DNA of 64,000 nucleotides, taken from assembly GCF_000426225.1 (NCBI RefSeq), contig NZ_AUEY01000012.1, positions 1-64,000 of the forward strand. Reading direction: 5' to 3'. Below are positions 1-64,000 of this stretch, piece after piece. Origin of the DNA: Desulforegula conservatrix Mb1Pa. GTDB taxonomy: Bacteria > Desulfobacterota > Desulfobacteria > Desulfobacterales > Desulforegulaceae. The translations under genes were made by a program, and so were the position numbers. Below the pieces are notes generated by a model that saw only the letters and a program-made list of their open reading frames with translations, searched no databases and was not told where the DNA came from. Each line of letters begins with the position of its first letter. Positions within the stretch are counted from its first letter, which is position 1.

Positions 1-280
1 CTACAGGGCTTCCCCGGTTAATTTCCGCTCCCTGAGAATAATCACATCCTCAATCACTCGTGCAGTCTGTCCGAGTACCGGGCTTCGCCATATTTTGCAG
101 CCTGACCCTCTGCACGAGCCGTATCAGGTTCGCTTTCGCTATGTACCATTCTCTTCCTGTCGCTTCCTTCAAACCCTACCGTTACCAGTAGCGCCCTTGC
201 GATTCGGATTGATTTCCCCTCGGACGGGGTATCTCTGCTTTCTTTCAAACAGACGGGGGCACGGCTTTGCCGGGCAAACA
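1..280 (-). mobile_element. possible 3' or internal part of a group II intron-like RNA element (uncertain)
   Basis: This stretch holds no convincing gene. On the minus strand it is rich in GNRA-like and GAAG-type segments (for example GGAAGCGACAGGAAG and GCGAAAGCGAACC). Its style recalls the non-coding RNA part of bacterial group II introns, and it continues off the left edge. That resemblance is from memory and is not proven by any domain V motif seen here. An 87-residue open frame on the minus strand has an arginine-rich, non-protein-like composition and is taken as spurious. Confidence 0.25.
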
Positions 281-308
281 AAAAACCCGCCTGCTTAAGC
301 AGGCGGGT
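281..308 (-). terminator. rho-independent terminator of the small exported protein gene
   Basis: A perfect palindrome (ACCCGCCTGC, TTAA, GCAGGCGGGT) at 285-308 is followed on the minus strand by a run of T. It lies 35 bases after the stop codon of the leftward gene ending at 343, so it fits as that gene's terminator. Confidence 0.85.
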
Positions 309-342
309 TATGCGCAAGGGGGATTGTGAAGTCGATTTCGTG

Positions 343-672
343 TTAATTTAAGGTCTTATTATTGTGTTTTAACTTTTGGATATCATTGCTTGCCCTATGT
401 TGCTCTCTGCTGATTTTTGCTCGCTCCTTTCCAGTTAGGGTTCCATCAGATTTCATATTTTTTTCGTCATTTTTTATTTTTGATTGTTCAGCATTAAGAG
501 CTCCAGCTTCTTTTTTTGTCAGCTGGCCGCTTTCAATGCCTTGGGTTATTCTTTTATTTTGAGCATATTCATGAGTCTTTATTTTTGAATCATTGGTTCC
601 GGCAAAAGCAGCGCCTGAACCTAACAATAATACCAATATTCCTGTTAAAGATGATTTCATAAATCTGTTCAC
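343..672 (-). CDS. small exported helical protein of unknown function
   Basis: The preferred start is GTG at 672, because AAGGA sits 7 bases upstream; two upstream ATGs (726 and 696) and the ATG at 660 have poorer sites. The product is 109 residues. It begins with a signal peptide (MNRFMKSS, then a Leu/Gly-rich core ending AAFA, cleavage near residue 24). The mature part is about 85 residues, charged and helical, with QGIESGQLTKKEA followed by DGTLTGKERAKI. These two segments look like repeated helix-loop-helix units with an acidic loop. Such small periplasmic proteins are common in Proteobacteria but have no assigned role that I can name. It is monocistronic with its own terminator. Confidence 0.75.
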   Translation of the reverse strand: MNRFMKSSLTGILVLLLGSGAAFAGTNDSKIKTHEYAQNKRITQGIESGQLTKKEAGALNAEQSKIKNDEKNMKSDGTLTGKERAKISREQHRASNDIQKLKHNNKTLN

Positions 673-794
673 GACTTTTTCCTTTTCAGAAAACATATTG
701 TTTTTTTTAGTTCCATTCATGTGCATCTTAAATGTTTATATCCCTAAGTCCGAATTCCACGGACGGCTTCTTTATTCAACGCCCATTCTTTTTT

Positions 795-820
795 AGAGCC
801 GCCGCCATCGGCGGCTCTTT
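795..820 (+). terminator. GC-rich hairpin followed by a short T run
   Basis: AGAGCCGCCG pairs with CGGCGGCTCT around a four-base loop, with TTTT after it on the plus strand. No rightward gene precedes it in the window. It may therefore be a relic terminator of a lost gene or a structure in the leader of the short frame at 838. Confidence 0.45.
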
Positions 821-837
821 TGCGAAAGGAGAGGATT

Positions 838-1095
838 ATGAAAAAGCTTTTTGCTTTGAAACTATGTATAGCAATACTGGTGCCAATAGCTGAGGTATAT
901 GATGTTTAAGTACATAATATACTGTTTATACAGGTAAATATATAAAAGATTGGCGGTGTCTTTTTCAGAATAGTGATCCAACAAATTTAATAAGGGTAAC
1001 AAATATTCAGGTTTGCGAGATTCGATAAACTGGTTGGATATTAAAGATACAAAAGGAAAAATTCAGGCAAGCTTGCTGGAGGAGATACAGACCTA
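838..1095 (+). pseudogene. possible decayed gene for a small exported protein
   Basis: AAAGGAGAGGATT precedes an ATG at 838. This frame encodes 23 residues shaped like a signal peptide (MKKLFALKLCIAILVP) and stops at 907-909. Coding-like frames then continue in another phase (915-1030, containing DWRCLFQNSDPTN) and in a third phase (ending at the TAA near 1095, containing INWLDIKDTKGKIQ). A good ribosome site, a signal-like start and out-of-phase continuations suggest a frameshifted small secreted-protein gene. It could also be a genuine 23-residue peptide or chance. Confidence 0.3.
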
Positions 1096-1259
1096 AGCTA
1101 AAAACATCAAAAAAGTACACATGCTTGCTCGAATGCCACAGGTTAATTTACTCGTGAAACAATGGATGCTATGGAGTCGTTTATTTGTTTCAACTCATAA
1201 ATAGCCCATAATCAACAAATAGTCTTGATGTCAATAGCTTCCTTAAGCTTTAAGGCCTG

Positions 1260-1838
1260 TCAATTCAAAACGCCGGTATATTCTGTTTCCAAGACAACTG
1301 CTTTGCTTAGAAACACCTTCGGGCTTTCAACCTTTGTGAACCCGCATGTCCCTGCTATTCTGACAGTTTCTTTAAAATCTTTTTTTGAAACATGGAAAGG
1401 AGGCTCTGTTATGAAAATTTTCCCTTTTGTTTTCAGTATAGATTTAATCTCATTGAAAAAGGCTTCCTGATCAGGGATCTCATGAAGAACATAAAACGCC
1501 AAAATAAAATCAACACTCTCTGATAGGCCTATTTTATTAGCTTTGCACTTATGAAGAGTTATTCGTTCCTCAAGCTTTGTCCCCTGAATCTTGTCCCTCA
1601 GTTTTTGAAGCATGCCTTCCTGCACATCAGATGCTATAATCCGGCCTGATTGGCCAACCATCTGAGCCATATCAACAGAGAAAAAGCCCGGACCGCATCC
1701 TATATCCAGAACTGTCATCCCTTCTTTGATATATGGTTTCAGTATTTTCTGAGGATCTTGCAGCCATTTTCGAATTCTGTTGTCAAGGCTGCCTGCTCTT
1801 TCTACCGGACATACCCGTATATTTTCTTCTTTAATCAT
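1260..1838 (-). CDS. class I SAM-dependent methyltransferase
   Basis: The product is 192 residues from the ATG at 1838, which has AAAGGA 7 bases upstream; a longer reading to 1889 lacks a good site. The SAM-binding motif I is VLDIGCGPGFFS near residue 43. An acidic strand-2 end (IIASDVQ) and the later FILAFYVLHEIP and GKIFITEPP segments fit a Rossmann methyltransferase of the UbiE/Methyltransf_11 type. The N-terminal CPVERAGSLDNRIRKWLQDP signature is one I associate with small anaerobe methyltransferases of unknown substrate. The HD-domain gene upstream on the same strand ends or starts within 70 bases, so the two may be co-transcribed. The substrate cannot be read from the sequence. Confidence 0.85.
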   Translation of the reverse strand: MIKEENIRVCPVERAGSLDNRIRKWLQDPQKILKPYIKEGMTVLDIGCGPGFFSVDMAQMVGQSGRIIASDVQEGMLQKLRDKIQGTKLEERITLHKCKANKIGLSESVDFILAFYVLHEIPDQEAFFNEIKSILKTKGKIFITEPPFHVSKKDFKETVRIAGTCGFTKVESPKVFLSKAVVLETEYTGVLN

Positions 1839-1906
1839 AATCGTATCCTTTAACTTGAGGACAATAATGTAAATAGCCGCCAAAAACATCGGAGATAAAT
1901 TATCAT

Positions 1907-2470
1907 CTACAGCTTCATCATCGGCAATGGACTGAACGGATGAGTTTTAAGCCTTTGAACGGTCAATTCAAGAAGCCGCATGTGAAATCCCTCATTCGGG
2001 TATAATGAAAGAACTTCTCTGACAAATGATGAAGGCAGTCCTGATTTTATCATTCCAAGCGAAACATCAACCAGATCAGCCTTGCGGAATTCTTCAACAA
2101 TCCAGCTGTTATCCGGGCCTGAACCAAAACCTGATTTTGACTCATATGTCGTAAGTTTGTGGTGCTGCTCAATCATTTCTTCTATCTCAGCGATCCAATC
2201 GTTTAGATTTGCCCCTTCAAGATATTCACGGGCAAGTTTTCTGGATGGTTCGAGGTATTCCACTGTGCAATCTGTCCAGATTCCAAGATCATGAAACGCG
2301 GCCGCTATACCACTCTTTTGGATATTTTTCGAATTCTCACCGCAGAGCGCTACGCAGAAATTAAAAACCCGGCAACAGTGATTTTTATAAGGAATGTAAT
2401 CCTTTTTTAGATAATTGCGCCATTTTTCAAGGATTTCATCTATTATTGGAACTTGATCGTATACTTTCAT
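1907..2470 (-). CDS. HD-domain phosphohydrolase-like protein
   Basis: The product is 187 residues, with start ATG at 2470 preceded by AGGAGG. Metal-binding motifs of the HD superfamily are visible: an N-terminal His in YKNHCCRV, the HD pair in AAAFHDLGIW, a His pair in EQHHK and an Asp in KADLVDVS. This order (H, HD, H, D) is typical of metal-dependent phosphohydrolases acting on nucleotides or phosphate esters. The substrate is unknown. It lies just upstream of the methyltransferase gene in the same direction. Confidence 0.8.
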   Translation of the reverse strand: MKVYDQVPIIDEILEKWRNYLKKDYIPYKNHCCRVFNFCVALCGENSKNIQKSGIAAAFHDLGIWTDCTVEYLEPSRKLAREYLEGANLNDWIAEIEEMIEQHHKLTTYESKSGFGSGPDNSWIVEEFRKADLVDVSLGMIKSGLPSSFVREVLSLYPNEGFHMRLLELTVQRLKTHPFSPLPMMKL

Positions 2471-2675
2471 GAAGCCTCCTTTTTTTAAAGATACCCTTAT
2501 TTCTGTTTGAATAACCTAAATAGCATCCGGGGCATTTTTTGTAAAAACAACAACAACTTCTCTTCCAACACATTTATGTATGCTCACTTGAAAGAGCGTT
2601 CTGGAATCTCTTTAAAAAATGCTGTATAGAGTTCACTCCAAATTATTTTAATGACCATTATCAGGAACATAAGAA

Positions 2676-4235
2676 TTGAAAGACAAAGAAAAAAAAGCAC
2701 TCACCCAGGAAGAGATTGCAGGCTGCATATCCATTCTTGAATCCATGATTGAAAACCCGGAGCAGTTTACAAGTCTGCCTGAAGATCAGAGAATCGCACT
2801 GATGGCAGCGGCAGGCAAGGTGTCAAGACCTGATCTGAATGATATCAGAAGAAGAAACAGAGAGGTAAAACGAGGCCGACGCAGGGAAATCACTGCCCAT
2901 GAAAAAGCTGTTCGAGCAGCCACAGGTATCAGATCTGCAAGGGAAGCAGCGGTTTTCACAGCTCCTGCAATGATAGAAAATCTGAACTCCGATTCTGATT
3001 CAGCCCAAGGAGCGGAAAACCTTGAACTGAAATCTCCGCGCAATTGTTATGTCTGCAAGGCGGAATTCACAAGGCTCCATCATTTCTATGACACCATGTG
3101 CCCCAAATGTGCTGACTTCAATTATCAGAAAAGATTCCAGACAGCGCCTCTTCATGGCAAAGTCGCCCTGATTACAGGTTCGAGGGTCAAAATTGGATAC
3201 CAGGCAAGCCTGATGATGCTTCGCGCGGGTGCGAGGGTAATCGCAACTACACGGTTCCCGGTTGATTCCGCCATGAGGTATTCAAGGGAAGAAGATTTTA
3301 ATGTATGGAAGGACAGGCTCCAGATTTACGGCCTTGATCTCAGGCATACTCCGAGTGTTGAAATATTCACAAGCTATATTGAACAGACATACGACAGGCT
3401 GGATCTTCTCATAAATAACGCGGCCCAGACCGTGCGCAGACCTCCTGGGTTCTATTCCCATATGATGGAAAATGAAACAAAGGATATTCAGACTCTGCCA
3501 GCAAGCGTACAGGATCTTCTCGGCCAGCATCAGGAATGTGTCAACAGACTAAATTCCTTTGTTGTTCCCAATGTCGGAAATGAGTCCGCACTCCCTGTTT
3601 CCTGGAACGGCAAGGCTCCTGGAATCGGTTTGAGGGCGTCTGCCGAGCTTTCCCAGGTTCCGTATGCCTACGATCATACGCTCGCAGTTGACGAAGTTTT
3701 CCCAAAAGGAGCACTTGACGCTGATCTTCAGCAGGTGGATTTAAGGGAAACAAACAGCTGGAGGCTGAAACTAGGAGAAATCCAGACAGCTGAAATGCTT
3801 GAAATTCAGCTTGTAAATGCTGTTGCGCCTTTTGTTCTTTGCAACAGGTTAGCGCCCATGATGCAGCGCGATTATACCGGCCAGAAGCACATAGTCAATG
3901 TGACTGCAATGGAAGGAAAATTTTTCAGGTTCAAGTCAACCGGAAGGCATCCGCATACGAATATGGCAAAGGCTGCGCTTAATATGCTCACACATACTGC
4001 TGCTGCTGAACTTGCGAAGTTCGGAATTTATATGAACGCGGTTGATACAGGCTGGGTTACTGATGAAGATCCTGCAAAGCTTTCGGCAATCAAACAGGAG
4101 CTCCACGATTTTCAGCCTCCGCTTGATATTGTGGACGGAGCAGCAAGGGTTTGTGATCCATTTTTTGATGGAATTCTGACTGGCAAGCATTGGTGCGGTA
4201 AGTTTCTGAAGGATTATCATCCGATTGACTGGTAA
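2676..4235 (+). CDS. SDR-family protein with N-terminal zinc-finger-like motif and altered active site
   Basis: The product is 519 residues from a TTG start at 2676, with AGGA about 9 bases upstream; no nearer ATG keeps the conserved N-terminus. Residues 1-110 are charged and helical. Four cysteines (C124-x2-C127 and C142-x2-C145) form a probable zinc-binding treble-clef or ribbon. The SDR domain starts near 160, with TGSRVKIG (167-174) as the dinucleotide loop and NNAA at 247-250. At the usual Tyr-x3-Lys position the sequence reads TNMAK, so Lys432 is kept but the catalytic Tyr is Thr428. The usual Ser strand reads NVTAMEG. An insertion of about 100 residues follows NNAA. It may bind nucleotide without classical SDR catalysis. 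The gene is monocistronic. Confidence 0.85.
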
Positions 4236-4247
4236 TGTGTTGAAAAC

Positions 4248-4285
4248 AAAGGGAAACCGCATCTTTTTATTCCCTTTCCTGTTTT
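4248..4285 (+). terminator. weak terminator after the SDR gene
   Basis: AAAGGGAA (4248-4255) can pair with TTCCCTTT (4270-4277), followed by CCTGTTTT. It begins 12 bases after the SDR stop codon. The T run is short, so termination is only probable. Confidence 0.4.
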
Positions 4286-4343
4286 GGGCATTATTGCTGA
4301 ATTAGCGGCTTTATGTAGCTGTCACCATTTGGTTTATATAAAC

Positions 4344-4376
4344 GGTGCGTGGGAAAACGCCACGCACCCAACTTTT
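4344..4376 (+). terminator. strong hairpin with TTTT, possible second terminator
   Basis: GGTGCGTGG pairs perfectly with CCACGCACC around a seven-base loop, then CAACTTTT follows. It lies just before the repeat element at 4381. Confidence 0.45.
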
Positions 4377-4380
4377 GCTT

Positions 4381-4533
4381 AAGGCCACCTCTAAAAATTG
4401 CCTTTTTGCGCATTAGCTGCGTCAGCGTCGTACTCGAATCCTCATTTATACCGCATAAACTCCGGTTCTCCGTGCGCCGCTGCTGATTCCCTTGGGCTAC
4501 CACATCAAAAATTCTAATTTTTAGAGAAACCCT
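4381..4533 (+). mobile_element. dispersed element family D, copy 1 (MITE-like)
   Basis: This 153-bp non-coding element is bounded by imperfect inverted ends: AAGGCCACCTCTAAAAATT at the left, and AAGGGTTTCTCTAAAAATT when the right end is read on the other strand. Its interior (TCGTACTCGAATCCTCATTT and neighbours) recurs in inverted orientation at 52447-52581. Confidence 0.65.
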
Positions 4534-4560
4534 TAATTCAACAACCCAAGCCCAATAAAA

Positions 4561-4950
4561 CTATTTCCCGCCTTCCTTTGATTTCAGGAGATTGGCGAGA
4601 TCTTCAAAAGCCTTGAATGTAGTTGAAGGTTTGTTATTTCCACCGGCTTCTGATCCTTCATACCAGTCTGCAACCTGATCCCTTGAGTGTTCATTGTCAT
4701 GGCAGTATATGCAGAGAAGTTCCCAGTTGCTGCCATCCGGCGGATTATTGTCATGGTTGTGGTCTTTGTGATGAACAGTGAGTTCCTTGAGTCTTTTTCC
4801 GGAAAACTCCCGCGCACATTTTCCACAAATCCATGGGAAAAGCTTCAGAGCCTTTTCCCTGTAAGTTTTTTCTCTTTTTTCCCTTTCTTTCAGAACATCA
4901 GAAACAATCTGGTGATGCTTTGCACTGTGGTGAGCTTTTTTTGATGACAT
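4561..4950 (-). CDS. yajD: YajD-type HNH nuclease
   Basis: The product is 129 residues, with start ATG at 4950 preceded by GGAGA. A CxxC pair (ICGKCAREF) is followed by LTVHHKDHNHDNNP and LLCIYCHDNEH. This is the zinc-supported HNH (beta-beta-alpha metal) nuclease core as in E. coli YajD (115 residues). The N-terminal 35 residues are basic and helical and the last 35 are low in conservation. The cellular role of YajD proteins is not established. The gene stands alone and the family D element lies just beyond its 3' end. Confidence 0.9.
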   Translation of the reverse strand: MSSKKAHHSAKHHQIVSDVLKEREKREKTYREKALKLFPWICGKCAREFSGKRLKELTVHHKDHNHDNNPPDGSNWELLCIYCHDNEHSRDQVADWYEGSEAGGNNKPSTTFKAFEDLANLLKSKEGGK

Positions 4951-5304
4951 TTAAATCTCCTGCATAATCCATTAATTCTGATTCGCATTCAAAGTTCTCT
5001 GCAAAATATAGACAGGCACTGCCTTTTAGTCAATTCCAAGGGCTTTCAAACGATGTTTTTTAAGGGAAATAATGCCTTGGCATCAATTGAATACAAAATC
5101 TTTAACGATTTCATTATCAAAATAATTGTAGCCCACCAATATTTTTTCATTTTTTTGAAAAATACATAATTAATACGCAAAAAAACTTGGCAAGAAATTT
5201 AATGATCCAGATTTTGAAGATAAATTCTTTTGTGGGCAGTATTGAAGTTTTTGAAGTGGTTGGGGAAACTTTTTTAAAAAGTTTCCCCAATTATTTCTGT
5301 TTTC
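4951..5304. other. 354-bp AT-rich intergenic region with one strong hairpin
   Basis: No open frame of interest is present. A 13-bp stem (GGGGAAACTTTTT paired with AAAAAGTTTCCCC, 5262-5288) lies 17 bases beyond the stop codon of fhs and probably stops its leftward transcript, although a long T run is lacking. Confidence 0.5.
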
Positions 5305-7068
5305 TTAAAACAGGCCTGAAACTTTTCCTGTTTTCGGATCCACGTCAATTCTTCTGAACGCTGGATTTGAGCCTGTTCCAGGCATCAGGCTTATTTTGCC
5401 AGCGCAAGGACACAGGAATTTAGCACCCGAATATATGAGAACATCTTCTATTGGCAGAGTCCAGCCCTTTGGAACGCCTTTGCGATTAGGATCGTGGGTA
5501 AGGCTTAGGTGGGTCTTGACCATCATTGTAGCGTAGTCATCATATTGAGAGTCTGCTTCGAGCATCTTCGCCTTTTTCTCTGCATCCGGCGACCATGATA
5601 CTCCGTCTGCTCCGTAAACTTCCCGTGCAATTTTATCCACCCTGTCACGAAGTTTCATTTCAAGCGGATAAAGATAATTGAAATGCGTCTCGTCCTCGCA
5701 TGCGTCTATTACGGCATCAGCAAGCTCGAGGGCGCCTTCGCCTCCTGAAAGCCAGTGGCGTGAAGCAGCGCATCTTGCACCAGCAGCTTCTGCGGCTCGT
5801 TTGACCATCTTGATTTCTTCTTCTGTATCAGTATGGAAAACATTAATGCAGACCACAGGATTCATGCCTGATTTTCTTATGGTTCCGATGTGATGGATCA
5901 TGTTTGCGAGGCCTTTTTCAAGAAGCCCCAGATTTTCTTTTGTATATTCTTCAGGAAGAGCTATCCCTGGAACAACTTTCGGGCCGCCGCCGTGCATTTT
6001 CAGCGCTCTGATTGAAACTGTGAGAACTGACACATGGGGTTTTAGTCCGCTGTAACGGCATTTTACGTTCCAGAATTTTTCAAAACCTATGTCTGCCGCA
6101 AATCCGCTTTCAGTAACATGGTAATCGAACATCTTGAGGCCGACCCTGTCTGCAATAATGGAAGACTGGCCAATGGCTATGTTTGCGAATGGTCCTGCAT
6201 GAACCATGCATGGCTGGTATTCTGCCGTACACATCAGCGTCGGATTGATCGTGTTTCTCATCCATGCCGCCATCGCGCCTGCTACTTCAAGATCTCCTGT
6301 CGTAACTGGTTTGCCTGTCTTGTCAAATGCCACCGTGATGTTGGCAAGGCGCTCCCTCAGGTCAGCAAGATCCTTTGCTATCGAGAGAATTGCCATGCAT
6401 TCCGAGCTTACTGCAATGTTGAATTTTGACTGCATGGTGTAACCGTCAAAACGTCCGCCCAAGCCTATTGTCATATTTCTGAGAGCCTGGGCGCAGTAGT
6501 CAATTACCCAGCCTATTTCAACCCTTGTCGGATCTATGTCAAGACGCCTCATTCCTGAAAGACGGCTGAGCTGTTCGTCCGTATAGTTGCGCTCGTGCTG
6601 CATCCTTGCAGTCATGGCTACCATGGCAAGGTTGTGGGCGTTCATGATGTCATTGATATCACCAGTAAGACCAAGGGAGAATTCCGTCATAGGGATTAAA
6701 AGGGCGTTACCCCCGCCTGCGGCAGTTCCTTTTACGTTCATGGTAGGCCCGCCTGATGGCTGACGAAGGGCGCCACCAACGTTTTTGCCCCTCTTTCCGA
6801 GTCCTTCGATCAGGCCGATGGATGTGGTGCTTTTGCCTTCACCCAGAGGAGTTGGAGTAATGGCCGTGATTTCGATATATTTGCCGTCTGGCCTGTCTTT
6901 AAGTCTTTCAATTATTTTTAGAAAGTCCAGTTTTGCCAGTTTTCCCATCGGTATTATTTCATCTTTTTCAAGACCTAATCTGTCTGCCCATTCATACGGG
7001 GTGGGCATATTTTTTTCAGCAGCTTCCGAGATTTCCCAGTCCTGCATCTTTGTCGGATCGAATGCCAT
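5305..7068 (-). CDS. fhs: formate-tetrahydrofolate ligase
   Basis: This enzyme makes 10-formyl-tetrahydrofolate from formate, ATP and tetrahydrofolate in the cytoplasm. It is the entry step of the methyl branch of the Wood-Ljungdahl pathway and also serves C1 biosynthesis. The product is 587 residues (usual length about 555-590). The ATP P-loop reads TPLGEGKST near residue 72. The downstream [17 protein letters not shown] and [13 protein letters not shown] segments are family signatures. The start ATG at 7068 has AAGGA 7 bases upstream. It is monocistronic, with a hairpin after the stop codon. Its presence fits an anaerobe that oxidises or fixes C1 units, but the other pathway genes are not in the window. 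Confidence 0.97.
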
Positions 7069-7218
7069 TTTGAGTCCTTAATTATTATTGATTTTGTAAT
7101 CGCATATACTATTTGGGATTATATTTTTGTTTTTGCAGAAGAGCCAAAAGTGTTCAAGAAAAAAACAGAATACCAATTATTTAAAAATGGTTTTTGATAG
7201 AACGGCCATTGCAAAAAC

Positions 7219-7232
7219 GTCTGTACACAGAC
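7219..7232. promoter_or_regulatory. perfect 14-bp palindrome, possible operator
   Basis: GTCTGT-AC-ACAGAC lies between the divergent fhs gene and the hybrid kinase gene, 107 bases before the kinase start. It could be a dimeric regulator site; no regulator can be assigned. Confidence 0.3.
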
Positions 7233-7338
7233 AGTTTGAATATGTTAGTTTGAACCGCTTTTCAAGTATCCGAAGCTTTTTCCGCACTGCCCGATCATAT
7301 ATTCTAATCATTGGTTTTTTATTTTTAGGTTCAATTTC

Positions 7339-9723
7339 ATGGATTTTATAAAAAAAATCATATCTGTAAAAAAACGCTCTGAATGTCAGAATCAGAAAAT
7401 ATCAAGCTGCGCAAAACTGTTTGAAACCATGCCGCTTGGTGTTATTTACCATGATCCTTCGGGCAGGATCATTTCAGTAAACCCTGCTGCCGCAAAAATT
7501 CTTGGGCTTACAAAGGATGAGCTCCTCGGAAGGGTCTCAAGGGATCCAAGATGGAAGGCCGTTCGTGAGGATGGATCTGATTTCCCCGGAGAAGACCATC
7601 CTTCGGCCATTGCCCTTAAAACCGGAAAGACCGTACATAATGTCGTGATGGGAGTATTCAACCCGCTTGAAAAACAGCAGAAATGGATCAGGATAAATGC
7701 CTATCCTGAATTCAGGGACGGAGAAGAAAAGCCGTACCAGGCTTTTTCCACCTTTGATGACATAACTGAAATGAAAAGAACCGAGGCAAAGCTCATTGAT
7801 CACCTTGCAAGAATGAGAAGAGCCGAACAGGTGGCCGGATTCGGCAATTGGGGATTTAGGCTCAATGACGATCTTGTCTACGCATCTGAAGGCGCCAGGG
7901 AAATCTATGGCATGGGGGACAGGGAATGGGCTATCCGTGAGATTCAGCAGCTCCCTTTGCCTGAATACAGGACTATGCTTGACAAGGCAATGATGGAGCT
8001 GATTGCTGTAAATTCTCCATATGATGTCAGGTTCAAAATCAAAAGACCATCTGATGGTGAAATAATCGATATTCATTCCATAGCCGGATATGACCCCGAG
8101 AGGTTCGGCGTTTACGGGGTCATTCATGATATAACCAAGGCAGTGAAGGCTGAAAATGACCTGAGGGAAAGCGAGAGAAAGCTTTCAACACTCATGTCCA
8201 ATCTTCCAGGCATAGCTTACAGATGCAGAAATGATGAAAACTGGACAATGGAATTCATAAGCGACGGCTGCAAAGAACTCACAGGGTATGATCCTGAAGA
8301 TTTCATTGATAACAGAGTCCTTAGTTTCAATGAACTCATTCATCCTGATCACAGGGAAAGATTATGGGAGGAATGGCAGGCGGCAATCGCAGAAAAAAAA
8401 TACATTCAGGCCGAGTATCCCGTTGTTCTGCCGACCGGCGAAGAACGCTGGTTTTGGGAAAAAGGATGCGCTGTCTACTCGGAGGCCGGTGAAATTATAG
8501 CCCTTGAAGGATTTATTGCAGATCTTACGGATCTTAAAAGATCCGAGAGGGAGAAAATAGATTTTGAACGCCAGCTTCTTCAGACCCAGAAGCTTGAAAG
8601 TCTTGGAGTTCTTGCAGGTGGTATTGCCCACGATTTCAATAATATTCTCATGGCTATACTTGGGCATGCTGATCTTGCCCTTGACGAGCTGTCTCCAATG
8701 TCTCCGGCCAGGGAAAGCATCAGCGAGATAGAAAAGGCATCGAGGAGGGCGGCGGATCTTTGCAGGCAGATGCTTGCTTATTCAGGCAAGGGAAGGTTTG
8801 TAATCGAGAATATTGATCTGAAGGAACTCATCGAGGAGATGGTTCATCTTCTTAAAACATCTATATCCAAAAAAGCCCGTCTTTCTCTTCATATAGAAAA
8901 CAGTATTCCCGCAATAAAAGGCGACGCCACCCAGATCAGGCAGATACTCATGAATCTTGTGATCAACGCCTCAGAGGCAATCGGAGACAGGGAGGGCCGC
9001 ATTGATATCTCCACAGGAAGCATGGACTGTTCCATTGAATACCTGGGCGATTCCTGTGTTAATGAAAGTATATCCGGGGGGAAGCATGTCTGGATAGAAG
9101 TCTCTGACACAGGATGCGGAATGGATTATGAAACAGTTTCAAGGATATTTGAGCCATTTTTTACAACAAAATTTACAGGAAGAGGCCTTGGAATGTCTGC
9201 GGTCATTGGAATAGTTCGTGGCCACAAGGGTGCTTTAAAGGTTTTTTCAGAGCCTGGAAAGGGTACTACGTTCAGAATCCTTTTTCCTGCATCAGAAGAA
9301 GCTGCAAAGCAGGAAGGTGACGCTGCTGTATTAATTGATGAAACATGGAAAGGTGGTGGGACAATTCTTCTTGTCGATGACGAAGAGAGTATCAGAAATC
9401 TTGGTAAGGCAATGCTCTCAAGACTTGGTTTTGATACTGTTACTGCAGCTGACGGTAGGGAGGCCGTTGAGATATATTCCTCTCAAAAAGGTTCAATAAG
9501 CGCAGTCATTCTTGATCTTACAATGCCCAAAATGAATGGTGAAGAAACCTTGAAAGAACTGATGGTAATAAATCCTGAAGTAAAAGTCATTATTTCGAGT
9601 GGCTATACTGAGTATGAAATTGCTTCAAGGTTTTCAGGAAACGCTCTGGCCGGATTTATCCAGAAACCCTATAAGATGAAATCCCTCAAAGATTGCCTTC
9701 AGGAGGCTTTGCAGAATATTTAA
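7339..9723 (+). CDS. cytoplasmic PAS-PAS-PAS hybrid histidine kinase with C-terminal receiver
   Basis: The product is 794 residues. Three PAS modules occupy roughly 25-145, 155-275 and 280-405; the third is of the PAS_3 type (GYDPEDF, HPDHR). A HisKA domain follows with phosphoacceptor His431 in GGIAHDFNN. The HATPase_c domain has SDTGCGMD and GRGLGMSAV. A receiver at about 675-794 has LVDDEE and probable phosphoacceptor Asp726 in ILDLTMPKMNG. No membrane segment is evident, so it probably senses a cytoplasmic ligand or redox state. The ribosome site before the ATG at 7339 (TAGGTTCAATTTC) is weak, so the start is less certain. No partner regulator is adjacent. Confidence 0.92.
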   Translation: MDFIKKIISVKKRSECQNQKISSCAKLFETMPLGVIYHDPSGRIISVNPAAAKILGLTKDELLGRVSRDPRWKAVREDGSDFPGEDHPSAIALKTGKTVHNVVMGVFNPLEKQQKWIRINAYPEFRDGEEKPYQAFSTFDDITEMKRTEAKLIDHLARMRRAEQVAGFGNWGFRLNDDLVYASEGAREIYGMGDREWAIREIQQLPLPEYRTMLDKAMMELIAVNSPYDVRFKIKRPSDGEIIDIHSIAGYDPERFGVYGVIHDITKAVKAENDLRESERKLSTLMSNLPGIAYRCRNDENWTMEFISDGCKELTGYDPEDFIDNRVLSFNELIHPDHRERLWEEWQAAIAEKKYIQAEYPVVLPTGEERWFWEKGCAVYSEAGEIIALEGFIADLTDLKRSEREKIDFERQLLQTQKLESLGVLAGGIAHDFNNILMAILGHADLALDELSPMSPARESISEIEKASRRAADLCRQMLAYSGKGRFVIENIDLKELIEEMVHLLKTSISKKARLSLHIENSIPAIKGDATQIRQILMNLVINASEAIGDREGRIDISTGSMDCSIEYLGDSCVNESISGGKHVWIEVSDTGCGMDYETVSRIFEPFFTTKFTGRGLGMSAVIGIVRGHKGALKVFSEPGKGTTFRILFPASEEAAKQEGDAAVLIDETWKGGGTILLVDDEESIRNLGKAMLSRLGFDTVTAADGREAVEIYSSQKGSISAVILDLTMPKMNGEETLKELMVINPEVKVIISSGYTEYEIASRFSGNALAGFIQKPYKMKSLKDCLQEALQNI

Positions 9724-9749
9724 ATGCAGAAGCTTGATTTAAGAATTTG

Positions 9750-9858
9750 GATTTATGATTGATGTAACCAGACCAATATTTCAAAAATCATCGATCAAAA
9801 ATCGAAATTTATGGGCCTCAGGTCGGTCGCTTTTTGAAATAAGCTACGCAAAAACTTT
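9750..9858 (-). repeat. dispersed element family B, inverted copy
   Basis: Read on the minus strand, this segment (starting AAAGTTTTTGCGTAGC and ending GGTTACATCA) matches 25953-26044 over about 100 bases. It fills most of the gap between two convergent genes. Confidence 0.6.
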
Positions 9859-9893
9859 CAGGTAATCAGACAGTGCATACTCAATTTAAACCA

Positions 9894-10829
9894 TCAGAAA
9901 TCATGAAAAATTGACGCTCCAGCTCCAAAATCAGGGCTGCCGTCGGAAAATCCCTTAAGAATATAAGCTTCGAGAATGATCTCAGGCATAAGGCTCACCC
10001 TGGTTTTTATTCTGCCTTCAAGCGGTGTATCAGAATCTTCTGATGATTCTGTGGCTCCGTAAATGGATAATGCACCGTAGAACGATTCTTCGATTTGATA
10101 GCCAATCTCGGCTTCATGGGTAAAATGATCTTCCATATCGTAATAATCCGATGATCCGCAGACAATATATCGTTCCTGGGCAAAAAGCTGCCATTTTCCA
10201 AGCCATTTGCTGAATGAAATTCCTGGCCCCCAGTCAAAGCTTCCTGTTCCAAGACCTTCGTCGCTATCAGCTGTGGGCAGTTTCATGAATGCTTCCAGTC
10301 TGATCCTGGGGGTGATTTTTCCTTCTTCCAGCATAGCATAACCCGCTGAAATGGTGATATCCCCTAATCCGCTGACTGCTTCATCATTGTCATTCTGTTC
10401 CTGATTCCCCGGGTTCCCGTCTGAACTGTTTCCAGATGCGTCGGAATTCATGGCTCCCTGCTTTGATTTCGCACTGGCCATTGCATTAGTCATTAAGCCA
10501 TTTTTATATTGATATCGTCCCCCTGATACGCTGTAAAAATTGCTGGCATTGTTCTGATATACAAAAGGCATGGTTAATTCAACATCGAGTCTGTCATTTG
10601 GAAAAACGTTAATAATCAGAGGTATATTGATGAAATCAGTGGTCGTATTTGTTCCAAAATCTCCTGTAGCGTAATCAAATCCAATTCCAGCGGACATGAA
10701 CGGCTTGTCCTGATTTTTTAGATCCGGTACTTTTAGATCAAGGGCAGACGCCGCTTGGCAATTTATAGACCCAATAAGAAAAAAGCCGCATGTTATGATC
10801 ATAATAAGCTGAAAATATTTATTTTTCAT
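9894..10829 (-). CDS. outer-membrane beta-barrel protein, MetA/phenol-degradation-type transporter family
   Basis: The product is 311 residues with a signal peptide (to about residue 27, ending CQAASA). The rest is made of alternating amphipathic strands such as SGLGDITISAGYAML, PRIRLEAFMKLPTAD and GTGSFDWGPGISFSK, and it ends in Phe, as expected of a beta-barrel. This pattern fits the Phenol_MetA_deg family (PF13557) of putative outer-membrane channels. A low-complexity Asn/Asp/Gly/Ser insert at about 120-150 probably forms a surface loop. It is the last gene of a three-gene operon (11734 to 9894) with a predicted sigma54 promoter. The transported substrate is unknown. The ribosome site is weak. 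Confidence 0.75.
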   Translation of the reverse strand: MKNKYFQLIMIITCGFFLIGSINCQAASALDLKVPDLKNQDKPFMSAGIGFDYATGDFGTNTTTDFINIPLIINVFPNDRLDVELTMPFVYQNNASNFYSVSGGRYQYKNGLMTNAMASAKSKQGAMNSDASGNSSDGNPGNQEQNDNDEAVSGLGDITISAGYAMLEEGKITPRIRLEAFMKLPTADSDEGLGTGSFDWGPGISFSKWLGKWQLFAQERYIVCGSSDYYDMEDHFTHEAEIGYQIEESFYGALSIYGATESSEDSDTPLEGRIKTRVSLMPEIILEAYILKGFSDGSPDFGAGASIFHDF

Positions 10830-10874
10830 AATTTTGATTACGCTTTTTTAGATATATGGCCATGTTGTCATGAG

Positions 10875-11405
10875 TTAATGGTTTCGGCCTCCCCTGTATC
10901 TTCTCATGGGAGCTGTCCTGTGGGGAGTGTTTCCTGCTCCGCCACCGCCTGACCAGGCAGGTTTTCCGTTATAGTTTCTTATGACTACAGGGCTGTCTGA
11001 GGAAGGAACAGTAAGGCTTTGCACAAATATATATATTTTGCCGTTCTTGCCCTGGGCCTTTGAACCGCGGACAGTCAGTTCGTCGTCTTTTTTGACTTTA
11101 ATGCCCTTTTCCTGCCAGAAATCCTTTGGCCCAAGAACCAGAGTCACGGATTCTTCCGAAGTCTTGATAACTATCTGGGCAGGGTCATAAGGGTTTGAAG
11201 ACTCATCGGTTTTTATTTCCGAAACCTTGCCTTTTAATGTCACTACTGTGTTGATGTCATAGCCGGATTCATTGCCCGATTCATTATCAAAGCCGCTTTT
11301 ACTCCAGTCATTGTCATCTCCGAAAAACCATCCTGCGGATGCCGGGCATGGAATGGCAATCATTGAAAAGACAATAAAAAGGCATAAAAAGCGGCCAGAA
11401 AACAT
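10875..11405 (-). CDS. exported OB-fold-like protein
   Basis: The product is 176 residues, with AGGAG before the ATG at 11405. The signal peptide ends near residue 24 (CPASA). Residues about 50-130 (TVVTLKGKVSEI, QIVIKTSEESVTLVLGP, DDELTVRGSKAQGKNGKIYIFVQSL) have the alternating strand pattern of a small periplasmic OB-like barrel. The C-terminus is Gly- and Arg-rich (MRRYRGGRNH). An Asp/Glu/Ser-rich linker follows the signal. It is the middle gene of the sigma54-type operon, 11 bases after the preceding gene. A metal- or ligand-binding role is possible but is not shown by the sequence. Confidence 0.65.
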   Translation of the reverse strand: MFSGRFLCLFIVFSMIAIPCPASAGWFFGDDNDWSKSGFDNESGNESGYDINTVVTLKGKVSEIKTDESSNPYDPAQIVIKTSEESVTLVLGPKDFWQEKGIKVKKDDELTVRGSKAQGKNGKIYIFVQSLTVPSSDSPVVIRNYNGKPAWSGGGGAGNTPHRTAPMRRYRGGRNH

Positions 11406-11416
11406 AAAGACTCCTT

Positions 11417-11734
11417 TTATTTTTTCGCGGCAGGGCTCCCAAAGCCTGTGCCGTCAAGAGGGCGTGTTGCGTTTCCAGTACCGTCTCCAGGCCCTAAGGT
11501 TCTTCCCTGGCCTTGTGTAGAGGTTCTGCTTGTCCCATTCTGTGTAAGGCATGAACCGTCCCTGAGACGATCCTGCTGCTGAATCGGTGTTGAAGAAGTC
11601 GGCGCTGTGACGCAGCTTCCGTCCCTCAGCCTCTGGCCTCCACCTTGTCCGGCGTTACGGGCAAAAACCTCACTGCCCGCAGAAATAATGAATGCCGCTG
11701 CAAGAATACCGGTTGCAATTGATTTTGCTTTCAT
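11417..11734 (-). CDS. small secreted protein with RLRDGSC repeats
   Basis: The ATG at 11734 is preferred over 11740 because GGAGG then lies 6 bases upstream. The product is 105 residues. The signal peptide ends near residue 25 (SEVFA). The mature part is Gly/Thr/Gln-rich with two copies of RLRDGSC (35-41 and 56-62) and two DGTG turns (GPGDGTG and RPLDGTG). It has only two cysteines, one per repeat, which could pair or bind a ligand. It is the first gene downstream of the sigma54 promoter and is therefore the likely main product of this system. I do not recognise a named family. Confidence 0.65.
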   Translation of the reverse strand: MKAKSIATGILAAAFIISAGSEVFARNAGQGGGQRLRDGSCVTAPTSSTPIQQQDRLRDGSCLTQNGTSRTSTQGQGRTLGPGDGTGNATRPLDGTGFGSPAAKK

Positions 11735-11803
11735 GACCATCCTCCATAAATTTTAGAAAAAATCTTGAATTTCTGATGCCATATTGCATCTGTGGAGATA
11801 TAG

Positions 11804-11819
11804 AGCATGAGCCGTGCCA
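11804..11819 (-). promoter_or_regulatory. sigma54 (-24/-12) promoter
   Basis: On the minus strand TGGCACGGCTCATGCT matches the sigma54 consensus (TGGCAC-N5-TTGC), with the essential GG and GC separated by exactly 10 bases. It lies 70 bases before the ATG at 11734. An NtrC-type activator gene ends about 200 bases away on the other side. Confidence 0.8.
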
Positions 11820-11893
11820 TGTTATTATTTATTTTTAACAGTCTGATATATTTATTTATTCTGTTTTATCAGGCCGTGCCGTATGTTTAGCTC

Positions 11894-11944
11894 TTGTGCA
11901 GATTATGCACAAATTGCGCTTTGTTTTGCACTTATGCTGCACAA
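11894..11944. promoter_or_regulatory. upstream activator sites of the sigma54 promoter
   Basis: A perfect dyad TTGTGCA-N5-TGCACAA (11894-11912) is followed by a degenerate one (TTTTGCA at 11924-11930 and TGCACAA at 11938-11944). They lie about 75-125 bases upstream of the -24/-12 element, the normal range for enhancer sites of NtrC-family activators. The adjacent activator (12018-13370) is the obvious candidate to bind here. Confidence 0.7.
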
Positions 11945-12017
11945 CGCAGAGTGTGCTCAGACCTTGAGTGTATCATTTGCCTGAATAAAAGCTGTGCGTG
12001 AAATAGCGCCGTGCACC

Positions 12018-13370
12018 TCATTTTTTCCGGCTGAGTCCGTAATCCTTTATCCTATATTGAAGGGTTCTTCTTGATATTCCAAGAAGATCGGCGGCCAAAG
12101 TCCTGTTGTTTCCGCTTTTTTTCAGAGCTTCGATTATGGCTCTTTTCTCAATTTCTTCAAGAGCAGGGCTTTCCCGCATTTCATCAGAGTCTTGAACAGG
12201 CCTTTCCCTGATATCCGGGAAATCCGATATCTTTAGAACACCTTTGCCAAGGATGACTGCCCTTTCGATCGCGTTTTGCAGTTCCCTGATATTACCTGGC
12301 CAGGAGTATTCCATTATAGCCTGCTCTGCCCCTGGTTCCAGCCCTGAAATCTTTTTGCCTATCTGACCGCTGAATTTTCTGATGAAATAATCCGCAAGCA
12401 CGGGAATGGCATCTTCTCGCTGTCTAAGAGGGGGCAGGGTGATGGGGAAAACATTTATTCTGTAATAAAGATCGTCCCTGAATCTTTTTTCCTGAACCTC
12501 TTCAAACAAGGATCTGTTTGTGGCTGCGACAACTCTTACATCAACCGAAATTTCCCTGTTTCCTCCAACTCTCTCGAATTTTCTTTCCTGAAGAACCCTT
12601 AGAAGCTTTGCCTGAAGAGAAAGCGGAAGTTCTCCTATTTCATCCAGAAAAAGGGTTCCGCCGTGCGCAAGCTCAAATTTGCCCCGTCTTGCCTGGATTG
12701 CTCCTGTAAAAGCACCTTTTTCATGCCCGAAAAGCTCGCTTTCAAGAAGATTGTCCGGGATTGCGGCGCAGTTTACGGGTATAAAGGCAGAAGAGTTTCT
12801 TTTGCTCATCATGTGAACCGTTTTTGCGGCAAGCTCCTTGCCTGTTCCGCTTTCCCCCTGGATCAGAACGGTTGCCTGGGCCTGGGCCACGTCAGATATC
12901 AGGCGTTTAACCTCTTTCATGGCTTTTCCTGCAAACATGATCTCGTCAGGAGGAAACCCTGAGCTCTCTTTTTCCTTCAGCCCTGCGTATTCCCTTTCGC
13001 GTTTTTTTTCTTCGAGGGCTTTTCTGACAACTGTTCTGAGTGATTCAGGGTCTTTTAGCGGTTTGGTTAGAAAATCAAAAACTCCGTCCCTTGTGCCTGA
13101 AACAGCTTCCTCAATGGTGCCAAAAGCGGTCAGAACAATAAACGCGGGGTGGGAAGGATCGCTGCGGACGATTCTGAAAAGGTCAAGACCGCTCATCCCA
13201 GGCATTTTAAGATCAGTCAGGACAAGGTCAAAACTCTCTTTTTCCAGAAGAATAAGGGCGTCTTCTGCATTTTCAGCTTCCCTTGTTTCGTATCCTTCGC
13301 TTTGCAGGATAGCTTTCAGAAGGCTTCTGAATGTATTGTCATCCTCTGTTATGAGAATTCTGGCGCTCAT
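12018..13370 (-). CDS. NtrC-family sigma54-dependent response regulator
   Basis: The product is 450 residues. The receiver domain (1-120) has probable phosphoacceptor Asp53 in LTDLKMPGMSG. The AAA+ domain (about 145-375) has Walker A GESGTGKE, the sigma54-contacting loop GAFTGA, and FLDEIGELP. The C-terminal Fis-type helix-turn-helix reads TLAADLLGISRRTLQYRI. The start ATG at 13370 lies 5 bases after the kinase stop codon, with AAAGGA upstream, so the two genes form one operon. The arrangement is like ZraSR/HydHG or AtoSC. Its probable target is the sigma54 promoter at 11804, which has palindromic upstream sites. Confidence 0.95.
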   Translation of the reverse strand: MSARILITEDDNTFRSLLKAILQSEGYETREAENAEDALILLEKESFDLVLTDLKMPGMSGLDLFRIVRSDPSHPAFIVLTAFGTIEEAVSGTRDGVFDFLTKPLKDPESLRTVVRKALEEKKREREYAGLKEKESSGFPPDEIMFAGKAMKEVKRLISDVAQAQATVLIQGESGTGKELAAKTVHMMSKRNSSAFIPVNCAAIPDNLLESELFGHEKGAFTGAIQARRGKFELAHGGTLFLDEIGELPLSLQAKLLRVLQERKFERVGGNREISVDVRVVAATNRSLFEEVQEKRFRDDLYYRINVFPITLPPLRQREDAIPVLADYFIRKFSGQIGKKISGLEPGAEQAIMEYSWPGNIRELQNAIERAVILGKGVLKISDFPDIRERPVQDSDEMRESPALEEIEKRAIIEALKKSGNNRTLAADLLGISRRTLQYRIKDYGLSRKK

Positions 13371-13375
13371 TTATT

Positions 13376-14623
13376 TTAATCCTTTCTGCCTGCTGACGGA
13401 ATAATAAGCCTGAACAAGGCGCCTTTTTCCTGATTATCCGAAGCTGTGAGCCATCCGCCCATCTCTTCTGCGTATTTTCTGCTTATGGCAAGTCCGAAGC
13501 CGCTTCCCCTCGCTTTTGTCGTATAAAAAGGCTCAAATATTTGCCCAATATCGTTTGGATTAATGCCTCTGCCTGTGTCTGAAATTTCAATATTCACAAG
13601 CCTGCCTGCTTTTTTTGCGGAAATATTTATCAGGCCTCCGTCGGGCATTGCCTGAATAGCATTTCTGATAAGGTTCAGCAGAATCTGTAAAAGTCTGTCT
13701 TCATCGCCCATTACAACAATTTCAGGCTCCAGATCCTTTTTTATACTGATTTTTTTTGTTAATGAGCCTTCCGCGAGATTCAGGGCCTGGTTTATGATAT
13801 TCGTTGCCTTGACAGGCAAAGACTCAGGTCTTTCTTTTTTTGCGTAGGCAAGAAGATCATTTACCAGGTTTTCGAGCCTCAGCGTTTCAGTGACTATGAG
13901 GGCGGCGTATTCTTTTTTGTTTTCATCCGCAAGGCCTTCTCCAAGCAGCTGGGCATAGCCTTTTATTCCGGCAAGGGGATTTCTGACCTCATGAGCCAGA
14001 ACCGCACCCATTGTTCCAAGCCTTGCCAGATTTTCCTGTTTATACATTTCTTTTCTCTGGTTTTCCGCATTTATGGCAAGCCTGTATATAAAAATCCCCA
14101 TGATCCAGGCTGCGGCCATTAGTGAAAAAATAGCCATCATGCCCATTTGCGCTCTTTTTACAATGGCGTCGGCTCTGTAAGCATGCAGAACCAGTCTCAG
14201 CATCAGGGTTCTGTCAGGAAAATGCAGGGGGTAAGCGAATTCAAAGGCATCCTCGCCTGTTCCAAGAACCAGCCTGGCTTCGGAGTAGCCGTTTGCGTAT
14301 GAATCAGGATTGAAATCAAAATCTTCTGCAATGGAGCCCTCAAGCTCATGGTTTGAATGAAAAATCTGGACTCCTGTGCTGTTTATCACTGAAAAAAAAG
14401 CAATGTCTGAACTGCGTAATTCATGAAGAATATCAAGGGATGCATCTTTGCGGGCAAGGGATTCTATGGAAGATGAGAGGGCAAGGGCCATTCCCCGCAG
14501 ATTTCCTTCAGCCACGGGTACGGCAAAAAGATAGTTTCTGACCGCAAAATACCCGAGCATGAATGATATCACCAGCCCTGAAATCCACAGCAGATGTTTG
14601 ATTATTCTGTAATGAAGGATCAT
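13376..14623 (-). CDS. membrane sensor histidine kinase (ZraS/HydH type)
   Basis: The product is 415 residues. Transmembrane segments at about 9-30 and 158-180 enclose a periplasmic sensor domain of roughly 125 residues. There is no clear HAMP or PAS domain after TM2, only a short linker. HisKA follows with His211 in AVLAHEVRNPLAG, then HATPase_c with SDTGRGINPND and GSGFGLAIS. It phosphorylates, by inference, the regulator encoded 5 bases downstream. The periplasmic sensor together with exported target-gene products suggests that this system watches and responds to envelope conditions or a periplasmic ligand. The signal is not identifiable. Confidence 0.93.
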   Translation of the reverse strand: MILHYRIIKHLLWISGLVISFMLGYFAVRNYLFAVPVAEGNLRGMALALSSSIESLARKDASLDILHELRSSDIAFFSVINSTGVQIFHSNHELEGSIAEDFDFNPDSYANGYSEARLVLGTGEDAFEFAYPLHFPDRTLMLRLVLHAYRADAIVKRAQMGMMAIFSLMAAAWIMGIFIYRLAINAENQRKEMYKQENLARLGTMGAVLAHEVRNPLAGIKGYAQLLGEGLADENKKEYAALIVTETLRLENLVNDLLAYAKKERPESLPVKATNIINQALNLAEGSLTKKISIKKDLEPEIVVMGDEDRLLQILLNLIRNAIQAMPDGGLINISAKKAGRLVNIEISDTGRGINPNDIGQIFEPFYTTKARGSGFGLAISRKYAEEMGGWLTASDNQEKGALFRLIIPSAGRKD

Positions 14624-14654
14624 CGGTCAGTCTTTGGAAGATTTATGCAAAAAA
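14624..14654. other. start of a 500-bp gene-free region (14624-15123)
   Basis: The region between the kinase gene and the MarR gene contains the family E element (14655-14884). Then follows AT-rich DNA with the MarR promoter and operator at 15070-15109. Nothing else was seen. Confidence 0.5.
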
Positions 14655-14884
14655 ATAGTATCTATTCACCAAATATGAAATTCAACCTTTTAAAAGGACG
14701 CTTTTTTGAAAAAAAGCTTGGCAAAAAACTTCAGGTTTTGGATTTGTTGTCTGAATCCGTTGTGCATAACTTTCTTAAAAATATCATAAAAAAGTTTTTG
14801 GGAAAGGTTTGGAAAACACTTTTTACAAAAAGGGTTTTCCAAGAATAAAGCTATCCTTATTAAAAAGCTAACTGAATGGTTACA
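14655..14884 (+). mobile_element. dispersed element family E, copy 1 (MITE-like, about 230 bp)
   Basis: It shares close similarity with 47023-47240 in the same orientation, including CCTTTTAAAAGG, AAAAAAAGCTTGGCAAAAAA, CAGGTTTTGGAT and GGTTTTCCAAGAATAAAGC. The two ends (CTATTCACCAAATATG and, on the other strand, GTAACCATTCAGTTAG) are weakly inverted-repeat related. No protein is encoded. Confidence 0.6.
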
Positions 14885-15069
14885 AAAAATATTAATGAAA
14901 AATCAATACACCAATTTTTTTCATTGCAAAACAGAATAAAGTGTTCCTGCGTCTTGCTGGGAGGTCTCTTTTTATTGTATTGGTTAAGACTATCGGTAAT
15001 TTTGAGCATTTTAATTATTCGAGCAGTCGTTGCTATAATGGTCTATGATAATTAGTATGCAATATATTC

Positions 15070-15109
15070 TTGACGCCCATTTTATAACAATGTATTTAGT
15101 ATGCTAAAT
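15070..15109 (+). promoter_or_regulatory. marR promoter with overlapping palindromic operator
   Basis: TTGACG (15070-15075), a 17-base spacer and TATTTA (15093-15098) form a sigma70-type promoter. The palindrome ATTTAG-TATG-CTAAAT (15094-15109) overlaps the -10 box. The same 16-bp sequence is repeated exactly at 19151-19166 in the same register. The MarR gene starts at 15124, so autoregulation is likely. Confidence 0.8.
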
Positions 15110-15123
15110 AAATTGGAGAAGTA

Positions 15124-15531
15124 ATGGATTATAATGAATGCATAGCCTTTCTATTGGCAAAGGCTAACCAGAAATCCCAGAGCTATATGAAAAAAAAGCT
15201 CCAGCCTTATGGGCTTACAACTGTACAGCATCTTATTCTTGAAGTTGTAATGGCGCATGAGGGGCTTACAACCGGTGAAATAGGCAAGCTTTTAATATCT
15301 GACAATGCGACAGTATCTGGTGTTCTGGACAGAATGGCTGAGTCTGGGTGGATAAAAAAAGAAACCGATCCTGAAGACAAAAGAATTTCAAGGATTTATC
15401 TTGGCCCAAAAGTAAATGAACTAAAACCGCTTCTTTTTAGCGAAAGGGAATCTGTAAACGAGGATCTTCTGAAGAGTTTCTCGACAGAGGAAAAAGTTCT
15501 TTTCAAGAGGCTGCTCAAGGATTTTCTTTAA
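15124..15531 (+). CDS. MarR-family transcriptional regulator
   Basis: The product is 135 residues, with GGAGA before the ATG at 15124. It has the MarR winged-helix layout: an N-terminal dimerisation helix, then LTTGEIGKLLISDNATVSGVLDRM as recognition region, and the beta-wing WIKKETDPEDKR with the conserved Asp-x-Arg. The palindrome shared by its own promoter and by two promoters of the adjacent acyl-CoA oxidation genes suggests that it represses all three and is relieved by an acyl-CoA, acid or related ligand. The ligand is inferred from context only. It has its own terminator at 15626. Confidence 0.92.
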   Translation: MDYNECIAFLLAKANQKSQSYMKKKLQPYGLTTVQHLILEVVMAHEGLTTGEIGKLLISDNATVSGVLDRMAESGWIKKETDPEDKRISRIYLGPKVNELKPLLFSERESVNEDLLKSFSTEEKVLFKRLLKDFL

Positions 15532-15534
15532 AGG

Positions 15535-15592
15535 CTTCGGCTTGAGCCGGTTTATTCAGAATTTTTGCCTTCGCCGGAATGACAGAAATAGG
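15535..15592 (+). repeat. fragment of dispersed element family A
   Basis: The stretch around TTCGCCGGAATGACAGAAATAGG (two adjoining words) corresponds to the right half of the family A palindromic element found in many gaps of this window. Confidence 0.4.
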
Positions 15593-15625
15593 CATTCTGT
15601 GACATTGGAATCATTAAGACTGATA

Positions 15626-15668
15626 AAGCCTGACTGCTCCAATACTTAAGGAACAGACAGGCTTTTTT
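15626..15668 (+). terminator. terminator of the MarR gene
   Basis: AAGCCTGACTG (15626-15636) pairs with CAGACAGGCTT (15654-15664) with one mismatch, followed by a run of T on the plus strand. It lies between the convergent marR and etfA genes. Confidence 0.8.
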
Positions 15669-15690
15669 GTTCAAGCGTGGTTTTTAGATA

Positions 15691-16719
15691 TCAGTTGACT
15701 GCCTTGGCGCTCCTGATCTGTTCGATCAGTGCAGGGACAATCTTTGAAGCGTCGCCAACAATTCCGTAATGGGCAAAATTGAATATTTCCGCATTTGCGT
15801 CCTTGTTTATGGCAACGATGGTCTTTGCTCCTGACATGCCTGTTGTGTGCTGCACGGTTCCTGAAATACCACAGGCTATATAAAGCTCAGGCCTTACGGT
15901 CTTGCCTGTCTGGCCGATCTGGCAGTCATGGGTGATAAGGCATGCCTCGACAACAGGACGGGTTCCGCCGATATGGGCATCAAGCTCTTTTGCAAGCTCT
16001 TCGAGCTTTGCAAATGTATGGGTATCACCTGCTCCCATACCAACAGCAACAATTCTTTCGGCTTCCTGAATATTGATGCCTGAATGTTCACGTTTTCTGG
16101 ATGAAAGAACCTTCACAGGATCTTTTGCGTCATCGACAGAAACCTTTAGATCTATGACTTCACCCTTGCGGGCCATATCCTTCTGCGGAACTTCCATAAC
16201 GCCTGGACGGACAGTCGACATCTGCGGTCTGTGATCAGGGCATAGAATGGTAGCCATGACGTTTCCGCCAAAAGCAGGGCGCGTTGAAACCAGGATCTTT
16301 TTTTCCTCGTCAATGTCAAGCAGAGTACAGTCTGCGGTGCAGCCTGTATGAAGCCTGTAGGAAATTCTCGGAGCAAGATCCCTTCCAACCGGAGAAGCTC
16401 CAACAAGAAGGATATCAGGTTTTCTTTCCAGTGCTTCCTTGCATATGATGTCTGTGTAGTGTCCGGTTCTGTAATTTGCGAGTGCCGGATCATCTGCAAG
16501 TAGAACCTTGTCCGCACCATAATGAACAAGCTCTTCGGCCAGTTTTTTTACATTGTGTCCAAGAAGAAATGCAACCAGTTCAGTCCCGAGCTTGTCTGCA
16601 AGTTTGCGGCCTTCTCCAAGCATTTCCAGGGAAAGGGTTGTACGGGTGAGGTCGCCGTCAAGCTGCTCTATAAAAACCCATACGCCTTTGTAATCACTAA
16701 AATCTTTAGTATCAGTCAT
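15691..16719 (-). CDS. etfA: electron transfer flavoprotein alpha subunit
   Basis: The product is 342 residues. An N-terminal ETF domain (VWVFIEQLDGDLTR) is followed by the C-terminal FAD-binding domain with the family signature around GQTGKTVRPELYIACGISG, SGAKTIVAIN and IFNFAHYGIVGD. With EtfB it accepts electrons from the acyl-CoA dehydrogenase encoded upstream and passes them to a membrane quinone reductase or another acceptor. It is the last gene of the acd-etfB-etfA unit, 28 bases after etfB, and converges on marR. No fused ferredoxin-type iron-sulfur domain is present at the N-terminus. Confidence 0.97.
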   Translation of the reverse strand: MTDTKDFSDYKGVWVFIEQLDGDLTRTTLSLEMLGEGRKLADKLGTELVAFLLGHNVKKLAEELVHYGADKVLLADDPALANYRTGHYTDIICKEALERKPDILLVGASPVGRDLAPRISYRLHTGCTADCTLLDIDEEKKILVSTRPAFGGNVMATILCPDHRPQMSTVRPGVMEVPQKDMARKGEVIDLKVSVDDAKDPVKVLSSRKREHSGINIQEAERIVAVGMGAGDTHTFAKLEELAKELDAHIGGTRPVVEACLITHDCQIGQTGKTVRPELYIACGISGTVQHTTGMSGAKTIVAINKDANAEIFNFAHYGIVGDASKIVPALIEQIRSAKAVN

Positions 16720-16747
16720 GATAGACTCACCTTAGCTTTATTAAAAA

Positions 16748-17530
16748 TTAGACAAGATTATGTTCTTTAAGTTTTTCCACAAGCTTTCTTGAAGCTTCTA
16801 CAGGATCACCCTCAAGAATTTCCACTTTTCCTTTGATGCGCTTTGGAGTGAAAACCTTTCTGAGTCTTGTCGGAGATCCCTTGAGACCGAAATTGGCAGG
16901 TTCGCCGTCAAGGGCTTCAAATCCCCACATTTCGATTTCCTTCTCATAGGCTTCCATTATCTTGTCCATAGGAGCAACGCGGGGCTCATTAAGCTCTTTT
17001 TCTGCTGTGATGAGACATGGCAGAGGGGCTTCAAGCTCTCTCACAACTGCGCCCATGTTCTGAAGAACATTGACCTTGCCGTTTTCGCATTTGATTTCAA
17101 GTGCGTATGAGCAAAGCGGAAGATTGAGGAAGTCGGCTATTTCAGGGCCAACCTGGGCGGTGTTTCCGTCCATTGCTTCAACGCCTGTGATTACCATATC
17201 GAATTTGCCGATTTTCTTTATGGCAAGTCCGAGTGTATATGCGGTTGCCCAGCAGTCAGCTCCTCCGAATTTGCGGTCTGTCAGAAGAATTGCTTTGTCG
17301 CATCCCATGCCAAGGGCTTCTCTCAATGATTCCTCAACCTGGGGAGGTCCCATTGATATTACAGTTACTTCTCCGCCGTGGATGTCCTTGAGCGAAAGGG
17401 CTGCTTCGATTGCGTGTCTGTCATTTGGATTGATGATGCTGGGAAGTCCTGTCCGGATCAATGAACCGTTTTCGTCCCACTTGACTTCCGTGACGTCCGG
17501 CACCTGTTTGATGCAAACAATGATATTCAT
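16748..17530 (-). CDS. etfB: electron transfer flavoprotein beta subunit
   Basis: The product is 260 residues, starting MNIIVCIKQVPD, the usual EtfB opening. Nucleotide-binding (AMP or FAD) segments include NPNDRHAIEAAL, GAMD-like VEAMDGNTAQVGPEIA and the C-terminal PRVAPMDKIMEA. It pairs with EtfA downstream. Its start lies just after a hairpin terminator that separates it from the acyl-CoA dehydrogenase gene, so it depends on read-through from the upstream promoter or on an unseen internal promoter. Whether this ETF is bifurcating cannot be decided by eye. Confidence 0.96.
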   Translation of the reverse strand: MNIIVCIKQVPDVTEVKWDENGSLIRTGLPSIINPNDRHAIEAALSLKDIHGGEVTVISMGPPQVEESLREALGMGCDKAILLTDRKFGGADCWATAYTLGLAIKKIGKFDMVITGVEAMDGNTAQVGPEIADFLNLPLCSYALEIKCENGKVNVLQNMGAVVRELEAPLPCLITAEKELNEPRVAPMDKIMEAYEKEIEMWGFEALDGEPANFGLKGSPTRLRKVFTPKRIKGKVEILEGDPVEASRKLVEKLKEHNLV

Positions 17531-17557
17531 GATGCTTCCTTAAACTGGCTTCAGTAT

Positions 17558-17588
17558 AAAAAAAGCCGGCATTACGAATAATGCCGGC
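17558..17588 (-). terminator. intra-operon terminator between the acyl-CoA dehydrogenase gene and etfB
   Basis: GCCGGCATTA-TTCG-TAATGCCGGC is a perfect 10-bp stem, followed on the minus strand by seven T. It sits 15 bases after the dehydrogenase stop codon and 34 bases before the etfB start. It is likely to give partial termination that makes more dehydrogenase than ETF transcript. Confidence 0.8.
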
Positions 17589-17603
17589 ATGGTTTAGTGG
17601 GAA

Positions 17604-18749
17604 TTATCTTCCGGCAAGATAGGACATACCGGCAATTGTCTTGTTGATTTCAAGGCTCGATGCAACAACGCCGCCATGCATAGCATTACGGAAGAGTTTC
17701 TCAACCTTGTATTCCTTGGAGTATCCGTAGGAACCGTGAATCTGGACGGCCATGCGGCATACTTCCTGAACCATCGGAACAACAAAAACCTTGAGCTCGG
17801 CAGAAGCGACATCAAAAGGCTTCTTTTCGTCCTGGAGCATGATTGTGCGATATACCATAAGACGGCTGGCATCAACTTTGGTTTTCATTTCAGCAAGCAT
17901 CCAGGTGAATCCCTGCATGAAACCAAGAGGGAAGCCGCTGACAACGCGTTCCTTGCTGTATTTTGCCGCTTCTTCAAGGGCGCCCTGGGCGCCGCCCACA
18001 AGAGCCGCCGCCTGCTGGATGCGCTCACCTGCTATCCATCTGAGAAGAATTTTGAAGCCCTTGCCCTGCTCGCCAAGGATATTTGCCTTTGGAACGCGTA
18101 CATCCTTGAAGAAAACGTCGCATGTATCAGCGCCATCAAGGCCCATCAGCTCATAATGACCTGAAAAGGTGATGCCCGGGCTTGATTTGTCAACTATAAA
18201 TGCTGTAGTATCAACTTTCTGGCCTTTCATGGAAAGGTCTTTGGCAAAAAATACGCCGTAGCCAGGCTTGTTTGCCATACTGATGAAACGTTTGGTTCCA
18301 TTAAGTATAAAGTCGTCTCCATCAGGTTCTGCAACCATTGTGAGAGCCTTTGGGTCAGATCCTGTTCCTGGTTCTGTGAAAGCCATGGATGCCCAGGCTG
18401 TTCCGTCGCAAAGCGGCGGAACGAATTTCTGCTTAATTTCATCTGTTCCCCAGTGGCAGATTGTTTCTGCAACAGAGTTATTCATGAAAAAAGGAAGCAT
18501 GCAGGTTGATCCGGTTTTCCCGATTTCTTCAGCAAACAGGATCAGGTTGAAGTTGGTGCTTCCAATTCCGCCCAGTTCCTTTGGGACATCCATTCCAAGA
18601 AGTTTTGCCTTGGCAAAACGCTCCAGAAGATCCGGCGGATAATCCTTATGTTCTGCCATGTAGGCATCAATTTTGGTAACTTCTTTGTCACAGAAATCTT
18701 TTGCTGTCTTCTGGATCATTTTCTGAAGGGGAGATAGATTGAAATCCAT
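17604..18749 (-). CDS. acyl-CoA dehydrogenase, with the catalytic base probably at the IVD/LCAD position
   Basis: The product is 381 residues, the normal length for the family. FAD- and substrate-binding signatures are present (AFTEPGTGSD at about 123-132, IHGSYGYSKEY, and GERIQQAA). The usual catalytic Glu of the C-terminal YEGTxxI motif is missing: the segment reads VVASSLEI, with Ala363 at that place. Instead Glu242 in IAGER occupies the position used as base in isovaleryl- and long-chain acyl-CoA dehydrogenases. So the enzyme is probably active on a branched or otherwise special acyl-CoA, by inference. It leads the operon with etfB and etfA, and its promoter carries the MarR-type palindrome. 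Confidence 0.93.
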   Translation of the reverse strand: MDFNLSPLQKMIQKTAKDFCDKEVTKIDAYMAEHKDYPPDLLERFAKAKLLGMDVPKELGGIGSTNFNLILFAEEIGKTGSTCMLPFFMNNSVAETICHWGTDEIKQKFVPPLCDGTAWASMAFTEPGTGSDPKALTMVAEPDGDDFILNGTKRFISMANKPGYGVFFAKDLSMKGQKVDTTAFIVDKSSPGITFSGHYELMGLDGADTCDVFFKDVRVPKANILGEQGKGFKILLRWIAGERIQQAAALVGGAQGALEEAAKYSKERVVSGFPLGFMQGFTWMLAEMKTKVDASRLMVYRTIMLQDEKKPFDVASAELKVFVVPMVQEVCRMAVQIHGSYGYSKEYKVEKLFRNAMHGGVVASSLEINKTIAGMSYLAGR

Positions 18750-18967
18750 TTTGCTTCCTTTCCTTCTTTATGTTGCTGTTTTAAGGTTTATTATAACGAT
18801 ATCAAAGGGTATTCGTATCCATTATCAAACGTTTGCATGCTAAATTTTAGTCTGAATTTTTTTTGCATTGTACGTCTCTCGAAGACGGAGCCTGTGTGGC
18901 TCCGAATAAATCATATTCCTGAAGATCCGTTACCTATGGTCCGCTTAGGTGTCTCCAGACCTATAAT
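18750..18967 (-). other. leader of the acyl-CoA dehydrogenase operon
   Basis: Roughly 200 bases of untranslated leader, if the promoter at 18968-19008 is right. It contains a perfect hairpin CGGAGCC-TGTGT-GGCTCCG (18886-18904) and a half-site-like GCATGCTAAATTTTAG (18836-18851) resembling the MarR palindrome. No short gene is evident. Confidence 0.4.
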
Positions 18968-19008
18968 AATTAGTACACTAAGTAGTTTGTCATGGTTTAC
19001 CCTGTCAA
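18968..19008 (-). promoter_or_regulatory. acyl-CoA dehydrogenase operon promoter with MarR-type operator
   Basis: On the minus strand TTGACA (19008-19003), an 18-base spacer and TACTTA (18984-18979) form a promoter. The imperfect palindrome ACTTAGTGTACTAATT (18983-18968) starts at the second base of the -10, exactly as in the two other promoters of this block. Its core TTAG-N4-CTAA is conserved. Confidence 0.65.
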
Positions 19009-19126
19009 GAAAAAAATGAAAACCATGTTTTCATAAATGGAATGCTGATTATTAATGATAGATATTTGATAATCCGGCATAAAAGCGACCATGAAAAATC
19101 CGGAATGATTTGTATGCAAAATATTC

Positions 19127-19166
19127 TTGACTCGCTTTAAAAAACCATATATTTAGTATGCTAAAT
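19127..19166 (+). promoter_or_regulatory. fadH-type gene promoter with overlapping MarR operator
   Basis: TTGACT (19127-19132), a 17-base spacer and TATTTA (19150-19155) are followed in overlap by ATTTAGTATGCTAAAT (19151-19166). Spacing and operator register are identical to the marR promoter. Transcription would start near 19163, giving a leader of about 210 bases. Confidence 0.8.
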
Positions 19167-19307
19167 AAACTAATGATTGATCATAAAAAGAAAAATTTGT
19201 AGGGTGTCGTATTTTAAAAGCTGATAAGCTAATGCAATACTTAATTATTTGAAGCTGATTGTATTAATTAAGGCTCTTAATAAAATGTATTTTTTTACCT
19301 TTTATAT

Positions 19308-19319
19308 TTTGTATACAAA
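19308..19319. promoter_or_regulatory. perfect 12-bp palindrome in the leader of the dienoyl-CoA reductase gene
   Basis: TTTGTATACAAA lies 58 bases before the start codon. It could be a second operator or the core of a local AT-rich structure. There is no further support. Confidence 0.25.
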
Positions 19320-19376
19320 TAATAAATTGAACTGTCACCAGAAGCAGTTAACAAATATCAAAAGAAGGAGATTCCC

Positions 19377-21383
19377 ATGAAAGATCCTGTATTCCAGTCT
19401 ATAAGAATCAATAATATGACCGTTAAAAACAGAATCTATCTTCCGGCAATGCATCTTAGCATGTGCGAGAACTATATGGTGACGGAAAGGCTGTGTGACT
19501 TTTATGCCGAAAGGGCAAAAGGCGGGGCTGGAATGGTCTGTGTCGGCTATGCGACAATTGATGAGCTTTCTGCAAGCAAAGGCTATATCGGTGCCCATGA
19601 CGATGCATTTATCCCCGGCCTTTCAAAGCTGGCAGAAGCAATAAAAAGTAATGGAGCAAGAGCCGCTGTTCAGCTTAACCATTCAGGGCGCTACAATCAT
19701 TCGTTTCTCACAGAGGGGAAGCAGCCCGTTGCTCCTTCTGCAATAGCTTCAAGGCTTACCGGTGAAACCCCGCGCGAGCTTACAGTGCCTGAAATAAAGG
19801 AAATCATCAAACGATTCGCAGATGCTGCGGCAAGGGTTAAAAAAGCAGGGTTCGATGCAGTGGAAGTTCTCTGCGGAACAGGATATCTGATCAGCGAGTT
19901 CTTCTCTCCGCTTACAAACCAGAGGACAGACGAATACGGCGGATCAGATGAAAACAGGATGCGTTTCGGCCTTGAAATAATGGCCGCGGTACGAGCTGCT
20001 GTTGGCCCTGATTTTCCTGTAATGATCCGCATAAACGGAAACGATTTCATGCCCGGCGGTCAGGGCAGGATTCCCCATCTCAATTTTGCAAAGGCAATGG
20101 ATGCTTCGGGGAATATCAACGCAATGTGCGTGAATGTGGGCTGGCATGAAGCCCGTGTTCCCCAGATTGTGGCAAGCGTTCCAAGGGGAGTTTTCGCATT
20201 CCTTGCAAGGGGAATCAGGGAATCTGTAAAGGTTCCTGTAATCGCAAGCCACCGTATAAATGACATTGCAACTGCCCGTGAACTCATTGCGGATGAAATG
20301 TGCGATATGGTAGCAATGGGCAGAAGCCTTATTGCAGATCCATACCTTCCTGCAAAGGCAATGGCTGGCAGGGAAAAGGAAGTTGTTCACTGTATTGCCT
20401 GCGGTCAGGGCTGTTTTGACAACCTTTTTAAGATGAAGTCTGTGGAATGTCTGTGCAATCCAAGGGCAGGCCATGAGCGGGAAACAATCATCGAGCAGAC
20501 AAAAACACCAAAGAAAGTCATGGTAATAGGCGGCGGAGCGGCAGGAATGAGCGCTGCCCTTGCAGCACATGAAAGAGGCCACGATGTGACCCTTTATGAA
20601 GCCGATTCCATTCTTGGCGGCCAGCTCTATCTTGCCGCTGCTCCTCCTGGAAGAGCCGAATTCGCAGAGCTTGCGAAGGACCTTGCTACCCAGGTTTCTG
20701 TAAACGCAATCAAGCTTAGGCTTAATACAATGGTTACACCTGAGATAATAGACGCTGAAAAACCTGACCACGTAATAATAGCGACAGGAGCAAAACCGAT
20801 CACTCCAAGAATTCCGGGGATTGACAAGCCCCATGTTGTTCAGGCGTGGGACGTGCTTCTCAACAAGGCCCACACAGGAAAAAATGTTGTCATAATCGGC
20901 GGCGGAGCTGTTGGTGTCGAAACTTCCATTTTTCTTGCCGAAAAAGGAACCCTTCCGGCCGATGCCGTGAAATTCCTTCTGGTAAACAGGGCTGAAGATC
21001 CTGAAGTTCTTTATGAAATGTCCGTAAAAGGCACTAAGACAGTTACTCTTCTTGAAATGACCGATTCAATTGGAAAAGATATAGGACGCTCCACAAGATG
21101 GACAATGATACAGGAAATGAAACGCATCGGTATAAGAACAGGCGTGCAGAGCAAGGCTGTTGAAATCCTTGATAAGGCTGTGAGAATTGAACATGACGGC
21201 AATGTTGAGGAAATTCCTGCTGATTCAGTTGTAATAGCTGCGGGCGCCATGCCTTATAATCCTGTTCAGGAACTTCTTGAGAAAAAAGGTGTTCCTTTTA
21301 CGGTCGCAGGCGACGCAGGTAAAATAGCCCTTGCTTTTGATGCGGTTCATCAGGGATTCCTTGCCGGAAGGTCGATAGACTGA
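19377..21383 (+). CDS. fadH: 2,4-dienoyl-CoA reductase (FadH type, FMN/FAD/4Fe-4S)
   Basis: The product is 668 residues, as for E. coli FadH (672). An old-yellow-enzyme TIM barrel (1-330) has Tyr170 in GTGYLISEFFSP and His257 in GWHEARVPQI, matching the known catalytic Tyr and His of FadH. The iron-sulfur cluster cysteines are C339-x2-C342-x3-C346 and C358 or C360. An FAD-binding GGGAAG follows (about 385) and a second Rossmann GGGAVG at about 505. It reduces 2,4-dienoyl-CoA with NAD(P)H during breakdown of unsaturated acids; related enzymes act on other enones. GGAG precedes the ATG. It is under a MarR-type operator and has a strong terminator after it. Confidence 0.92.
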   Translation: MKDPVFQSIRINNMTVKNRIYLPAMHLSMCENYMVTERLCDFYAERAKGGAGMVCVGYATIDELSASKGYIGAHDDAFIPGLSKLAEAIKSNGARAAVQLNHSGRYNHSFLTEGKQPVAPSAIASRLTGETPRELTVPEIKEIIKRFADAAARVKKAGFDAVEVLCGTGYLISEFFSPLTNQRTDEYGGSDENRMRFGLEIMAAVRAAVGPDFPVMIRINGNDFMPGGQGRIPHLNFAKAMDASGNINAMCVNVGWHEARVPQIVASVPRGVFAFLARGIRESVKVPVIASHRINDIATARELIADEMCDMVAMGRSLIADPYLPAKAMAGREKEVVHCIACGQGCFDNLFKMKSVECLCNPRAGHERETIIEQTKTPKKVMVIGGGAAGMSAALAAHERGHDVTLYEADSILGGQLYLAAAPPGRAEFAELAKDLATQVSVNAIKLRLNTMVTPEIIDAEKPDHVIIATGAKPITPRIPGIDKPHVVQAWDVLLNKAHTGKNVVIIGGGAVGVETSIFLAEKGTLPADAVKFLLVNRAEDPEVLYEMSVKGTKTVTLLEMTDSIGKDIGRSTRWTMIQEMKRIGIRTGVQSKAVEILDKAVRIEHDGNVEEIPADSVVIAAGAMPYNPVQELLEKKGVPFTVAGDAGKIALAFDAVHQGFLAGRSID

Positions 21384-21695
21384 TTCAGATTCGCATCTCA
21401 ATGATGGTTTTGTACTTTTAGGAGTCACCGCCTCCCTGAAAGGTGTATTCATAATAAAAGGGACAGCCTGTGAAGGGCTGTCCCTTTTTGATTTTTTGCG
21501 AGACCATCAACTTCATATGCCCGATGTTCCTGTTTTGATATAAAAAATAATGCCTGTGTTACAAAATATTTGCATGATATCTGTTCATATGCCAGAATAA
21601 TTCATAAGCTTGCGAAACAGCCTTATTCTATTTGTCTTATCCTTATTTCTTTCTTTATAAAATACTGCGATTATCTACTGATTAACGGATGAATT
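21384..21695 (+). other. 312-bp gap between fadH and the chemosensory cluster
   Basis: It holds the fadH terminator (21457-21489) and then AT-rich DNA that presumably carries the cheR promoter. No clear promoter boxes, repeats or small genes were recognised. Confidence 0.4.
21457..21489 (+). terminator. rho-independent terminator of fadH
   Basis: AAAGGGACAGCC (21457-21468) pairs perfectly with GGCTGTCCCTTT (21476-21487), followed by further T. Confidence 0.9.
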
Positions 21696-23189
21696 ATGAA
21701 TCCATTAATGGAAAAAATTCATTTGGAAAGATGCTGCAATCTTATCGCCATGCGGACAGGCATAATAATCCGCGTGGACGAGCGCGGATCATTGCGTGAT
21801 TATATTCTCACAAAACTCAGATCCTCATCGATTACGAGCGTGGAATCATATTTCAGCATCCTCGAATCTGACTCGACGGAAAGCAGGCAGGAATGGAGGG
21901 ATCTGATAAACGGCATAACCATCGGAGAATCCTATTTCTTCAGGGACAAGGGGCAATTTGGCCTTCTTGAAAACAGGATTCTGCCGGAGCTTATAGAACT
22001 CAGAAAAAAGGAACGCGCCCTGCGTATCTGGAGTGCCGGATGTTCGACAGGCGAAGAAGCCTATTCCCTTGCAATTCTTGTGAGCAAATTGATCCCTGCG
22101 CCCAGCGACTGGAAGATCTTCATTCTTGGAACAGATATAAACGAAGAATTTGTAAAAAAGGCAGGCAAGGGCTTTTATGGCCAGTGGTCTTTCCGAAGAG
22201 TAGAGCCTGACATAAAGGAGAGATATTTTAAAAAACGAAGGGATCAATGGGAAATAGACGGCAGGATCAGGGATATGGTCATCTTCAGGACCATGAATCT
22301 TGTTGAAGAGCAGATTCCGGGACATTACGCAGATCTACACAATATGGATCTCATCCTCTGCCGTAATCTTTTCATATATTTCAGCAGAAATTCTGTGGCT
22401 AAAGTCCTGAAAAAACTGGTCAGTATCCTCGCTATCGACGGCTATCTCATGACCGGTCACGGCGAACTTCACAATCAGGAACTTGACCCTCTGACCCCTT
22501 TGATCTTTTCTGAATCCGTGATCTATCGCAAGTCAGGAATAAACAAAGGAAATACAGGGCAGGCAGTTCGAATGACAGTCATGATGCCTGAAAAACCGTT
22601 ATCCTGCATTCAGGGAAAGAACCATGTCAGTTTCAATGCAGAAAAAACCGTTCACGTCACACCCGATTATCCTCGCCCGGCCATCATGGTTGATGAAAAT
22701 GTTTTGGTCGAAGATATGAAGTCTCTTTTCAGGTCAGGAGATTATGCAGGCGTCATTAAAAAGGCAGGGGCTGCCCTGGATATTAATCCTGGAAATACCG
22801 ACGCCTATTTTTTCATGGCAAGGGCGTATGCAGGCAAAGGGCTTTATGATGAAGCGTTAAAACAGCTCAGGCACCTGCTCGGATATAATCCGGTCAATAC
22901 AGGGGCATATCTTCTTCTTGCCCAGATATCAGAAATTATGGGTGACCATGAAGGCGCAAAGGATTCGCTGAAAAAGGTTATATATCTTGATCCAGGCTCG
23001 GTTGAGGCTCATCTGGAGCTTGGCTCCATTTACCGGAAAGAGAAAGATCAGGTACGTTCATCCAAAATGAGAACCACGGCTTTGCAGCTTATTAACGCCC
23101 TGCCTCCTGAAACCGTATTTGAAATCTATGACGGAATCTCTGCCAGTGATCTGGGGAAATATGTGGCAAAAATGCTCGAAGATGAGTGA
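21696..23189 (+). CDS. CheR-type chemoreceptor methyltransferase with C-terminal TPR (WspC-like)
   Basis: The product is 497 residues. Residues 1-275 form the CheR domain: the SAM motif WSAGCSTGEE at 112-121, ILGTDINE at 143, and LILCRNLFIYF at 219. A variable linker (280-335) precedes about three TPR units (336-470, with PGNTDAYFFMARAYAGKG, PVNTGAYLLLAQISE and PGSVEAHLELGSIYRKE). CheR methylates glutamates of chemoreceptors using SAM. TPR-carrying CheR proteins occur in Wsp, Frz-like and other alternative chemosensory systems. It is the first gene of the cluster; GGA stands 6 bases before the ATG. Confidence 0.93.
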   Translation: MNPLMEKIHLERCCNLIAMRTGIIIRVDERGSLRDYILTKLRSSSITSVESYFSILESDSTESRQEWRDLINGITIGESYFFRDKGQFGLLENRILPELIELRKKERALRIWSAGCSTGEEAYSLAILVSKLIPAPSDWKIFILGTDINEEFVKKAGKGFYGQWSFRRVEPDIKERYFKKRRDQWEIDGRIRDMVIFRTMNLVEEQIPGHYADLHNMDLILCRNLFIYFSRNSVAKVLKKLVSILAIDGYLMTGHGELHNQELDPLTPLIFSESVIYRKSGINKGNTGQAVRMTVMMPEKPLSCIQGKNHVSFNAEKTVHVTPDYPRPAIMVDENVLVEDMKSLFRSGDYAGVIKKAGAALDINPGNTDAYFFMARAYAGKGLYDEALKQLRHLLGYNPVNTGAYLLLAQISEIMGDHEGAKDSLKKVIYLDPGSVEAHLELGSIYRKEKDQVRSSKMRTTALQLINALPPETVFEIYDGISASDLGKYVAKMLEDE

Positions 23190-23227
23190 TTCGCTCCATA
23201 TTTTGAGTAAATCACGGAAGCCCTTTT

Positions 23228-23265
23228 TCCAAAACTGGAGATGATTTCCAAAACCGGAGATGATC
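23228..23265 (+). repeat. tandem duplication of a 19-bp unit containing a ribosome site
   Basis: TCCAAAACTGGAGATGATT is followed directly by TCCAAAACCGGAGATGATC (one internal and one terminal difference). Each copy contains GGAG and an ATG. The second copy's GGAG is correctly spaced for the ATG at 23268. Confidence 0.75.
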
Positions 23266-23267
23266 AG

Positions 23268-24329
23268 ATGGTAGATATTGATGGAGCTATTATGGAAACA
23301 GATAATCAATCATTTCTAACCTTCAGACTCGGAAGTTTGAAATTTGCCATAAATGTCCTGAATGTCAGGGAAATTTTTCATCTTTCCGAGCTCACCCCTG
23401 TCGAGGAAATGCCAGATTACATGGCCGGAGTCATGAACCTCAGGGGGAAAATAATCCCTGTCATGGACCTCAATCTCAGATTCGGAAGGCCCAGAGAACG
23501 CTATATGCTTACAGACAGGATTGTCACTATTGTCACTGAAGATGGCAATATGACAGGATTAATAGTCAGTGAGATTCATGATGTCCTCACCATTCCCGGG
23601 TCTGCCATGGAACAGCCTCCTTTATTCGGGCATGAAAAGGAAAGCCTTGCTTCTTTTGTTGTCTCCCTTGCAAAAACGGGAAGCGATATTTTGATGATCC
23701 TTAATCTTGAAAGGCTTGTCTATTTTTCATGCATGACTGATCAACTTGAAAAAGATGGGGATGTAGCCAGCGATGCAGGGGAGAAACTCGTTTTCTGCCC
23801 GGAAGCCTCGCCTGAAGAAATGGCCGTTTTTCATGCGCGCGCAATGGAGCTGATGGGGTCATCCGGGCTGGAAAGTATTTCAGAGAGCATACCTGTGGCT
23901 GTGGCAGATATTTCCGGCGAATTTTATGGCATTGACCTTGCCTCTGTGCAGGAATTTGCCATGATTCACGGCATTACCCCTGTCCCTTGCTGCCCGGCGC
24001 ACATCATCGGAAACATGAATCTCAGGGGCAATGTTCTTACCCTGATTGACATTCGAGGCGTTTTTGATCTTCAATTTTCCGACGCAAAATCAGAAGCGAA
24101 GGCCATTGTCGTTTCAAGCGGGGACATTGTTGTCGGTCTGGCTGTCGATGACATCCTTGACATAATTCATATTCATCCCTCTGAGATGGTTGAGTCGCCA
24201 TCGGGGCTGCGTGAGGGAAAGGAAAAATATATCAGGGGAACCGCGCCTTATGACGGCAGGATCATGAGCATCATAAATATCCCGAAAATTCTGGCCGGAG
24301 GTGAGCTGACGGTCAATGAAGAAATATAA
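23268..24329 (+). CDS. tandem double CheW-domain adaptor
   Basis: The start ATG at 23268 is chosen because GGAG lies 8 bases before it; the upstream in-frame ATG at 23241 abuts its own GGAG. The product is 353 residues. There are two CheW folds: the first (about 12-150) has FRLGSLKFAINVLNVREI and VMNLRGKIIPVMDL, and the second (about 205-345) has GIDLASVQEFAMI and MNLRGNVLTLIDIRG. CheW couples receptors to CheA. A two-domain CheW could replace the two separate CheW proteins (WspB and WspD) of Wsp systems or bridge different receptor arrays. It lies between cheR and the receptor gene. Confidence 0.92.
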   Translation: MVDIDGAIMETDNQSFLTFRLGSLKFAINVLNVREIFHLSELTPVEEMPDYMAGVMNLRGKIIPVMDLNLRFGRPRERYMLTDRIVTIVTEDGNMTGLIVSEIHDVLTIPGSAMEQPPLFGHEKESLASFVVSLAKTGSDILMILNLERLVYFSCMTDQLEKDGDVASDAGEKLVFCPEASPEEMAVFHARAMELMGSSGLESISESIPVAVADISGEFYGIDLASVQEFAMIHGITPVPCCPAHIIGNMNLRGNVLTLIDIRGVFDLQFSDAKSEAKAIVVSSGDIVVGLAVDDILDIIHIHPSEMVESPSGLREGKEKYIRGTAPYDGRIMSIINIPKILAGGELTVNEEI

Positions 24330-24356
24330 TCCATAATCAATAAAAAGAGGTGAATC

Positions 24357-25808
24357 ATGAAAAACAGGTTCAGACTGTGGCATCGAATACTTCTCGGATA
24401 TATGGTGCCGGTTTTTCTTTTTTTGGTGGTCGCTGTCATAGTCTTTGTCAGTATGCAGTCTTTCAAGGAGCATCTTGGTAGAATGAACCATGTTTATGCC
24501 TTTGCGGACAGCATGAAGGAATTGTCCCTTAGGCTTGCCAGCATGCAGAGATCTGTCAGGGGTTATATTCTGACAGGAGAGAAAGGCTCAAGAGATCGGT
24601 ATATGGAGGCGGAAAAGGAGTTCCAGGATACGATTAAAACTCTCCTTGCGATGCCGGATGACGCGCGGCAGTCAGAAGATCTCAGAAAAATTAAGGATCT
24701 GGAGGGCAAAATCAATGATATCCTGAAGGCCCAAGTCGATCTTGTGGACAAAGGTGAAAAGGCAAAGGTTATTGAGCATTTTGAGGCCAATAACACCATA
24801 GGACTGGCCACTGATTTTCAGGATCTGATGGATGAACTGAAGAACAGGGAAATGGAAGAACTTAAAAGGACTACAGATAATGTTCAGTCAGGAATGGCAA
24901 GGATCAGCGTAACGATCATCCTTGGCCCCATATTTTGCCTGTTGCTGGCAATTGCTGCGGGACTATGGATAGCGAGCCGCATAGGCAGGACGATAATGGA
25001 GGCTACAACTGCCCTGTCATCCACTTCTGCTGAAATGGCGACGACATCCAGCCAGCATGAGCGTACGGCAAGCATGCAGGCCGCAATGGTAAGCGAGACA
25101 ACATCCACCTTTGATGAAGTAGGAGCTTCATCCCGTCAGGTGGCTGAACAGGCCGAGTCTGCCGCATCCCTAGCACAACGGGCTTCGACGCTCACAAAGG
25201 AAGGGAATGACACTGTGCGACAGACAATGGAAGGCGTAAGAAGTCTCAGGGAAAAGGTTGTTGGCATAGCAAACCAGATTCTTCAGCTTGGCGAAAAAAC
25301 AGGTCAGATAGGAGGACTTGCCAATATAGTCATGGATCTTGCTGGCCAGACAAATATGCTGGCTCTTAACGCTGCTGTCGAGGCTGCCAGGGCGGGCGAA
25401 CACGGCAAAGGTTTTGCCGTCGTCGCCACAGAAGTGAGAAAACTTGCCGATCAAAGCAAAAGGTCAGCTGAACAGGCTAATCTTCTCATCGGAGAGATCC
25501 AGAAGGCCACAAATTCCACGATCATGGCGACTGAAGAAGGCACAAAAAGGGTCGAGGAAGTGACAAGAATGACTGAAAAAGTGGATGATCTGTTCAGATC
25601 ACTTGCGTCTGCGGCCGCAAGCGTTTTTGAAAATGCCCAGCAGGTATTGCTGAACGCGAGACAGCAGTCCGACGCCCTTAAACAGGTGACAGAAGCCATG
25701 AACGAAATCGGCAGGGGCGCAAAAGAGACCGCCGCCGGAATCAGCCAGACCAAGGTAGGGATTCAGGAGCTGGACAGAACAGCGCAGATGCTCAAGGATA
25801 CGGTATAA
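24357..25808 (+). CDS. methyl-accepting chemotaxis protein with CHASE3-type sensor
   Basis: The product is 483 residues. TM1 lies at about 9-31 and TM2 at about 180-203. The periplasmic part of about 150 residues contains [20 protein letters not shown], which fits a CHASE3 sensor. No HAMP domain is obvious after TM2. The signalling tip reads [19 protein letters not shown]. It would form the receptor input of the CheA encoded downstream, as WspA does. The start has GAGG 6 bases upstream and follows the double-CheW gene by 27 bases. Confidence 0.93.
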
Positions 25809-25839
25809 GACGATTTAGGTTCCAAAGAGTCATTTTTTG

Positions 25840-25930
25840 TATTTTCAGGCGCGCCTGGATTCCTGCTCCCTGTTTTCACCGGGACAGGCCCCGCCGGAAT
25901 GACGGGAATTGGACTTTTTGCGGCTTTGTC
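25840..25930 (-). repeat. dispersed element family A copy
   Basis: It contains GGCCCCGCCGGAATGACGGG and GGACTTTTTGCGGCTTTGTC, matching the family A body and one terminal repeat. It lies inside the chemosensory cluster, between the receptor and cheA genes. Confidence 0.6.
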
Positions 25931-25952
25931 AGATTTGATTTCCGAAAAAACC

Positions 25953-26166
25953 TAAAGTTTTTGTGGAGCTTTTTTCAAAAAGCGACCCGCCGGAGGCCCA
26001 TGATTTTGGATTGATGATTTTTGAAATATCGGTTTGGTTACATCAAACAAAAATCCAAATTCTAAAATTAAAAATCCTGATGTCGGATTACGGACAAAGG
26101 GCGTCCTAATCCGACCTGCGACTTGGCCTGCGAATAGGCCTTTTTGAAGGCAATTTATCCATATAA
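25953..26166 (+). mobile_element. composite element family B/C, copy 1
   Basis: AAAGTTTTTGTGGAGC, CAAAAAGCGACCCGCCGGAG and the later segment ATTACGGACAAAGGGCGTCC recur together in the same order at 41938-42150, 54234-54345 and 54664-54790. The left terminal repeat is not recognisable here. With the family A copy, it accounts for most of the 438-bp gap before cheA. Confidence 0.65.
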
Positions 26167-26246
26167 GCGGTGACCCCAATTGTTTTTATGATTCCTGCCC
26201 GGCTTTGATTGACAGGGTCACGTTTGCGCCGTAACGGAGGCTTTAA

Positions 26247-28439
26247 ATGATAGAGGATAAGGAACTCAGGGATATTTTTAAACTGGAGAGCGACGAACAT
26301 CTCCAGCATCTCAACGATGGCCTTCTGCGTCTTGAATCCGAGCCGGAAAACAAGGCCATTCTTGAGGAAGTTTTCAGGGAGGCTCACAGTCTCAAGGGCG
26401 CCTCGCGGATGATCAATCTTACAAAGATCGAAAATCTGTCCCATCATATGGAAGACATTATCGGATCATCTCTTAAGGGAGAGGTTTCCCTGACCCCATC
26501 GCTTTTCGATACTCTCTATCATGCCTTGGATGTCATCAGGGTGCTGGTGAAGGAGGCTGTGGATGGAGTCTCAAGGGAAAATGTTCCTGTCTCTGACATT
26601 CTCGAACTCCTTAAATCAAGAGGTGAAACAAGGCAGCCACAATACGGGGATGAAAAAGCTGAGGACGGGAATATTAAAAATGAAAACCCAGGAGAAGAAG
26701 AACACGATCAGATTGTGTCCTGTTCTTCAAGCACAGGAGATGACATATTCAGGATTGAATCCATCCGGGTTGAGACAAAAAAGCTGGATGATCTGATGAC
26801 CCTGGTGGGAGAGCTGAATGTAACCAGAAGCCGTACTGTTCACAGGCTTTCTGAAATGGAAGAGGCCCTGGTTTTATGGGACGGGCTATGCAGAAAAGCT
26901 GATGAAGTTGATCATGAACTCTCAGTCCGCATGGGCGATGTTCTTAACCGCCTTAAAAATGGCATCTTTGAGGACAGTTCCAAGCTTGATCTCGTATGCG
27001 GGGATCTTGAGGAAAAAATAAGGACCACGAGACTTCTTCCAATGAATACCCTTTTCAGGCTTTTTCCCAGAATGATACGTGATATTTCCAAAGAACGTGG
27101 CATGGAGGCTGGCCTTGCCGTGACTGGCGGAGAAACCAGGGCAGATAAAAGAATCATAGAGGAAATGAAGGATCCTCTAATGCATATTATCAGAAACGCC
27201 ATAGATCATGGTCTGGAAGAGCCGGCAGAGCGTGAAAAAAAAGGAAAGCCGAAAGCAGGAACGATTTGTCTCGGCGCTTTTCAGACAGGAGACTCTGTTA
27301 TTATTGAGGTGGCGGATGACGGGAAGGGGATGAATATCGAGGCCATCAGGCAGACCGCCCTGAAAATGAAGCTGGACAGAAAAGAGGCGATTGAGGCCAT
27401 GAACCATGATGAAATAATGAATCTTGTATTCAGGCCCGGTTTTTCCACAAGTTCTTTTGTGTCAGATTTATCAGGACGAGGTGTGGGGCTTGATGTGGTC
27501 AGGGCCAACGTGGACAGGCTTAAAGGGATTGTCCGGGTGGAGAGCGTTCCTGGTCAGGGAACCTGTTTCAGGATTCAGCTGCCTGTCACACTTGCAACCA
27601 TCCGCGTGATGATAGCTGCCGTAGGAGATCTCAAATATGGTTTGCCGCTTGAATATATTGAACAGACATTCATGCTCAAAAGGAGAGATCTTTTCAAGAT
27701 AGAAGGCAGGGAAACGATCAGGCTGGACGGGGCGCCTGTCTCTGTTGTCAGACTTTTTGATCTCCTGGAGCTTCCCCTTCATCGAAGCAATCGGGCCGGG
27801 AACCGCAAATCTGCTTCTGACTCCATTCCCTGTGTCATCATTTCAAGCGGAGGCCATAGGCTTGGACTTATAATGGATGAGATGCTGGACGAGCAGGAAG
27901 TGGTACTAAAGCCCCAGAGCAGGATTCTGAAAAAAGTCAGAAATGTGTCAGGAACAACAATACTCGGAACTGGCGAGATCTGTATGATCCTTGCCCCGCA
28001 GGACATAATAAGATCCGTGCGGAAGCGGGATCTGCCGGTTATAGCTGAAAATACCGAAAGCGAAACAGATAATAAGAAAAAAACCTTGCTCGCTGCTGAA
28101 GACAGCCTGACCACAAGAACCCAGATGAAACGCATTCTCGAGGGCGCGGGCTATGAAGTCGTAACAGCCGTGGATGGAATGGACGCTTATAATAAACTCG
28201 GAACAAGGGATTTTGACGCTCTTATAACAGATGTCATCATGCCTAATATGGACGGCCTCACACTTACCGCAAAGGTGAGGGAAGACAGGAAGTACAGCGA
28301 GATGCCCATAATTCTGGTTACATCCCTTGCCCTGGATGAAGACAGAAAAAAAGGCGTTGAGGCAGGAGCAAATGCATATATCACAAAACCTGGATTTGAC
28401 CAAAAGGTGTTTCTGGACACCCTGAAGAGGCTGGTCTGA
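26247..28439 (+). CDS. cheA: CheA histidine kinase with fused C-terminal receiver (WspE/FrzE-like)
   Basis: The product is 730 residues. An Hpt domain has His47 in FREAHSLKGASR. A short linker follows, then a dimerisation domain, HATPase_c with IRNAIDHGLEEP, DDGKGMN and GRGVGLDVV, and a CheW-like regulatory domain (about 455-595). A receiver (about 607-730) has probable phosphoacceptor Asp662 in LITDVIMPNMDG. No CheY-binding P2 domain is evident. The fused receiver may act as phosphate sink or internal output as in WspE. GGAGG precedes the ATG. Receptor, adaptor and methylesterase genes flank it. Confidence 0.95.
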   Translation: MIEDKELRDIFKLESDEHLQHLNDGLLRLESEPENKAILEEVFREAHSLKGASRMINLTKIENLSHHMEDIIGSSLKGEVSLTPSLFDTLYHALDVIRVLVKEAVDGVSRENVPVSDILELLKSRGETRQPQYGDEKAEDGNIKNENPGEEEHDQIVSCSSSTGDDIFRIESIRVETKKLDDLMTLVGELNVTRSRTVHRLSEMEEALVLWDGLCRKADEVDHELSVRMGDVLNRLKNGIFEDSSKLDLVCGDLEEKIRTTRLLPMNTLFRLFPRMIRDISKERGMEAGLAVTGGETRADKRIIEEMKDPLMHIIRNAIDHGLEEPAEREKKGKPKAGTICLGAFQTGDSVIIEVADDGKGMNIEAIRQTALKMKLDRKEAIEAMNHDEIMNLVFRPGFSTSSFVSDLSGRGVGLDVVRANVDRLKGIVRVESVPGQGTCFRIQLPVTLATIRVMIAAVGDLKYGLPLEYIEQTFMLKRRDLFKIEGRETIRLDGAPVSVVRLFDLLELPLHRSNRAGNRKSASDSIPCVIISSGGHRLGLIMDEMLDEQEVVLKPQSRILKKVRNVSGTTILGTGEICMILAPQDIIRSVRKRDLPVIAENTESETDNKKKTLLAAEDSLTTRTQMKRILEGAGYEVVTAVDGMDAYNKLGTRDFDALITDVIMPNMDGLTLTAKVREDRKYSEMPIILVTSLALDEDRKKGVEAGANAYITKPGFDQKVFLDTLKRLV

Positions 28440-28617
28440 TTACTCGATAACTTCATGCTCCTGTTTTCCGGGGAATGTCATGGCTGGCAAATTTTCGTTT
28501 ACGTTAACAAGGCCATTAAAATTTCCTGGAATGGCTTTAAGTCGGTGTCTTTTAAATTCAACAATATCGGGAATAAATCTGTATGGGAAACCCCGTATCA
28601 AAAGAATGGAGACGATT

Positions 28618-29703
28618 ATGAATGTAACAGGCGGCAACAAAAAAATCAGGGTCATACTTGTGGATGATTCCCAGATAGCCATAGCTGTCCTGAAACGCAT
28701 GCTGGACACCTCTCCTGATATTGAGATCGTTGGATCTGCCATAAACGGCATTGATGCCATGAGAATGATCCTTGAGCTGAATCCTGATATTGTATGCACT
28801 GATTTTCACATGCCTTTAATGGACGGGCTCAGTCTGACAAGGCAGATAATGAAGACTTCTCCACGCCCTATACTTATTGTGAGCGTTTCTGTTTATGAAG
28901 GATCGAGGAATGTATTTGATCTGCTAGAAGCTGGCGCACTTGATGTTTATTGTAAGCCAAGGAACGCCCTTGATTTTGAGTTCGAAAGACACGCTGCCGA
29001 ACTGATACGCAAAATCAGGATTCTTTCGGGTGTAAAAGTCATAAGAAGATGGAAAACAGATCAGTCCGCCATTACAGAGTCAGGTCAGGCGAGGTCCCTT
29101 GCAGGCGCATACGCTCGGCGTCCCGGAAGAATAGCCGTGATCGGAGCATCTACGGGCGGCCCCCAGGCCCTCGAGCGTATACTTTCCCGTTTGCCGTCGG
29201 ATTTTCCCATACCTGTTGTCTGTGTTCAGCATATCACGGAAGGATTTATGGAAGGCATGCTGGAATGGCTGTCCACAAAATGCAGTATGAGGCTGAAATT
29301 TGCCCGGTCAGGAGAATATCCTTCTCCGGGTGTCATTTATTTCCCCCAGGAAAAAAAACATCTGGAATTCAGCGACGACGGGAGATTTGTCGTGTGCGAA
29401 GGAGCGACCTTCGAAGGTCATTGCCCGTCAATAACAGTCACCATGCGTTCAGCTGCGGAATGTTTCAGAGTTTCTGTTATAGCCGCTCTCCTGACAGGCA
29501 TGGGCAAGGACGGGGCCGAGGGAATGCTTGCCGTACGCAGGGCGGGCGGATTCACCATTGCCCAGGATGAGGAAAGCAGCATTGTTTTCGGAATGGCGAG
29601 GCAGGCAATTGAAATCGGAGGCGCAGTGAGTGTTCTTCCTCTAAACGAAATAGCAGGAGCCATAATCAGTTACGGCGCAGGACTGAAGGGCGTTCATCCT
29701 TGA
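28618..29703 (+). CDS. cheB: CheB protein-glutamate methylesterase response regulator
   Basis: The ATG at 28618 is chosen because GGAG precedes it and the receiver begins at once (KIRVILVDDSQ); a longer frame from 28480 would add an atypical leader. The product is 361 residues. The receiver has Asp62 in VCTDFHMPLMDG. A linker leads to the methylesterase domain with nucleophile Ser178 in GASTGGPQ, His in CVQHITEGFM and Asp in LLTGMGKDGAEGM, the complete triad. It removes receptor methyl groups or deamidates glutamine when phosphorylated by CheA. It follows cheA closely and corresponds to WspF. Confidence 0.95.
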   Translation: MNVTGGNKKIRVILVDDSQIAIAVLKRMLDTSPDIEIVGSAINGIDAMRMILELNPDIVCTDFHMPLMDGLSLTRQIMKTSPRPILIVSVSVYEGSRNVFDLLEAGALDVYCKPRNALDFEFERHAAELIRKIRILSGVKVIRRWKTDQSAITESGQARSLAGAYARRPGRIAVIGASTGGPQALERILSRLPSDFPIPVVCVQHITEGFMEGMLEWLSTKCSMRLKFARSGEYPSPGVIYFPQEKKHLEFSDDGRFVVCEGATFEGHCPSITVTMRSAAECFRVSVIAALLTGMGKDGAEGMLAVRRAGGFTIAQDEESSIVFGMARQAIEIGGAVSVLPLNEIAGAIISYGAGLKGVHP

Positions 29704-29805
29704 TGGACTCGCAAAAAGTCCGATTACCGTCATTCCGGCGAAGGCCGGAATCCAGAAGTAACTGAAAATGCTGGATGCCGGATCAAGTCCGGCATGACGT
29801 TGATA
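29704..29805 (+). repeat. dispersed element family A copy
   Basis: It has ACTCGCAAAAAGTCCGATT at the left end, the inverted pair TTCCGGCGAAGGCCGGAA, and GCCGGATCAAGTCCGGCATG. It begins one base after the cheB stop codon and may act as a transcription-ending or mRNA-stabilising structure. Confidence 0.75.
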
Positions 29806-29836
29806 ACTTTTCTGCCTTATAATGAGGTATTAAATA

Positions 29837-31255
29837 ATGATCGAAAAGAATGTCATAAATGACTGTTCCGCCATGAATCCTGGTAACTGCGACCTGATTG
29901 CCATTGCAGAGGACAGTCCTATTCAGTCCGAGATCCTCAGACGCATTCTCATTGAAGAAGGATATAGGGTGAATGCCGCTAACAATGGGGCAGATCTTCT
30001 TCAATCGATAAACAGGGAAAGACCCGCACTTGTGATCACGGACATAATAATGCCGAACATGAACGGATTCGAAGTCTGCCGAAGGATCAAGGATGACTTG
30101 AATCTCAAATCCATCCCTGTAATTCTTGTTACCAGTCTCACAGATCCGATGGATGTCCTCCACGGTCTGGAATGTGGAGCCGACGATTTCATAATGAAGC
30201 CCTTCAGAAAGGACTATCTTTGCTCCCAGATAAAGAATCTGATTGATGATGGCAATGCCATGTCGAGGGAAAACTCTGACGGGAACCTCGAACTCAGGTA
30301 CGGGAAAAAATGTATTCTGGTGAAAACAGGGCGCAGGCAGATCCTCAATATTCTTGTTTCCACATATACCGACGCAGTTGAAAAAAGGCACCAGCTACAG
30401 GTTTCCCAGGAAGAGATTTCGCGCTTCAATGAACATCTGGAGCAGAAGGTTATTGAGAGAACAAAAGAGCTTGAAGCTGAAATTGCCAGCCGGAAGGCTG
30501 TTCAAGAAGAACTGGAAAAGAAGAACGAAGAGATCAGAACCGTAACCCGTCAGCTCTGGCAGGCCACAAAACTTGCCACAATGGGCGAGCTTGCTGCGAG
30601 CATAGCGCACGAGCTGAACAACCCCCTTGCGACCGTAAGTCTGCGTGTGGAGGCCATGATGATGAATAAATCCCATGAAAGTCCCGAATTCCATTCACTT
30701 GAGGTGGTAAGCCAGGAAGTGGAGCGCATGGGGAATCTTGTGGCCAACCTCCTCCAGTTTAGCAGGCGCAGTCACAGCCAGATTTCTACCATGAATCTTT
30801 TTGACGAAGTAAAAGGAACGATCGAGCTTATCCATTACCATCTCAAAAAAAGAAATATTCAGGTATCCCTGGATTTCCCGGATGATCTGCCCCAGGTTCA
30901 TGCGGACAGGCAGCAGATACGCCAGCTTTTTCTGAATCTTTTCACGAATGCGGGCGATGCCATGCCAAAGGGTGGAATCCTCTTCATACGGGCAATGTCG
31001 GACAGCAAGATACGCATCGAGGTCGAAGATACCGGAACAGGAATAACACCCGAGAATCTTCCGAAAATTACGGAGCCTTTTTTTACGACAAAAGAAGAAG
31101 GAAAGGGCACGGGTCTGGGGCTTCCCATATGCCGCAGGATCATGAAAGAGCATCATGGAGATCTGCTTATTGAAAGCGACTTTGGCAAAGGAGCTAAAAT
31201 AATACTCATTTTCCCTCTGACTACTTATAGAAACGGGAATTATCTGAAAGACTGA
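29837..31255 (+). CDS. receiver-first histidine kinase (REC-coiled coil-HisKA-HATPase)
   Basis: The product is 472 residues. The receiver (12-130) has Asp69 in VITDIIMPNMNG. A long coiled coil (about 185-240) leads to HisKA with His258 in AASIAHELNNPL, and to HATPase_c with EDTGTGITPEN and GTGLGLPI. Such receiver-kinase proteins relay phosphate from CheA or another kinase to a further step. GAGG precedes the ATG. Its place right after cheB suggests it is the first output of the chemosensory system, by inference. Confidence 0.9.
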   Translation: MIEKNVINDCSAMNPGNCDLIAIAEDSPIQSEILRRILIEEGYRVNAANNGADLLQSINRERPALVITDIIMPNMNGFEVCRRIKDDLNLKSIPVILVTSLTDPMDVLHGLECGADDFIMKPFRKDYLCSQIKNLIDDGNAMSRENSDGNLELRYGKKCILVKTGRRQILNILVSTYTDAVEKRHQLQVSQEEISRFNEHLEQKVIERTKELEAEIASRKAVQEELEKKNEEIRTVTRQLWQATKLATMGELAASIAHELNNPLATVSLRVEAMMMNKSHESPEFHSLEVVSQEVERMGNLVANLLQFSRRSHSQISTMNLFDEVKGTIELIHYHLKKRNIQVSLDFPDDLPQVHADRQQIRQLFLNLFTNAGDAMPKGGILFIRAMSDSKIRIEVEDTGTGITPENLPKITEPFFTTKEEGKGTGLGLPICRRIMKEHHGDLLIESDFGKGAKIILIFPLTTYRNGNYLKD

Positions 31256-31332
31256 TCCCATTTCGTTTAAAGACGGGTTTTTCCGCTATCACCCAGGTAG
31301 AGAGCTGGTTTAAGCCGAAGGAGATTCTTGAA

Positions 31333-33405
31333 ATGATTAACGACTCAAGCAAAATAGGAAAGCTTCTCATCGTTGATGACGAGGTCGAGCTTATGAATGC
31401 GCTGACAGATATCCTGAAGAGCCAGGAATACGAAACAACAGGCTTTTCCAATGGAAGGGACGCACTAAAGGCGCTGAAGAAAGATTATTTTGACATCCTT
31501 CTTACAGATCTAATGATGCCTGAAATGGACGGAATCACCCTGCTTCGCGAAGCCCAGGAAATAGACCCCAATCTGGTCGGAGTCATCATGACAGGTCAGG
31601 GCACCGTTCATACGGCTGTCGAAGCCATGAAAACCGGTGCTTTTGACTACATACTCAAGCCGTTCAAACTTCCAGGTCTTCTTCCCGTGCTTTACCGGGC
31701 CATGGAGGCCAGGCGTCTGAAACTGGAAAACATCCAGCTCAGGGAGGCTGTCGAAATATACGAGCTTTCAATGGCAATGGCCTATTCCCAGGATCCCAGA
31801 ATGATTCTGAACAAGGCCCTTGATGCGGCAATCAACCAGTGTCAGGCCGATGAGGGGTCAATAATGCTTCCGACGGCAGATGGAAAGGAGCTCTATGTCG
31901 CAGCTGTCAGGGGAATTGGGCGGGAGAATATTATGGGAGAGAGAATTCCAATGGGGCAGAGGGTCGCGGGATGGGTGGCTTCTAATTTTGAAACTGTGAC
32001 AATAGAAGGCGGAGATGCGGATGAAAAGTTCAGACAGTCCTGTAACAGATCGGATATTCTGCGTTCCATTTCCATTCCCATGATAATAGGTGGCAAAATA
32101 TTAGGGATTCTTAATCTTAATTTTAAAAAAGAATCTAGGCCTCTTAGCCTTGGACAGATCAAATCCCTCAATATTCTGATAAATATCGCAGGCTCGTCTT
32201 TGCAGAATTCCCGGCTTCATGCAGAAGTGAAAAAAGCTGAAGCCCAGCTTTACCAGGCGCAGAAAATGGAAGCTATCGGTGTTCTGGCTGGCGGAATAGC
32301 CCATGATTTCAACAATATTCTTTATGCCATGCTTGGATATACACAGATGGCCGAGAAAATTGCTTCTCCTGAAATAAAGGATTGCCTCAAGGAAGTTCTC
32401 ACAGCTGGAAACCGTGCTAAAGATCTTATCAGGCAGATTCTGACCTTCAGCCGCCATACAGAGGAGGAAAAGCTTCCGGTAAGACTCGCCCCGATAATAA
32501 AAGAGAGTCTTAAACTAATGCGGGCATCACTTCCTGCAAATGTTGAAATAAAAAACAGTATTCTGGCAGAAAAAGGAACTGTGATGGCGTCTCTTTCCCA
32601 GATGCACCAGGTTCTGATCAATCTGTGCACAAACGCAGGTTATGCCATGCGTGAGAATGGCGGAGTCCTTTCTATAGACTTAAAGGAAATCACTGTAAAC
32701 GAATGCTCCGCCCCATACGATCCTGAACTCTATCCTGGCAATTATATGATGTTGTCCATAACAGATACTGGCACAGGTATTGATAAGGATACTCTTGATA
32801 AAATTTTTGATCCTTTTTTTACAACCAAGCCCAAGGGCGAAGGTACCGGAATGGGGCTTGCCGTCGTTCATGGAATCATCAAGAGCCACGGAGGCAGGAT
32901 AACGGTTTCAAGCGAACCGGATAAGGAAACTTCTTTTCATATTTTTCTACCCCAGGTGGAAGGAAGGGTGGAGATTGCCAGGGAAAAAGCTGAAAACAGG
33001 ATATCGGGTGGAAATGAAAGAATACTCCTGGTTGATGATGAAGAGATGCTCGCAAGAATGCAGGCGATGATCATGAGCCGAATGGGTTATAAAGTGATGA
33101 CAGAAACAAGGCCGGTCATGGCCCTTGAAATATTCCGCTCTGATCCGGGTGCTTTTGATTTGATCATAACTGACATGAGCATGCCTCAGATGACAGGTGT
33201 TGCTCTGGCTGAAGAAATTCATGCCATAAGATCTGACATGCCTATCATCATACTAAGCGGCGTCATCCCTGATATTGACCAGACGGTTGCGAAGGGCATA
33301 GGGATCAGGAATTTTATCCAGAAACCGGTTTCCGTCGAAGTTCTGTCAGGAGCGGTCAGGGAAGCTCTGGAAATAAAGAACGAAACTATCCGCGAGCAGA
33401 AATAG
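31333..33405 (+). CDS. REC-GAF-HisKA-HATPase-REC hybrid kinase
   Basis: The product is 690 residues. The N-terminal receiver has Asp59 in LLTDLMMPEMDG. A GAF domain occupies about 145-300 (MPTADGKELYVAAVRG, RVAGWVAS). HisKA has His324 in GGIAHDFNNIL, then HATPase_c (TDTGTGIDKD, GTGMGLAVV). The C-terminal receiver has Asp614 in IITDMSMPQMTG. Two receivers and a GAF domain make it a node that could combine CheA input with a small-ligand signal. GGAG lies 9 bases before the ATG. It is followed by the HD-GYP regulator gene. Confidence 0.92.
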   Translation: MINDSSKIGKLLIVDDEVELMNALTDILKSQEYETTGFSNGRDALKALKKDYFDILLTDLMMPEMDGITLLREAQEIDPNLVGVIMTGQGTVHTAVEAMKTGAFDYILKPFKLPGLLPVLYRAMEARRLKLENIQLREAVEIYELSMAMAYSQDPRMILNKALDAAINQCQADEGSIMLPTADGKELYVAAVRGIGRENIMGERIPMGQRVAGWVASNFETVTIEGGDADEKFRQSCNRSDILRSISIPMIIGGKILGILNLNFKKESRPLSLGQIKSLNILINIAGSSLQNSRLHAEVKKAEAQLYQAQKMEAIGVLAGGIAHDFNNILYAMLGYTQMAEKIASPEIKDCLKEVLTAGNRAKDLIRQILTFSRHTEEEKLPVRLAPIIKESLKLMRASLPANVEIKNSILAEKGTVMASLSQMHQVLINLCTNAGYAMRENGGVLSIDLKEITVNECSAPYDPELYPGNYMMLSITDTGTGIDKDTLDKIFDPFFTTKPKGEGTGMGLAVVHGIIKSHGGRITVSSEPDKETSFHIFLPQVEGRVEIAREKAENRISGGNERILLVDDEEMLARMQAMIMSRMGYKVMTETRPVMALEIFRSDPGAFDLIITDMSMPQMTGVALAEEIHAIRSDMPIIILSGVIPDIDQTVAKGIGIRNFIQKPVSVEVLSGAVREALEIKNETIREQK

Positions 33406-33535
33406 CTTTGAAGCGGGCATTGTGGAGTCCAAGATCCATATTTTTACAAGACAGCATGGCTGTTCACAATTCACAGTTAGATTTGGGATAGCAAAGCTTG
33501 AAAATTTACAAATTTCCCACTTATATGAGGCTTTC

Positions 33536-34570
33536 ATGATGACTGATTCAAGGGAAAATAAAAAAGTCCTGATCGTTGATGACGATCCGATGCTCCGCAG
33601 TATGCAGAAGCTTTTTTTAGGCAGGCATTTTGATGTTGATGTGGCCGCAGACGGACTCGAAGCCCTTGAAAAAATCAAATATTTTATGCCTGACCTTGCC
33701 CTGATCGATATTGACATGCCCAGAATGGACGGTCTGACTCTGATGAAGGAACTGAATATACAAATCCCCGGCTTGCCCATTATTTTTCTTTCAGGAAGCG
33801 GAGACCTGGATAAGATACAGCAGGCACTTTCGGGATATACAGCCGATTACATCATGAAACCGGCAGATAATACGGATTTGCTCATCAGAATAAATGCGGC
33901 CCTAACGTCTTCGGAAAAAAGGCGTAAGGATTCTGAAAAAGCCATCGCCGCAGCAACAAAGGAATTAAGGGATATCAAGCTGGAAATAATCAACAGGCTG
34001 GCCAAGGCAGCGGAGCTTAGGGACCCTGAAACAGGCATGCATATCCTGCGTGTAGGCTATATGTCCGGGCAAATTGCTCTTGCCTCAGGTTTTGATGCAA
34101 AATTCTGCGATCTTATGGTATTTGCGGCACCCATGCATGACGTAGGCAAGGTCGGCATACCAGATCACATTCTGCTTAAACCAGAAAAGCTCACTTTCGA
34201 AGAATTTGAAATCATAAAAAACCACACCACCATTGGCGCACGCGTATTATCAGGCAGCCACCATCAGTTGATCCAGATGGCAGAGACAATAGCCCTCTCT
34301 CACCACGAAAGATGGGATGGATCGGGTTATCCAGGCGGACTTTCAGGAGCCTATATCCCTGTGGAGGGCAGGATTACGGCAATAGCCGACGTATTCGATG
34401 CTCTGACGTCCGAAAGGCCATATAAAAAGGCGTGGCCTGCTGAAAAAGCCTTCTTGGAGATTCAGTCCCAGTCAGGAAAACAGTTCGACCCTGAGCTTGT
34501 CACCTGCTTTTTAAATATAGAAGACAAGATTCTTAAGCTCAAAGACAAATTTATGGACGAGTTCAAATGA
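33536..34570 (+). CDS. receiver-HD-GYP response regulator (c-di-GMP phosphodiesterase, RpfG-like)
   Basis: The ATG at 33536 (or the adjacent 33539) follows GAGG at a proper distance; the frame extends upstream without a ribosome site. The product is 345 residues. The receiver has Asp58 in LIDIDMPRMDG. The HD-GYP domain has the metal pair H201-D202 in MHDVGKVGIPDH, LSHHERWDGSGYPGGL with GYP at 264-266, and ADVFDALTSERPYKKAW. HD-GYP domains hydrolyse c-di-GMP. All core motifs are present, so activity is expected. It is probably the effector of the chemosensory cluster and would lower c-di-GMP when phosphorylated. Confidence 0.93.
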   Translation: MMTDSRENKKVLIVDDDPMLRSMQKLFLGRHFDVDVAADGLEALEKIKYFMPDLALIDIDMPRMDGLTLMKELNIQIPGLPIIFLSGSGDLDKIQQALSGYTADYIMKPADNTDLLIRINAALTSSEKRRKDSEKAIAAATKELRDIKLEIINRLAKAAELRDPETGMHILRVGYMSGQIALASGFDAKFCDLMVFAAPMHDVGKVGIPDHILLKPEKLTFEEFEIIKNHTTIGARVLSGSHHQLIQMAETIALSHHERWDGSGYPGGLSGAYIPVEGRITAIADVFDALTSERPYKKAWPAEKAFLEIQSQSGKQFDPELVTCFLNIEDKILKLKDKFMDEFK

Positions 34571-34849
34571 TTCAGAATGTGTTACAGAACGAGTCCGGAA
34601 CCAATTAAATACATAGATGCCGCATCAAGTCCTTCATGACTCTAAGGGCTTTCTCAAAAGGTGTTTTCCAAGGATGAGCATAGTCAGCTGAATTATTACA
34701 GCCTTTTTCAATTGTCTTTTCGGCTATGTAAATGTAATTATATATCCTGTTTGACAGCTGTTCTGCCCAGGAACTTCAATCTCCATCCATACTCATCTTT
34801 ATTGCTTACTCCAATAATTATCGGCTCTTAAAAATAGGGGGGTGTTTTC

Positions 34850-36538
34850 ATGCAATGGATAAAAAATATGAAAATAAGTATCAGGCTTTTTTCTTTTTTT
34901 TCGGCGTTGATACTGTTTCTTGTAGCAACGGGAGTAACGAGCCTTGTCAGTATCAGAAATGTTCATGAACATCTTAAAGAGATTTATATGGTTAGGATGC
35001 CTGGAATAGATTGGCTCATAGAATCGGACAGGGATTTGCAGCAGCTTCTTGTGTCCGAACGATCAATGATGTTTACGGATTCGTCATCTCCCCTGTTCAA
35101 GGAATTTTTGGCCGATCATGCCACAAATATGAAACAGTCCCTGGAAAGATGGGAAAAATACAGAAATCTCAAAAAAACTGAAAAAGAGCAGGAGCTTATT
35201 CCTGTTTTTGAAGACGCCAGAAAAAAATGGGAGAATTCTACACAGCAGGTTATTTCATATAGGCAGTCTGGCTCATCTGATTCGGTTCAAAAGGCTGTTG
35301 CCCTCAGTCTCGGAGATGCTAAATCCCATTTTGAGACCATGAGGGATCAGATAGATAAACTTACTGATATTAATCTGGAGCTTGCGGATAAGGCCAGCAA
35401 GGAAGCCCAGTCGATCTACAATAGAATTTTTATTACAATATCAACCATGGTTGTGGTGGCTTCTTTGTTTGGAATTGCCATGTCAATTATTCTGGGTTTA
35501 AGCATATCGAGACCTATAAAAATGGCTGTTGCCGGGTTAAAGGATATTGCCGAAGGAAATGGAGATCTTACGCTGCGTCTTCCTGTAACATCCAGGGATG
35601 AGGTCGGAGAACTTGCTACGTGGTTCAACGTATTTATAGAAAAGCTCCAGGGCATAATAAGGGATATCTCTGGCGGGGTAAAGACCCTGGCGTCTTCTTC
35701 CACGGAGTTGACTTCAATATCCGCGCAGATGAACCAGGGAATAAGAAGTGTGAGTAATAAGTCTTCTGCCGTTTCATCAGCTTCCGAAGAGATGAGTACA
35801 AGCATGAATAATGTCGCATCGGCAGTCGAACAGTCTGCAACCAACACTAACATGCTTGCCACAGCATCTGAAGAGATGTCTTCAACGATAAACGAAATAG
35901 CTAAAAATGCCGAAAAGGCCAGGGAAATATCCAGCCAGGCGGCCAGAAGGGCGGCGACTGCCACAGATAATATAGACCAGTTAGGGGTTGCCGCACAATC
36001 CATAGGCAAGGTAATAGAAACGATCACTGAAATTTCAGAGCAGGTAAACCTTCTGGCTCTTAACGCAACCATAGAGGCAGCAAGAGCTGGCGAGGCGGGC
36101 AAGGGTTTTGCGGTCGTTGCCAACGAGATAAAGGAACTTGCGAAACAGACCGCGGACGCAACCCAGGACATAAGGGAAAAGATCGAGGGCATCCAGGGCA
36201 CGACCTCAATCACGGTAAAAGAGATAACAGAGATAACGGATGTTATTGCAGAAGTTAATGAGGTTGTCACCACAATTGCTGCGGCTGTGGAGGAACAGTC
36301 AGCTGCGACCGCAGAGATAGCCGGAAACGTGGCCCAGGTTTCAACAGGCATTCAGGACGTGAGTGTAAACGTCAACCAGAGCTCTTTATCTGTTTCAGAG
36401 ATATCAAAAGACATATCCGATGTGAATGGTTCCATGGCAGAAATGTCAAACAGCAGTTCCAAGGTGGAGATAAGCGCAAGAGATCTTTCCAATCTTTCAG
36501 AACAGCTTAAGGCAATAGTGGATCAATTCAAGGTTTGA
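34850..36538 (+). CDS. methyl-accepting chemotaxis protein with HAMP
   Basis: The product is 562 residues, with a strong purine-rich ribosome site (GGGGGG, 7 bases before the ATG). TM1 lies at about 9-31 and TM2 at about 195-218. The periplasmic part of about 160 residues is helical ([21 protein letters not shown]), a four-helix-bundle (4HB_MCP-like) sensor. HAMP (about 218-275) includes [11 protein letters not shown] and [13 protein letters not shown]. The signalling tip reads [20 protein letters not shown]. The C-terminus has no CheR-tethering pentapeptide. It closes the cluster after a 279-bp gap and may be transcribed separately. Confidence 0.93.
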
Positions 36539-36569
36539 TGAACTAGTAAAACCTCAAAAAAAGGCAACT

Positions 36570-36699
36570 TATACCAATTCCAAATCAAAGCGCTATCTGT
36601 GTTGGCATCGTCGTCAGCTCCTCAACGTACAAACCACTTACGTTTGAGTCGCTTCCTCCTTGCCGCCTTGATTTCATCTTTGATTTGAAAATGGTATTA
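36570..36699 (+). mobile_element. element family F, copy 1 (130-bp MITE-like)
   Basis: The ends are inverted repeats: TATACCAATTCCAAATCAAAG at the left (first 20 bases considered) and, on the other strand, TAATACCATTTTCAAATCAA. The interior includes CTCCTCAACGTACAAACCAC and CGCTTCCTCCTTGCCGCCTT. An inverted copy of nearly the same length lies at 47249-47379. It has no coding capacity. Confidence 0.75.
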
Positions 36700-36700
36700 C

Positions 36701-36790
36701 TCATGCCGGACTCGATCCGGCATCTTTGTATTTTCAAATATTTCTGGATTCAGGCCTACGCCGGAATGACGGAAATAGGACTTTTTGAGA
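36701..36790 (-). repeat. dispersed element family A copy
   Basis: It contains TCATGCCGGACTCGATCCGG, GGATTCAGGCCTACGCCGGA and the terminal-repeat word GGACTTTTTGAGACC. It directly abuts the family F element. Confidence 0.65.
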
Positions 36791-36794
36791 CCTC

Positions 36795-36840
36795 GAAGTT
36801 TTTGCGGAGCTTTTTTCAAAAAGCGACTTGCCGAAGGCCA
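36795..36840 (+). repeat. family B fragment
   Basis: GAAGTTTTTGCGGAGC and CAAAAAGCGACTTGCCGAAG match the B core. It completes a run of three different elements (F, A, B) that fills the 335-bp gap between convergent genes. Confidence 0.6.
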
Positions 36841-36873
36841 TGCAGAAAATGCACATTTGATTAAGAATTGGAA

Positions 36874-38235
36874 TCAGATGTGTTTTTTGTCATTATTAAT
36901 TGCGGCATCCATGACCCTGAAAATGTCTGTGTTGTCTATGTATTCGCCTGTGAATCCAGAATCAAACGATGACAGCAGATTCGCAAAAAAGGCGTCCCTT
37001 CCGTCTGTCATGGTTTTGAAGATTTCTGATCCTTTGCCCTTTGCATATAAAGGAACCGGGGTATTAGAATGACTCCTGGAATGGTAAAACATTTCAGGAA
37101 GATTGTCTGCTCCCTTGTCTTTGACGAGTACGAATTCATTCGATTCCGAACCCCACAGATATCCTGTCTCATGATCAGCCGTTACAATCAGAAGCGTATC
37201 ATTCCATCCGCTTTTTTTCTCAACCCATTCCAGCACAGACCGGACAGCATCGTTGAAGGCTGTCTGTTCCTCGATGGCCCTGGCCTTCTGGTTCGAATGA
37301 TTTGCCCAGTCAACGGCTCCTCCTTCAACCATGAGGAAAAAACCGTCAGGATTGTTTGAAAGACTGTTTAGAGCTGCTTTTGACATGGTTGAAAGGGTCG
37401 GGACTTTTGTACTTAGGTAAGAACCGATTTTTTGCGGATCTCCGCTTCTTGCCTGGCGCAGGGTTGTGGCTGATCTTGCTATGCCCATCAGCTTCAGGGG
37501 GTTTTCCGTGCCTGAGGCCATTTTTTCAAAATCCTCGGCTGATTCGATATATTTCCAGACTCTGCCATCCTTTGCCCTTGCTCCGTCAGAGTCTGTGAGA
37601 TCCTTGAATGCATCTTCCCCGCCGACGTATTTGTATTCGGATCGCCAGAATTTTTTTTCAGAATTATCATCATAAAAGGGATGACCAGCGCCCATGATTA
37701 CATTGAGACCGCTTTCATAAATCATGTATCTGGCAATGGTTTCAAAGTTTTTTCTTGAATCGCTGTGTGCGACCATTCCAGCAGGAGTCGCGTGGCTGAA
37801 CTGCACGCTTGTTACAACGCCAGTGGATTTGCCAAGGCTTTCGGCAATTTCAACGATGTTTTTTGCGTTTCTCAGATCAGGACTTTTGCCTAAAAGTCCT
37901 TGGCTGGTCTTGACTCCAGTAGCCATTGCAGTGGCTGCTGCGGCAGAGTCTGTTGCTGGATTATCCTTGTTCTTGTCAAAGGATTTCCATGCAGGCTCCG
38001 GACTATATGAGCCTTTGTCACAGTATGTCGTAACCAGGTATTTTACTGGGAAGGATTCGTAAACAGCCTTTTTGCCGGTGTAAAAATCAGATGCCATAAT
38101 ATTTCCGATTCCCTGGCCGTCGCTGATCATGAGGATTATATTTTTTGTGCCTGCTGCATGGCAGATTGCTGCATATGACAATGCAAACATGGCCCAGAAC
38201 ACCGTGGCCAGAAATATTTTTTTATTCCAAGGCAT
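36874..38235 (-). CDS. alkaline phosphatase (PhoA family)
   Basis: The ATG at 38235 is preferred, since it gives a signal peptide at once (MPWNKKIFLATVFWAMFALS, ending ICHAA); the frame can extend to 38322. The product is 453 residues. Metal and nucleophile motifs are visible: LMISDGQGIGN (Asp metal ligand), NPATDSAAAATAMATG (Ser nucleophile after Asp) and VTADHETGYLWG (Asp and His ligands). It is a periplasmic phosphomonoesterase releasing phosphate from organic esters. No Pho box was identified upstream. It is transcribed leftwards, convergent with the receptor gene. Confidence 0.93.
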   Translation of the reverse strand: MPWNKKIFLATVFWAMFALSYAAICHAAGTKNIILMISDGQGIGNIMASDFYTGKKAVYESFPVKYLVTTYCDKGSYSPEPAWKSFDKNKDNPATDSAAAATAMATGVKTSQGLLGKSPDLRNAKNIVEIAESLGKSTGVVTSVQFSHATPAGMVAHSDSRKNFETIARYMIYESGLNVIMGAGHPFYDDNSEKKFWRSEYKYVGGEDAFKDLTDSDGARAKDGRVWKYIESAEDFEKMASGTENPLKLMGIARSATTLRQARSGDPQKIGSYLSTKVPTLSTMSKAALNSLSNNPDGFFLMVEGGAVDWANHSNQKARAIEEQTAFNDAVRSVLEWVEKKSGWNDTLLIVTADHETGYLWGSESNEFVLVKDKGADNLPEMFYHSRSHSNTPVPLYAKGKGSEIFKTMTDGRDAFFANLLSSFDSGFTGEYIDNTDIFRVMDAAINNDKKHI

Positions 38236-38337
38236 GTGAATTCTCTTTAAAAGGCTGTTTATGGAAGTAAATATGTAAAGGTGAAATTGGAGTTTTGCCT
38301 TGTGGGGTTGCAGGACTCGCAAAAATCAAAAAATTAT

Positions 38338-38383
38338 AAGCCGGAAGGTCGCTTTTTGAAAAAAGCGACCCTTAGCATCAGGT
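38338..38383 (-). repeat. family B fragment, inverted
   Basis: AGGTCGCTTTTTGAAAAAAGCG is the B core read on the other strand. It lies between the phosphatase and acyltransferase genes. Confidence 0.45.
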
Positions 38384-38397
38384 TATCCATGAATCTG

Positions 38398-39120
38398 TCA
38401 GAATGCATAAGTCTCTTTATCCATCTGTTCAATGGTTGTCTTCATGGTGTCCCAGCATTCCTTTATGACTGTCTCAATATCGTCGATGGTAAGATTTTCC
38501 GTTTTTATTGGCGGAAGTACTTTTATCTCTGCTTTCACGCTTCTTAATCGTTTAAGATCCATATTGCTGACATAGCTGCTCACACAGATCGGAACAACAG
38601 GGACTCCCGCTTCTATCGCCATTTTAAAAGCTCCTTTTTTAAAAGGGAGCATGTTTTTGCCACGATTCCTTGTGCCTTCGGCAAAAACCCATATCGACTT
38701 GTTTTTTGTGGTAAGAGCTTGTGTCGAGGCGCTCATGGTGACCTTTGAGTTAGAGCTGTTTTTCCTGTCTATGAAGATATTTCCTGAAAGCCAGTAAAGC
38801 TGGCCAAAAAAAGGAAGATAACGAAGGTTTTTTTTGCCTATTGTCACGGTTCGCTTGGGCATTACACTGCCTGTAACAAAAAGATCGAAATTATCCTGAT
38901 GATTTACGACGTAAACGCATGGCCCAATGTTTTTTAGACTGTCATAATTATGTCTTCTGATTTTTATTCCAAGGATTGCTGCTCCTCCCCAGGAATATAT
39001 TCTGCCGAACCATCTGGTATTATCAGGATGAAAAGGCCTTATCAGGCAGATCAGGATTCCTATGGCTGCCACAAGTATGAAATAAAGAATAATTAAAAAA
39101 ACCCTCAGGGGATAAAGCAT
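38398..39120 (-). CDS. plsC: 1-acyl-sn-glycerol-3-phosphate acyltransferase-like (PlsC family)
   Basis: The ATG at 39120 follows GAGG; the ATG 15 bases further out has no site. The product is 240 residues. N-terminal hydrophobic segment RVFLIILYFILVAAIGILIC anchors it in the membrane. The acyltransferase motifs are VVNHQDNFD (HX4D), the FIDRKN segment, VFAEGTRNRGKNMLPFKKGAF (EGTR motif) and VPVVPICVSSY. It would acylate lysophosphatidic acid with acyl-CoA or acyl-ACP to make phosphatidic acid. The gene stands alone. Confidence 0.9.
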   Translation of the reverse strand: MLYPLRVFLIILYFILVAAIGILICLIRPFHPDNTRWFGRIYSWGGAAILGIKIRRHNYDSLKNIGPCVYVVNHQDNFDLFVTGSVMPKRTVTIGKKNLRYLPFFGQLYWLSGNIFIDRKNSSNSKVTMSASTQALTTKNKSIWVFAEGTRNRGKNMLPFKKGAFKMAIEAGVPVVPICVSSYVSNMDLKRLRSVKAEIKVLPPIKTENLTIDDIETVIKECWDTMKTTIEQMDKETYAF

Positions 39121-39280
39121 AAGACCTCTTTGCATATAAATTTAAAAACAGAATTTGTGTCTGCGAGTATTTTTAGCGCCGCATTTTGATTATGGCAAGC
39201 AATGATTTTAGGGAAATATCATTCTAAAAAGGTAATATTTCTTCTAATTTTAAATCAAAGTTTCATATGTTAAGCAAATC

Positions 39281-39401
39281 TATGGCTGACCCGCAAAAAG
39301 TAAAAAAAAAGGGCGGCGGCTTCATGCCGGACTTGATCCTTCATCTTTGTATTCTCAGATACTTTTGGAACTGAAATCGGATTTTTTGCGATCTTGTCAA
39401 G
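39281..39401 (-). repeat. degenerate family A copy
   Basis: It includes GACCCGCAAAAAGT, TTCATGCCGGACTTGATCC and GATTTTTTGCGATCTTGTCA, so both terminal repeats and part of the palindromic core are recognisable. The central hairpin is worn. Confidence 0.5.
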
Positions 39402-39408
39402 TTTTTGA

Positions 39409-40479
39409 TTAGGGAGAGTCTGGATATCTGAAAATTTTTCCTTCGAAATTCCTGACTTTGATCCATCCGTTTACGGCTTCCATGACATATTCCGGAAGAA
39501 CAGGGGTTTTTCCGCCTCCCCCTGGTAGGTCTATCATATAATGGGGGACGCACATTCCTGAAACGTGGCCACGTAGAGATGCCATTATCTCGAGTCCTCT
39601 TTTCACAGGAAGTCTGAAATGGGAAGTGCCTTTGACAGGATCAGGATGGTGAAGGTAATAGGGTTTCACCCTGTTTTTCATGAGTTTCTTCATGAGTCTT
39701 CTGATTTCTTCTTCAGAATCATTGACTCCTTTCAAAAGAACACTCTGGCAGCCAAGGGCAATACCCGCATCTGCAAGTATAGAACATGACCTTTTAGCTT
39801 CTTCTGTTATTTCCGAGGAATGGTTGAACTGGATGTTTATGAATACAGGATGGAACTTCCTGATTATTCCGGCAAGTTCAGGGGTTACGCGCTGGGGGAG
39901 TACGCACGGAATTCTTGTGTGAATTCTAATTACTTCAAGATGCTTTATGGCTCTGAGGGAATAAAGAATTTCTTCGATTTTTTCGTCTTCAAGAAGAAAT
40001 GGATCTCCTCCTGAAACAATTGCTTCCGTAATTTCAGGGTTTTCTGAAATATATTCGCAGGCTTTTTCAAGATCAAAAATATTGCCGAAAGTGTTCAGGC
40101 CAACCCTTCTTTTTCTCATGCAGTGCCGACAATACATGGCACATTTATTGGAAACAAGCAGAACTACCCTGTCGGGATAACGGTGAATCAGGCCTGGGAC
40201 CGGAGACTGGATATCTTCACAGAGGGGATCAGGGGAGCTTTCAAGATCATCCAGTTCTCTCTGGTTCGGGATTGCCTGGGTAAGTGCAGGTTTGCCATTT
40301 TCTTTCATGAGCGAAAGATAGTAAGGGTTCACAAGCATGGGATAAACGCCGGAAACCCTTTCTATCTCCCTTGAATCAATATTCAGATAACCAGGAAGAT
40401 CCTCTGCCTTTTTTACTGATGCGGCCAGGATTTCCTTCCAGTCGGTCATGTTTTTTGTGTATATGCAGCCTGAAATCAT
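39409..40479 (-). CDS. KamA/EpmB-family radical SAM aminomutase
   Basis: The ATG at 40479 has AGGAG 4 bases upstream; a further ATG lies at 40449. The product is 356 residues. The radical SAM cluster motif is CAMYCRHC. The PLP lysine lies in DLPGGGGKTPV. The two Asp residues that bind the substrate's second amino group in lysine 2,3-aminomutase appear kept (HPDPVKGTSHF and IDLPGGGG). It is shorter than KamA (about 416) and near EpmB (about 342). So it is either a beta-lysine-forming aminomutase or an EF-P-modifying EpmB-type enzyme. No epmA, efp or beta-lysine acetyltransferase gene is adjacent. Confidence 0.88.
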   Translation of the reverse strand: MISGCIYTKNMTDWKEILAASVKKAEDLPGYLNIDSREIERVSGVYPMLVNPYYLSLMKENGKPALTQAIPNQRELDDLESSPDPLCEDIQSPVPGLIHRYPDRVVLLVSNKCAMYCRHCMRKRRVGLNTFGNIFDLEKACEYISENPEITEAIVSGGDPFLLEDEKIEEILYSLRAIKHLEVIRIHTRIPCVLPQRVTPELAGIIRKFHPVFINIQFNHSSEITEEAKRSCSILADAGIALGCQSVLLKGVNDSEEEIRRLMKKLMKNRVKPYYLHHPDPVKGTSHFRLPVKRGLEIMASLRGHVSGMCVPHYMIDLPGGGGKTPVLPEYVMEAVNGWIKVRNFEGKIFRYPDSP

Positions 40480-40587
40480 AATGCTCCTGAAATAAAAATC
40501 AGTCTGCTTTTTACGGTCTATTGGCGGCAAGTCAATAAAAACTTTCTTGTATGTCCGTGCATATTTGGGGCTTGCCTTGACTATCTT

Positions 40588-41688
40588 TTATTTTTTCATG
40601 GCATTCTGCCACAGCACTTTAAGTCCATTTCTGTTTCTTTTGCTCATTACAGGCCACAGAATCCTGTTTTTGCTGAAATATTCAGGGTCGTTGAGATGAT
40701 GCTTGTCATTTTCTTCTTTTGTCAAAAGTTTTGCAGTCTGGATATTAACAGGGTCGCTTCCAAGTCCTCTAACCACAACTTCAGCCTGATATTCCGGACT
40801 GATAACAAAATTAAGCCATTCTTCAGCTATTTTTTTCAGGAAAGGATCTTTTTCCACATTTCTGGCAATAACAAAATTATCCACCCAGCCTGAGTATCCT
40901 TCCTTAGGCTCCATCATTTTCCAGGTTTCTCCCTTTTTGGCAAGGTCGCCAAGAGAAAAACCCCAGGTCGCTGCAAGAGAAAGCCCTTGAAGGTCTTCGG
41001 GCTTGTCCACTCCAATCCAGAATGATTTTGCATTATGAGCAAGCTGATGAAGCTTTATGCTGAAATCATCAGTCGCTGTGAGCTTGTCATAATCGGCAAA
41101 GTCTTCCTTTTTTTTGCCCATGGCCATGGCAGTAAGAAATGCATTCGCCTCATAATAATCGCTTGAAAGGCAGAATCTGCCTTTATATTTTTCGTCCCAC
41201 AGTATGTTCAAAGAATCAGGCGCCTTGTCGAAATACTTTGTATTGTAGGCGATTCCGTAAGGGCCATGCGCGAAAGGAACACCGTAGATCTTGCCGCCTT
41301 CGGTCATGTAGTCGGCCTTGGACAGGGCAGGCAAAATATCCTTGTAATTTGGGATATTGTTCGGGTCGATGTCTATTATCAGTTTTTTTTCTATATAGTT
41401 GAATCTTTCATCCTTTATAAGATTATGAGAGGGCGAAATTATATGATAGCCCTTTTCCTCCGTCCTTATAGCGTCAAAAAAGTCCTGGGGGTCTGAAACC
41501 CTCGTGCTTACTTCAAGATGAACGCTTTTGCCGTATTTCTTGCTCATGTCTTCTTCAAACTGCTTAACTTTTTCACCAGGAACATATCCATCCCAAACAA
41601 GAAGTTTGAGCACTCCTTCTGCGAAAGAAATACATGGAAGCATTAGAATAATTCCCAAAATAACTATGAATTTTTTGAGATGTTTCAT
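40588..41688 (-). CDS. spermidine/putrescine-type periplasmic binding protein (PotD-like)
   Basis: The product is 366 residues, with a signal peptide to about residue 23 (CISFA). The mature start LKLLVWDGYVPGEKVKQFEE and later ADYMTEGGKIYGVPFAHGPYGIAYN, ILWDEKYKGRF and FVISPEYQAEVV are hallmarks of PotD-type (SBP_bac) proteins. It would deliver a polyamine or similar small ligand to an ABC permease. None is encoded nearby, so it may be an orphan or a ligand-sensing protein. The Trp-Asp pair in LLVWDGYV is typical of polyamine pockets, but specificity is uncertain. Confidence 0.85.
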   Translation of the reverse strand: MKHLKKFIVILGIILMLPCISFAEGVLKLLVWDGYVPGEKVKQFEEDMSKKYGKSVHLEVSTRVSDPQDFFDAIRTEEKGYHIISPSHNLIKDERFNYIEKKLIIDIDPNNIPNYKDILPALSKADYMTEGGKIYGVPFAHGPYGIAYNTKYFDKAPDSLNILWDEKYKGRFCLSSDYYEANAFLTAMAMGKKKEDFADYDKLTATDDFSIKLHQLAHNAKSFWIGVDKPEDLQGLSLAATWGFSLGDLAKKGETWKMMEPKEGYSGWVDNFVIARNVEKDPFLKKIAEEWLNFVISPEYQAEVVVRGLGSDPVNIQTAKLLTKEENDKHHLNDPEYFSKNRILWPVMSKRNRNGLKVLWQNAMKK

Positions 41689-41843
41689 GGAATCACCTTT
41701 CTCCTAATTATTGTTTTTTGACAAAGGCACGCCTGATATTCTGAAAAAACGGAAAACAGAGCGCGGCAATTCTTAAAAACGATGGATGCTGACTATCTGG
41801 CTAAAAATAAGGAATTATATGTGAAAAAGATGCTTTGTTTTAC

Positions 41844-42179
41844 GTGGTTCGGCACTATTCTCAGTATGTTTGGCTGATCAGAAAAACAAAAATCAGGAAA
41901 GCAGTAAAAAACTCATTTTTGGGGCATTCGCCACAATAAAAAAGTCTTTGCGGAGCTTTTTTCAAAAAGAGATCCGTTAGAGGCGCTCGTCATATTATCT
42001 GTTTAACTGTCAGACAAATAAGCTTCGTCTGACTTTGGTTGATTGGGTTAATTGCCTCGCCGGAGTCGGATCAATGTCGTATTACGAGCAAAGGGCGCTC
42101 TAATCCGACCTACTAATTGGCCCTTTTTACGGCAATTTAACCATACAAGGCTTTTTAAACTGAGAATTAGGCATAACAA
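41844..42179 (+). mobile_element. composite element family B/C, full-length copy (336 bp) with terminal inverted repeats
   Basis: The left end GTGGTTCGGCACTATTCTCA is inverted-repeat related to the right end (ACTGAGAATTAGGCATAAC). The B core (41938-41985) and C core (42064-42150, CGCTCTAATCCGACC and GGCAATTTAACCATACAAGG) lie inside. No protein is encoded. It accounts for most of the 573-bp gap between the potD-like gene and the large kinase gene; the first 150 bp of that gap show nothing recognisable. Confidence 0.75.
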
Positions 42180-42261
42180 AATTGTTTTTACAGGTAGTCT
42201 TGATACTACACTGAATGTAATTAGTGTTAAAAGACTTTTTTGGCGATCGGCATCAAATGAA

Positions 42262-45200
42262 TTATTCCTCTGAAAGAGCCTCATGAACCTTTGCCGCAAG
42301 CTCCGAGAGCGAAAAGGGCTTGTGGATGAAGTTCAGTCCATTATCAATGGCGCCCCTGTTTGCTATGATATTTGCCGTGTACCCGGACATGAAGAGAATC
42401 TTAATGCTTGGCTGGATCTCTGATATCTTTGAGGACAGCTCCTTGCCGTTCATCTCAGGCATTATTACATCCGTAATCAGAAGATCAAACCGTCTCTTGC
42501 AGGATTCAGCTATAGTAATGGCTTCGGTCGGCGTGTTGGCCGTAAGGACTTTGTATCCTATTTTTTCAAGCATCATTTTACCGACATTGAGTATGGCCTT
42601 TTCATCTTCCACAAGAAGGATCGTTTCGCCGTGGCCCTGGATTACTTCCGTACTGCGGACGCAGGTTGTTTTGGTGCTTTCAGGAATGAATCTCGGGAAA
42701 TACAGCCTGAAGGTCGTTCCATGGCCTTCTTCGCTATGCACAGTGATTGCTCCTGAATTCTGTCTTACAATCCCGTAAACTGTTGCGAGTCCAAGCCCTG
42801 TGCCATGTCCGAATTCCTTGGTTGTGTAAAAAGGCTCGAAAATATTGCTAACCGTTTCTTTGTCCATGCCCTGTCCGTTGTCGCTGAACGTCAGGATCAC
42901 ATAGTCTCCTGGTGAGATATCAGGAAGTTTTGAACAGAATTTACTGTCAAGCTCTGCATTTTCAGTCTCTATGATTATTCTGCCGTTTCCAGATATGGCA
43001 TCCCTTGCGTTTATGGCAAGATTTGCAATTATATGATCTATCTGGGACGGGTCCATTTTGATCTGCCAGATTTTTTTGCCGGGCTTCCAGACAAGCTCGA
43101 TATCCTCGCCAATGAGACGTCCAATCATTTTGAGCATGCCTGACAGAGTATGGTTAATATCAAGAACCATGGGCAGAACATTCTGCTTGCGCGCGAATGC
43201 CATGAGCTGCTGAACCAGATCCGCAGATCTTGAGGCTGCCTTGAGTATTTCCGAAAGATCTTTCTTAAGATGCATGTCATTGCCGCTTTTATGCATGGCA
43301 AGCTCTGCAAATCCAGTTATGGCAGCCAGCATATTATTGAAATCATGGGCCACGCCTCCAGCTAGGCGACCCACAGCTTCGAGCTTCTGTGACTGGGTAA
43401 ACTGGTCATGTAGCTTGTTTCTTTCGTCAACAAGGTTAAGATGGTCTGTTATGTCTGTGCATATGGCTCCAAGTGCGTAGATATTGCCATCCTGGTCAAT
43501 AAGCGGAAATTTTATGGACAGAAAGGTGTGATCCGTACCGTCTATTCTGGCGGACTCTTCGAAAGTCAGGGCGTGTCCGAGTTCAAGCACCTGTTTTTCG
43601 TTGGCTTCGTATTCCCTGGCAAGATTATCAGGGAAAAGGTCAAATACCGTTTTTCCTATAATTTCATCCTTTATCAGTCCAAAGCGGTTTTCAGCGTATC
43701 TGTTGATTATGAGAAAACGTCCGTCAAGATCCTTGACCCAGATTATGCCGTTTGCGTTGTTGATTATGGATTTGAGAAGTTCCTCGCTTTTGCGTATGGC
43801 GTCTTCAGCCTTTTGTCTTTCTGTTATGTCAGTTATGAAGCTGTAATAATAAAGAGGCTGTCCAGAATCATCCCTTACAAGATGTACGAACAGCTCAACA
43901 GGAACAATCGATCCGTCCTTGCGTATGTACTCCTTGTTATAACGGACAGGCATTCCTGTTTCGTTCAGCTCCTTAATTTTTTCCATTTCAATCCGGAGCC
44001 ATTCGTACGCAGTCAGGTCATTAGCCCAGTTTATTGAATACAGCTCGTCCCTTGTGTAGCCTGTAAGATCCAAGAAGGCTTTGTTAAAGATTCCGAGCCT
44101 ACCGTCCGCATATCCTTGTGCAAAGGGCTGGGAGGAGTTTTCGAGCATTGACGCGAGGAATTCGGCCTGCTTCTGGCTTTCCCTCAATGCCTCCTCTGCT
44201 CTCTGGAGCGCGGAGATGTCCGTGAATGTAAGAATGGCACCTATGCATTGCCCTGATTCATTGAGAGATGGTGAAATCTGCATAAGGTAATGGTAAATAC
44301 CGTGTTTTGATTTTTCTATGATGCAGGTTCCGTAATATATCACGTATGCGATCTGTTCTCTCAGATTGGGCAGGTCAAGACGGCATGGAATTCCGGCAAT
44401 ATGCTGGCCAATATCTGTTTTCATAAGGCCAAACACACGAACTGCGAGGGCATTGAATCTTGTGATCTTCCCGTTTCTGTCGACAACAACAAGCCCCATC
44501 TGCATGGAGTCCTGGACATTTGAGAGTATGGAATTGAGATTTGCAAGTTCCATGGACTTGACGCGCAACTCGTCATTGAGTGTTGTCAGTTCCTCATTTG
44601 AAGACTGAAGTTCTTCGTTTGAAGACTGGAGTTCCTCTGAAGACGCCTGCTGTTCCTCATTTAGAGACTGAAGTTCCTCGTTCGAGGCCTCAAGGGCTTC
44701 AACCACAGCCTGGAGATGTTCCCTTGTTTCCGCCAGTTCATGTCTTAGCCTCGTTATTTCGTCAGAGGCAGCAGTTGATATTTCGGCTGATTTTTTCGTT
44801 AATATTTCTGATGATGAATCATTAACAGGATATTCATCAAAGCTTATGAGCAGAGAGTATTCATCGCGGCACTGATCAATCTGGAGCCTTCTGAGAGTTA
44901 GCTGGAGCATTACGTTCTGCCCGTCAATGCATACCGGCGTCGGCAGGCCGCAGATCTTCGAGGCTCCGTCGTGGCTCGCCCTGTAGCAGAGGGTTTTCAT
45001 TTCTCCTGAGATTTCAGGCAGGCACAGGGAAAAAAGGGAAAAATCGGCCGATCCTGTGGGCAGGGACAGATAGCGTCTGGCGTTTCCGAAAAAATGTATG
45101 ACTTCAAAGGCATTGTTCACAAGGACACTTGAAGGCGCGTATTCCGTCACCAGGATATCCCTTGTCAGCTCAATGAATGGAGAGGCTTTAATCTTTGATT

Positions 45201-46731
45201 GAATGGCAGGTCTTGCAACCGGGGCGATATACGTGCTTCTGCCCGATATCCTGACAGGGTATGAAACTACGGAAGCCTTTCTTTTAAAAAGCTTGTTTGC
45301 AAGGTCAACGCTGTCGAAAAGCCTTGACGGATAACCAGTTGATTCCGATTTCCCGAGCAGCAGATATCCGTCAGGATTAAGTGCATAATGGAAATTGCTC
45401 ATGAGCGAATCCTGGAGGGCTGGCTTCAGGTATATGAGCAGATTCCGGCAGCTTACAATATCCATCCTTATGAAGGGGGGATGACAGATTACGTCGTGAA
45501 TCGAGAAAATGCAGATGTCCCTTACGGCTTTTTTTACCTTGAAATTCCGTCCCTCATTTGTGAAGAATGCCTCCTTTCTGACAGGGTTCATGTTTTCAAG
45601 GGCGCTTGCAGGATAGACTCCTGTTCTTGCGATGGCAATGGCTTCGGCGTCAATATCGGTGGCGAAGATTCTTATGTCAAAAGAAGATACCCTGCTTCCC
45701 AGGACTTCATTCAAAAGTATGGACATTGAATAAGCTTCCTCGCCTGTGGCACACCCCGGAACCCATATTCTTATCGAGTCCCCGGGCTGCTTTTCCGAAA
45801 CGAGATCCGTCATTATTTTTTCAAGGCTCGAGAATGCTTCCGAATCCCTGAAAAATGAGGTTACCGATATAAGGAAACTGTGCTGGAGAATGGTCAATTC
45901 TTCAGGATTGTTTTTCAGATGACCGAGATAATCGGCCATTTTTTTTATGCCTATTGAAAGAATCCGTTTTTTTATCTGGCGCCTTAGGGTTGCTTCCTTA
46001 TACTGGGTCACATCCATATTTGTGGTTTTTGCAACCATTTCGACGATTTCGAGGAAAATATCATCATCCTGGGACGTGTCTTCGCAAACGCCTGATAGCG
46101 CTGCCTTTTCTCCGAGCGAGTTAAGGAAATCCCCTATTTCATAAGCATTTAGCTGGAAATCCACAAAGCCCGCCTCAATCGCTGAATCCGGCATCCCCTG
46201 GTTTATGGCTTCGTTAGGCTTTTGGGCAATCACAAGGCCCCCGGCGTTTTTTATGGCCCCAGCTCCTTTGGTCCCGTCCGACCCTGCTCCGGAGAGAATG
46301 ATCCCCACGGAATTCTCTCCACGACTCCGGGCAATGGACGCAAATAGTATGTCAACGGAAGGAACCGAATGGAATTCAGGGGAAGGCGATTTAAGCAGGA
46401 TGCGGTCATCTTCGACTTCCGCGTCATAGCCAGGAGGAACCACATATATAGTATCGGCCAGCAGAGCCATTTCATCGCTCGCGGTTATTACGGTCAGGGC
46501 CGAATATCCTGAAAGAATTTCCGCAAGCCTGCTTCCGTGGTCAGGGGACATATGGCGGGCTATTATATAAGCTGCATGTCCGCAGGATTCAATGCGGCTT
46601 ACAAGGGGGGTAAGTGCGTCAAGGCCACCGGCTGAAGCGCCTATGCCCACGATAAATTTTGCTTTCTCATGATATGGCTGGTTGCCGTCTGTCCGGTCAT
46701 TCTGTCCTTGCGTCATTTTTCCCGCAGTCAT
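42262..46731 (-). CDS. giant CheB-CheR-PAS hybrid histidine kinase with receiver
   Basis: The product is 1489 residues. The order is: CheB methylesterase (about 25-210, VGIGASAGGLDAL and ILSGAGSDGTKG), CheR methyltransferase (about 225-490, VPGCATGEEAYS and DIVSCRNLLIYL), and a coiled coil rich in NEELQSSNEEL repeats (about 640-720). Three or more PAS domains follow (about 720-1105), then HisKA with His1129 in GGVAHDFNNML, HATPase_c (SDNGQGMDKE, GTGLGLATV), and a C-terminal receiver with Asp1421 in LITDVIMPEMNG. Such CheB/CheR-PAS proteins link methylation enzymes to kinase signalling and have unclear partners. AGGAG lies 7 bases before the ATG. It is not adjacent to a receptor gene. Confidence 0.94.
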   Translation of the reverse strand: MTAGKMTQGQNDRTDGNQPYHEKAKFIVGIGASAGGLDALTPLVSRIESCGHAAYIIARHMSPDHGSRLAEILSGYSALTVITASDEMALLADTIYVVPPGYDAEVEDDRILLKSPSPEFHSVPSVDILFASIARSRGENSVGIILSGAGSDGTKGAGAIKNAGGLVIAQKPNEAINQGMPDSAIEAGFVDFQLNAYEIGDFLNSLGEKAALSGVCEDTSQDDDIFLEIVEMVAKTTNMDVTQYKEATLRRQIKKRILSIGIKKMADYLGHLKNNPEELTILQHSFLISVTSFFRDSEAFSSLEKIMTDLVSEKQPGDSIRIWVPGCATGEEAYSMSILLNEVLGSRVSSFDIRIFATDIDAEAIAIARTGVYPASALENMNPVRKEAFFTNEGRNFKVKKAVRDICIFSIHDVICHPPFIRMDIVSCRNLLIYLKPALQDSLMSNFHYALNPDGYLLLGKSESTGYPSRLFDSVDLANKLFKRKASVVSYPVRISGRSTYIAPVARPAIQSKIKASPFIELTRDILVTEYAPSSVLVNNAFEVIHFFGNARRYLSLPTGSADFSLFSLCLPEISGEMKTLCYRASHDGASKICGLPTPVCIDGQNVMLQLTLRRLQIDQCRDEYSLLISFDEYPVNDSSSEILTKKSAEISTAASDEITRLRHELAETREHLQAVVEALEASNEELQSLNEEQQASSEELQSSNEELQSSNEELTTLNDELRVKSMELANLNSILSNVQDSMQMGLVVVDRNGKITRFNALAVRVFGLMKTDIGQHIAGIPCRLDLPNLREQIAYVIYYGTCIIEKSKHGIYHYLMQISPSLNESGQCIGAILTFTDISALQRAEEALRESQKQAEFLASMLENSSQPFAQGYADGRLGIFNKAFLDLTGYTRDELYSINWANDLTAYEWLRIEMEKIKELNETGMPVRYNKEYIRKDGSIVPVELFVHLVRDDSGQPLYYYSFITDITERQKAEDAIRKSEELLKSIINNANGIIWVKDLDGRFLIINRYAENRFGLIKDEIIGKTVFDLFPDNLAREYEANEKQVLELGHALTFEESARIDGTDHTFLSIKFPLIDQDGNIYALGAICTDITDHLNLVDERNKLHDQFTQSQKLEAVGRLAGGVAHDFNNMLAAITGFAELAMHKSGNDMHLKKDLSEILKAASRSADLVQQLMAFARKQNVLPMVLDINHTLSGMLKMIGRLIGEDIELVWKPGKKIWQIKMDPSQIDHIIANLAINARDAISGNGRIIIETENAELDSKFCSKLPDISPGDYVILTFSDNGQGMDKETVSNIFEPFYTTKEFGHGTGLGLATVYGIVRQNSGAITVHSEEGHGTTFRLYFPRFIPESTKTTCVRSTEVIQGHGETILLVEDEKAILNVGKMMLEKIGYKVLTANTPTEAITIAESCKRRFDLLITDVIMPEMNGKELSSKISEIQPSIKILFMSGYTANIIANRGAIDNGLNFIHKPFSLSELAAKVHEALSEE

Positions 46732-47022
46732 TGTCGTACTCCTGAAACATAAAAAACCAAATAAGCCGCTTTATATTTGTTTGCTATTTGCAGGCTCACA
46801 AATAGAGCAATTTCAAATTGCGCCTCCCGGACAGGTCCGCCGGGAAGGTTGTTATGATGGGACTGAAATAAAGGCCATGTTCCCGTTGAATGCCGGGATC
46901 TTAAGAATAAATTATTATTGTAATTATTTGGCTTAATGTACTTGTGTCTGGGAAAACCATTTTGAAGATATTCTCCAGACCGATGAAGCCGCAGAAACCC
47001 GGTTTTTCGCGGAGCAATCAAA
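46732..47022. other. gene-free DNA upstream of the giant kinase gene
   Basis: It contains one clear hairpin (TCCCGG at 46825-46830 paired with CCGGGA at 46840-46845). No gene or known repeat was seen. The remaining gap to 47490 holds elements E and F. Confidence 0.4.
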
Positions 47023-47240
47023 ATGTATAACCACTCACCAATTATGAAATTCGACCTTTTAAAAGGGCGCTTTTTTGAAAAAAAGCTTGGCAAAAAACTC
47101 CAGGTTTTGGATTTTTTGCTTGAATCCCCTTAGAGCAAAACTTTCTTCAAAATATCATAAAAAGTTTTGGAAAATATTTTTTACAAAATGGTTTTCCAAG
47201 AATAAAGCCATCCCTAAAAAAATCTAACTGAATAGTGACC
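47023..47240 (+). mobile_element. dispersed element family E, copy 2
   Basis: It is a direct-orientation copy of 14655-14884, about 85-90 per cent alike by eye over most of its length, with small deletions. It runs from GTATAACCACTCACCAATTA to CTAACTGAATAGTGACC. Confidence 0.65.
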
Positions 47241-47248
47241 AAAATGTT

Positions 47249-47379
47249 TAATACCATTTTCAAATCAAAAATGAAATCAAGGCGGCAAGGAGGAAGCGAC
47301 ACAAACGTACGTGGTTTGTACGTTGAGTAGCTGATTACGATGCCAACACAGATAGCGCTTTGATTTGGAATTGGTATAA
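47249..47379 (-). mobile_element. element family F, copy 2 (inverted)
   Basis: It is the inverted counterpart of 36570-36699: TAATACCATTTTCAAATCAA at the left and TTTGATTTGGAATTGGTATA at the right. It lies 8 bases from the family E copy. Confidence 0.75.
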
Positions 47380-47490
47380 TTAAACAATACCGGCTTTATC
47401 TTTCCGAAGGCCATTTTTTAGCCATGAATATCAAATGGTTGATTGTATGTAACCTTTCCGGCACTTAAATGGAACAGGAAAAAAAGGCTT

Positions 47491-49584
47491 TCATGAATCC
47501 GAGATGATCACATCATGAAGTTTTGCCGCGAAATCCCTGAGCATGAAAGGTTTATGTATAAAGCTGACGCCCTTTTTAAGAACGCCTTTATCGCTTATTA
47601 TGTCTTCAGGGTATCCTGACATGAAAAGCACTTTTATGTCAGGCCTCATTATTTTAATCTTTATAGCCATATCTCTGCCGTTCATGCCAGGCATTATTAC
47701 ATCGGTTAGAAGACAGTCAATCTGTCTTTTATCTTTCCGGCAGAATTCGATGGCCTGTTCTGGCCATGCAAATGCTATGACATCATAGCCAAGATTTGTG
47801 AGCATCAGTTTTGTCATGTTCCTCAGGGCTTCATCATCCTCGACAAGAAGTATGAGTCCTGTTCCTCCGCGTACAGGTGAGACATTTTTTTCATGTGCCG
47901 GATTTTCATACTCAGGGAAGGCCGGGATCATTATCTTGAAAGCTGTACCATGACCTTCTTCGCTGTAAGTGGTTATGAATCCTTTATTCTGGTTTACTAT
48001 GCCATAAACCGTGGCAAGGCCAAGGCCAGTTCCCTTGCTTTTTTCCTTTGTTGTGAAAAAAGGCTCGAAAATATGTGGAAGCTTATCTTTGGGTATACCC
48101 ATGCCGTCATCGCTGAACATAAGTGATACGTATGCTCCTGGTTCCATTCCTGGATATATGCGTGCAGCTTCTTTTTCAAAATCTTCCTGCAAAGTCTCAA
48201 TTCTGATTTTGCCGCCGTCCGGCATGGCGTCCCTTGCATTGACAGCAAGGTTCATTATAAGCTGGTCAAGCTGGGTTGGATCAGAATTTATCAGCCAGCC
48301 TTTGTCTCCTATCTTGATTTCCAGTTCAATGTCTTCGCCTATCATCCTTTTCAGCGTTTTAATCTTTTGGGGAAGCAGATTTCCGAGTGATATTGGCTTT
48401 GGATCTATCACCTGTTTCCTTGAAAAAGTAAGGAGCTGGGAGGTCATTTCCTTTGACCTGATGGCGGCCTGGCTGATTTCAGAAATCTCTTCAAAAAGTT
48501 CGTCCCCAGGTGCGAGGTTTTCAAGGATTAAATCGCTGTACCCTATTATTACGCTTAGCAAATTGTTGAAATCATGGGCTATGCCACCTGCGAGCCTTCC
48601 TATGGATTCCATTTTCTGGGACTGGTTCAGCTGGTTTTCAAGTTTCTGTCTTTCTTCCTGTTCCCGGATTTTATCCGAAATATCAATCAGAGTGCCGATA
48701 TAACCGCAGAAATCTTCGTTTTGATCATACTCAGGTACTCCCTCCCCAATAACCGTAATGGTCTTACCATCATGCCTCTTGATTCTGTATTGAATGTTGA
48801 AGGGTTTTTTTGACGATACAGTTTCGGCAAAATGTTTCATCAGGAATTCTGCGTCATCCTGGTGGATTATTGATTCCCATGTATCATGGTCTGCATCTTT
48901 TTGTGAAAGACCGGTTATTTCACTCCATTTGCGGTTAACAAAAACAAGCTCCCTGTCAGCCGTGAACCTGAAAATTCCAACCGGAGCGAAATCAGCGAGC
49001 GTTCTGAATCTGTGTTCACTTGCTGCAAGGTCATGGGTTCTTTCTAATATGATTTCTTCCTGGCTTTCATAAAACAGGGCGTTTCTAAGGACAAGGGCGA
49101 CCACAGGGGAGAGGGCGTCAAATGATCTGAGGATTTCCGATATTCTTTGCTTGTCGAGGAGCTGGACAATGAAAAGCATGCCCATTCTATGGTCAGCCAC
49201 AGACAAAGGTATAGCAACAATGGAATCGCACTCGATTTTATCGAGAATCTCTTTTATTTTCGGGGGCCCGGACTCCTTTGTCCAGAGGGTGCTTTTTTTG
49301 ATGTCATGGCAACAAGAGCAAAAATCTTCTAAATGATGAAGGCCGTCAAAGTTCTTATATCTTTCAGGGGTAATGCTGATCAGCCTGTGCGATTCAAGGT
49401 CTCCGTGGACATACTGAAAAAGTGCTATTATTTTTCCGCCCACAAGTTCCCTGATGGTTTCGGTAAGATATCTGCCCATCTGGCCGGGATGATCAGAATA
49501 GTTGAGAATCCCCTCAAGCATGTCCATGATCATGAATCTCGTTGCTTCGCTATTTTTTTGCAATTCTTTTGAATCATGAATCAT
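47491..49584 (-). CDS. GAF-PAS hybrid histidine kinase with receiver, coupled to corrinoid genes
   Basis: The ATG at 49584 is chosen (AGG 7 bases upstream). It overlaps the DUF1638 gene's end by 11 bases. The product is 697 residues: GAF-like domain (about 20-180, with FCSCCHDIKKS), PAS (about 190-310), HisKA with the His in GGIAHDFNNLLSV, HATPase_c (DDGMGIPKD, GTGLGLATV), and a receiver with LLTDVIMPGMNG. It has no membrane segments. Translational coupling to a corrinoid/UROD/DUF1638 set suggests that the kinase uses those proteins as sensor or is regulated with them. This link is inferred. Confidence 0.92.
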   Translation of the reverse strand: MIHDSKELQKNSEATRFMIMDMLEGILNYSDHPGQMGRYLTETIRELVGGKIIALFQYVHGDLESHRLISITPERYKNFDGLHHLEDFCSCCHDIKKSTLWTKESGPPKIKEILDKIECDSIVAIPLSVADHRMGMLFIVQLLDKQRISEILRSFDALSPVVALVLRNALFYESQEEIILERTHDLAASEHRFRTLADFAPVGIFRFTADRELVFVNRKWSEITGLSQKDADHDTWESIIHQDDAEFLMKHFAETVSSKKPFNIQYRIKRHDGKTITVIGEGVPEYDQNEDFCGYIGTLIDISDKIREQEERQKLENQLNQSQKMESIGRLAGGIAHDFNNLLSVIIGYSDLILENLAPGDELFEEISEISQAAIRSKEMTSQLLTFSRKQVIDPKPISLGNLLPQKIKTLKRMIGEDIELEIKIGDKGWLINSDPTQLDQLIMNLAVNARDAMPDGGKIRIETLQEDFEKEAARIYPGMEPGAYVSLMFSDDGMGIPKDKLPHIFEPFFTTKEKSKGTGLGLATVYGIVNQNKGFITTYSEEGHGTAFKIMIPAFPEYENPAHEKNVSPVRGGTGLILLVEDDEALRNMTKLMLTNLGYDVIAFAWPEQAIEFCRKDKRQIDCLLTDVIMPGMNGRDMAIKIKIMRPDIKVLFMSGYPEDIISDKGVLKKGVSFIHKPFMLRDFAAKLHDVIISDS

Positions 49585-50164
49585 AATCAAGCCTGTCAAT
49601 TGCTGATTTAAGGTTTTTAAGAAGCTGATCTTCAGAAACGGTCAAGATATCATAGCCAAGGCCTGTATATGCTGAAATTTCTTCAAGTATTTCAAGCGGG
49701 GTGACACGGATTCCTTCATCGATATAAACGAGACCTGTATGCATTTCCTTCATGAACGAGATCGCATTTTCCCCTTTGAGACCGAGTTCTGTTTCAAATA
49801 TGTCCCTCCAACGTATTGCCCATTCACGCAAAAGGAAAAATTTACCCTCTGACCTCATTTTTTTGTACAGGCCTGTTCCAAGGATTATTTCGCAGCAGTT
49901 TATTCCCGATGTTCTTGATGTTGACCGTCTTTTTTCAAAATCCAGCATATGGGGGCAGCAGTCTCCGTATAAAAGGACAGTCCGGTTATCTTGTCCTATC
50001 TTGTCGAACTCTTTTTCAAGCTCGGCCTCAAGTTTAGCAGGGTACATATGAAGCATGGATGGCAGATATGTAACAAGACACTTGATTTTGCCTTCATGTC
50101 TGAGCCTTTCAATTGATTCCCTGAAAATAGAGCATGAGATTATCTGCACTGTATCCTTTCCCAT
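49574..50164 (-). CDS. DUF1638 family protein
   Basis: The ATG at 50164 has AGGAGG 5 bases upstream and shares a base with the preceding gene's stop (TGATG); the ATG at 50167 is too close to the site. The product is 196 residues. Features are IISCSIFRESIE at the start, LLYGDCCPHM, SGINCCEIILG and LREWAIRWRDIFE. The paired cysteines could bind metal. DUF1638 genes are known to occur beside UROD-type and corrinoid methyltransferase genes, as here. Its biochemical role is not established. Confidence 0.85.
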   Translation of the reverse strand: MGKDTVQIISCSIFRESIERLRHEGKIKCLVTYLPSMLHMYPAKLEAELEKEFDKIGQDNRTVLLYGDCCPHMLDFEKRRSTSRTSGINCCEIILGTGLYKKMRSEGKFFLLREWAIRWRDIFETELGLKGENAISFMKEMHTGLVYIDEGIRVTPLEILEEISAYTGLGYDILTVSEDQLLKNLKSAIDRLDYDS

Positions 50165-51183
50165 CATGACCTCCTGTAATTTCTGACACAGTCGCATATG
50201 GCCATGATGTTTTCCTCTGGCGTATTCCACGGAATATCTGCTGCGGAACTCGCGAATATGAATTTTCTGTCATTTTCCCTGTCTTTCAGGATATCCATGC
50301 ATAGTTTTTGAGTATGTCCGGGTGTCTGTTCAGATAAGGTAGGGCCATCAATATTTCCCATAAGAACATATGACTCTCCTGCTTTTTTTCTTGCTTCCCT
50401 TAGCGAATCCCTTGAATCCATGGCAAAGCCTACAATATTCGGCAACTCGATAAACATGCCTATATAGGGCTCGAGTCTGTTGCCTCCGTGGTGAAATACG
50501 ATCGGCCCCTTTATCTGGCTGAATGACGATTTAAGGAAAGGGATGATAAAATCCGCTATTTTTTTTGAAGGGATTATTTCAGGGTTTACGAACATGCCTG
50601 GAAAAGCAATGATCTTTGCTCCGTCTTCAAGAAGGGCATTCCCGAATCTTATGAAAAAATCGCAGCATTTTTCCATTATCTGACCGGCTGTTTTTTCATC
50701 AAAAACAAGGCATTCCATCCACTGGTCTATTCCCATGACAAGCGGGGGAATGTCCGCAGGGCAAGGAATGGCTCCGACAACAGGCACCTCGTTCATGTAT
50801 TTTGCAGCCATGATCCTCACGGAGTCCCGTATAAATGCCAATTGGGGATTGGAATCCACATCGGGCAGATCCATTGACATGAATTCCGGGGCGTTTTTTA
50901 CGGCAGGGTTTTTAATATTCGGAGCATAATTGCTGAAATATTTAACTTCGCTTCCAAAGGCTTCACCGATTGATGTCAGGGCAAAGGGGCTGAAAAGAAG
51001 ATCTGGCCGGAATTTTTCGCGTACAGCGAACTGGCCTTCAGCATATGATTTAGGTCTTGAAAAATAAATATCAGTTGGGCAGGAGGTCAGCCTGGCTCCG
51101 TAAAGACTGAGGAGAAGAGTAAACGCAGGCCTGTCAGTTTCTTCTCCTGTAACAGTTCTCATTACTCTCTCAAGGCTGTTCAT
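50164..51183 (-). CDS. uroporphyrinogen decarboxylase-family (MtbA/MtaA-like) protein without the usual zinc cysteines
   Basis: The ATG at 51183 has AGGAGG 7 bases upstream. The product is 339 residues with the UROD TIM-barrel pattern (NSLERVMRTVTGEETDRP, ending TPEENIMAICDCVR). Methylcobamide:CoM methyltransferases bind Zn through His-x-Cys and a later Cys. Here the first site reads FHHGGN and the second ASSAADIPWNTP, so both cysteines seem absent. It may bind the corrinoid protein or a porphyrin-like ligand without zinc-thiol chemistry, or have another substrate. It lies between the corrinoid-protein gene and the DUF1638 gene. Confidence 0.85.
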   Translation of the reverse strand: MNSLERVMRTVTGEETDRPAFTLLLSLYGARLTSCPTDIYFSRPKSYAEGQFAVREKFRPDLLFSPFALTSIGEAFGSEVKYFSNYAPNIKNPAVKNAPEFMSMDLPDVDSNPQLAFIRDSVRIMAAKYMNEVPVVGAIPCPADIPPLVMGIDQWMECLVFDEKTAGQIMEKCCDFFIRFGNALLEDGAKIIAFPGMFVNPEIIPSKKIADFIIPFLKSSFSQIKGPIVFHHGGNRLEPYIGMFIELPNIVGFAMDSRDSLREARKKAGESYVLMGNIDGPTLSEQTPGHTQKLCMDILKDRENDRKFIFASSAADIPWNTPEENIMAICDCVRNYRRS

Positions 51184-51211
51184 GGTTTTACCTCCTTTTT
51201 GATTCATCTGT

Positions 51212-51889
51212 TCAGGCTTCAATTAGTGAGACCGCCCTGGCCCATAAACCCTCAAACAGGGCCGGCGCCTGCAATGCGCTCTGGCACGTGCCGTCTCCTG
51301 CCACTTCATCCACAAGTTCCTTTCTCAGTTTGAATACAGCTCCGCCAACAGCAATCTGGATTTTTCCTGAAAGTCCCCTGTTATCGAGTTCTGCCCTGAG
51401 CTTTTGAATGTTTTTTGCCGTGGAATACATCATAGCCGAAGCTCCTATGATTCTGGCCCCATTTTCCAGTGCCTTGTCCACGAAGATATCAGCCGGAACA
51501 TCGACTCCCAGATCTATTACTTTCCAGCCTGCTATCTGGAGAAAAGATGAAACCATTTTGCGGCCAAGCGGATGATAGTCGTCTTCAATATTTCCTAAAA
51601 CTACAGGCCCCTTGATTATTTTTTGATCATTTGCCGTCATCCTTTTTGCCTCAAGTGCTTTTGCAAAAACATCTTCTGCAATTTTTGCCGCGACATAACC
51701 CTGGGAAAGAGAAATATCTCCGGTTACATCCCACATTCTTCCTATTTCTTCCAGAACACCTGAAAGAAGATCGGTTATGGCGCTTTCGTAACCTTTGGCA
51801 GCGGCCCACGAATCAATTATAAGATTGGCATATGTGCGATCAGCTTCAAGAATAGCTTTTAGAAGGTTTTTCCCTGGGTCGGTGTCCAT
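51212..51889 (-). CDS. corrinoid (B12-binding) protein, MtbC/MetH-cap type
   Basis: The ATG at 51889 has GGAGG 4 bases upstream; the longer frame to 51991 would translate a repeat element. The product is 225 residues. An N-terminal helical cap (about 1-90) is followed by a Rossmann-type B12 domain with the His-on motif D-x-H-x-x-G in IEDDYHPLGRK, then GVDVPADIF, GASAMMYST and GGAVF. It would carry a methylcobamide shuttled by the UROD-like protein encoded 28 bases downstream. There is no MttB- or MtaB-type methyltransferase gene in the window, so the methyl donor is unknown or the protein serves sensing. Confidence 0.9.
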   Translation of the reverse strand: MDTDPGKNLLKAILEADRTYANLIIDSWAAAKGYESAITDLLSGVLEEIGRMWDVTGDISLSQGYVAAKIAEDVFAKALEAKRMTANDQKIIKGPVVLGNIEDDYHPLGRKMVSSFLQIAGWKVIDLGVDVPADIFVDKALENGARIIGASAMMYSTAKNIQKLRAELDNRGLSGKIQIAVGGAVFKLRKELVDEVAGDGTCQSALQAPALFEGLWARAVSLIEA

Positions 51890-51960
51890 GTAACCTCCAA
51901 GACTTAGTGCTAATAAACGGGAACGGAGAATAAAAACGAGAAATAGGGAGACATAAAATT

Positions 51961-52115
51961 GACAAGGTGCAAAAAATTCAATTTCAGTCATTCTGGAGGG
52001 GCCTGTCCCGGTGAAAACCGGGAGCCTTAATCCAGAACTATCTGAAAATACAAAGATACCGGATCAAGTCCGGCATGACGCTGACGCCTTATTCTGACTT
52101 TTTGCTATATCATCA
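51961..52115 (+). mobile_element. family A element, full-length copy (about 155 bp)
   Basis: The ends GACAAGGTGCAAAAAATTCA and, on the other strand, TTGATGATATAGCAAAAAGT are inverted-repeat related. The centre has GGTGAAAACCGGGAGCC and CGGATCAAGTCCGGCATGAC. It lies just upstream of the corrinoid operon. The 51890-52570 gap otherwise holds a second A copy and a D copy; 52116-52305 shows nothing. Confidence 0.7.
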
Positions 52116-52305
52116 AAATTGAACGATAACATATAGGTAAAATCAGAACAATCTGAAAACTATTGGGAAATTTTTATTTTATAAAATGGCAAAAAATCAG
52201 ATTATGATGATTCAGGATGAGTCTGTCCATGTTAAAACCAAAGCTGAAGAATAGTACGAAATACCGGACGCATGATTGATTTCGTCATGGCTCAGTATGA
52301 ATTTT

Positions 52306-52460
52306 GAAAAAGTTGCAAAAAATCCGATTATTGTCGTTCCGGCGGGGCCTGTACCGGTGAAAATCTGGAGCGGGAATCCGGAAGCATCTGAAAATACAAA
52401 GATGCCGGATCAGGTCAGGCATGACGCCGAAGCCCTTTTTTGACTTTTTGCGAGACCATA
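52306..52460 (+). mobile_element. family A element, full-length copy
   Basis: It runs from AAAGTTGCAAAAAATCCGAT to TTGACTTTTTGCGAGACCAT, with GGGGCCTGTACCGGTGAAAA and GCCGGATCAGGTCAGGCATG inside. It is in the same orientation as the copy at 51961. Confidence 0.7.
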
Positions 52461-52581
52461 GTTTTGATGTGCTTTCTAAGGAAGCTGCGCACGTTGAACC
52501 GGAGTTTATTATCTTATAAATGAGGATTCGAGTACGAAGCTGACGTAGCTAAAGCTCAAAAAGACAATTTTTAGAGGCCGC
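52447..52581 (-). mobile_element. element family D, copy 2 (inverted, overlapping the DUF169 gene end)
   Basis: Read on the minus strand it begins GGCGGCCTCTAAAAATTGTC and continues with TCGTACTCGAATCCTCATTT as in 4381-4533. Its first bases include the stop codon and last three codons of the DUF169 gene. Confidence 0.65.
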
Positions 52582-53413
52582 CTGATATTGAACCAAGCTT
52601 TTCCTCAACAAGCTCCTTCCATAATGGTCTTTCAAGAAAAGAGCCTTCAACATTGGATTCCATTTCTTCAAACATTTTGTATGGAACCGTGAAAGTCATG
52701 AGACCTTCTCCAAGCTGGCTTCTGATATATATCCTTGCCGAGATATCTGTCAGGCCGACAACGGCCCTCGGATTTTCAGATTCGGCTTCCCTGTAAGGAT
52801 AAATACCCAATGTCTGGCATCCGGCTGCATATGGGATGATAACGCTCTCGTTGCTCTTTCTCGCATAGTTGGCAAGTATAACAAGAGCCGATAACTGGTC
52901 GGCATCGGTAAAGAAGATGACCGATTTTGGTTTTTCTTTTTCAGTATCAACAAGCTCAATAGATTTGAAAATCACATATTTTGCAGGGATTTCGGTTATG
53001 GGAAGATTTCGCACAAAATCGGCAACATGGTCAGGAGACTTCAGATAGCCTTCTCCATTCATGTAGTTATCATGGAATTCATCCTGCATGTAGTGTTTCA
53101 GTTCTGTTCCGTTTTCCTTGCCTTTAGGCCAGTTTTTATTGCCTGTTGACAGAAAATACCTGAAGCATTCCTCGCCTCCAATGAAATTCTTGTACTGATT
53201 CCCAAATCCAAGTCCAACTCCTGCGCCAATGCATCCGAAGGTATTGCGATCACAGCAGGATATTTTGCCTTTTGCAGCATTTGAGACCAGCCACATGGTG
53301 CAGCCCCATTTGCCCTTTTTGAACTGGACTGCATCTTCTGGTTTTTCATCAGACCAGAGAAGGCATACTGGCTGGTATTTTAATCCGGTTGCTTCAGATA
53401 TTTTACTTTTCAA
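52571..53413 (-). CDS. DUF169 family protein
   Basis: The product is 280 residues from a TTG start that overlaps the stop of the preceding lipoprotein gene (TTGA). Family features include the early PVCLLWSDEKPED, the Cys-rich ISCCDRNTFGCIGAGVGLGF, and the later VIIPYAAGCQTLGIYP and GLMTFTVPYKMFEEME. DUF169 proteins are frequent in anaerobes and archaea with no proven function. The final three residues (Gly-Gly-Leu) and stop codon lie inside a dispersed repeat, so the C-terminus may have been reset by the insertion. Confidence 0.85.
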   Translation of the reverse strand: MKSKISEATGLKYQPVCLLWSDEKPEDAVQFKKGKWGCTMWLVSNAAKGKISCCDRNTFGCIGAGVGLGFGNQYKNFIGGEECFRYFLSTGNKNWPKGKENGTELKHYMQDEFHDNYMNGEGYLKSPDHVADFVRNLPITEIPAKYVIFKSIELVDTEKEKPKSVIFFTDADQLSALVILANYARKSNESVIIPYAAGCQTLGIYPYREAESENPRAVVGLTDISARIYIRSQLGEGLMTFTVPYKMFEEMESNVEGSFLERPLWKELVEEKLGSISGGL

Positions 53414-54039
53414 TGGTACACACTCTTAATGAGATTGTTTTCAAGAAAAATCAGAGTATTTTCCAGGGACTTGCTGAATGCCTCTGCCATTGCAGGTGAT
53501 GAGTCGTCCTTAACCTGAACTTCTTCTCTGTGAGCCGAGTGCCAGATTATCTCATCAGCGCCCTTTGTTCCTGAAAGAAGAAAAAAGGCTGTTTCAAGCA
53601 CCGCTTTATTGGGTGAAGTTGTTTTATCTATGTAAAGATTGACGATATTGCTTTCAAGTATGAAGTCAGTCTTTTCTCCGGGATCAGGGCTTATGCGTCT
53701 GAATGCGCCGCTTTTTTTCAGCCATTCCACGGTCTGGGTTTTTATTAGTTTGTCAGGCAAAATGAAAAATTCATTATAAAAATCTGTTTTGAATTCAAGA
53801 TTGCTGGTCTTGTAAACAAAGGATTTGCTTGAAAAAAGCGGGGAAATTTCAGGGTCTTTTATACGTATTGACGCCTTTGGGGCAGCTCCGCCTGTTTGGG
53901 CCGTTCTTTTCGCCTCAAGCACAAAATACTGTTTTATGGGATACGGTTTTGAAAGTTTAACGCATCCCGGCAGGACAAGACAGGATATTAATACAGCCAG
54001 AACAAGTTGAATGACTTTTGTTTTTGATGGATTTTTCAT
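53410..54039 (-). CDS. ABC transporter auxiliary lipoprotein (PqiC/DUF330-like)
   Basis: The ATG at 54039 has GGAGA 6 bases upstream; the frame continues to 54129 without a site. The product is 209 residues. A lipoprotein signal peptide ends with LVLPGC, the lipobox. The mature start KPYPIKQYFVLEAKR and later LLSGTKGADEIIWHSAHREE with SKSLENTLIFLENNL fit the ABC_trans_aux family that partners MCE transport systems (PqiABC, Mla-like). By inference it belongs to the MlaEFD genes upstream, from which it is separated by about 800 bp full of repeats. Confidence 0.8.
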   Translation of the reverse strand: MKNPSKTKVIQLVLAVLISCLVLPGCVKLSKPYPIKQYFVLEAKRTAQTGGAAPKASIRIKDPEISPLFSSKSFVYKTSNLEFKTDFYNEFFILPDKLIKTQTVEWLKKSGAFRRISPDPGEKTDFILESNIVNLYIDKTTSPNKAVLETAFFLLSGTKGADEIIWHSAHREEVQVKDDSSPAMAEAFSKSLENTLIFLENNLIKSVYH

Positions 54040-54137
54040 TTTATTCTCCGGTGATGATGCGCAAGACCTGCGGTTTAAGCATCTTGCGACCATAATATTT
54101 AGATCTTTTATACTGACATCTTCCTTCAATAATTAAC

Positions 54138-54345
54138 GTGGCTATGCACTATTTTCAGCATGGTTGGCTGGTCAGAAAAATGAAGATCCCGACAGTAATG
54201 AAAATATCATTTTTTAAGCATTTGCCATAATCATAAAGTTTTTGCAGAGCTTTTTTCAAAAAGCGGCCCGCCGGAGGCACCCAGTTTAACTCCGTATTAC
54301 GGACAAAGGGCGTCCTAATCCGACCTGCGAATTGGCCGATGAATT
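54138..54345 (+). mobile_element. composite element family B/C, right-truncated copy
   Basis: The left end (GTGGCTATGCACTATTTTCA) matches the full copy at 41844. The B core lies at 54234-54280 and the C core at 54290-54342. The right terminal repeat is missing. Confidence 0.65.
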
Positions 54346-54420
54346 TTTCATTTTACTCTCCATTGCCGCGCGCAAATCTCGCGTTTTGGACGCCGCTCAA
54401 TTTTTGATTGTGGATTCAAG

Positions 54421-54535
54421 ATTGACAAGGTCGCAAAAGTCCGATTTTCGTCTTTCCGGCGCAGGCCGGAATCCAGAAGTATTTGAAAATACTGGATGCC
54501 GGATCAAGTCCGGCATGACACCATCAAGATTGGCG
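54421..54535 (+). mobile_element. family A element copy
   Basis: It has TTGACAAGGTCGCAAAAGTC at the left, the hairpin TTTCCGGCGCAGGCCGGAA, and GCCGGATCAAGTCCGGCATG. The right terminal repeat is missing. It sits between two composite B/C elements. Confidence 0.7.
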
Positions 54536-54566
54536 GCTTTCAATCTTTTAACAATCAAAAATCAAT

Positions 54567-54816
54567 GTGGTTCTGCTCAATTCTCAGTGATATTTTAGAA
54601 GTCATGGCCGGATCATTTTTAAAACTCTTAAAATATCAATGTTTTTGCCAAATAACAAAATCATGAAGTTTTTGCGGAGCTTTTTCCAAAAAGCGACCCG
54701 ATCGGCACACGAATCTGGTGCGCAAGCCTTAGAGCTTGAGTACCCTACGAATTGGCCTTTTTGACGGCAATTTAACCATACAAGGCACTCCTTGACTGAA
54801 AATCAGGCAGAACCAC
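54567..54816 (+). mobile_element. composite element family B/C, complete 250-bp copy
   Basis: The best terminal inverted repeats of the family are here: GTGGTTCTGCTCAATTCTCA at the left and GTGGTTCTGCCTGATTTTCA on the other strand at the right. The B core is at 54664-54705 and the C core at 54745-54790. It ends 30 bases before the mlaD stop codon. Confidence 0.75.
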
Positions 54817-54846
54817 AAAAATCAAACCTCAAAAATCCAGAATCAA

Positions 54847-55893
54847 TCAGTTTTTTTCCGGTGGGTTGCCGAAAATAATATGGGACGGATATTGTTTTGC
54901 CGATCTGCTCAGATCCTCAAGATTTTCTGATATTTTCTTTATATTGTCTATAACCTCGGACATGGCAGGGCTTTTTTCAGATGAAATTCCGTCCAGTCTT
55001 CTTGTCAGGTTATCAATTTTTTCAAGTATTCCAGGAAGCCTTTCAAAAGCCTTTTCAACAGATTCGGCTGTTTTTCTCGATGTATCTGCGGCAGAGCTTA
55101 TATCTGCGACTGCACTTTCAAGGGCCGGTTTTGTGGTTTTGATGGTACTTCTCACATCTGCTGTGATTGCGCTTGAATCATCAATTATCTTTTTGAGCTT
55201 ATCAGACCCGACAGTATCTTTCAGTGCCTTGTTTGTTTCCCTGAGTTCTGCAAGAAGGCCGGTCATCTGTGTGTTTATTTCATTTACATCCATCTGGCTG
55301 AATTTTTCATTTACTGTCGTAAGAAGAGTTTCAATCTTGTCAGTGATTCCAGCCACATTTATTTTTTCAAGATTTGAAAGAATCTTGTCAATCGATTCAG
55401 TGAATGCGGCAATGGTATTGGGGGCCGACGGTATATACGGCGTTTCAGGAGTCCAGGATATATCCAGATCCTTTATTTTTTCAGGAGGCAGATAATCCGC
55501 TTCAAGGAACATGGTGCCGGTTATTCCTAATGGAGCAAGCTGGAATCTCAGGCCTTTTTTTACATCTTTATCTAATTTCTCATAAGTATTTGTCTTTAGA
55601 TCTGCAGGCATGTTTTCGGCAAAAAGAGCCACCTGGAGCATTACGTAATTAAGCGAGGAATTGTATTTAGAGGGAAGGGCGGTTATCTTCTTAACATTAC
55701 CGATGGCTATGCCCCTGTATTTCACTGCTGATCCGACATCAAGGCCCTGGACGGATCTGTTGAAATAGGTCTCGACCATGATTTCTTTTCTGAAAATGAC
55801 TCCGGCCCCAAATATTACAAGGCATATGGTTCCGAGGATCGTTCCTATGATTACAAAAATACCTATTTTAAAATATGTGGAATTCTGTTCCAT
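54847..55893 (-). CDS. mlaD: MCE-domain lipid-binding protein (MlaD-like)
   Basis: The product is 348 residues. A single N-terminal transmembrane anchor (FKIGIFVIIGTILGTICLVI) is followed by the MCE/MlaD domain (about 38-125; VETYFNRSVQGLDVGSAVKY and GIAIGNVKKI). The rest (about 170-345) is a long helical region, as in MCE proteins that form periplasmic tunnels or hexameric rings. It would pass lipids between inner and outer membranes. It is the third gene of the mlaE-mlaF-mlaD unit, 23 bases after mlaF. Confidence 0.92.
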   Translation of the reverse strand: MEQNSTYFKIGIFVIIGTILGTICLVIFGAGVIFRKEIMVETYFNRSVQGLDVGSAVKYRGIAIGNVKKITALPSKYNSSLNYVMLQVALFAENMPADLKTNTYEKLDKDVKKGLRFQLAPLGITGTMFLEADYLPPEKIKDLDISWTPETPYIPSAPNTIAAFTESIDKILSNLEKINVAGITDKIETLLTTVNEKFSQMDVNEINTQMTGLLAELRETNKALKDTVGSDKLKKIIDDSSAITADVRSTIKTTKPALESAVADISSAADTSRKTAESVEKAFERLPGILEKIDNLTRRLDGISSEKSPAMSEVIDNIKKISENLEDLSRSAKQYPSHIIFGNPPEKN

Positions 55894-55916
55894 GTTTTTT
55901 ATTCACCATGATTTAT

Positions 55917-56699
55917 TCAGTCAGAAGAATCTTTGTTGTCATTCATTGGAACCCTGTTGAAAAAAGCGTAAACAGCTGGCATATCATTACGCTTTTTAAG
56001 CTCCAGAGGTTTTCCTTCGGCAACTATGCCTTTTGTCACTTTGTCCAGCATTATTGATCTGTCACAGATCGCGAAAATGCTTGGAAGCTCATGTGTTACT
56101 ATGATGAATGTAACGCCGAACTCCCTGGAAAGAGACAGTATAAGATCATCAAGCTCCGCAGAAGTAATGGGGTCAAGACCGGCCGAAGGTTCATCCAGAA
56201 ATATTATGGAAGGATCAAGGGCCATTGCCCTGGCAATAGCTGCTCTTTTTTGCATGCCTCCGCTTATTTCAGATGGCAGATATTCGGTATAGTCGCCCAG
56301 CCCTACTCTGTCCAGCATGTTGCAGGCAATTGTATTCATAACCCTTTTGGGGAGATTTGTGAATTCCTCAAGCGGCAGTCTTACGTTTTCAAGGATATTC
56401 ATTGATCCGAAGAGTGCTCCGCTCTGGTACATGACCCCTAATCTGCTGAGTATTTCCTTTCTTTTATCACCTCGTGCAGAAACAAGATCTTGGCCTTCTA
56501 TCAGAACTTCTCCAGTGACAGGAGGATAAAGCCCTATTACATGCTTCATCAGGGTGCTTTTTCCGCAGCCGGAGCCTCCGAGTATGATGAAAATCTCGCC
56601 TGGATACACATCAAAGCTTATGTTTTCCAGAATGGTATTTCCGCCATATGCTGCCGTCAGGTTTTTAACTGTTATTATAGGCTTTGGCTTAATAGTCAT
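55917..56699 (-). CDS. mlaF: MCE/Mla-type ABC transporter ATPase
   Basis: The ATG at 56699 directly follows the permease stop codon; an upstream frame overlaps the permease and is rejected. The product is 260 residues. Walker A is GGSGCGKST, the signature SGGMQKRAAIARA, Walker B IIFLDEPSAGLDP and the switch His IIVTHE. It energises the MlaE permease for lipid transport across the envelope. The ribosome site is weak, so translation is probably coupled to the permease gene. Confidence 0.94.
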   Translation of the reverse strand: MTIKPKPIITVKNLTAAYGGNTILENISFDVYPGEIFIILGGSGCGKSTLMKHVIGLYPPVTGEVLIEGQDLVSARGDKRKEILSRLGVMYQSGALFGSMNILENVRLPLEEFTNLPKRVMNTIACNMLDRVGLGDYTEYLPSEISGGMQKRAAIARAMALDPSIIFLDEPSAGLDPITSAELDDLILSLSREFGVTFIIVTHELPSIFAICDRSIMLDKVTKGIVAEGKPLELKKRNDMPAVYAFFNRVPMNDNKDSSD

Positions 56700-56700
56700 C

Positions 56701-57888
56701 TTAAATGCCAAGATAAAAATAAATGACGGCGAAAAGGCCATCAACAATGGTTATCAGAATTATGCCGGTTACAACGGCTTTTGTTGTTGAATCGCCTACG
56801 CTGCTTGGGCCAGATCCGGTTTCAAGGCCTCGAAGGCATCCTGAAACAGCGATGAGAAGCCCAAATACAAAGCATTTGATAAGGCCGCCAACAAAATCAT
56901 CCCATTTTACTGTGGCTACGACCTGATTATAATAAACTATGGGGGGATGTCCCAGCGCCATTACCACAACCAGGCCGCCAAGGACTCCGACTATGTCTGC
57001 AAAAATTGCAAGAAGCGGAGTCATGAGCATCGCGGCTATTATTCTTGGAGTGACCAGAAAGGCTATAGGATCAAGTCCCATCGTGGTGAGGGCATTGACT
57101 TCCTCGTTAATTTTCATTGTGCCTATTTCTGCGGCAAAGGCTGAACCAGATCTGCCAGTGAGGACAATAGCGGTCATCAGGGGGCCAAGCTCCCTTATAA
57201 CTGCGAGGCCTATCAGATTTGCTATGAAAATATCGGCTCCGAACATCCTCATGGGAATGGAGGCCTGAAAAGCCATGATAAGGCCCACAAGAAAGCTTAT
57301 CAGAATTATGATCGGGAGCGCGTTTACTCCGGCTCTTTCAGCAGCAGAAAATGCATCTGCCCATCTTACCCGGCCTGGATGCTTCAGCACATCAAACATG
57401 GCGGATGAAATGGCCCCAATGAAATTGATGTGAAAACTTATATCCTGCCAGACTTCATGAACCACCTTGCCTGCTCTTTCAAATATTCCCAGACGCGGGG
57501 GAACAAGGGTTGACCTCCTGTAATGACATGATTCAATCTTGTTCAGGAATTCTTCCATCCTGGGACTCATTCCGACTATTTCCACAATTTTGCCGGTGTC
57601 TGCGCCGTACTGTTCAATAATTGACAAAAGGGCAAGCGCGCTTGAATCCCATTTGATGTTTTCCGGAAGAACCAGCCTCACCTTTCCGTCATGCTTTTTT
57701 GTTTTTTCCATCAGTTCATAATAAACAGACGACACGCCATGATGGTCAAGGTCACCCTCTATTTCAATAACAAGGGTTTTCTGCTGGGCGATATGCGTAT
57801 GCAGGGAATGGGACTTGATACCCTGGTCAGCGATCTGTGCTGGCTCTGATTCATTATCTGATAAGGATGCTGGTTTTTTGTCAGGCAT
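56701..57888 (-). CDS. mlaE: MlaE-type permease with fused N-terminal STAS domain
   Basis: The product is 395 residues. Residues about 35-125 form an STAS (MlaB-like) domain (LVIEIEGDLDHHGVSSVY, IKWDSSALALLSIIEQYGAD). The MlaE/YrbE permease domain follows (about 140-395) with five or more hydrophobic helices and the conserved AVIRELGPLMTAIVLTGRSG, AAEIGTMKINEEVNAL and GRP-like segments. In E. coli MlaB and MlaE are separate proteins; here they are joined. It heads the mlaEFD operon. Confidence 0.94.
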   Translation of the reverse strand: MPDKKPASLSDNESEPAQIADQGIKSHSLHTHIAQQKTLVIEIEGDLDHHGVSSVYYELMEKTKKHDGKVRLVLPENIKWDSSALALLSIIEQYGADTGKIVEIVGMSPRMEEFLNKIESCHYRRSTLVPPRLGIFERAGKVVHEVWQDISFHINFIGAISSAMFDVLKHPGRVRWADAFSAAERAGVNALPIIILISFLVGLIMAFQASIPMRMFGADIFIANLIGLAVIRELGPLMTAIVLTGRSGSAFAAEIGTMKINEEVNALTTMGLDPIAFLVTPRIIAAMLMTPLLAIFADIVGVLGGLVVVMALGHPPIVYYNQVVATVKWDDFVGGLIKCFVFGLLIAVSGCLRGLETGSGPSSVGDSTTKAVVTGIILITIVDGLFAVIYFYLGI

Positions 57889-57974
57889 AGACGGCCAATG
57901 TAAAATATTTAATTTGGGGTATTATTGGGAAAAATTCAGAATATTCTTTATCTATTAGCACACAGCTGTAATGC

Positions 57975-58628
57975 CTACAAAGTAATTTTATGAAATGTCG
58001 CCATGGCCTCCGCACAAACTTCGGCAATAAGTCTTTGTCCTGATTCGTTGGGGTGTTTGTCCACAGCCAGGTTATTAAAAAAATGTCCGCCCATGGCATC
58101 CCAGGAATCTTCCTTAATCAATCTGTCCAGATAGAAAAAAGACGGAAGGTTTTCGGATTCAAGCCACTGGGAAATCATGGAATTGAATTTTTTTGGTTTT
58201 TCCTGGGATGCTCCGCAATCTTCAAATGGTGGAAGTCCAATCCAGAAAGGAATGGCTCCATAGCCCCTTATGCAGTAAATTATGCTTTTTATGAAAAAAG
58301 CAATTTCATCTGTAGTTATTCCAAATGGATATGACGCTGTGCAGGAATCATCAAAGTTATTGGCTCCAATGCTTAAAAAAACAGTCTTGGGCTTCCATTT
58401 TGCCATGAGATTATCGATTCTTCCTGCAAATTCCTTTACGCCTATTCCTGCATAAGCAACCGGATTTATATCGTCTGATCTGATTACATCCATGCCCGTC
58501 AGCTGAGAGAAAACATGCCAGCAAGAATCTGCGGGTAAAACTCCGAATCCTTCAGTAATGGAATCACCCATGAATGCCACAGGCCCAAAATTTTCAATGG
58601 AAAAGCTATGTTTTGATTTGAGTTCCAT
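57975..58628 (-). CDS. SGNH/GDSL-family hydrolase
   Basis: The product is 217 residues. Catalytic blocks are FMGDSITEGFG (nucleophile Ser, block I), the block II Gly in AYAGIGVKEF, SIGANNFDD (block III Asn) and DKHPNESGQRL (block V Asp and His). There is no signal peptide, so it acts in the cytoplasm or is peripheral. It would hydrolyse an ester such as a lipid, acetyl or thioester substrate, not identifiable from the sequence. The ribosome site is weak. A phosphodiesterase gene lies 35 bases upstream on the same strand, so the two may be an operon. Confidence 0.88.
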   Translation of the reverse strand: MELKSKHSFSIENFGPVAFMGDSITEGFGVLPADSCWHVFSQLTGMDVIRSDDINPVAYAGIGVKEFAGRIDNLMAKWKPKTVFLSIGANNFDDSCTASYPFGITTDEIAFFIKSIIYCIRGYGAIPFWIGLPPFEDCGASQEKPKKFNSMISQWLESENLPSFFYLDRLIKEDSWDAMGGHFFNNLAVDKHPNESGQRLIAEVCAEAMATFHKITL

Positions 58629-58663
58629 TTTGTTTTGCTTTCGTTATTTGGATGTGCTCGGTA

Positions 58664-59125
58664 TCACATTAGTCTTATGATTTCAGGCTCAGGGCCTGAT
58701 TCATTGATGATTATTTTCCCGACAGTTACAGGCAGCCTGTCTCTTATGGGACCTGCGCTTCCAGGGTTGAAAAAAAGGATTCCGTTTTTCCAATCTATTT
58801 TAGGCATATGCGTATGTCCTGTTATTACAATATCAATGGAAGCAGAGGCCGGATCTATATCCATTTCCCCTAAGATGTGTCTAACATATATATTCAACCC
58901 TTCGAACTGAACAATTTCCCACGAAGGTATTTTTCTTGGCCACGATGATCTGTCTGTGTTTCCTCTTACAGCATAAAGAGGCGCAATATCCTCGAGTTTA
59001 TGAATTATATCAATTTCTCCGATGTCTCCTGCGTGTATGATTATGTCACTTCCTGAGAGCATGTTAAGGGCCTTTGGTCTGAGAAGGCCGTGTGTATCAG
59101 AGATAACGCCTATTATTTTTTTCAT
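58664..59125 (-). CDS. YfcE/MJ0936-type metallophosphodiesterase
   Basis: The ATG at 59125 is used; the frame begins with TTG at 59137. The product is 153 residues. Calcineurin-like metal motifs are all present: GVISDTHGL (D-x-H), IIHAGDIGE (GD), VRGNTDRSS (GNxD) and VITGHTHMPK (GHTH). YfcE-type enzymes hydrolyse phosphodiesters with two metal ions. The natural substrate is unknown. Confidence 0.93.
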   Translation of the reverse strand: MKKIIGVISDTHGLLRPKALNMLSGSDIIIHAGDIGEIDIIHKLEDIAPLYAVRGNTDRSSWPRKIPSWEIVQFEGLNIYVRHILGEMDIDPASASIDIVITGHTHMPKIDWKNGILFFNPGSAGPIRDRLPVTVGKIIINESGPEPEIIRLM

Positions 59126-59155
59126 TAGCCAGTCCAATCAAAAAAACTTTTAAAC
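59126..59155. other. start of a 524-bp gap (59126-59649)
   Basis: The gap between divergent genes contains the family A element at 59156-59312. The following 340 bp are AT-rich and probably carry the promoter of the small gene at 59650. No further structure was recognised. Confidence 0.4.
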
Positions 59156-59312
59156 TTGACAAGATCGTAAAAAGTCAGATTTCAGTCATTCCTGCGGGGC
59201 CTGTACCTGTGAAAACCGGGAGCCTGAATCCAGAAGTATCTGAAAATACAAAGATGCCGAATCAAGTCCGGCAGGCGCTGAAGCCCTTTTCTGGCTTTTG
59301 CGAGTCCATCAA
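59156..59312 (+). mobile_element. family A element, full-length copy (157 bp)
   Basis: The left end TTGACAAGATCGTAAAAAGT and the right end read on the other strand (TTGATGGACTCGCAAAAGCC) are inverted repeats. The interior has CGGGGCCTGTACCTGTGAAA and CCGAATCAAGTCCGG. It is in the same orientation as 51961 and 52306. Confidence 0.75.
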
Positions 59313-59649
59313 CCTTCCATGGCTTTATAAATCCATGAAGGATAAAGCATATTTTTAATGTAAAAAGCAAATATTCAGTTATTTTAAAGGTTTTAGTGCG
59401 GTATATGAAATTCTGTTTTTGTGGTGGACAAAGTTTTAAAAAAATAGCATATTTAATATATAAATCTCATGTTCTGAATTTCCATCTCCTCTGTTGATCT
59501 AAGCTGGTTCTGCGTCCTGGTGACGTTCTCTATATTTGTCCTGATTAAGTCTGTTTGCTTTTATGGGAAGTTTTTCATTTGTTTGGTGCCATTTATTCGG
59601 GAATAAGTGGTGCTGTTGACGTAATTCTATATAGTTATGGAGGTACGCC

Positions 59650-59910
59650 ATGATAACAGTCTATATTGAAAATGATTTTGGAAAAGACAGGTATATTGAG
59701 GTTTATGACGTTCTGGCCCACAACATCTGTATGGGCAAAAGATTTGCTCCCCATGAAAAGATTCCATGCCAGATTCAATGCAATCAGAAAAACAGAGGGG
59801 AGATAATGATCAGGAGCGCGTCCAAACCAGCAGCACAGGAAAAGCGCCCAAGATGGTATGCTTATGCCTGGCTTTCAGATCAGACCAGGATTAATTATAC
59901 TGCGCCCTGA
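59650..59910 (+). CDS. small cytoplasmic protein of unknown function
   Basis: The product is 86 residues, with an excellent ribosome site (GGAGG 6 bases before the ATG). The sequence starts ITVYIENDFGKDRYIEVYDV and ends WYAYAWLSDQTRINY. It has several aromatic residues and predicted beta strands but no motif I recognise, no signal peptide and no membrane segment. It stands alone between a repeat element and the broken HAD gene. The ribosome site and normal amino-acid composition make it a likely real gene. Confidence 0.65.
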   Translation: MITVYIENDFGKDRYIEVYDVLAHNICMGKRFAPHEKIPCQIQCNQKNRGEIMIRSASKPAAQEKRPRWYAYAWLSDQTRINYTAP

Positions 59911-59950
59911 TAAAGCTCTGGTGCTGGGTGCTTCGTAGACTCAAGATGCC

Positions 59951-60583
59951 TTATAAAATGACGCCGATCCTTAAAAGGGCGGCTTCAGCGTCTGCCACGC
60001 TTTTTACGCAAAAAGCCCTGAAGCCTGATCTTAAAGCTGATTCGACATTTATTTCAGTGTCGTCAAAAAAAATGATTTTGTCTGGTTTTTTACCGAGATA
60101 TCTGGCCGCATTTAAAAAAGCTTCGGGATCTGGCTTAAGAAGGCCTGTAATATGTGAAGGGAAGTGGCTGTCAAAAAGGCCTTCCAGCCTGCTTTCAATT
60201 CTGTCCCAGTGAAGCGGGTTTGTGTTTGATAGCGTGGCAGAAGGAATTATCCCGGTTATTTTTCCAAGAATACTTGTTGTATTATCAGAAATTTCGAGCG
60301 GCCAGTTCCTGAATATGTGAAGAAATTCTTCAGGCTCAAGTTTTAGACCAAGTTCCGGGACAATGTCTGAGGCAAACTCGGATTCGGAAATTCTTCCGCT
60401 TTCAAAATTCATTACCGTTTGCGAAGAAATTCATTTTTTCCTGATGCTCCCGAGGGTTTCGCCTTTGGGCAGAAAGGGCATCATCTCTTTCAGTCCACCC
60501 AAAGGAAATATTACCCCGCCTACATCAAACAAGAGTGCTTCTATACCGAAGGCACTGCTTGTTTTTACAGGTTGATCAGGCAT
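59951..60583 (-). pseudogene. HAD-family hydrolase gene interrupted by one in-frame TGA
   Basis: An ATG at 60583, overlapping the helicase stop codon by 8 bases, opens a HAD frame with IEALLFDVGGVIF (motif I, nucleophile Asp). A TGA at 60433-60431 interrupts it after GSIRKK. The same frame continues with ISSQTVMNFESGRISESEF, SNTNPLHWDRI (motif II), GLLKPDPEAFLNAARYLG (motif III) and IIFFDDTEINVESA (motif IV). In relatives the stop position is usually a Trp (W-x-S-x-x-V-x-x-FE-x-G), so TGG to TGA is the simplest explanation. The intact reading would be 210 residues. Re-initiation at the ATG at 60412 would make an inactive fragment lacking the nucleophile. Confidence 0.75.
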
Positions 60584-62243
60584 TGCCGCTTTCTTTGTTC
60601 TGTGGCCTTTGAGGATTTGAACCCGTGTTTCTTCCGGATCCAGACTCTGATCTTGGTCTTTGTGGGCGGCCTGATCCTGATGTTCCGCCTCCTTGTCTTG
60701 GTCTCTGTCCCGGTCTTGAGCCTGGTCTTCTATTCTGTTGAGGCCTGTTTTTGGGATATTGTCTGGCCTTTTCTTCAGCTTGAGCCTCTTTAGGGCTTCT
60801 CGGAGGAGGTTCCGGTAGAGTGAGCCAGTCTTCGTCAGGATGCTCAAAAGTCAAGGAGTTCCCAAGCAGTTTTTCAGCTGCCGGGATATAGAATGAGTCA
60901 TCCTCACATGCAAAACTTATGGAGATTCCGGACGCCCCGGCCCTTCCTGTTCTTCCTATTCTGTGTACATAATGTTCCGGGTCCTGGGGGAAATTATAGT
61001 TTATGACATGACTTACGGCATCAACATGAAGGCCACGGGCCGCCACATCGGTCGCAACCAGCACTTTTGCTTTTCCGCTCCTGAAATTCTCCAGACTGTC
61101 GAGTCGTTTTTTCTGAGGTACGTCACCTGAAAGAATCACTGCTTCAAAACCGTATCTTGTCAGTCTGTCGCCTATTGTCTTTGTCTCTATTCTTGTATTC
61201 GCGAATACGATTACCCGTTCAGGATTCTCTCTTGTCAAAATATTGTAGAGCAGGGCGAACTTATCTTCTGATGTGACAATGTAATTTCTCTGGATAATTG
61301 TCGCGGAAGCAACCTGCTCAGGATCTATCTCTATGCTCATGGAATCTGTCATCCACAGGGCCGCAAGACGGGATACTTCAGGCGTGATTGTCGCACTGAA
61401 AAAAAGGGTTTGCCTTTTGCTCTTCGGAGGGGCTGATTTCATTATCTGCCTCATGTCAGGCATGAATCCCATATCAAGCATTCTGTCCGCTTCATCAATG
61501 ACAATTATTTCTGTCTTGTAAAGTTTTATGAGTCCCTGATCTATGAAATCCAGAAGCCTGCCTGGAGTTGCAATAAGAACATCCACAACTTTTTCAGCCA
61601 GTCTTCGTTTCTGTGCCTCATAAGCCATGCCGCCAAAAACGCTCATGACTGTAACGCGGGTGTGCTTGCCTATGGCAATTGCGTCTTTTTCAACCTGAAG
61701 AGCCAACTCTCTGGTTGGAGCGAAAATCAGGGCTCTTGGTATTCCGGGGCGTCTCTGCCCGTGGTGCGGTGTTGTAAGGAGTTTTGTAAAGATGCTTATA
61801 AGGAAGGCCGCTGATTTTCCTGTTCCTGTCTGGGCCTGGCCTGTAGCGTCTTTTCCCTGGAGAGTCTGGGGGAGGATTTCTGCCTGAATCTGGGTGCAGT
61901 AATTGAATCCGAGATCCTGTATTCCCCGCATGAGTTTTGCCGGAAGATTGAAGTCGTGGAATCTCGTTTTCCCTTCTGCCTCGGGAACTGCGAAGTTTGA
62001 AACGTCCCACCTCTCTTTTGGAGGCCGATTTTCCTTTTCCCTGAACTCAGTTTGTTCAGCAGGTCGTCTTTCTGTTTTTTTCGATGGTCTTGGGCGCTTG
62101 CCCACAGGCTCTGAAATTTTTTCTTCCCGGGGAGCTTCCTGTATGACTTCAGGACTTGCTTCGGGCCTAACATCATCCGCGTTCTTTTTTTTTCTTTTAA
62201 AAGGATTTCTCAAAAATTTCAGAAAACTGATCAATTTATTCAC
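60576..62243 (-). CDS. DEAD-box RNA helicase (RhlB/RhlE-like)
   Basis: The product is 555 residues. A basic, low-complexity N-terminal extension (1-90) precedes the core: Q motif (FHDFNLPAKLMRGIQDLGF, CTQIQAEILP), Walker A AQTGTGKS (137-144), PTRELALQ, VIDEADRML (DEAD at 250-253), FSAT, VIVFANT, DVAARGLHVD and HRIGRTGRAG. The last 75 residues are rich in Arg, Gly, Gln and Pro, typical of RNA-binding tails. It unwinds RNA using ATP. The CTQIQ and AQTGTGKSAAF wording is closest to RhlB. The broken HAD gene follows in overlap. Confidence 0.95.
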   Translation of the reverse strand: MNKLISFLKFLRNPFKRKKKNADDVRPEASPEVIQEAPREEKISEPVGKRPRPSKKTERRPAEQTEFREKENRPPKERWDVSNFAVPEAEGKTRFHDFNLPAKLMRGIQDLGFNYCTQIQAEILPQTLQGKDATGQAQTGTGKSAAFLISIFTKLLTTPHHGQRRPGIPRALIFAPTRELALQVEKDAIAIGKHTRVTVMSVFGGMAYEAQKRRLAEKVVDVLIATPGRLLDFIDQGLIKLYKTEIIVIDEADRMLDMGFMPDMRQIMKSAPPKSKRQTLFFSATITPEVSRLAALWMTDSMSIEIDPEQVASATIIQRNYIVTSEDKFALLYNILTRENPERVIVFANTRIETKTIGDRLTRYGFEAVILSGDVPQKKRLDSLENFRSGKAKVLVATDVAARGLHVDAVSHVINYNFPQDPEHYVHRIGRTGRAGASGISISFACEDDSFYIPAAEKLLGNSLTFEHPDEDWLTLPEPPPRSPKEAQAEEKARQYPKNRPQQNRRPGSRPGQRPRQGGGTSGSGRPQRPRSESGSGRNTGSNPQRPQNKESGNA

Positions 62244-62413
62244 TACTCCGTGAAATTAATATTGGGTCATTATCAATAATTATATCGTCATGACATGGGT
62301 AAAAAGTAATCTTGACTTTTTATATCGCCGCATGTCAAGTGAAAAGACCACTTGAGAAGCTATTATATTCAAAGGTTTCAGTCTTTTTTACCCGCCATCT
62401 CAATGGAGGCAAA

Positions 62414-64000
62414 ATGCAGGCCCCACCTGATATCAGTTTTTATGCAAAACAGATCGAACATTTGAAAGAGGAACTCGAAGAAACCAGGGGCAGGGAGAAG
62501 ATGCTTCTGTATATTTTTGAAAAATCCCTGTCATCCTCTATTCTCATTGAAGAAGATATGACCATTTCCCTGTCCAATGAAAAAGTTGAGGAGCTTTTCG
62601 GATATAGAAAGAACGAACTCCAGGGAAAGGTCAAATGGCCTATATTTATCCATCAGGATGATGTGGCAAAAATGAAGGCCTACCATCAGCTTAGGAGGGA
62701 GGATCCGTCAACGGCCCCTTCCGAATACGAATGCAGGATGATAGACGGAAACGGAAAGATTCAGGACGTATTTTTGAAGCTGGATATGATTCCTGGCACA
62801 AAAAAGAGTCTTGCCACATTCATTACCGTCACTTCCCGCAAGCAGGCGGAAAAGAGTCTTCTTGAGAGGGAATCCCAGCTAAGCGCAGTAGTCAATAATT
62901 TTGAAGGTTTCATATATACGGTTGATTCCGACTATTCCCTTGAGTTCATGAATGCCAGACTCATAAAAAGAGTGGGGAGGGAAGCGTGTGGCGAGAAATG
63001 CCACTCCGTAATATTTTCAAGGAGCACGCCTTGTCCATGGTGTCCGCTTTTGGCAGTCGCAAATGGAAAAACAGTGAAGCAGGAGATTATAGATCCCATC
63101 GATGGCAGATGGCATGCCTGGGTTTCAACTCCGATAAGTGGCGGAGATCCAGGAACTCTAAAAAAGCAGACACTTATCACGGATATTCATGACAGGAAGC
63201 TTGCCGAGGCCGCACTTCTTGAGAGCAGGGAGAATCTTAAGGTTGAAAACCGGCTTTTAAAATCTTCCATGAAGGACAGGTACAGATTCGGAAGCATCAT
63301 AGGCAGAAGTCCGAAAATGCAGGCTGTTTACGAGCTTATCATCAAGGCCGCGTCTTCCGGGGACAATGTGATCATATACGGAGAATCAGGTACCGGCAAG
63401 GAGCTTGTGGCAAGGGAAATTCATGAGCTTTCGGGTTCGGGGAAGACTCCTTTCGTTCCTGTAAACTGCGGCGCCATACCCGAAAATTTAATGGAAAGCG
63501 AATTTTTTGGGTACAAGAAGGGCGCTTTTTCAGGTGCCATAAAAGACAAGCCCGGATATCTTGATCAGGCGGACGGAGGGGTTATTTTTCTGGACGAGCT
63601 CGGGGAAATACCGCTTGCTATACAGGTTAAATTGTTAAGGGCCATTGACGGAGGAGGGTTTATCCCCATCGGCGGGAGCGAGGTAAAGACTCCTGAATTA
63701 AGGATAATTGCCGCCACAAACAGAGATCTTATTTCTCTTGTAAAAAACGGGACTATGAGGGCGGATTTTTTTTACAGGATACATGTGATTCCTATTCTTC
63801 TTCCTCCCTTAAGGGATAGGAAGGAGGATATTCCTCTCCTCATGGAGCATTTTCTAAAAAGTATTGATTCCACAGTGTCTTTTACAGCAATTGAGCCTTC
63901 TGTCGTAAATACGTTCCAGAGATATTCATGGCCAGGAAACATCAGGGAGATGCAGAACGCGCTCCGAAGATACCTTACCTTGGGTCAGATTGACCTTGAT
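62414..64000 (+). CDS. PAS-containing sigma54-dependent activator (3' end beyond window)
   Basis: It starts at the ATG at 62414 (GGAGG 5 bases upstream), and 529 codons are visible with no stop. An N-terminal coiled coil and PAS domain (about 25-135) is followed by a second PAS (about 150-260) with Cys residues in ACGEKCHSV and TPCPWCPLL, which could bind metal or sense redox. The AAA+ domain starts near 285: GESGTGKE, EFFGYKKGAFSGAI, FLDELGEIPL and YSWPGNIREMQNAL. The sigma54 loop reads GAFSGA, with Ser in place of Thr. There is no receiver domain, so ligand binding to PAS probably controls it. The DNA-binding end is off the window. Confidence 0.9.
   Translation, partial: MQAPPDISFYAKQIEHLKEELEETRGREKMLLYIFEKSLSSSILIEEDMTISLSNEKVEELFGYRKNELQGKVKWPIFIHQDDVAKMKAYHQLRREDPSTAPSEYECRMIDGNGKIQDVFLKLDMIPGTKKSLATFITVTSRKQAEKSLLERESQLSAVVNNFEGFIYTVDSDYSLEFMNARLIKRVGREACGEKCHSVIFSRSTPCPWCPLLAVANGKTVKQEIIDPIDGRWHAWVSTPISGGDPGTLKKQTLITDIHDRKLAEAALLESRENLKVENRLLKSSMKDRYRFGSIIGRSPKMQAVYELIIKAASSGDNVIIYGESGTGKELVAREIHELSGSGKTPFVPVNCGAIPENLMESEFFGYKKGAFSGAIKDKPGYLDQADGGVIFLDELGEIPLAIQVKLLRAIDGGGFIPIGGSEVKTPELRIIAATNRDLISLVKNGTMRADFFYRIHVIPILLPPLRDRKEDIPLLMEHFLKSIDSTVSFTAIEPSVVNTFQRYSWPGNIREMQNALRRYLTLGQIDLD

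Follow-up and report, generated by a model that had tools for sequence, protein, structure and literature searches.

Gene neighbourhoods compared across genomes showed that a corrinoid protein, a zinc-less protein of the UROD family and a DUF1638 protein form a conserved unit of fixed order, placed before a dedicated GAF domain with interchangeable outputs. This trio very probably serves as the input of a signalling module, a role suggested by neighbourhood conservation, the exclusivity of the GAF domain, gene fusions and a genome devoid of any other UROD, stand-alone corrinoid protein, RamA or MttB. Taken as a whole, we consider it fairly probable that the trio is the input side of a signalling module in the cytosol and has no catabolic methyltransferase role. 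Cells appear to reuse an old methyl-transfer machinery as a sensor; the sensed cue would be a methylated ligand, the corrinoid state or redox, and the kinase would read cobalamin state or methylation.

The window, a 64,000-nt stretch of contig NZ_AUEY01000012.1 of Desulforegula conservatrix Mb1Pa (assembly GCF_000426225.1), contains at positions 47491-51889 four close-set genes, encoding the corrinoid protein, the UROD, the DUF1638 protein and a hybrid kinase. All of them were found on the minus strand where the earlier note had described four packed genes, with these features:

51212..51889, minus strand: corrinoid protein of 225 aa with cap and B12-binding domains (PF02310, 7.1e-20; PF02607, 3e-4, a weak cap-domain match)
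51563..51580, minus strand: motif for corrinoid ligation, D-x-H-x-x-G (D104 Y H106 P L G109), invariant in orthologues
50164..51183, minus strand: UROD/MtaA-type protein of 339 aa without the zinc cysteines (PF01208, 8.9e-52)
50482..50493, minus strand: H231-H-G-G, with the zinc histidine retained and Gly at the first zinc Cys (alignment)
50236..50250, minus strand: S-S-A-A-D316, with Ala at the second zinc Cys (alignment)
49574..50167, minus strand: DUF1638 protein of 197 aa (PF07796, 3.9e-22)
47491..49584, minus strand: soluble hybrid histidine kinase, GAF-PAS-HisKA-HATPase-REC (Pfam and motifs)
49012..49569, minus strand: module-specific GAF domain (AlphaFold and Foldseek)
48679..49011, minus strand: PAS domain (PF08447, 3.8e-16; PF00989)
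47920..48600, minus strand: HisKA and HATPase_c kinase core (PF00512, 7e-8; PF02518, 4e-20)
47521..47853, minus strand: receiver domain (PF00072, 2.3e-16)

The spacings of +28 bases between the corrinoid and UROD genes and -11 between the DUF1638 and kinase genes were as previously read, whereas the -1 given for the UROD-DUF1638 junction (ATGA) holds only if the second ATG is the start; otherwise the overlap is 4 bases. AGGAGG ribosome sites are clear for the UROD and DUF1638 genes, and the soluble GAF-PAS kinase that had been placed, coupled, at the operon end is present there with its 11-base overlap. This four-gene arrangement is far above chance, since it recurs in 47 loci.

These 47 distinct loci, from about 14 phyla, comprise the results of a genome-contig scan, five loci of the order to which Desulforegula belongs and the window's own; nearly all come from metagenome-assembled genomes, and named carriers include Desulfopila aestuarii DSM 18488 (L066) and Malonomonas rubra DSM 5091 (L091). 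In a quick tree, from which we read the UROD clades, the module URODs form their own clade A, and a second zinc-less clade was called clade B. The corrinoid gene lies upstream of UROD in all 43 testable loci (its presence was scored by six-frame search; antisense ORFs mislead ORF calling on GC-rich contigs), DUF1638 occurs in 45 of the 47 loci, and the same GAF subfamily was found in 45/45 testable ones. Thus, the survey of co-occurrence suggested in the earlier note returned no testable locus having the trio but lacking a signalling GAF protein. Among the 291 genomes of the order, this GAF subfamily is present in six, exactly those with a clade-A UROD and in the same loci, a match with a chance probability of about 1e-12. 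As a control, the module gene order was seen in 0/20 other UROD regions.

The output is variable. A kinase is part of the GAF protein in 38 of 41 testable loci, a GGDEF domain takes its place at L057 and L087, and the GAF domain is alone at L036/L090. Natural fusions join UROD to DUF1638 (M. rubra), DUF1638 to GAF-PAS-GGDEF in a single chain (L087) and, in clade B, DUF1638 to HisKA/HATPase kinases (eight loci) or to GGDEF (L041). Variable outputs and the fusions of DUF1638 to kinases and GGDEF domains provide independent support for signalling and, together with the GAF linkage, strongly support the earlier proposal of a signalling rather than catabolic role. The two tests by which the earlier note would have had its idea refuted, one for displaced zinc ligands and one for the trio apart from a kinase, both left this role standing. 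UROD, corrinoid protein and DUF1638 occur in metabolic settings too, so that an ordinary metabolic corrinoid system might simply adjoin its own two-component regulator by chance. However, the GAF partner is fixed and exclusive to module loci, GGDEF replaces the kinase in some of them, DUF1638 is directly fused to kinases and cyclases, the control UROD regions are negative and no metabolic neighbour is conserved, which makes this explanation disfavoured and very improbable; a catabolic operon with a kinase as chance neighbour was rejected on the 45/45 GAF linkage, the output swapping and the controls. Neighbour clustering likewise revealed no common regulated pathway beside the module.

The UROD protein has the fold of methylcobamide:thiol methyltransferases and is related in sequence to MtaA, its best PDB relative (4ay7, 3.4e-11), yet the zinc site H-x-C ... 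C of the latter aligns with H231-H-G ... A. Both zinc cysteines are therefore lost in the window, as had been suspected, and alignments of 47 clade-A and 14 clade-B sequences revealed no Cys pair near either site that could supply zinc ligands at shifted positions. H231 is kept in 47/47 clade-A URODs and D316, which adjoins the replaced second Cys, is invariant; the first position is Cys in a single clade-A member (L097, HHC), which has no second Cys. Accordingly, both cysteines co-occur in 0/47 clade-A and 0/14 clade-B proteins vs 15/18 control URODs plus MtaA. The protein did not reach the NCBIfam cut-offs for MtaA/CmuA (TIGR01463, 90.7 bits vs 235.4; NF040654, 80.6 vs 400), and an identity as HemE, the uroporphyrinogen decarboxylase, was rejected (TIGR01464, 27.2 bits vs a cut-off of 302.95). 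Homologues from different phyla, at about 35-52% identity, share its pocket (Y28, W155, H231, R265, D316). Since some methyltransferases of the superfamily bind zinc through other ligands (OdmB/VdmB, motif E-x14-E-x20-H), catalysis by the UROD protein is conceivable. No clade-A or clade-B member has this motif, and an assignment to the OdmB/VdmB type of O-demethylase MTI was rejected.

The corrinoid protein, of the MtaC/MtbC/MttC type with its cap and B12-binding domain, has the TMA corrinoid protein 7xcn as its nearest solved relative. The D-x-H-x-x-G motif reported as intact in the earlier note was found as D104-x-H106-x-x-G109; with S151 it gives a complete D-H-S triad, and D104, H106, G109 and S151 are invariant in 35 orthologues. 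The Desulforegula genome (96% complete) has one UROD and one DUF1638 and no second stand-alone corrinoid protein: the frames that hold its ten other B12-binding matches are all at least 444 aa long, and one has the size of MetH. RACo/RamA-type (RACE) activases (PF14574) and the MttB family are absent genome-wide. The claim that no substrate-specific methyltransferase gene is present thus stands for the locus, which has no MttB, MtaB or MtgB, and for MttB in the genome-wide search; it is weakened in that the UROD protein could itself be such an enzyme. Were this so, it would act as an MT1, as in O-demethylases, and methylate the corrinoid protein, the level of methyl-corrinoid being the signal. 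This sub-case of the input-module explanation agrees with the intact triad, the pocket conserved across phyla and the occurrence of corrinoid O-, S- and halogen-demethylases in the UROD superfamily (PMC10418091); it is nevertheless opposed by the missing O-demethylase zinc motif, by the lack of a RACo-type activase in the genome and of any conserved methyl acceptor (MtrH-like or thiol methyltransferase) in the neighbourhoods, and we hold it as possible, somewhat short of an even chance.

Alternatively, the apo or holo state of the corrinoid protein might report cobalamin supply, which matters to a cell encoding a MetH-sized and several other large B12-binding proteins. Such a reading requires neither UROD nor DUF1638, and neighbourhood clustering tied the module to no conserved genes for cobalamin synthesis or transport, so that availability sensing looks improbable. 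The weak relation of the corrinoid domain to CarH (NF052513, 5e-9) could also recall a B12 photoreceptor, in which light would break the Co-C bond and thereby signal to the kinase; this is barely credible for a module whose hosts are, from record titles, in many cases groundwater, subsurface or sediment anaerobes, and it would leave the methyltransferase-like partners unexplained.

The DUF1638 protein scored 79.3 bits against a Pfam gathering cut-off of 27. C12, H40, C70 and C91 are invariant in 28-35 orthologues, the cysteines of this set are mostly retained in other DUF1638 proteins, and clade-B members have a Cys at the position neighbouring the H40 site in place of the His; a metal or Fe-S site made of three Cys plus His is probable. 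The AlphaFold model (pLDDT 95) found no relative by Foldseek at E below 0.001, and its best VIA-align Z, 7.3 to PurR, the PrpR N-domain and similar proteins, is at a level typical of models without a clear match. The family is linked to corrinoid chemistry through mutant fitness shared with a split methionine synthase (PMC5764234) and has been implicated in the reductive recharging of cobalamin (PMC12478193). This last role, the retained Cys/His set and the mostly anaerobic carrier lineages would suit a redox or oxygen sensor in which the corrinoid cobalt (Co I/II/III) and the DUF1638 metal site report redox state while UROD merely clamps the corrinoid domain; however, a mere clamp would make the strong conservation of the UROD pocket superfluous, and we regard this variant as rather unlikely. 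DUF1638 does not seem to be always needed, since the module exists without it at L079 and L036/L090.

At the output end, the window's kinase has Pfam matches to PAS, HisKA, HATPase_c and Response_reg, including the phospho-acceptor His (GGIAHDFNN), the HATPase motifs and the REC Asp (LLTDVIMPG) of a hybrid histidine kinase. Its GAF domain has no Pfam match (orthologues show weak ones); the AlphaFold model (pLDDT 88) has solved GAF domains as best Foldseek matches (E 8e-7, probability 1.0).

Under the input-module explanation, the zinc site with which MtaA activates thiols would be gone from the UROD barrel, and the conserved pocket would remain to bind a small ligand; the likeliest candidates are methylated compounds or other carriers of methyl groups. 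Ligand-bound UROD would set the corrinoid protein's redox or methylation state, and DUF1638 may read or reset the corrinoid cobalt state via its probable metal/Fe-S site. The change would reach the GAF domain and set kinase activity, followed in the window's kinase by a His-Asp relay via the REC domain. We tentatively propose, as a bolder idea that we lean against, that methyl transfer is the sensor chemistry, the zinc-less UROD methylating the corrinoid from the signal molecule and DUF1638 and GAF reading methyl-cobalt for kinases and diguanylate cyclases in about 14 phyla. If the input-module explanation is right, genes that now carry the names uroporphyrinogen decarboxylase, methyltransferase corrinoid protein and DUF1638 would constitute a sensory class under a wrong metabolic label, DUF1638 would be a transducer between corrinoid and output, and a B12-dependent input would be added to two-component and cyclic-di-GMP signalling in many uncultivated anaerobes.

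No earlier description of a corrinoid/UROD/kinase signalling system was found in the literature within reach of our search, most subscription papers lying outside it. The soluble SCMTs MtaA and MtbA, of the UROD superfamily, share the fold and a corrinoid partner of the MtaC/MtbC/MttC type; unlike them, clade-A URODs never have both zinc cysteines, branch separately and always have a signalling protein downstream of them. MtaA-homologous URODs of non-methanogens also accompany a corrinoid protein in type I mlp gene clusters, which differ from the module in their several Mlps, RACE activase and link to sulfur/methionine metabolism; the paper describing them does not mention DUF1638, and the kinases it mentions are metabolic (PMC10418091). 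The DUF1638 proteins of Phaeobacter (PGA1_c13340) and Ruegeria (SPO2162), involved in split methionine synthase/glycine betaine demethylation, are likewise found beside a corrinoid protein and are required together with the corrinoid methyltransferase in mutant fitness data (PMC5764234, PMC12478193); they co-occur with a RamA-like activase and are metabolic, whereas the partners of the module DUF1638, by coupling or fusion, are kinases and diguanylate cyclases.

A B12-binding domain also governs regulatory output in CarH, in AerR with CrtJ and in the solved cobalamin-binding GGDEF protein 8j2y. In these systems, however, the B12 domain is on the regulator or binds it directly, and no UROD or DUF1638 partner was reported in the literature examined. 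The arrangement of kinase core and REC is shared with CckA-type soluble hybrid histidine kinases (NF046020), the N-terminal GAF subfamily being peculiar to the module. Of the kinases known from Methanosarcina, MsmS is heme-based. Going by the title of Fiege 2019, a reference of PMC11784639, both MsmS and RdmS are likewise associated with corrinoid methyltransferases. RdmS is described as thiol-redox sensing, and both kinases are devoid of the H-box. Unlike MsmS and RdmS, the module has input proteins that are themselves methyltransferase-like and fused to outputs.

The module is encoded by four genes, which the earlier note had correctly placed, all on the minus strand:

51889-51212, minus strand: corrinoid protein, 225 aa (Pfam B12-binding)
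51183-50164, minus strand: UROD-type protein, 339 aa (Pfam URO-D)
50167-49574, minus strand: DUF1638 protein, 197 aa (Pfam DUF1638)
49584 (ATG) to 47491 (stop), minus strand: kinase (Pfam PAS, HisKA, HATPase_c, Response_reg)

The corrinoid and UROD genes are 28 bases apart, UROD and DUF1638 meet at ATGA, overlapping by 4 bases if translation starts at the first ATG and by 1 if it starts at the second, and DUF1638 and kinase overlap by 11 bases. The kinase has an intact H-box (GGIAHDFNN), and its REC domain retains the aspartate (LLTDVIMPG). Pfam gave no match in its first 190 residues and matched GAF weakly in its orthologues; nevertheless, this N-terminal part is a GAF domain, as previously assigned, because its AlphaFold model (pLDDT 88) matches solved GAF domains in Foldseek (E 8e-7, probability 1.0). 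On the same strand, a DUF169 protein (52574-53413) lies upstream of the module beyond a long intergenic region, a CheB-CheR-PAS-HisKA-REC hybrid protein of 1489 aa (42262-46731) just downstream, and a lysine 2,3-aminomutase-like radical SAM protein at 39412-40530.

The sole PDB sequence match of the UROD-type protein was the methyltransferase MtaA of Methanosarcina mazei (4ay7). Whereas MtaA has H-x-C and a later cysteine, the window protein has H231-H-G, with the second cysteine replaced by alanine. In an alignment of 47 proteins of its clade (clade A, window included), H231 was present in all, both zinc cysteines in none and the first cysteine alone in one (L097); the complete H-x-C ... C occurred in 15 of 18 further UROD sequences taken from relatives. 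O-demethylases carry a different zinc motif, E-x14-E-x20-H, found in no member of clade A or of clade B, a second zinc-less UROD clade in the Desulfobacterales. Since the alignment shows no complete cysteine pair and the O-demethylase motif is absent, the claim of a zinc-less UROD withstood the search for shifted ligands in the 47 proteins. In the genomes of several relatives (G009, G027, G032, G002, G006, G037, G030), there are UROD reading frames with one in-frame TGA stop, possibly encoding selenocysteine.

Scanning 84,980 species genomes of bacteria and archaea with a six-sequence alignment of UROD orthologues yielded 46 loci. By record titles or taxonomy, they belong to Thermodesulfobacteriota, Myxococcota, Nitrospirota, Zixiibacteriota, Wallbacteria, Bacteroidota, Ignavibacteriota, Chloroflexota, Planctomycetota, Verrucomicrobiota, Pseudomonadota, Spirochaetota, Aminicenantes and Aegiribacteria. 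All scan patterns lay inside UROD and were therefore blind to neighbour genes, which were counted by six-frame profile search in a set of 47 distinct loci to which the window and five others from its order also belong. The corrinoid gene was immediately upstream of UROD in all 43 loci with sufficient contig, DUF1638 immediately downstream in 45 of 47 (absent in L036 and L079), and the same GAF subfamily came next in order in all 45 testable loci. This GAF protein carried a histidine kinase in 38 of 41 testable loci, so that the kinase link proposed in the earlier note survived a search for wide occurrence without one. The exceptions were L057 (GAF-GGDEF), L061 (GAF-PAS-PAS, with the kinase in a gene of its own after it) and L036, a corrinoid-UROD-GAF set with a short GAF-only protein and neither DUF1638 nor kinase; further downstream, L036 encodes a Cache-HAMP-MCP chemoreceptor (10949-13399). 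L087, outside the 41 as its contig ends too soon, has a single-chain DUF1638-GAF-PAS-GGDEF.

A GAF-alignment search of 291 genomes of the order detected the subfamily in only six; the same six, and no others, carry a clade-A UROD, and both occur at the same loci (chance ~1e-12). Of 20 control UROD regions in relatives, many had an adjoining corrinoid protein and none had DUF1638 plus this GAF or kinase in order downstream. By this comparison, the trio of corrinoid protein, UROD and DUF1638 is conserved across phyla and is very probably the input of a signalling module.

Clade-B UROD proteins (motifs THMASGR ... SDNHGEIP; 60–69% identical to one member) also stand behind a corrinoid protein, and their DUF1638 is fused to a kinase in eight loci (L039, L040, L042, L043, L044, L045, L046, L048) and to GGDEF in L041. 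Clade C (L050, L061, L063) has YYCGG in place of HHGG; L050 and L063 show the order UROD-DUF1638-PAS-kinase. At L050 (7275-10863), these genes are preceded by a corrinoid domain that has a weak metallo-beta-lactamase-like domain fused in front of it, a gene content that makes this locus a third version of the module. In a quick tree with limited control sampling, A, B and C each formed one group, split together from MtaA and controls by a branch with 95% SH-aLRT. UROD and DUF1638 form a single chain in Malonomonas rubra DSM 5091 (L091). Because natural fusions, including DUF1638-GAF (L087) and GAF-kinase (most loci), join these partners, they suggest the physical order UROD / DUF1638 / GAF / output.

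In DUF1638, the residues C12, H40, C70, N90, C91, E115 and W116 show little or no variation within the module. The three cysteines are retained in most other DUF1638 compared here, and in clade B the histidine is mostly replaced by cysteine at a neighbouring position. The model (pLDDT 95) places C12 at the end of strand 1 and C70 in the loop behind strand 3; H40 and C91 sit in or at the start of helices following strands. This layout is compatible with one site at one sheet edge, which may hold a metal or Fe-S cluster. Mutant fitness in Phaeobacter ties DUF1638 to a split methionine synthase and a RamA-like protein (PMC5764234), and a 2025 paper predicts a role in reductive recharging of cobalamin (PMC12478193). 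In L004, DUF1638 is N-terminal to a hydantoinase/oxoprolinase-type ATPase in one chain, next to a UROD gene; this fusion may be a corrinoid reactivator in a single protein. On these three grounds, DUF1638 is a domain with a role connected to corrinoid proteins and, in the module, is wired to signalling outputs. DUF1638 also lies inside open frames of ~900–990 aa in L004-L007, L009, L010, L014, L016 and L017.

The genome to which the window belongs, 4.47 Mb in size and 96% complete, encodes one UROD and one DUF1638, and we found in it neither MttB nor an activase of the RACo/RamA family. Besides the module's corrinoid protein, its 11 B12-binding matches comprise ten in frames of at least 444 aa, one of them MetH-sized. 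No catabolic corrinoid system is visible for this protein to serve.

We propose that a conserved pocket of UROD (Y28, W155, H231, R265, D316) would hold a ligand and that UROD would shift the corrinoid protein, whose D104-H106-S151 triad is invariant, to another methylation or redox state; DUF1638 would read or reset this state, and GAF would pass the change on. Methyl transfer, redox or corrinoid loading are candidates for the signal. This complete chain seems to us somewhat more probable than not, a lower confidence than for the signalling role itself. In the open-access literature, we found no description of corrinoid protein, UROD and DUF1638 with kinases. The module differs in build both from the B12 sensors CarH and AerR and from the methyltransferase-associated kinases MsmS and RdmS: its known part is two-component or c-di-GMP signalling, and its new part is the multi-protein corrinoid input.
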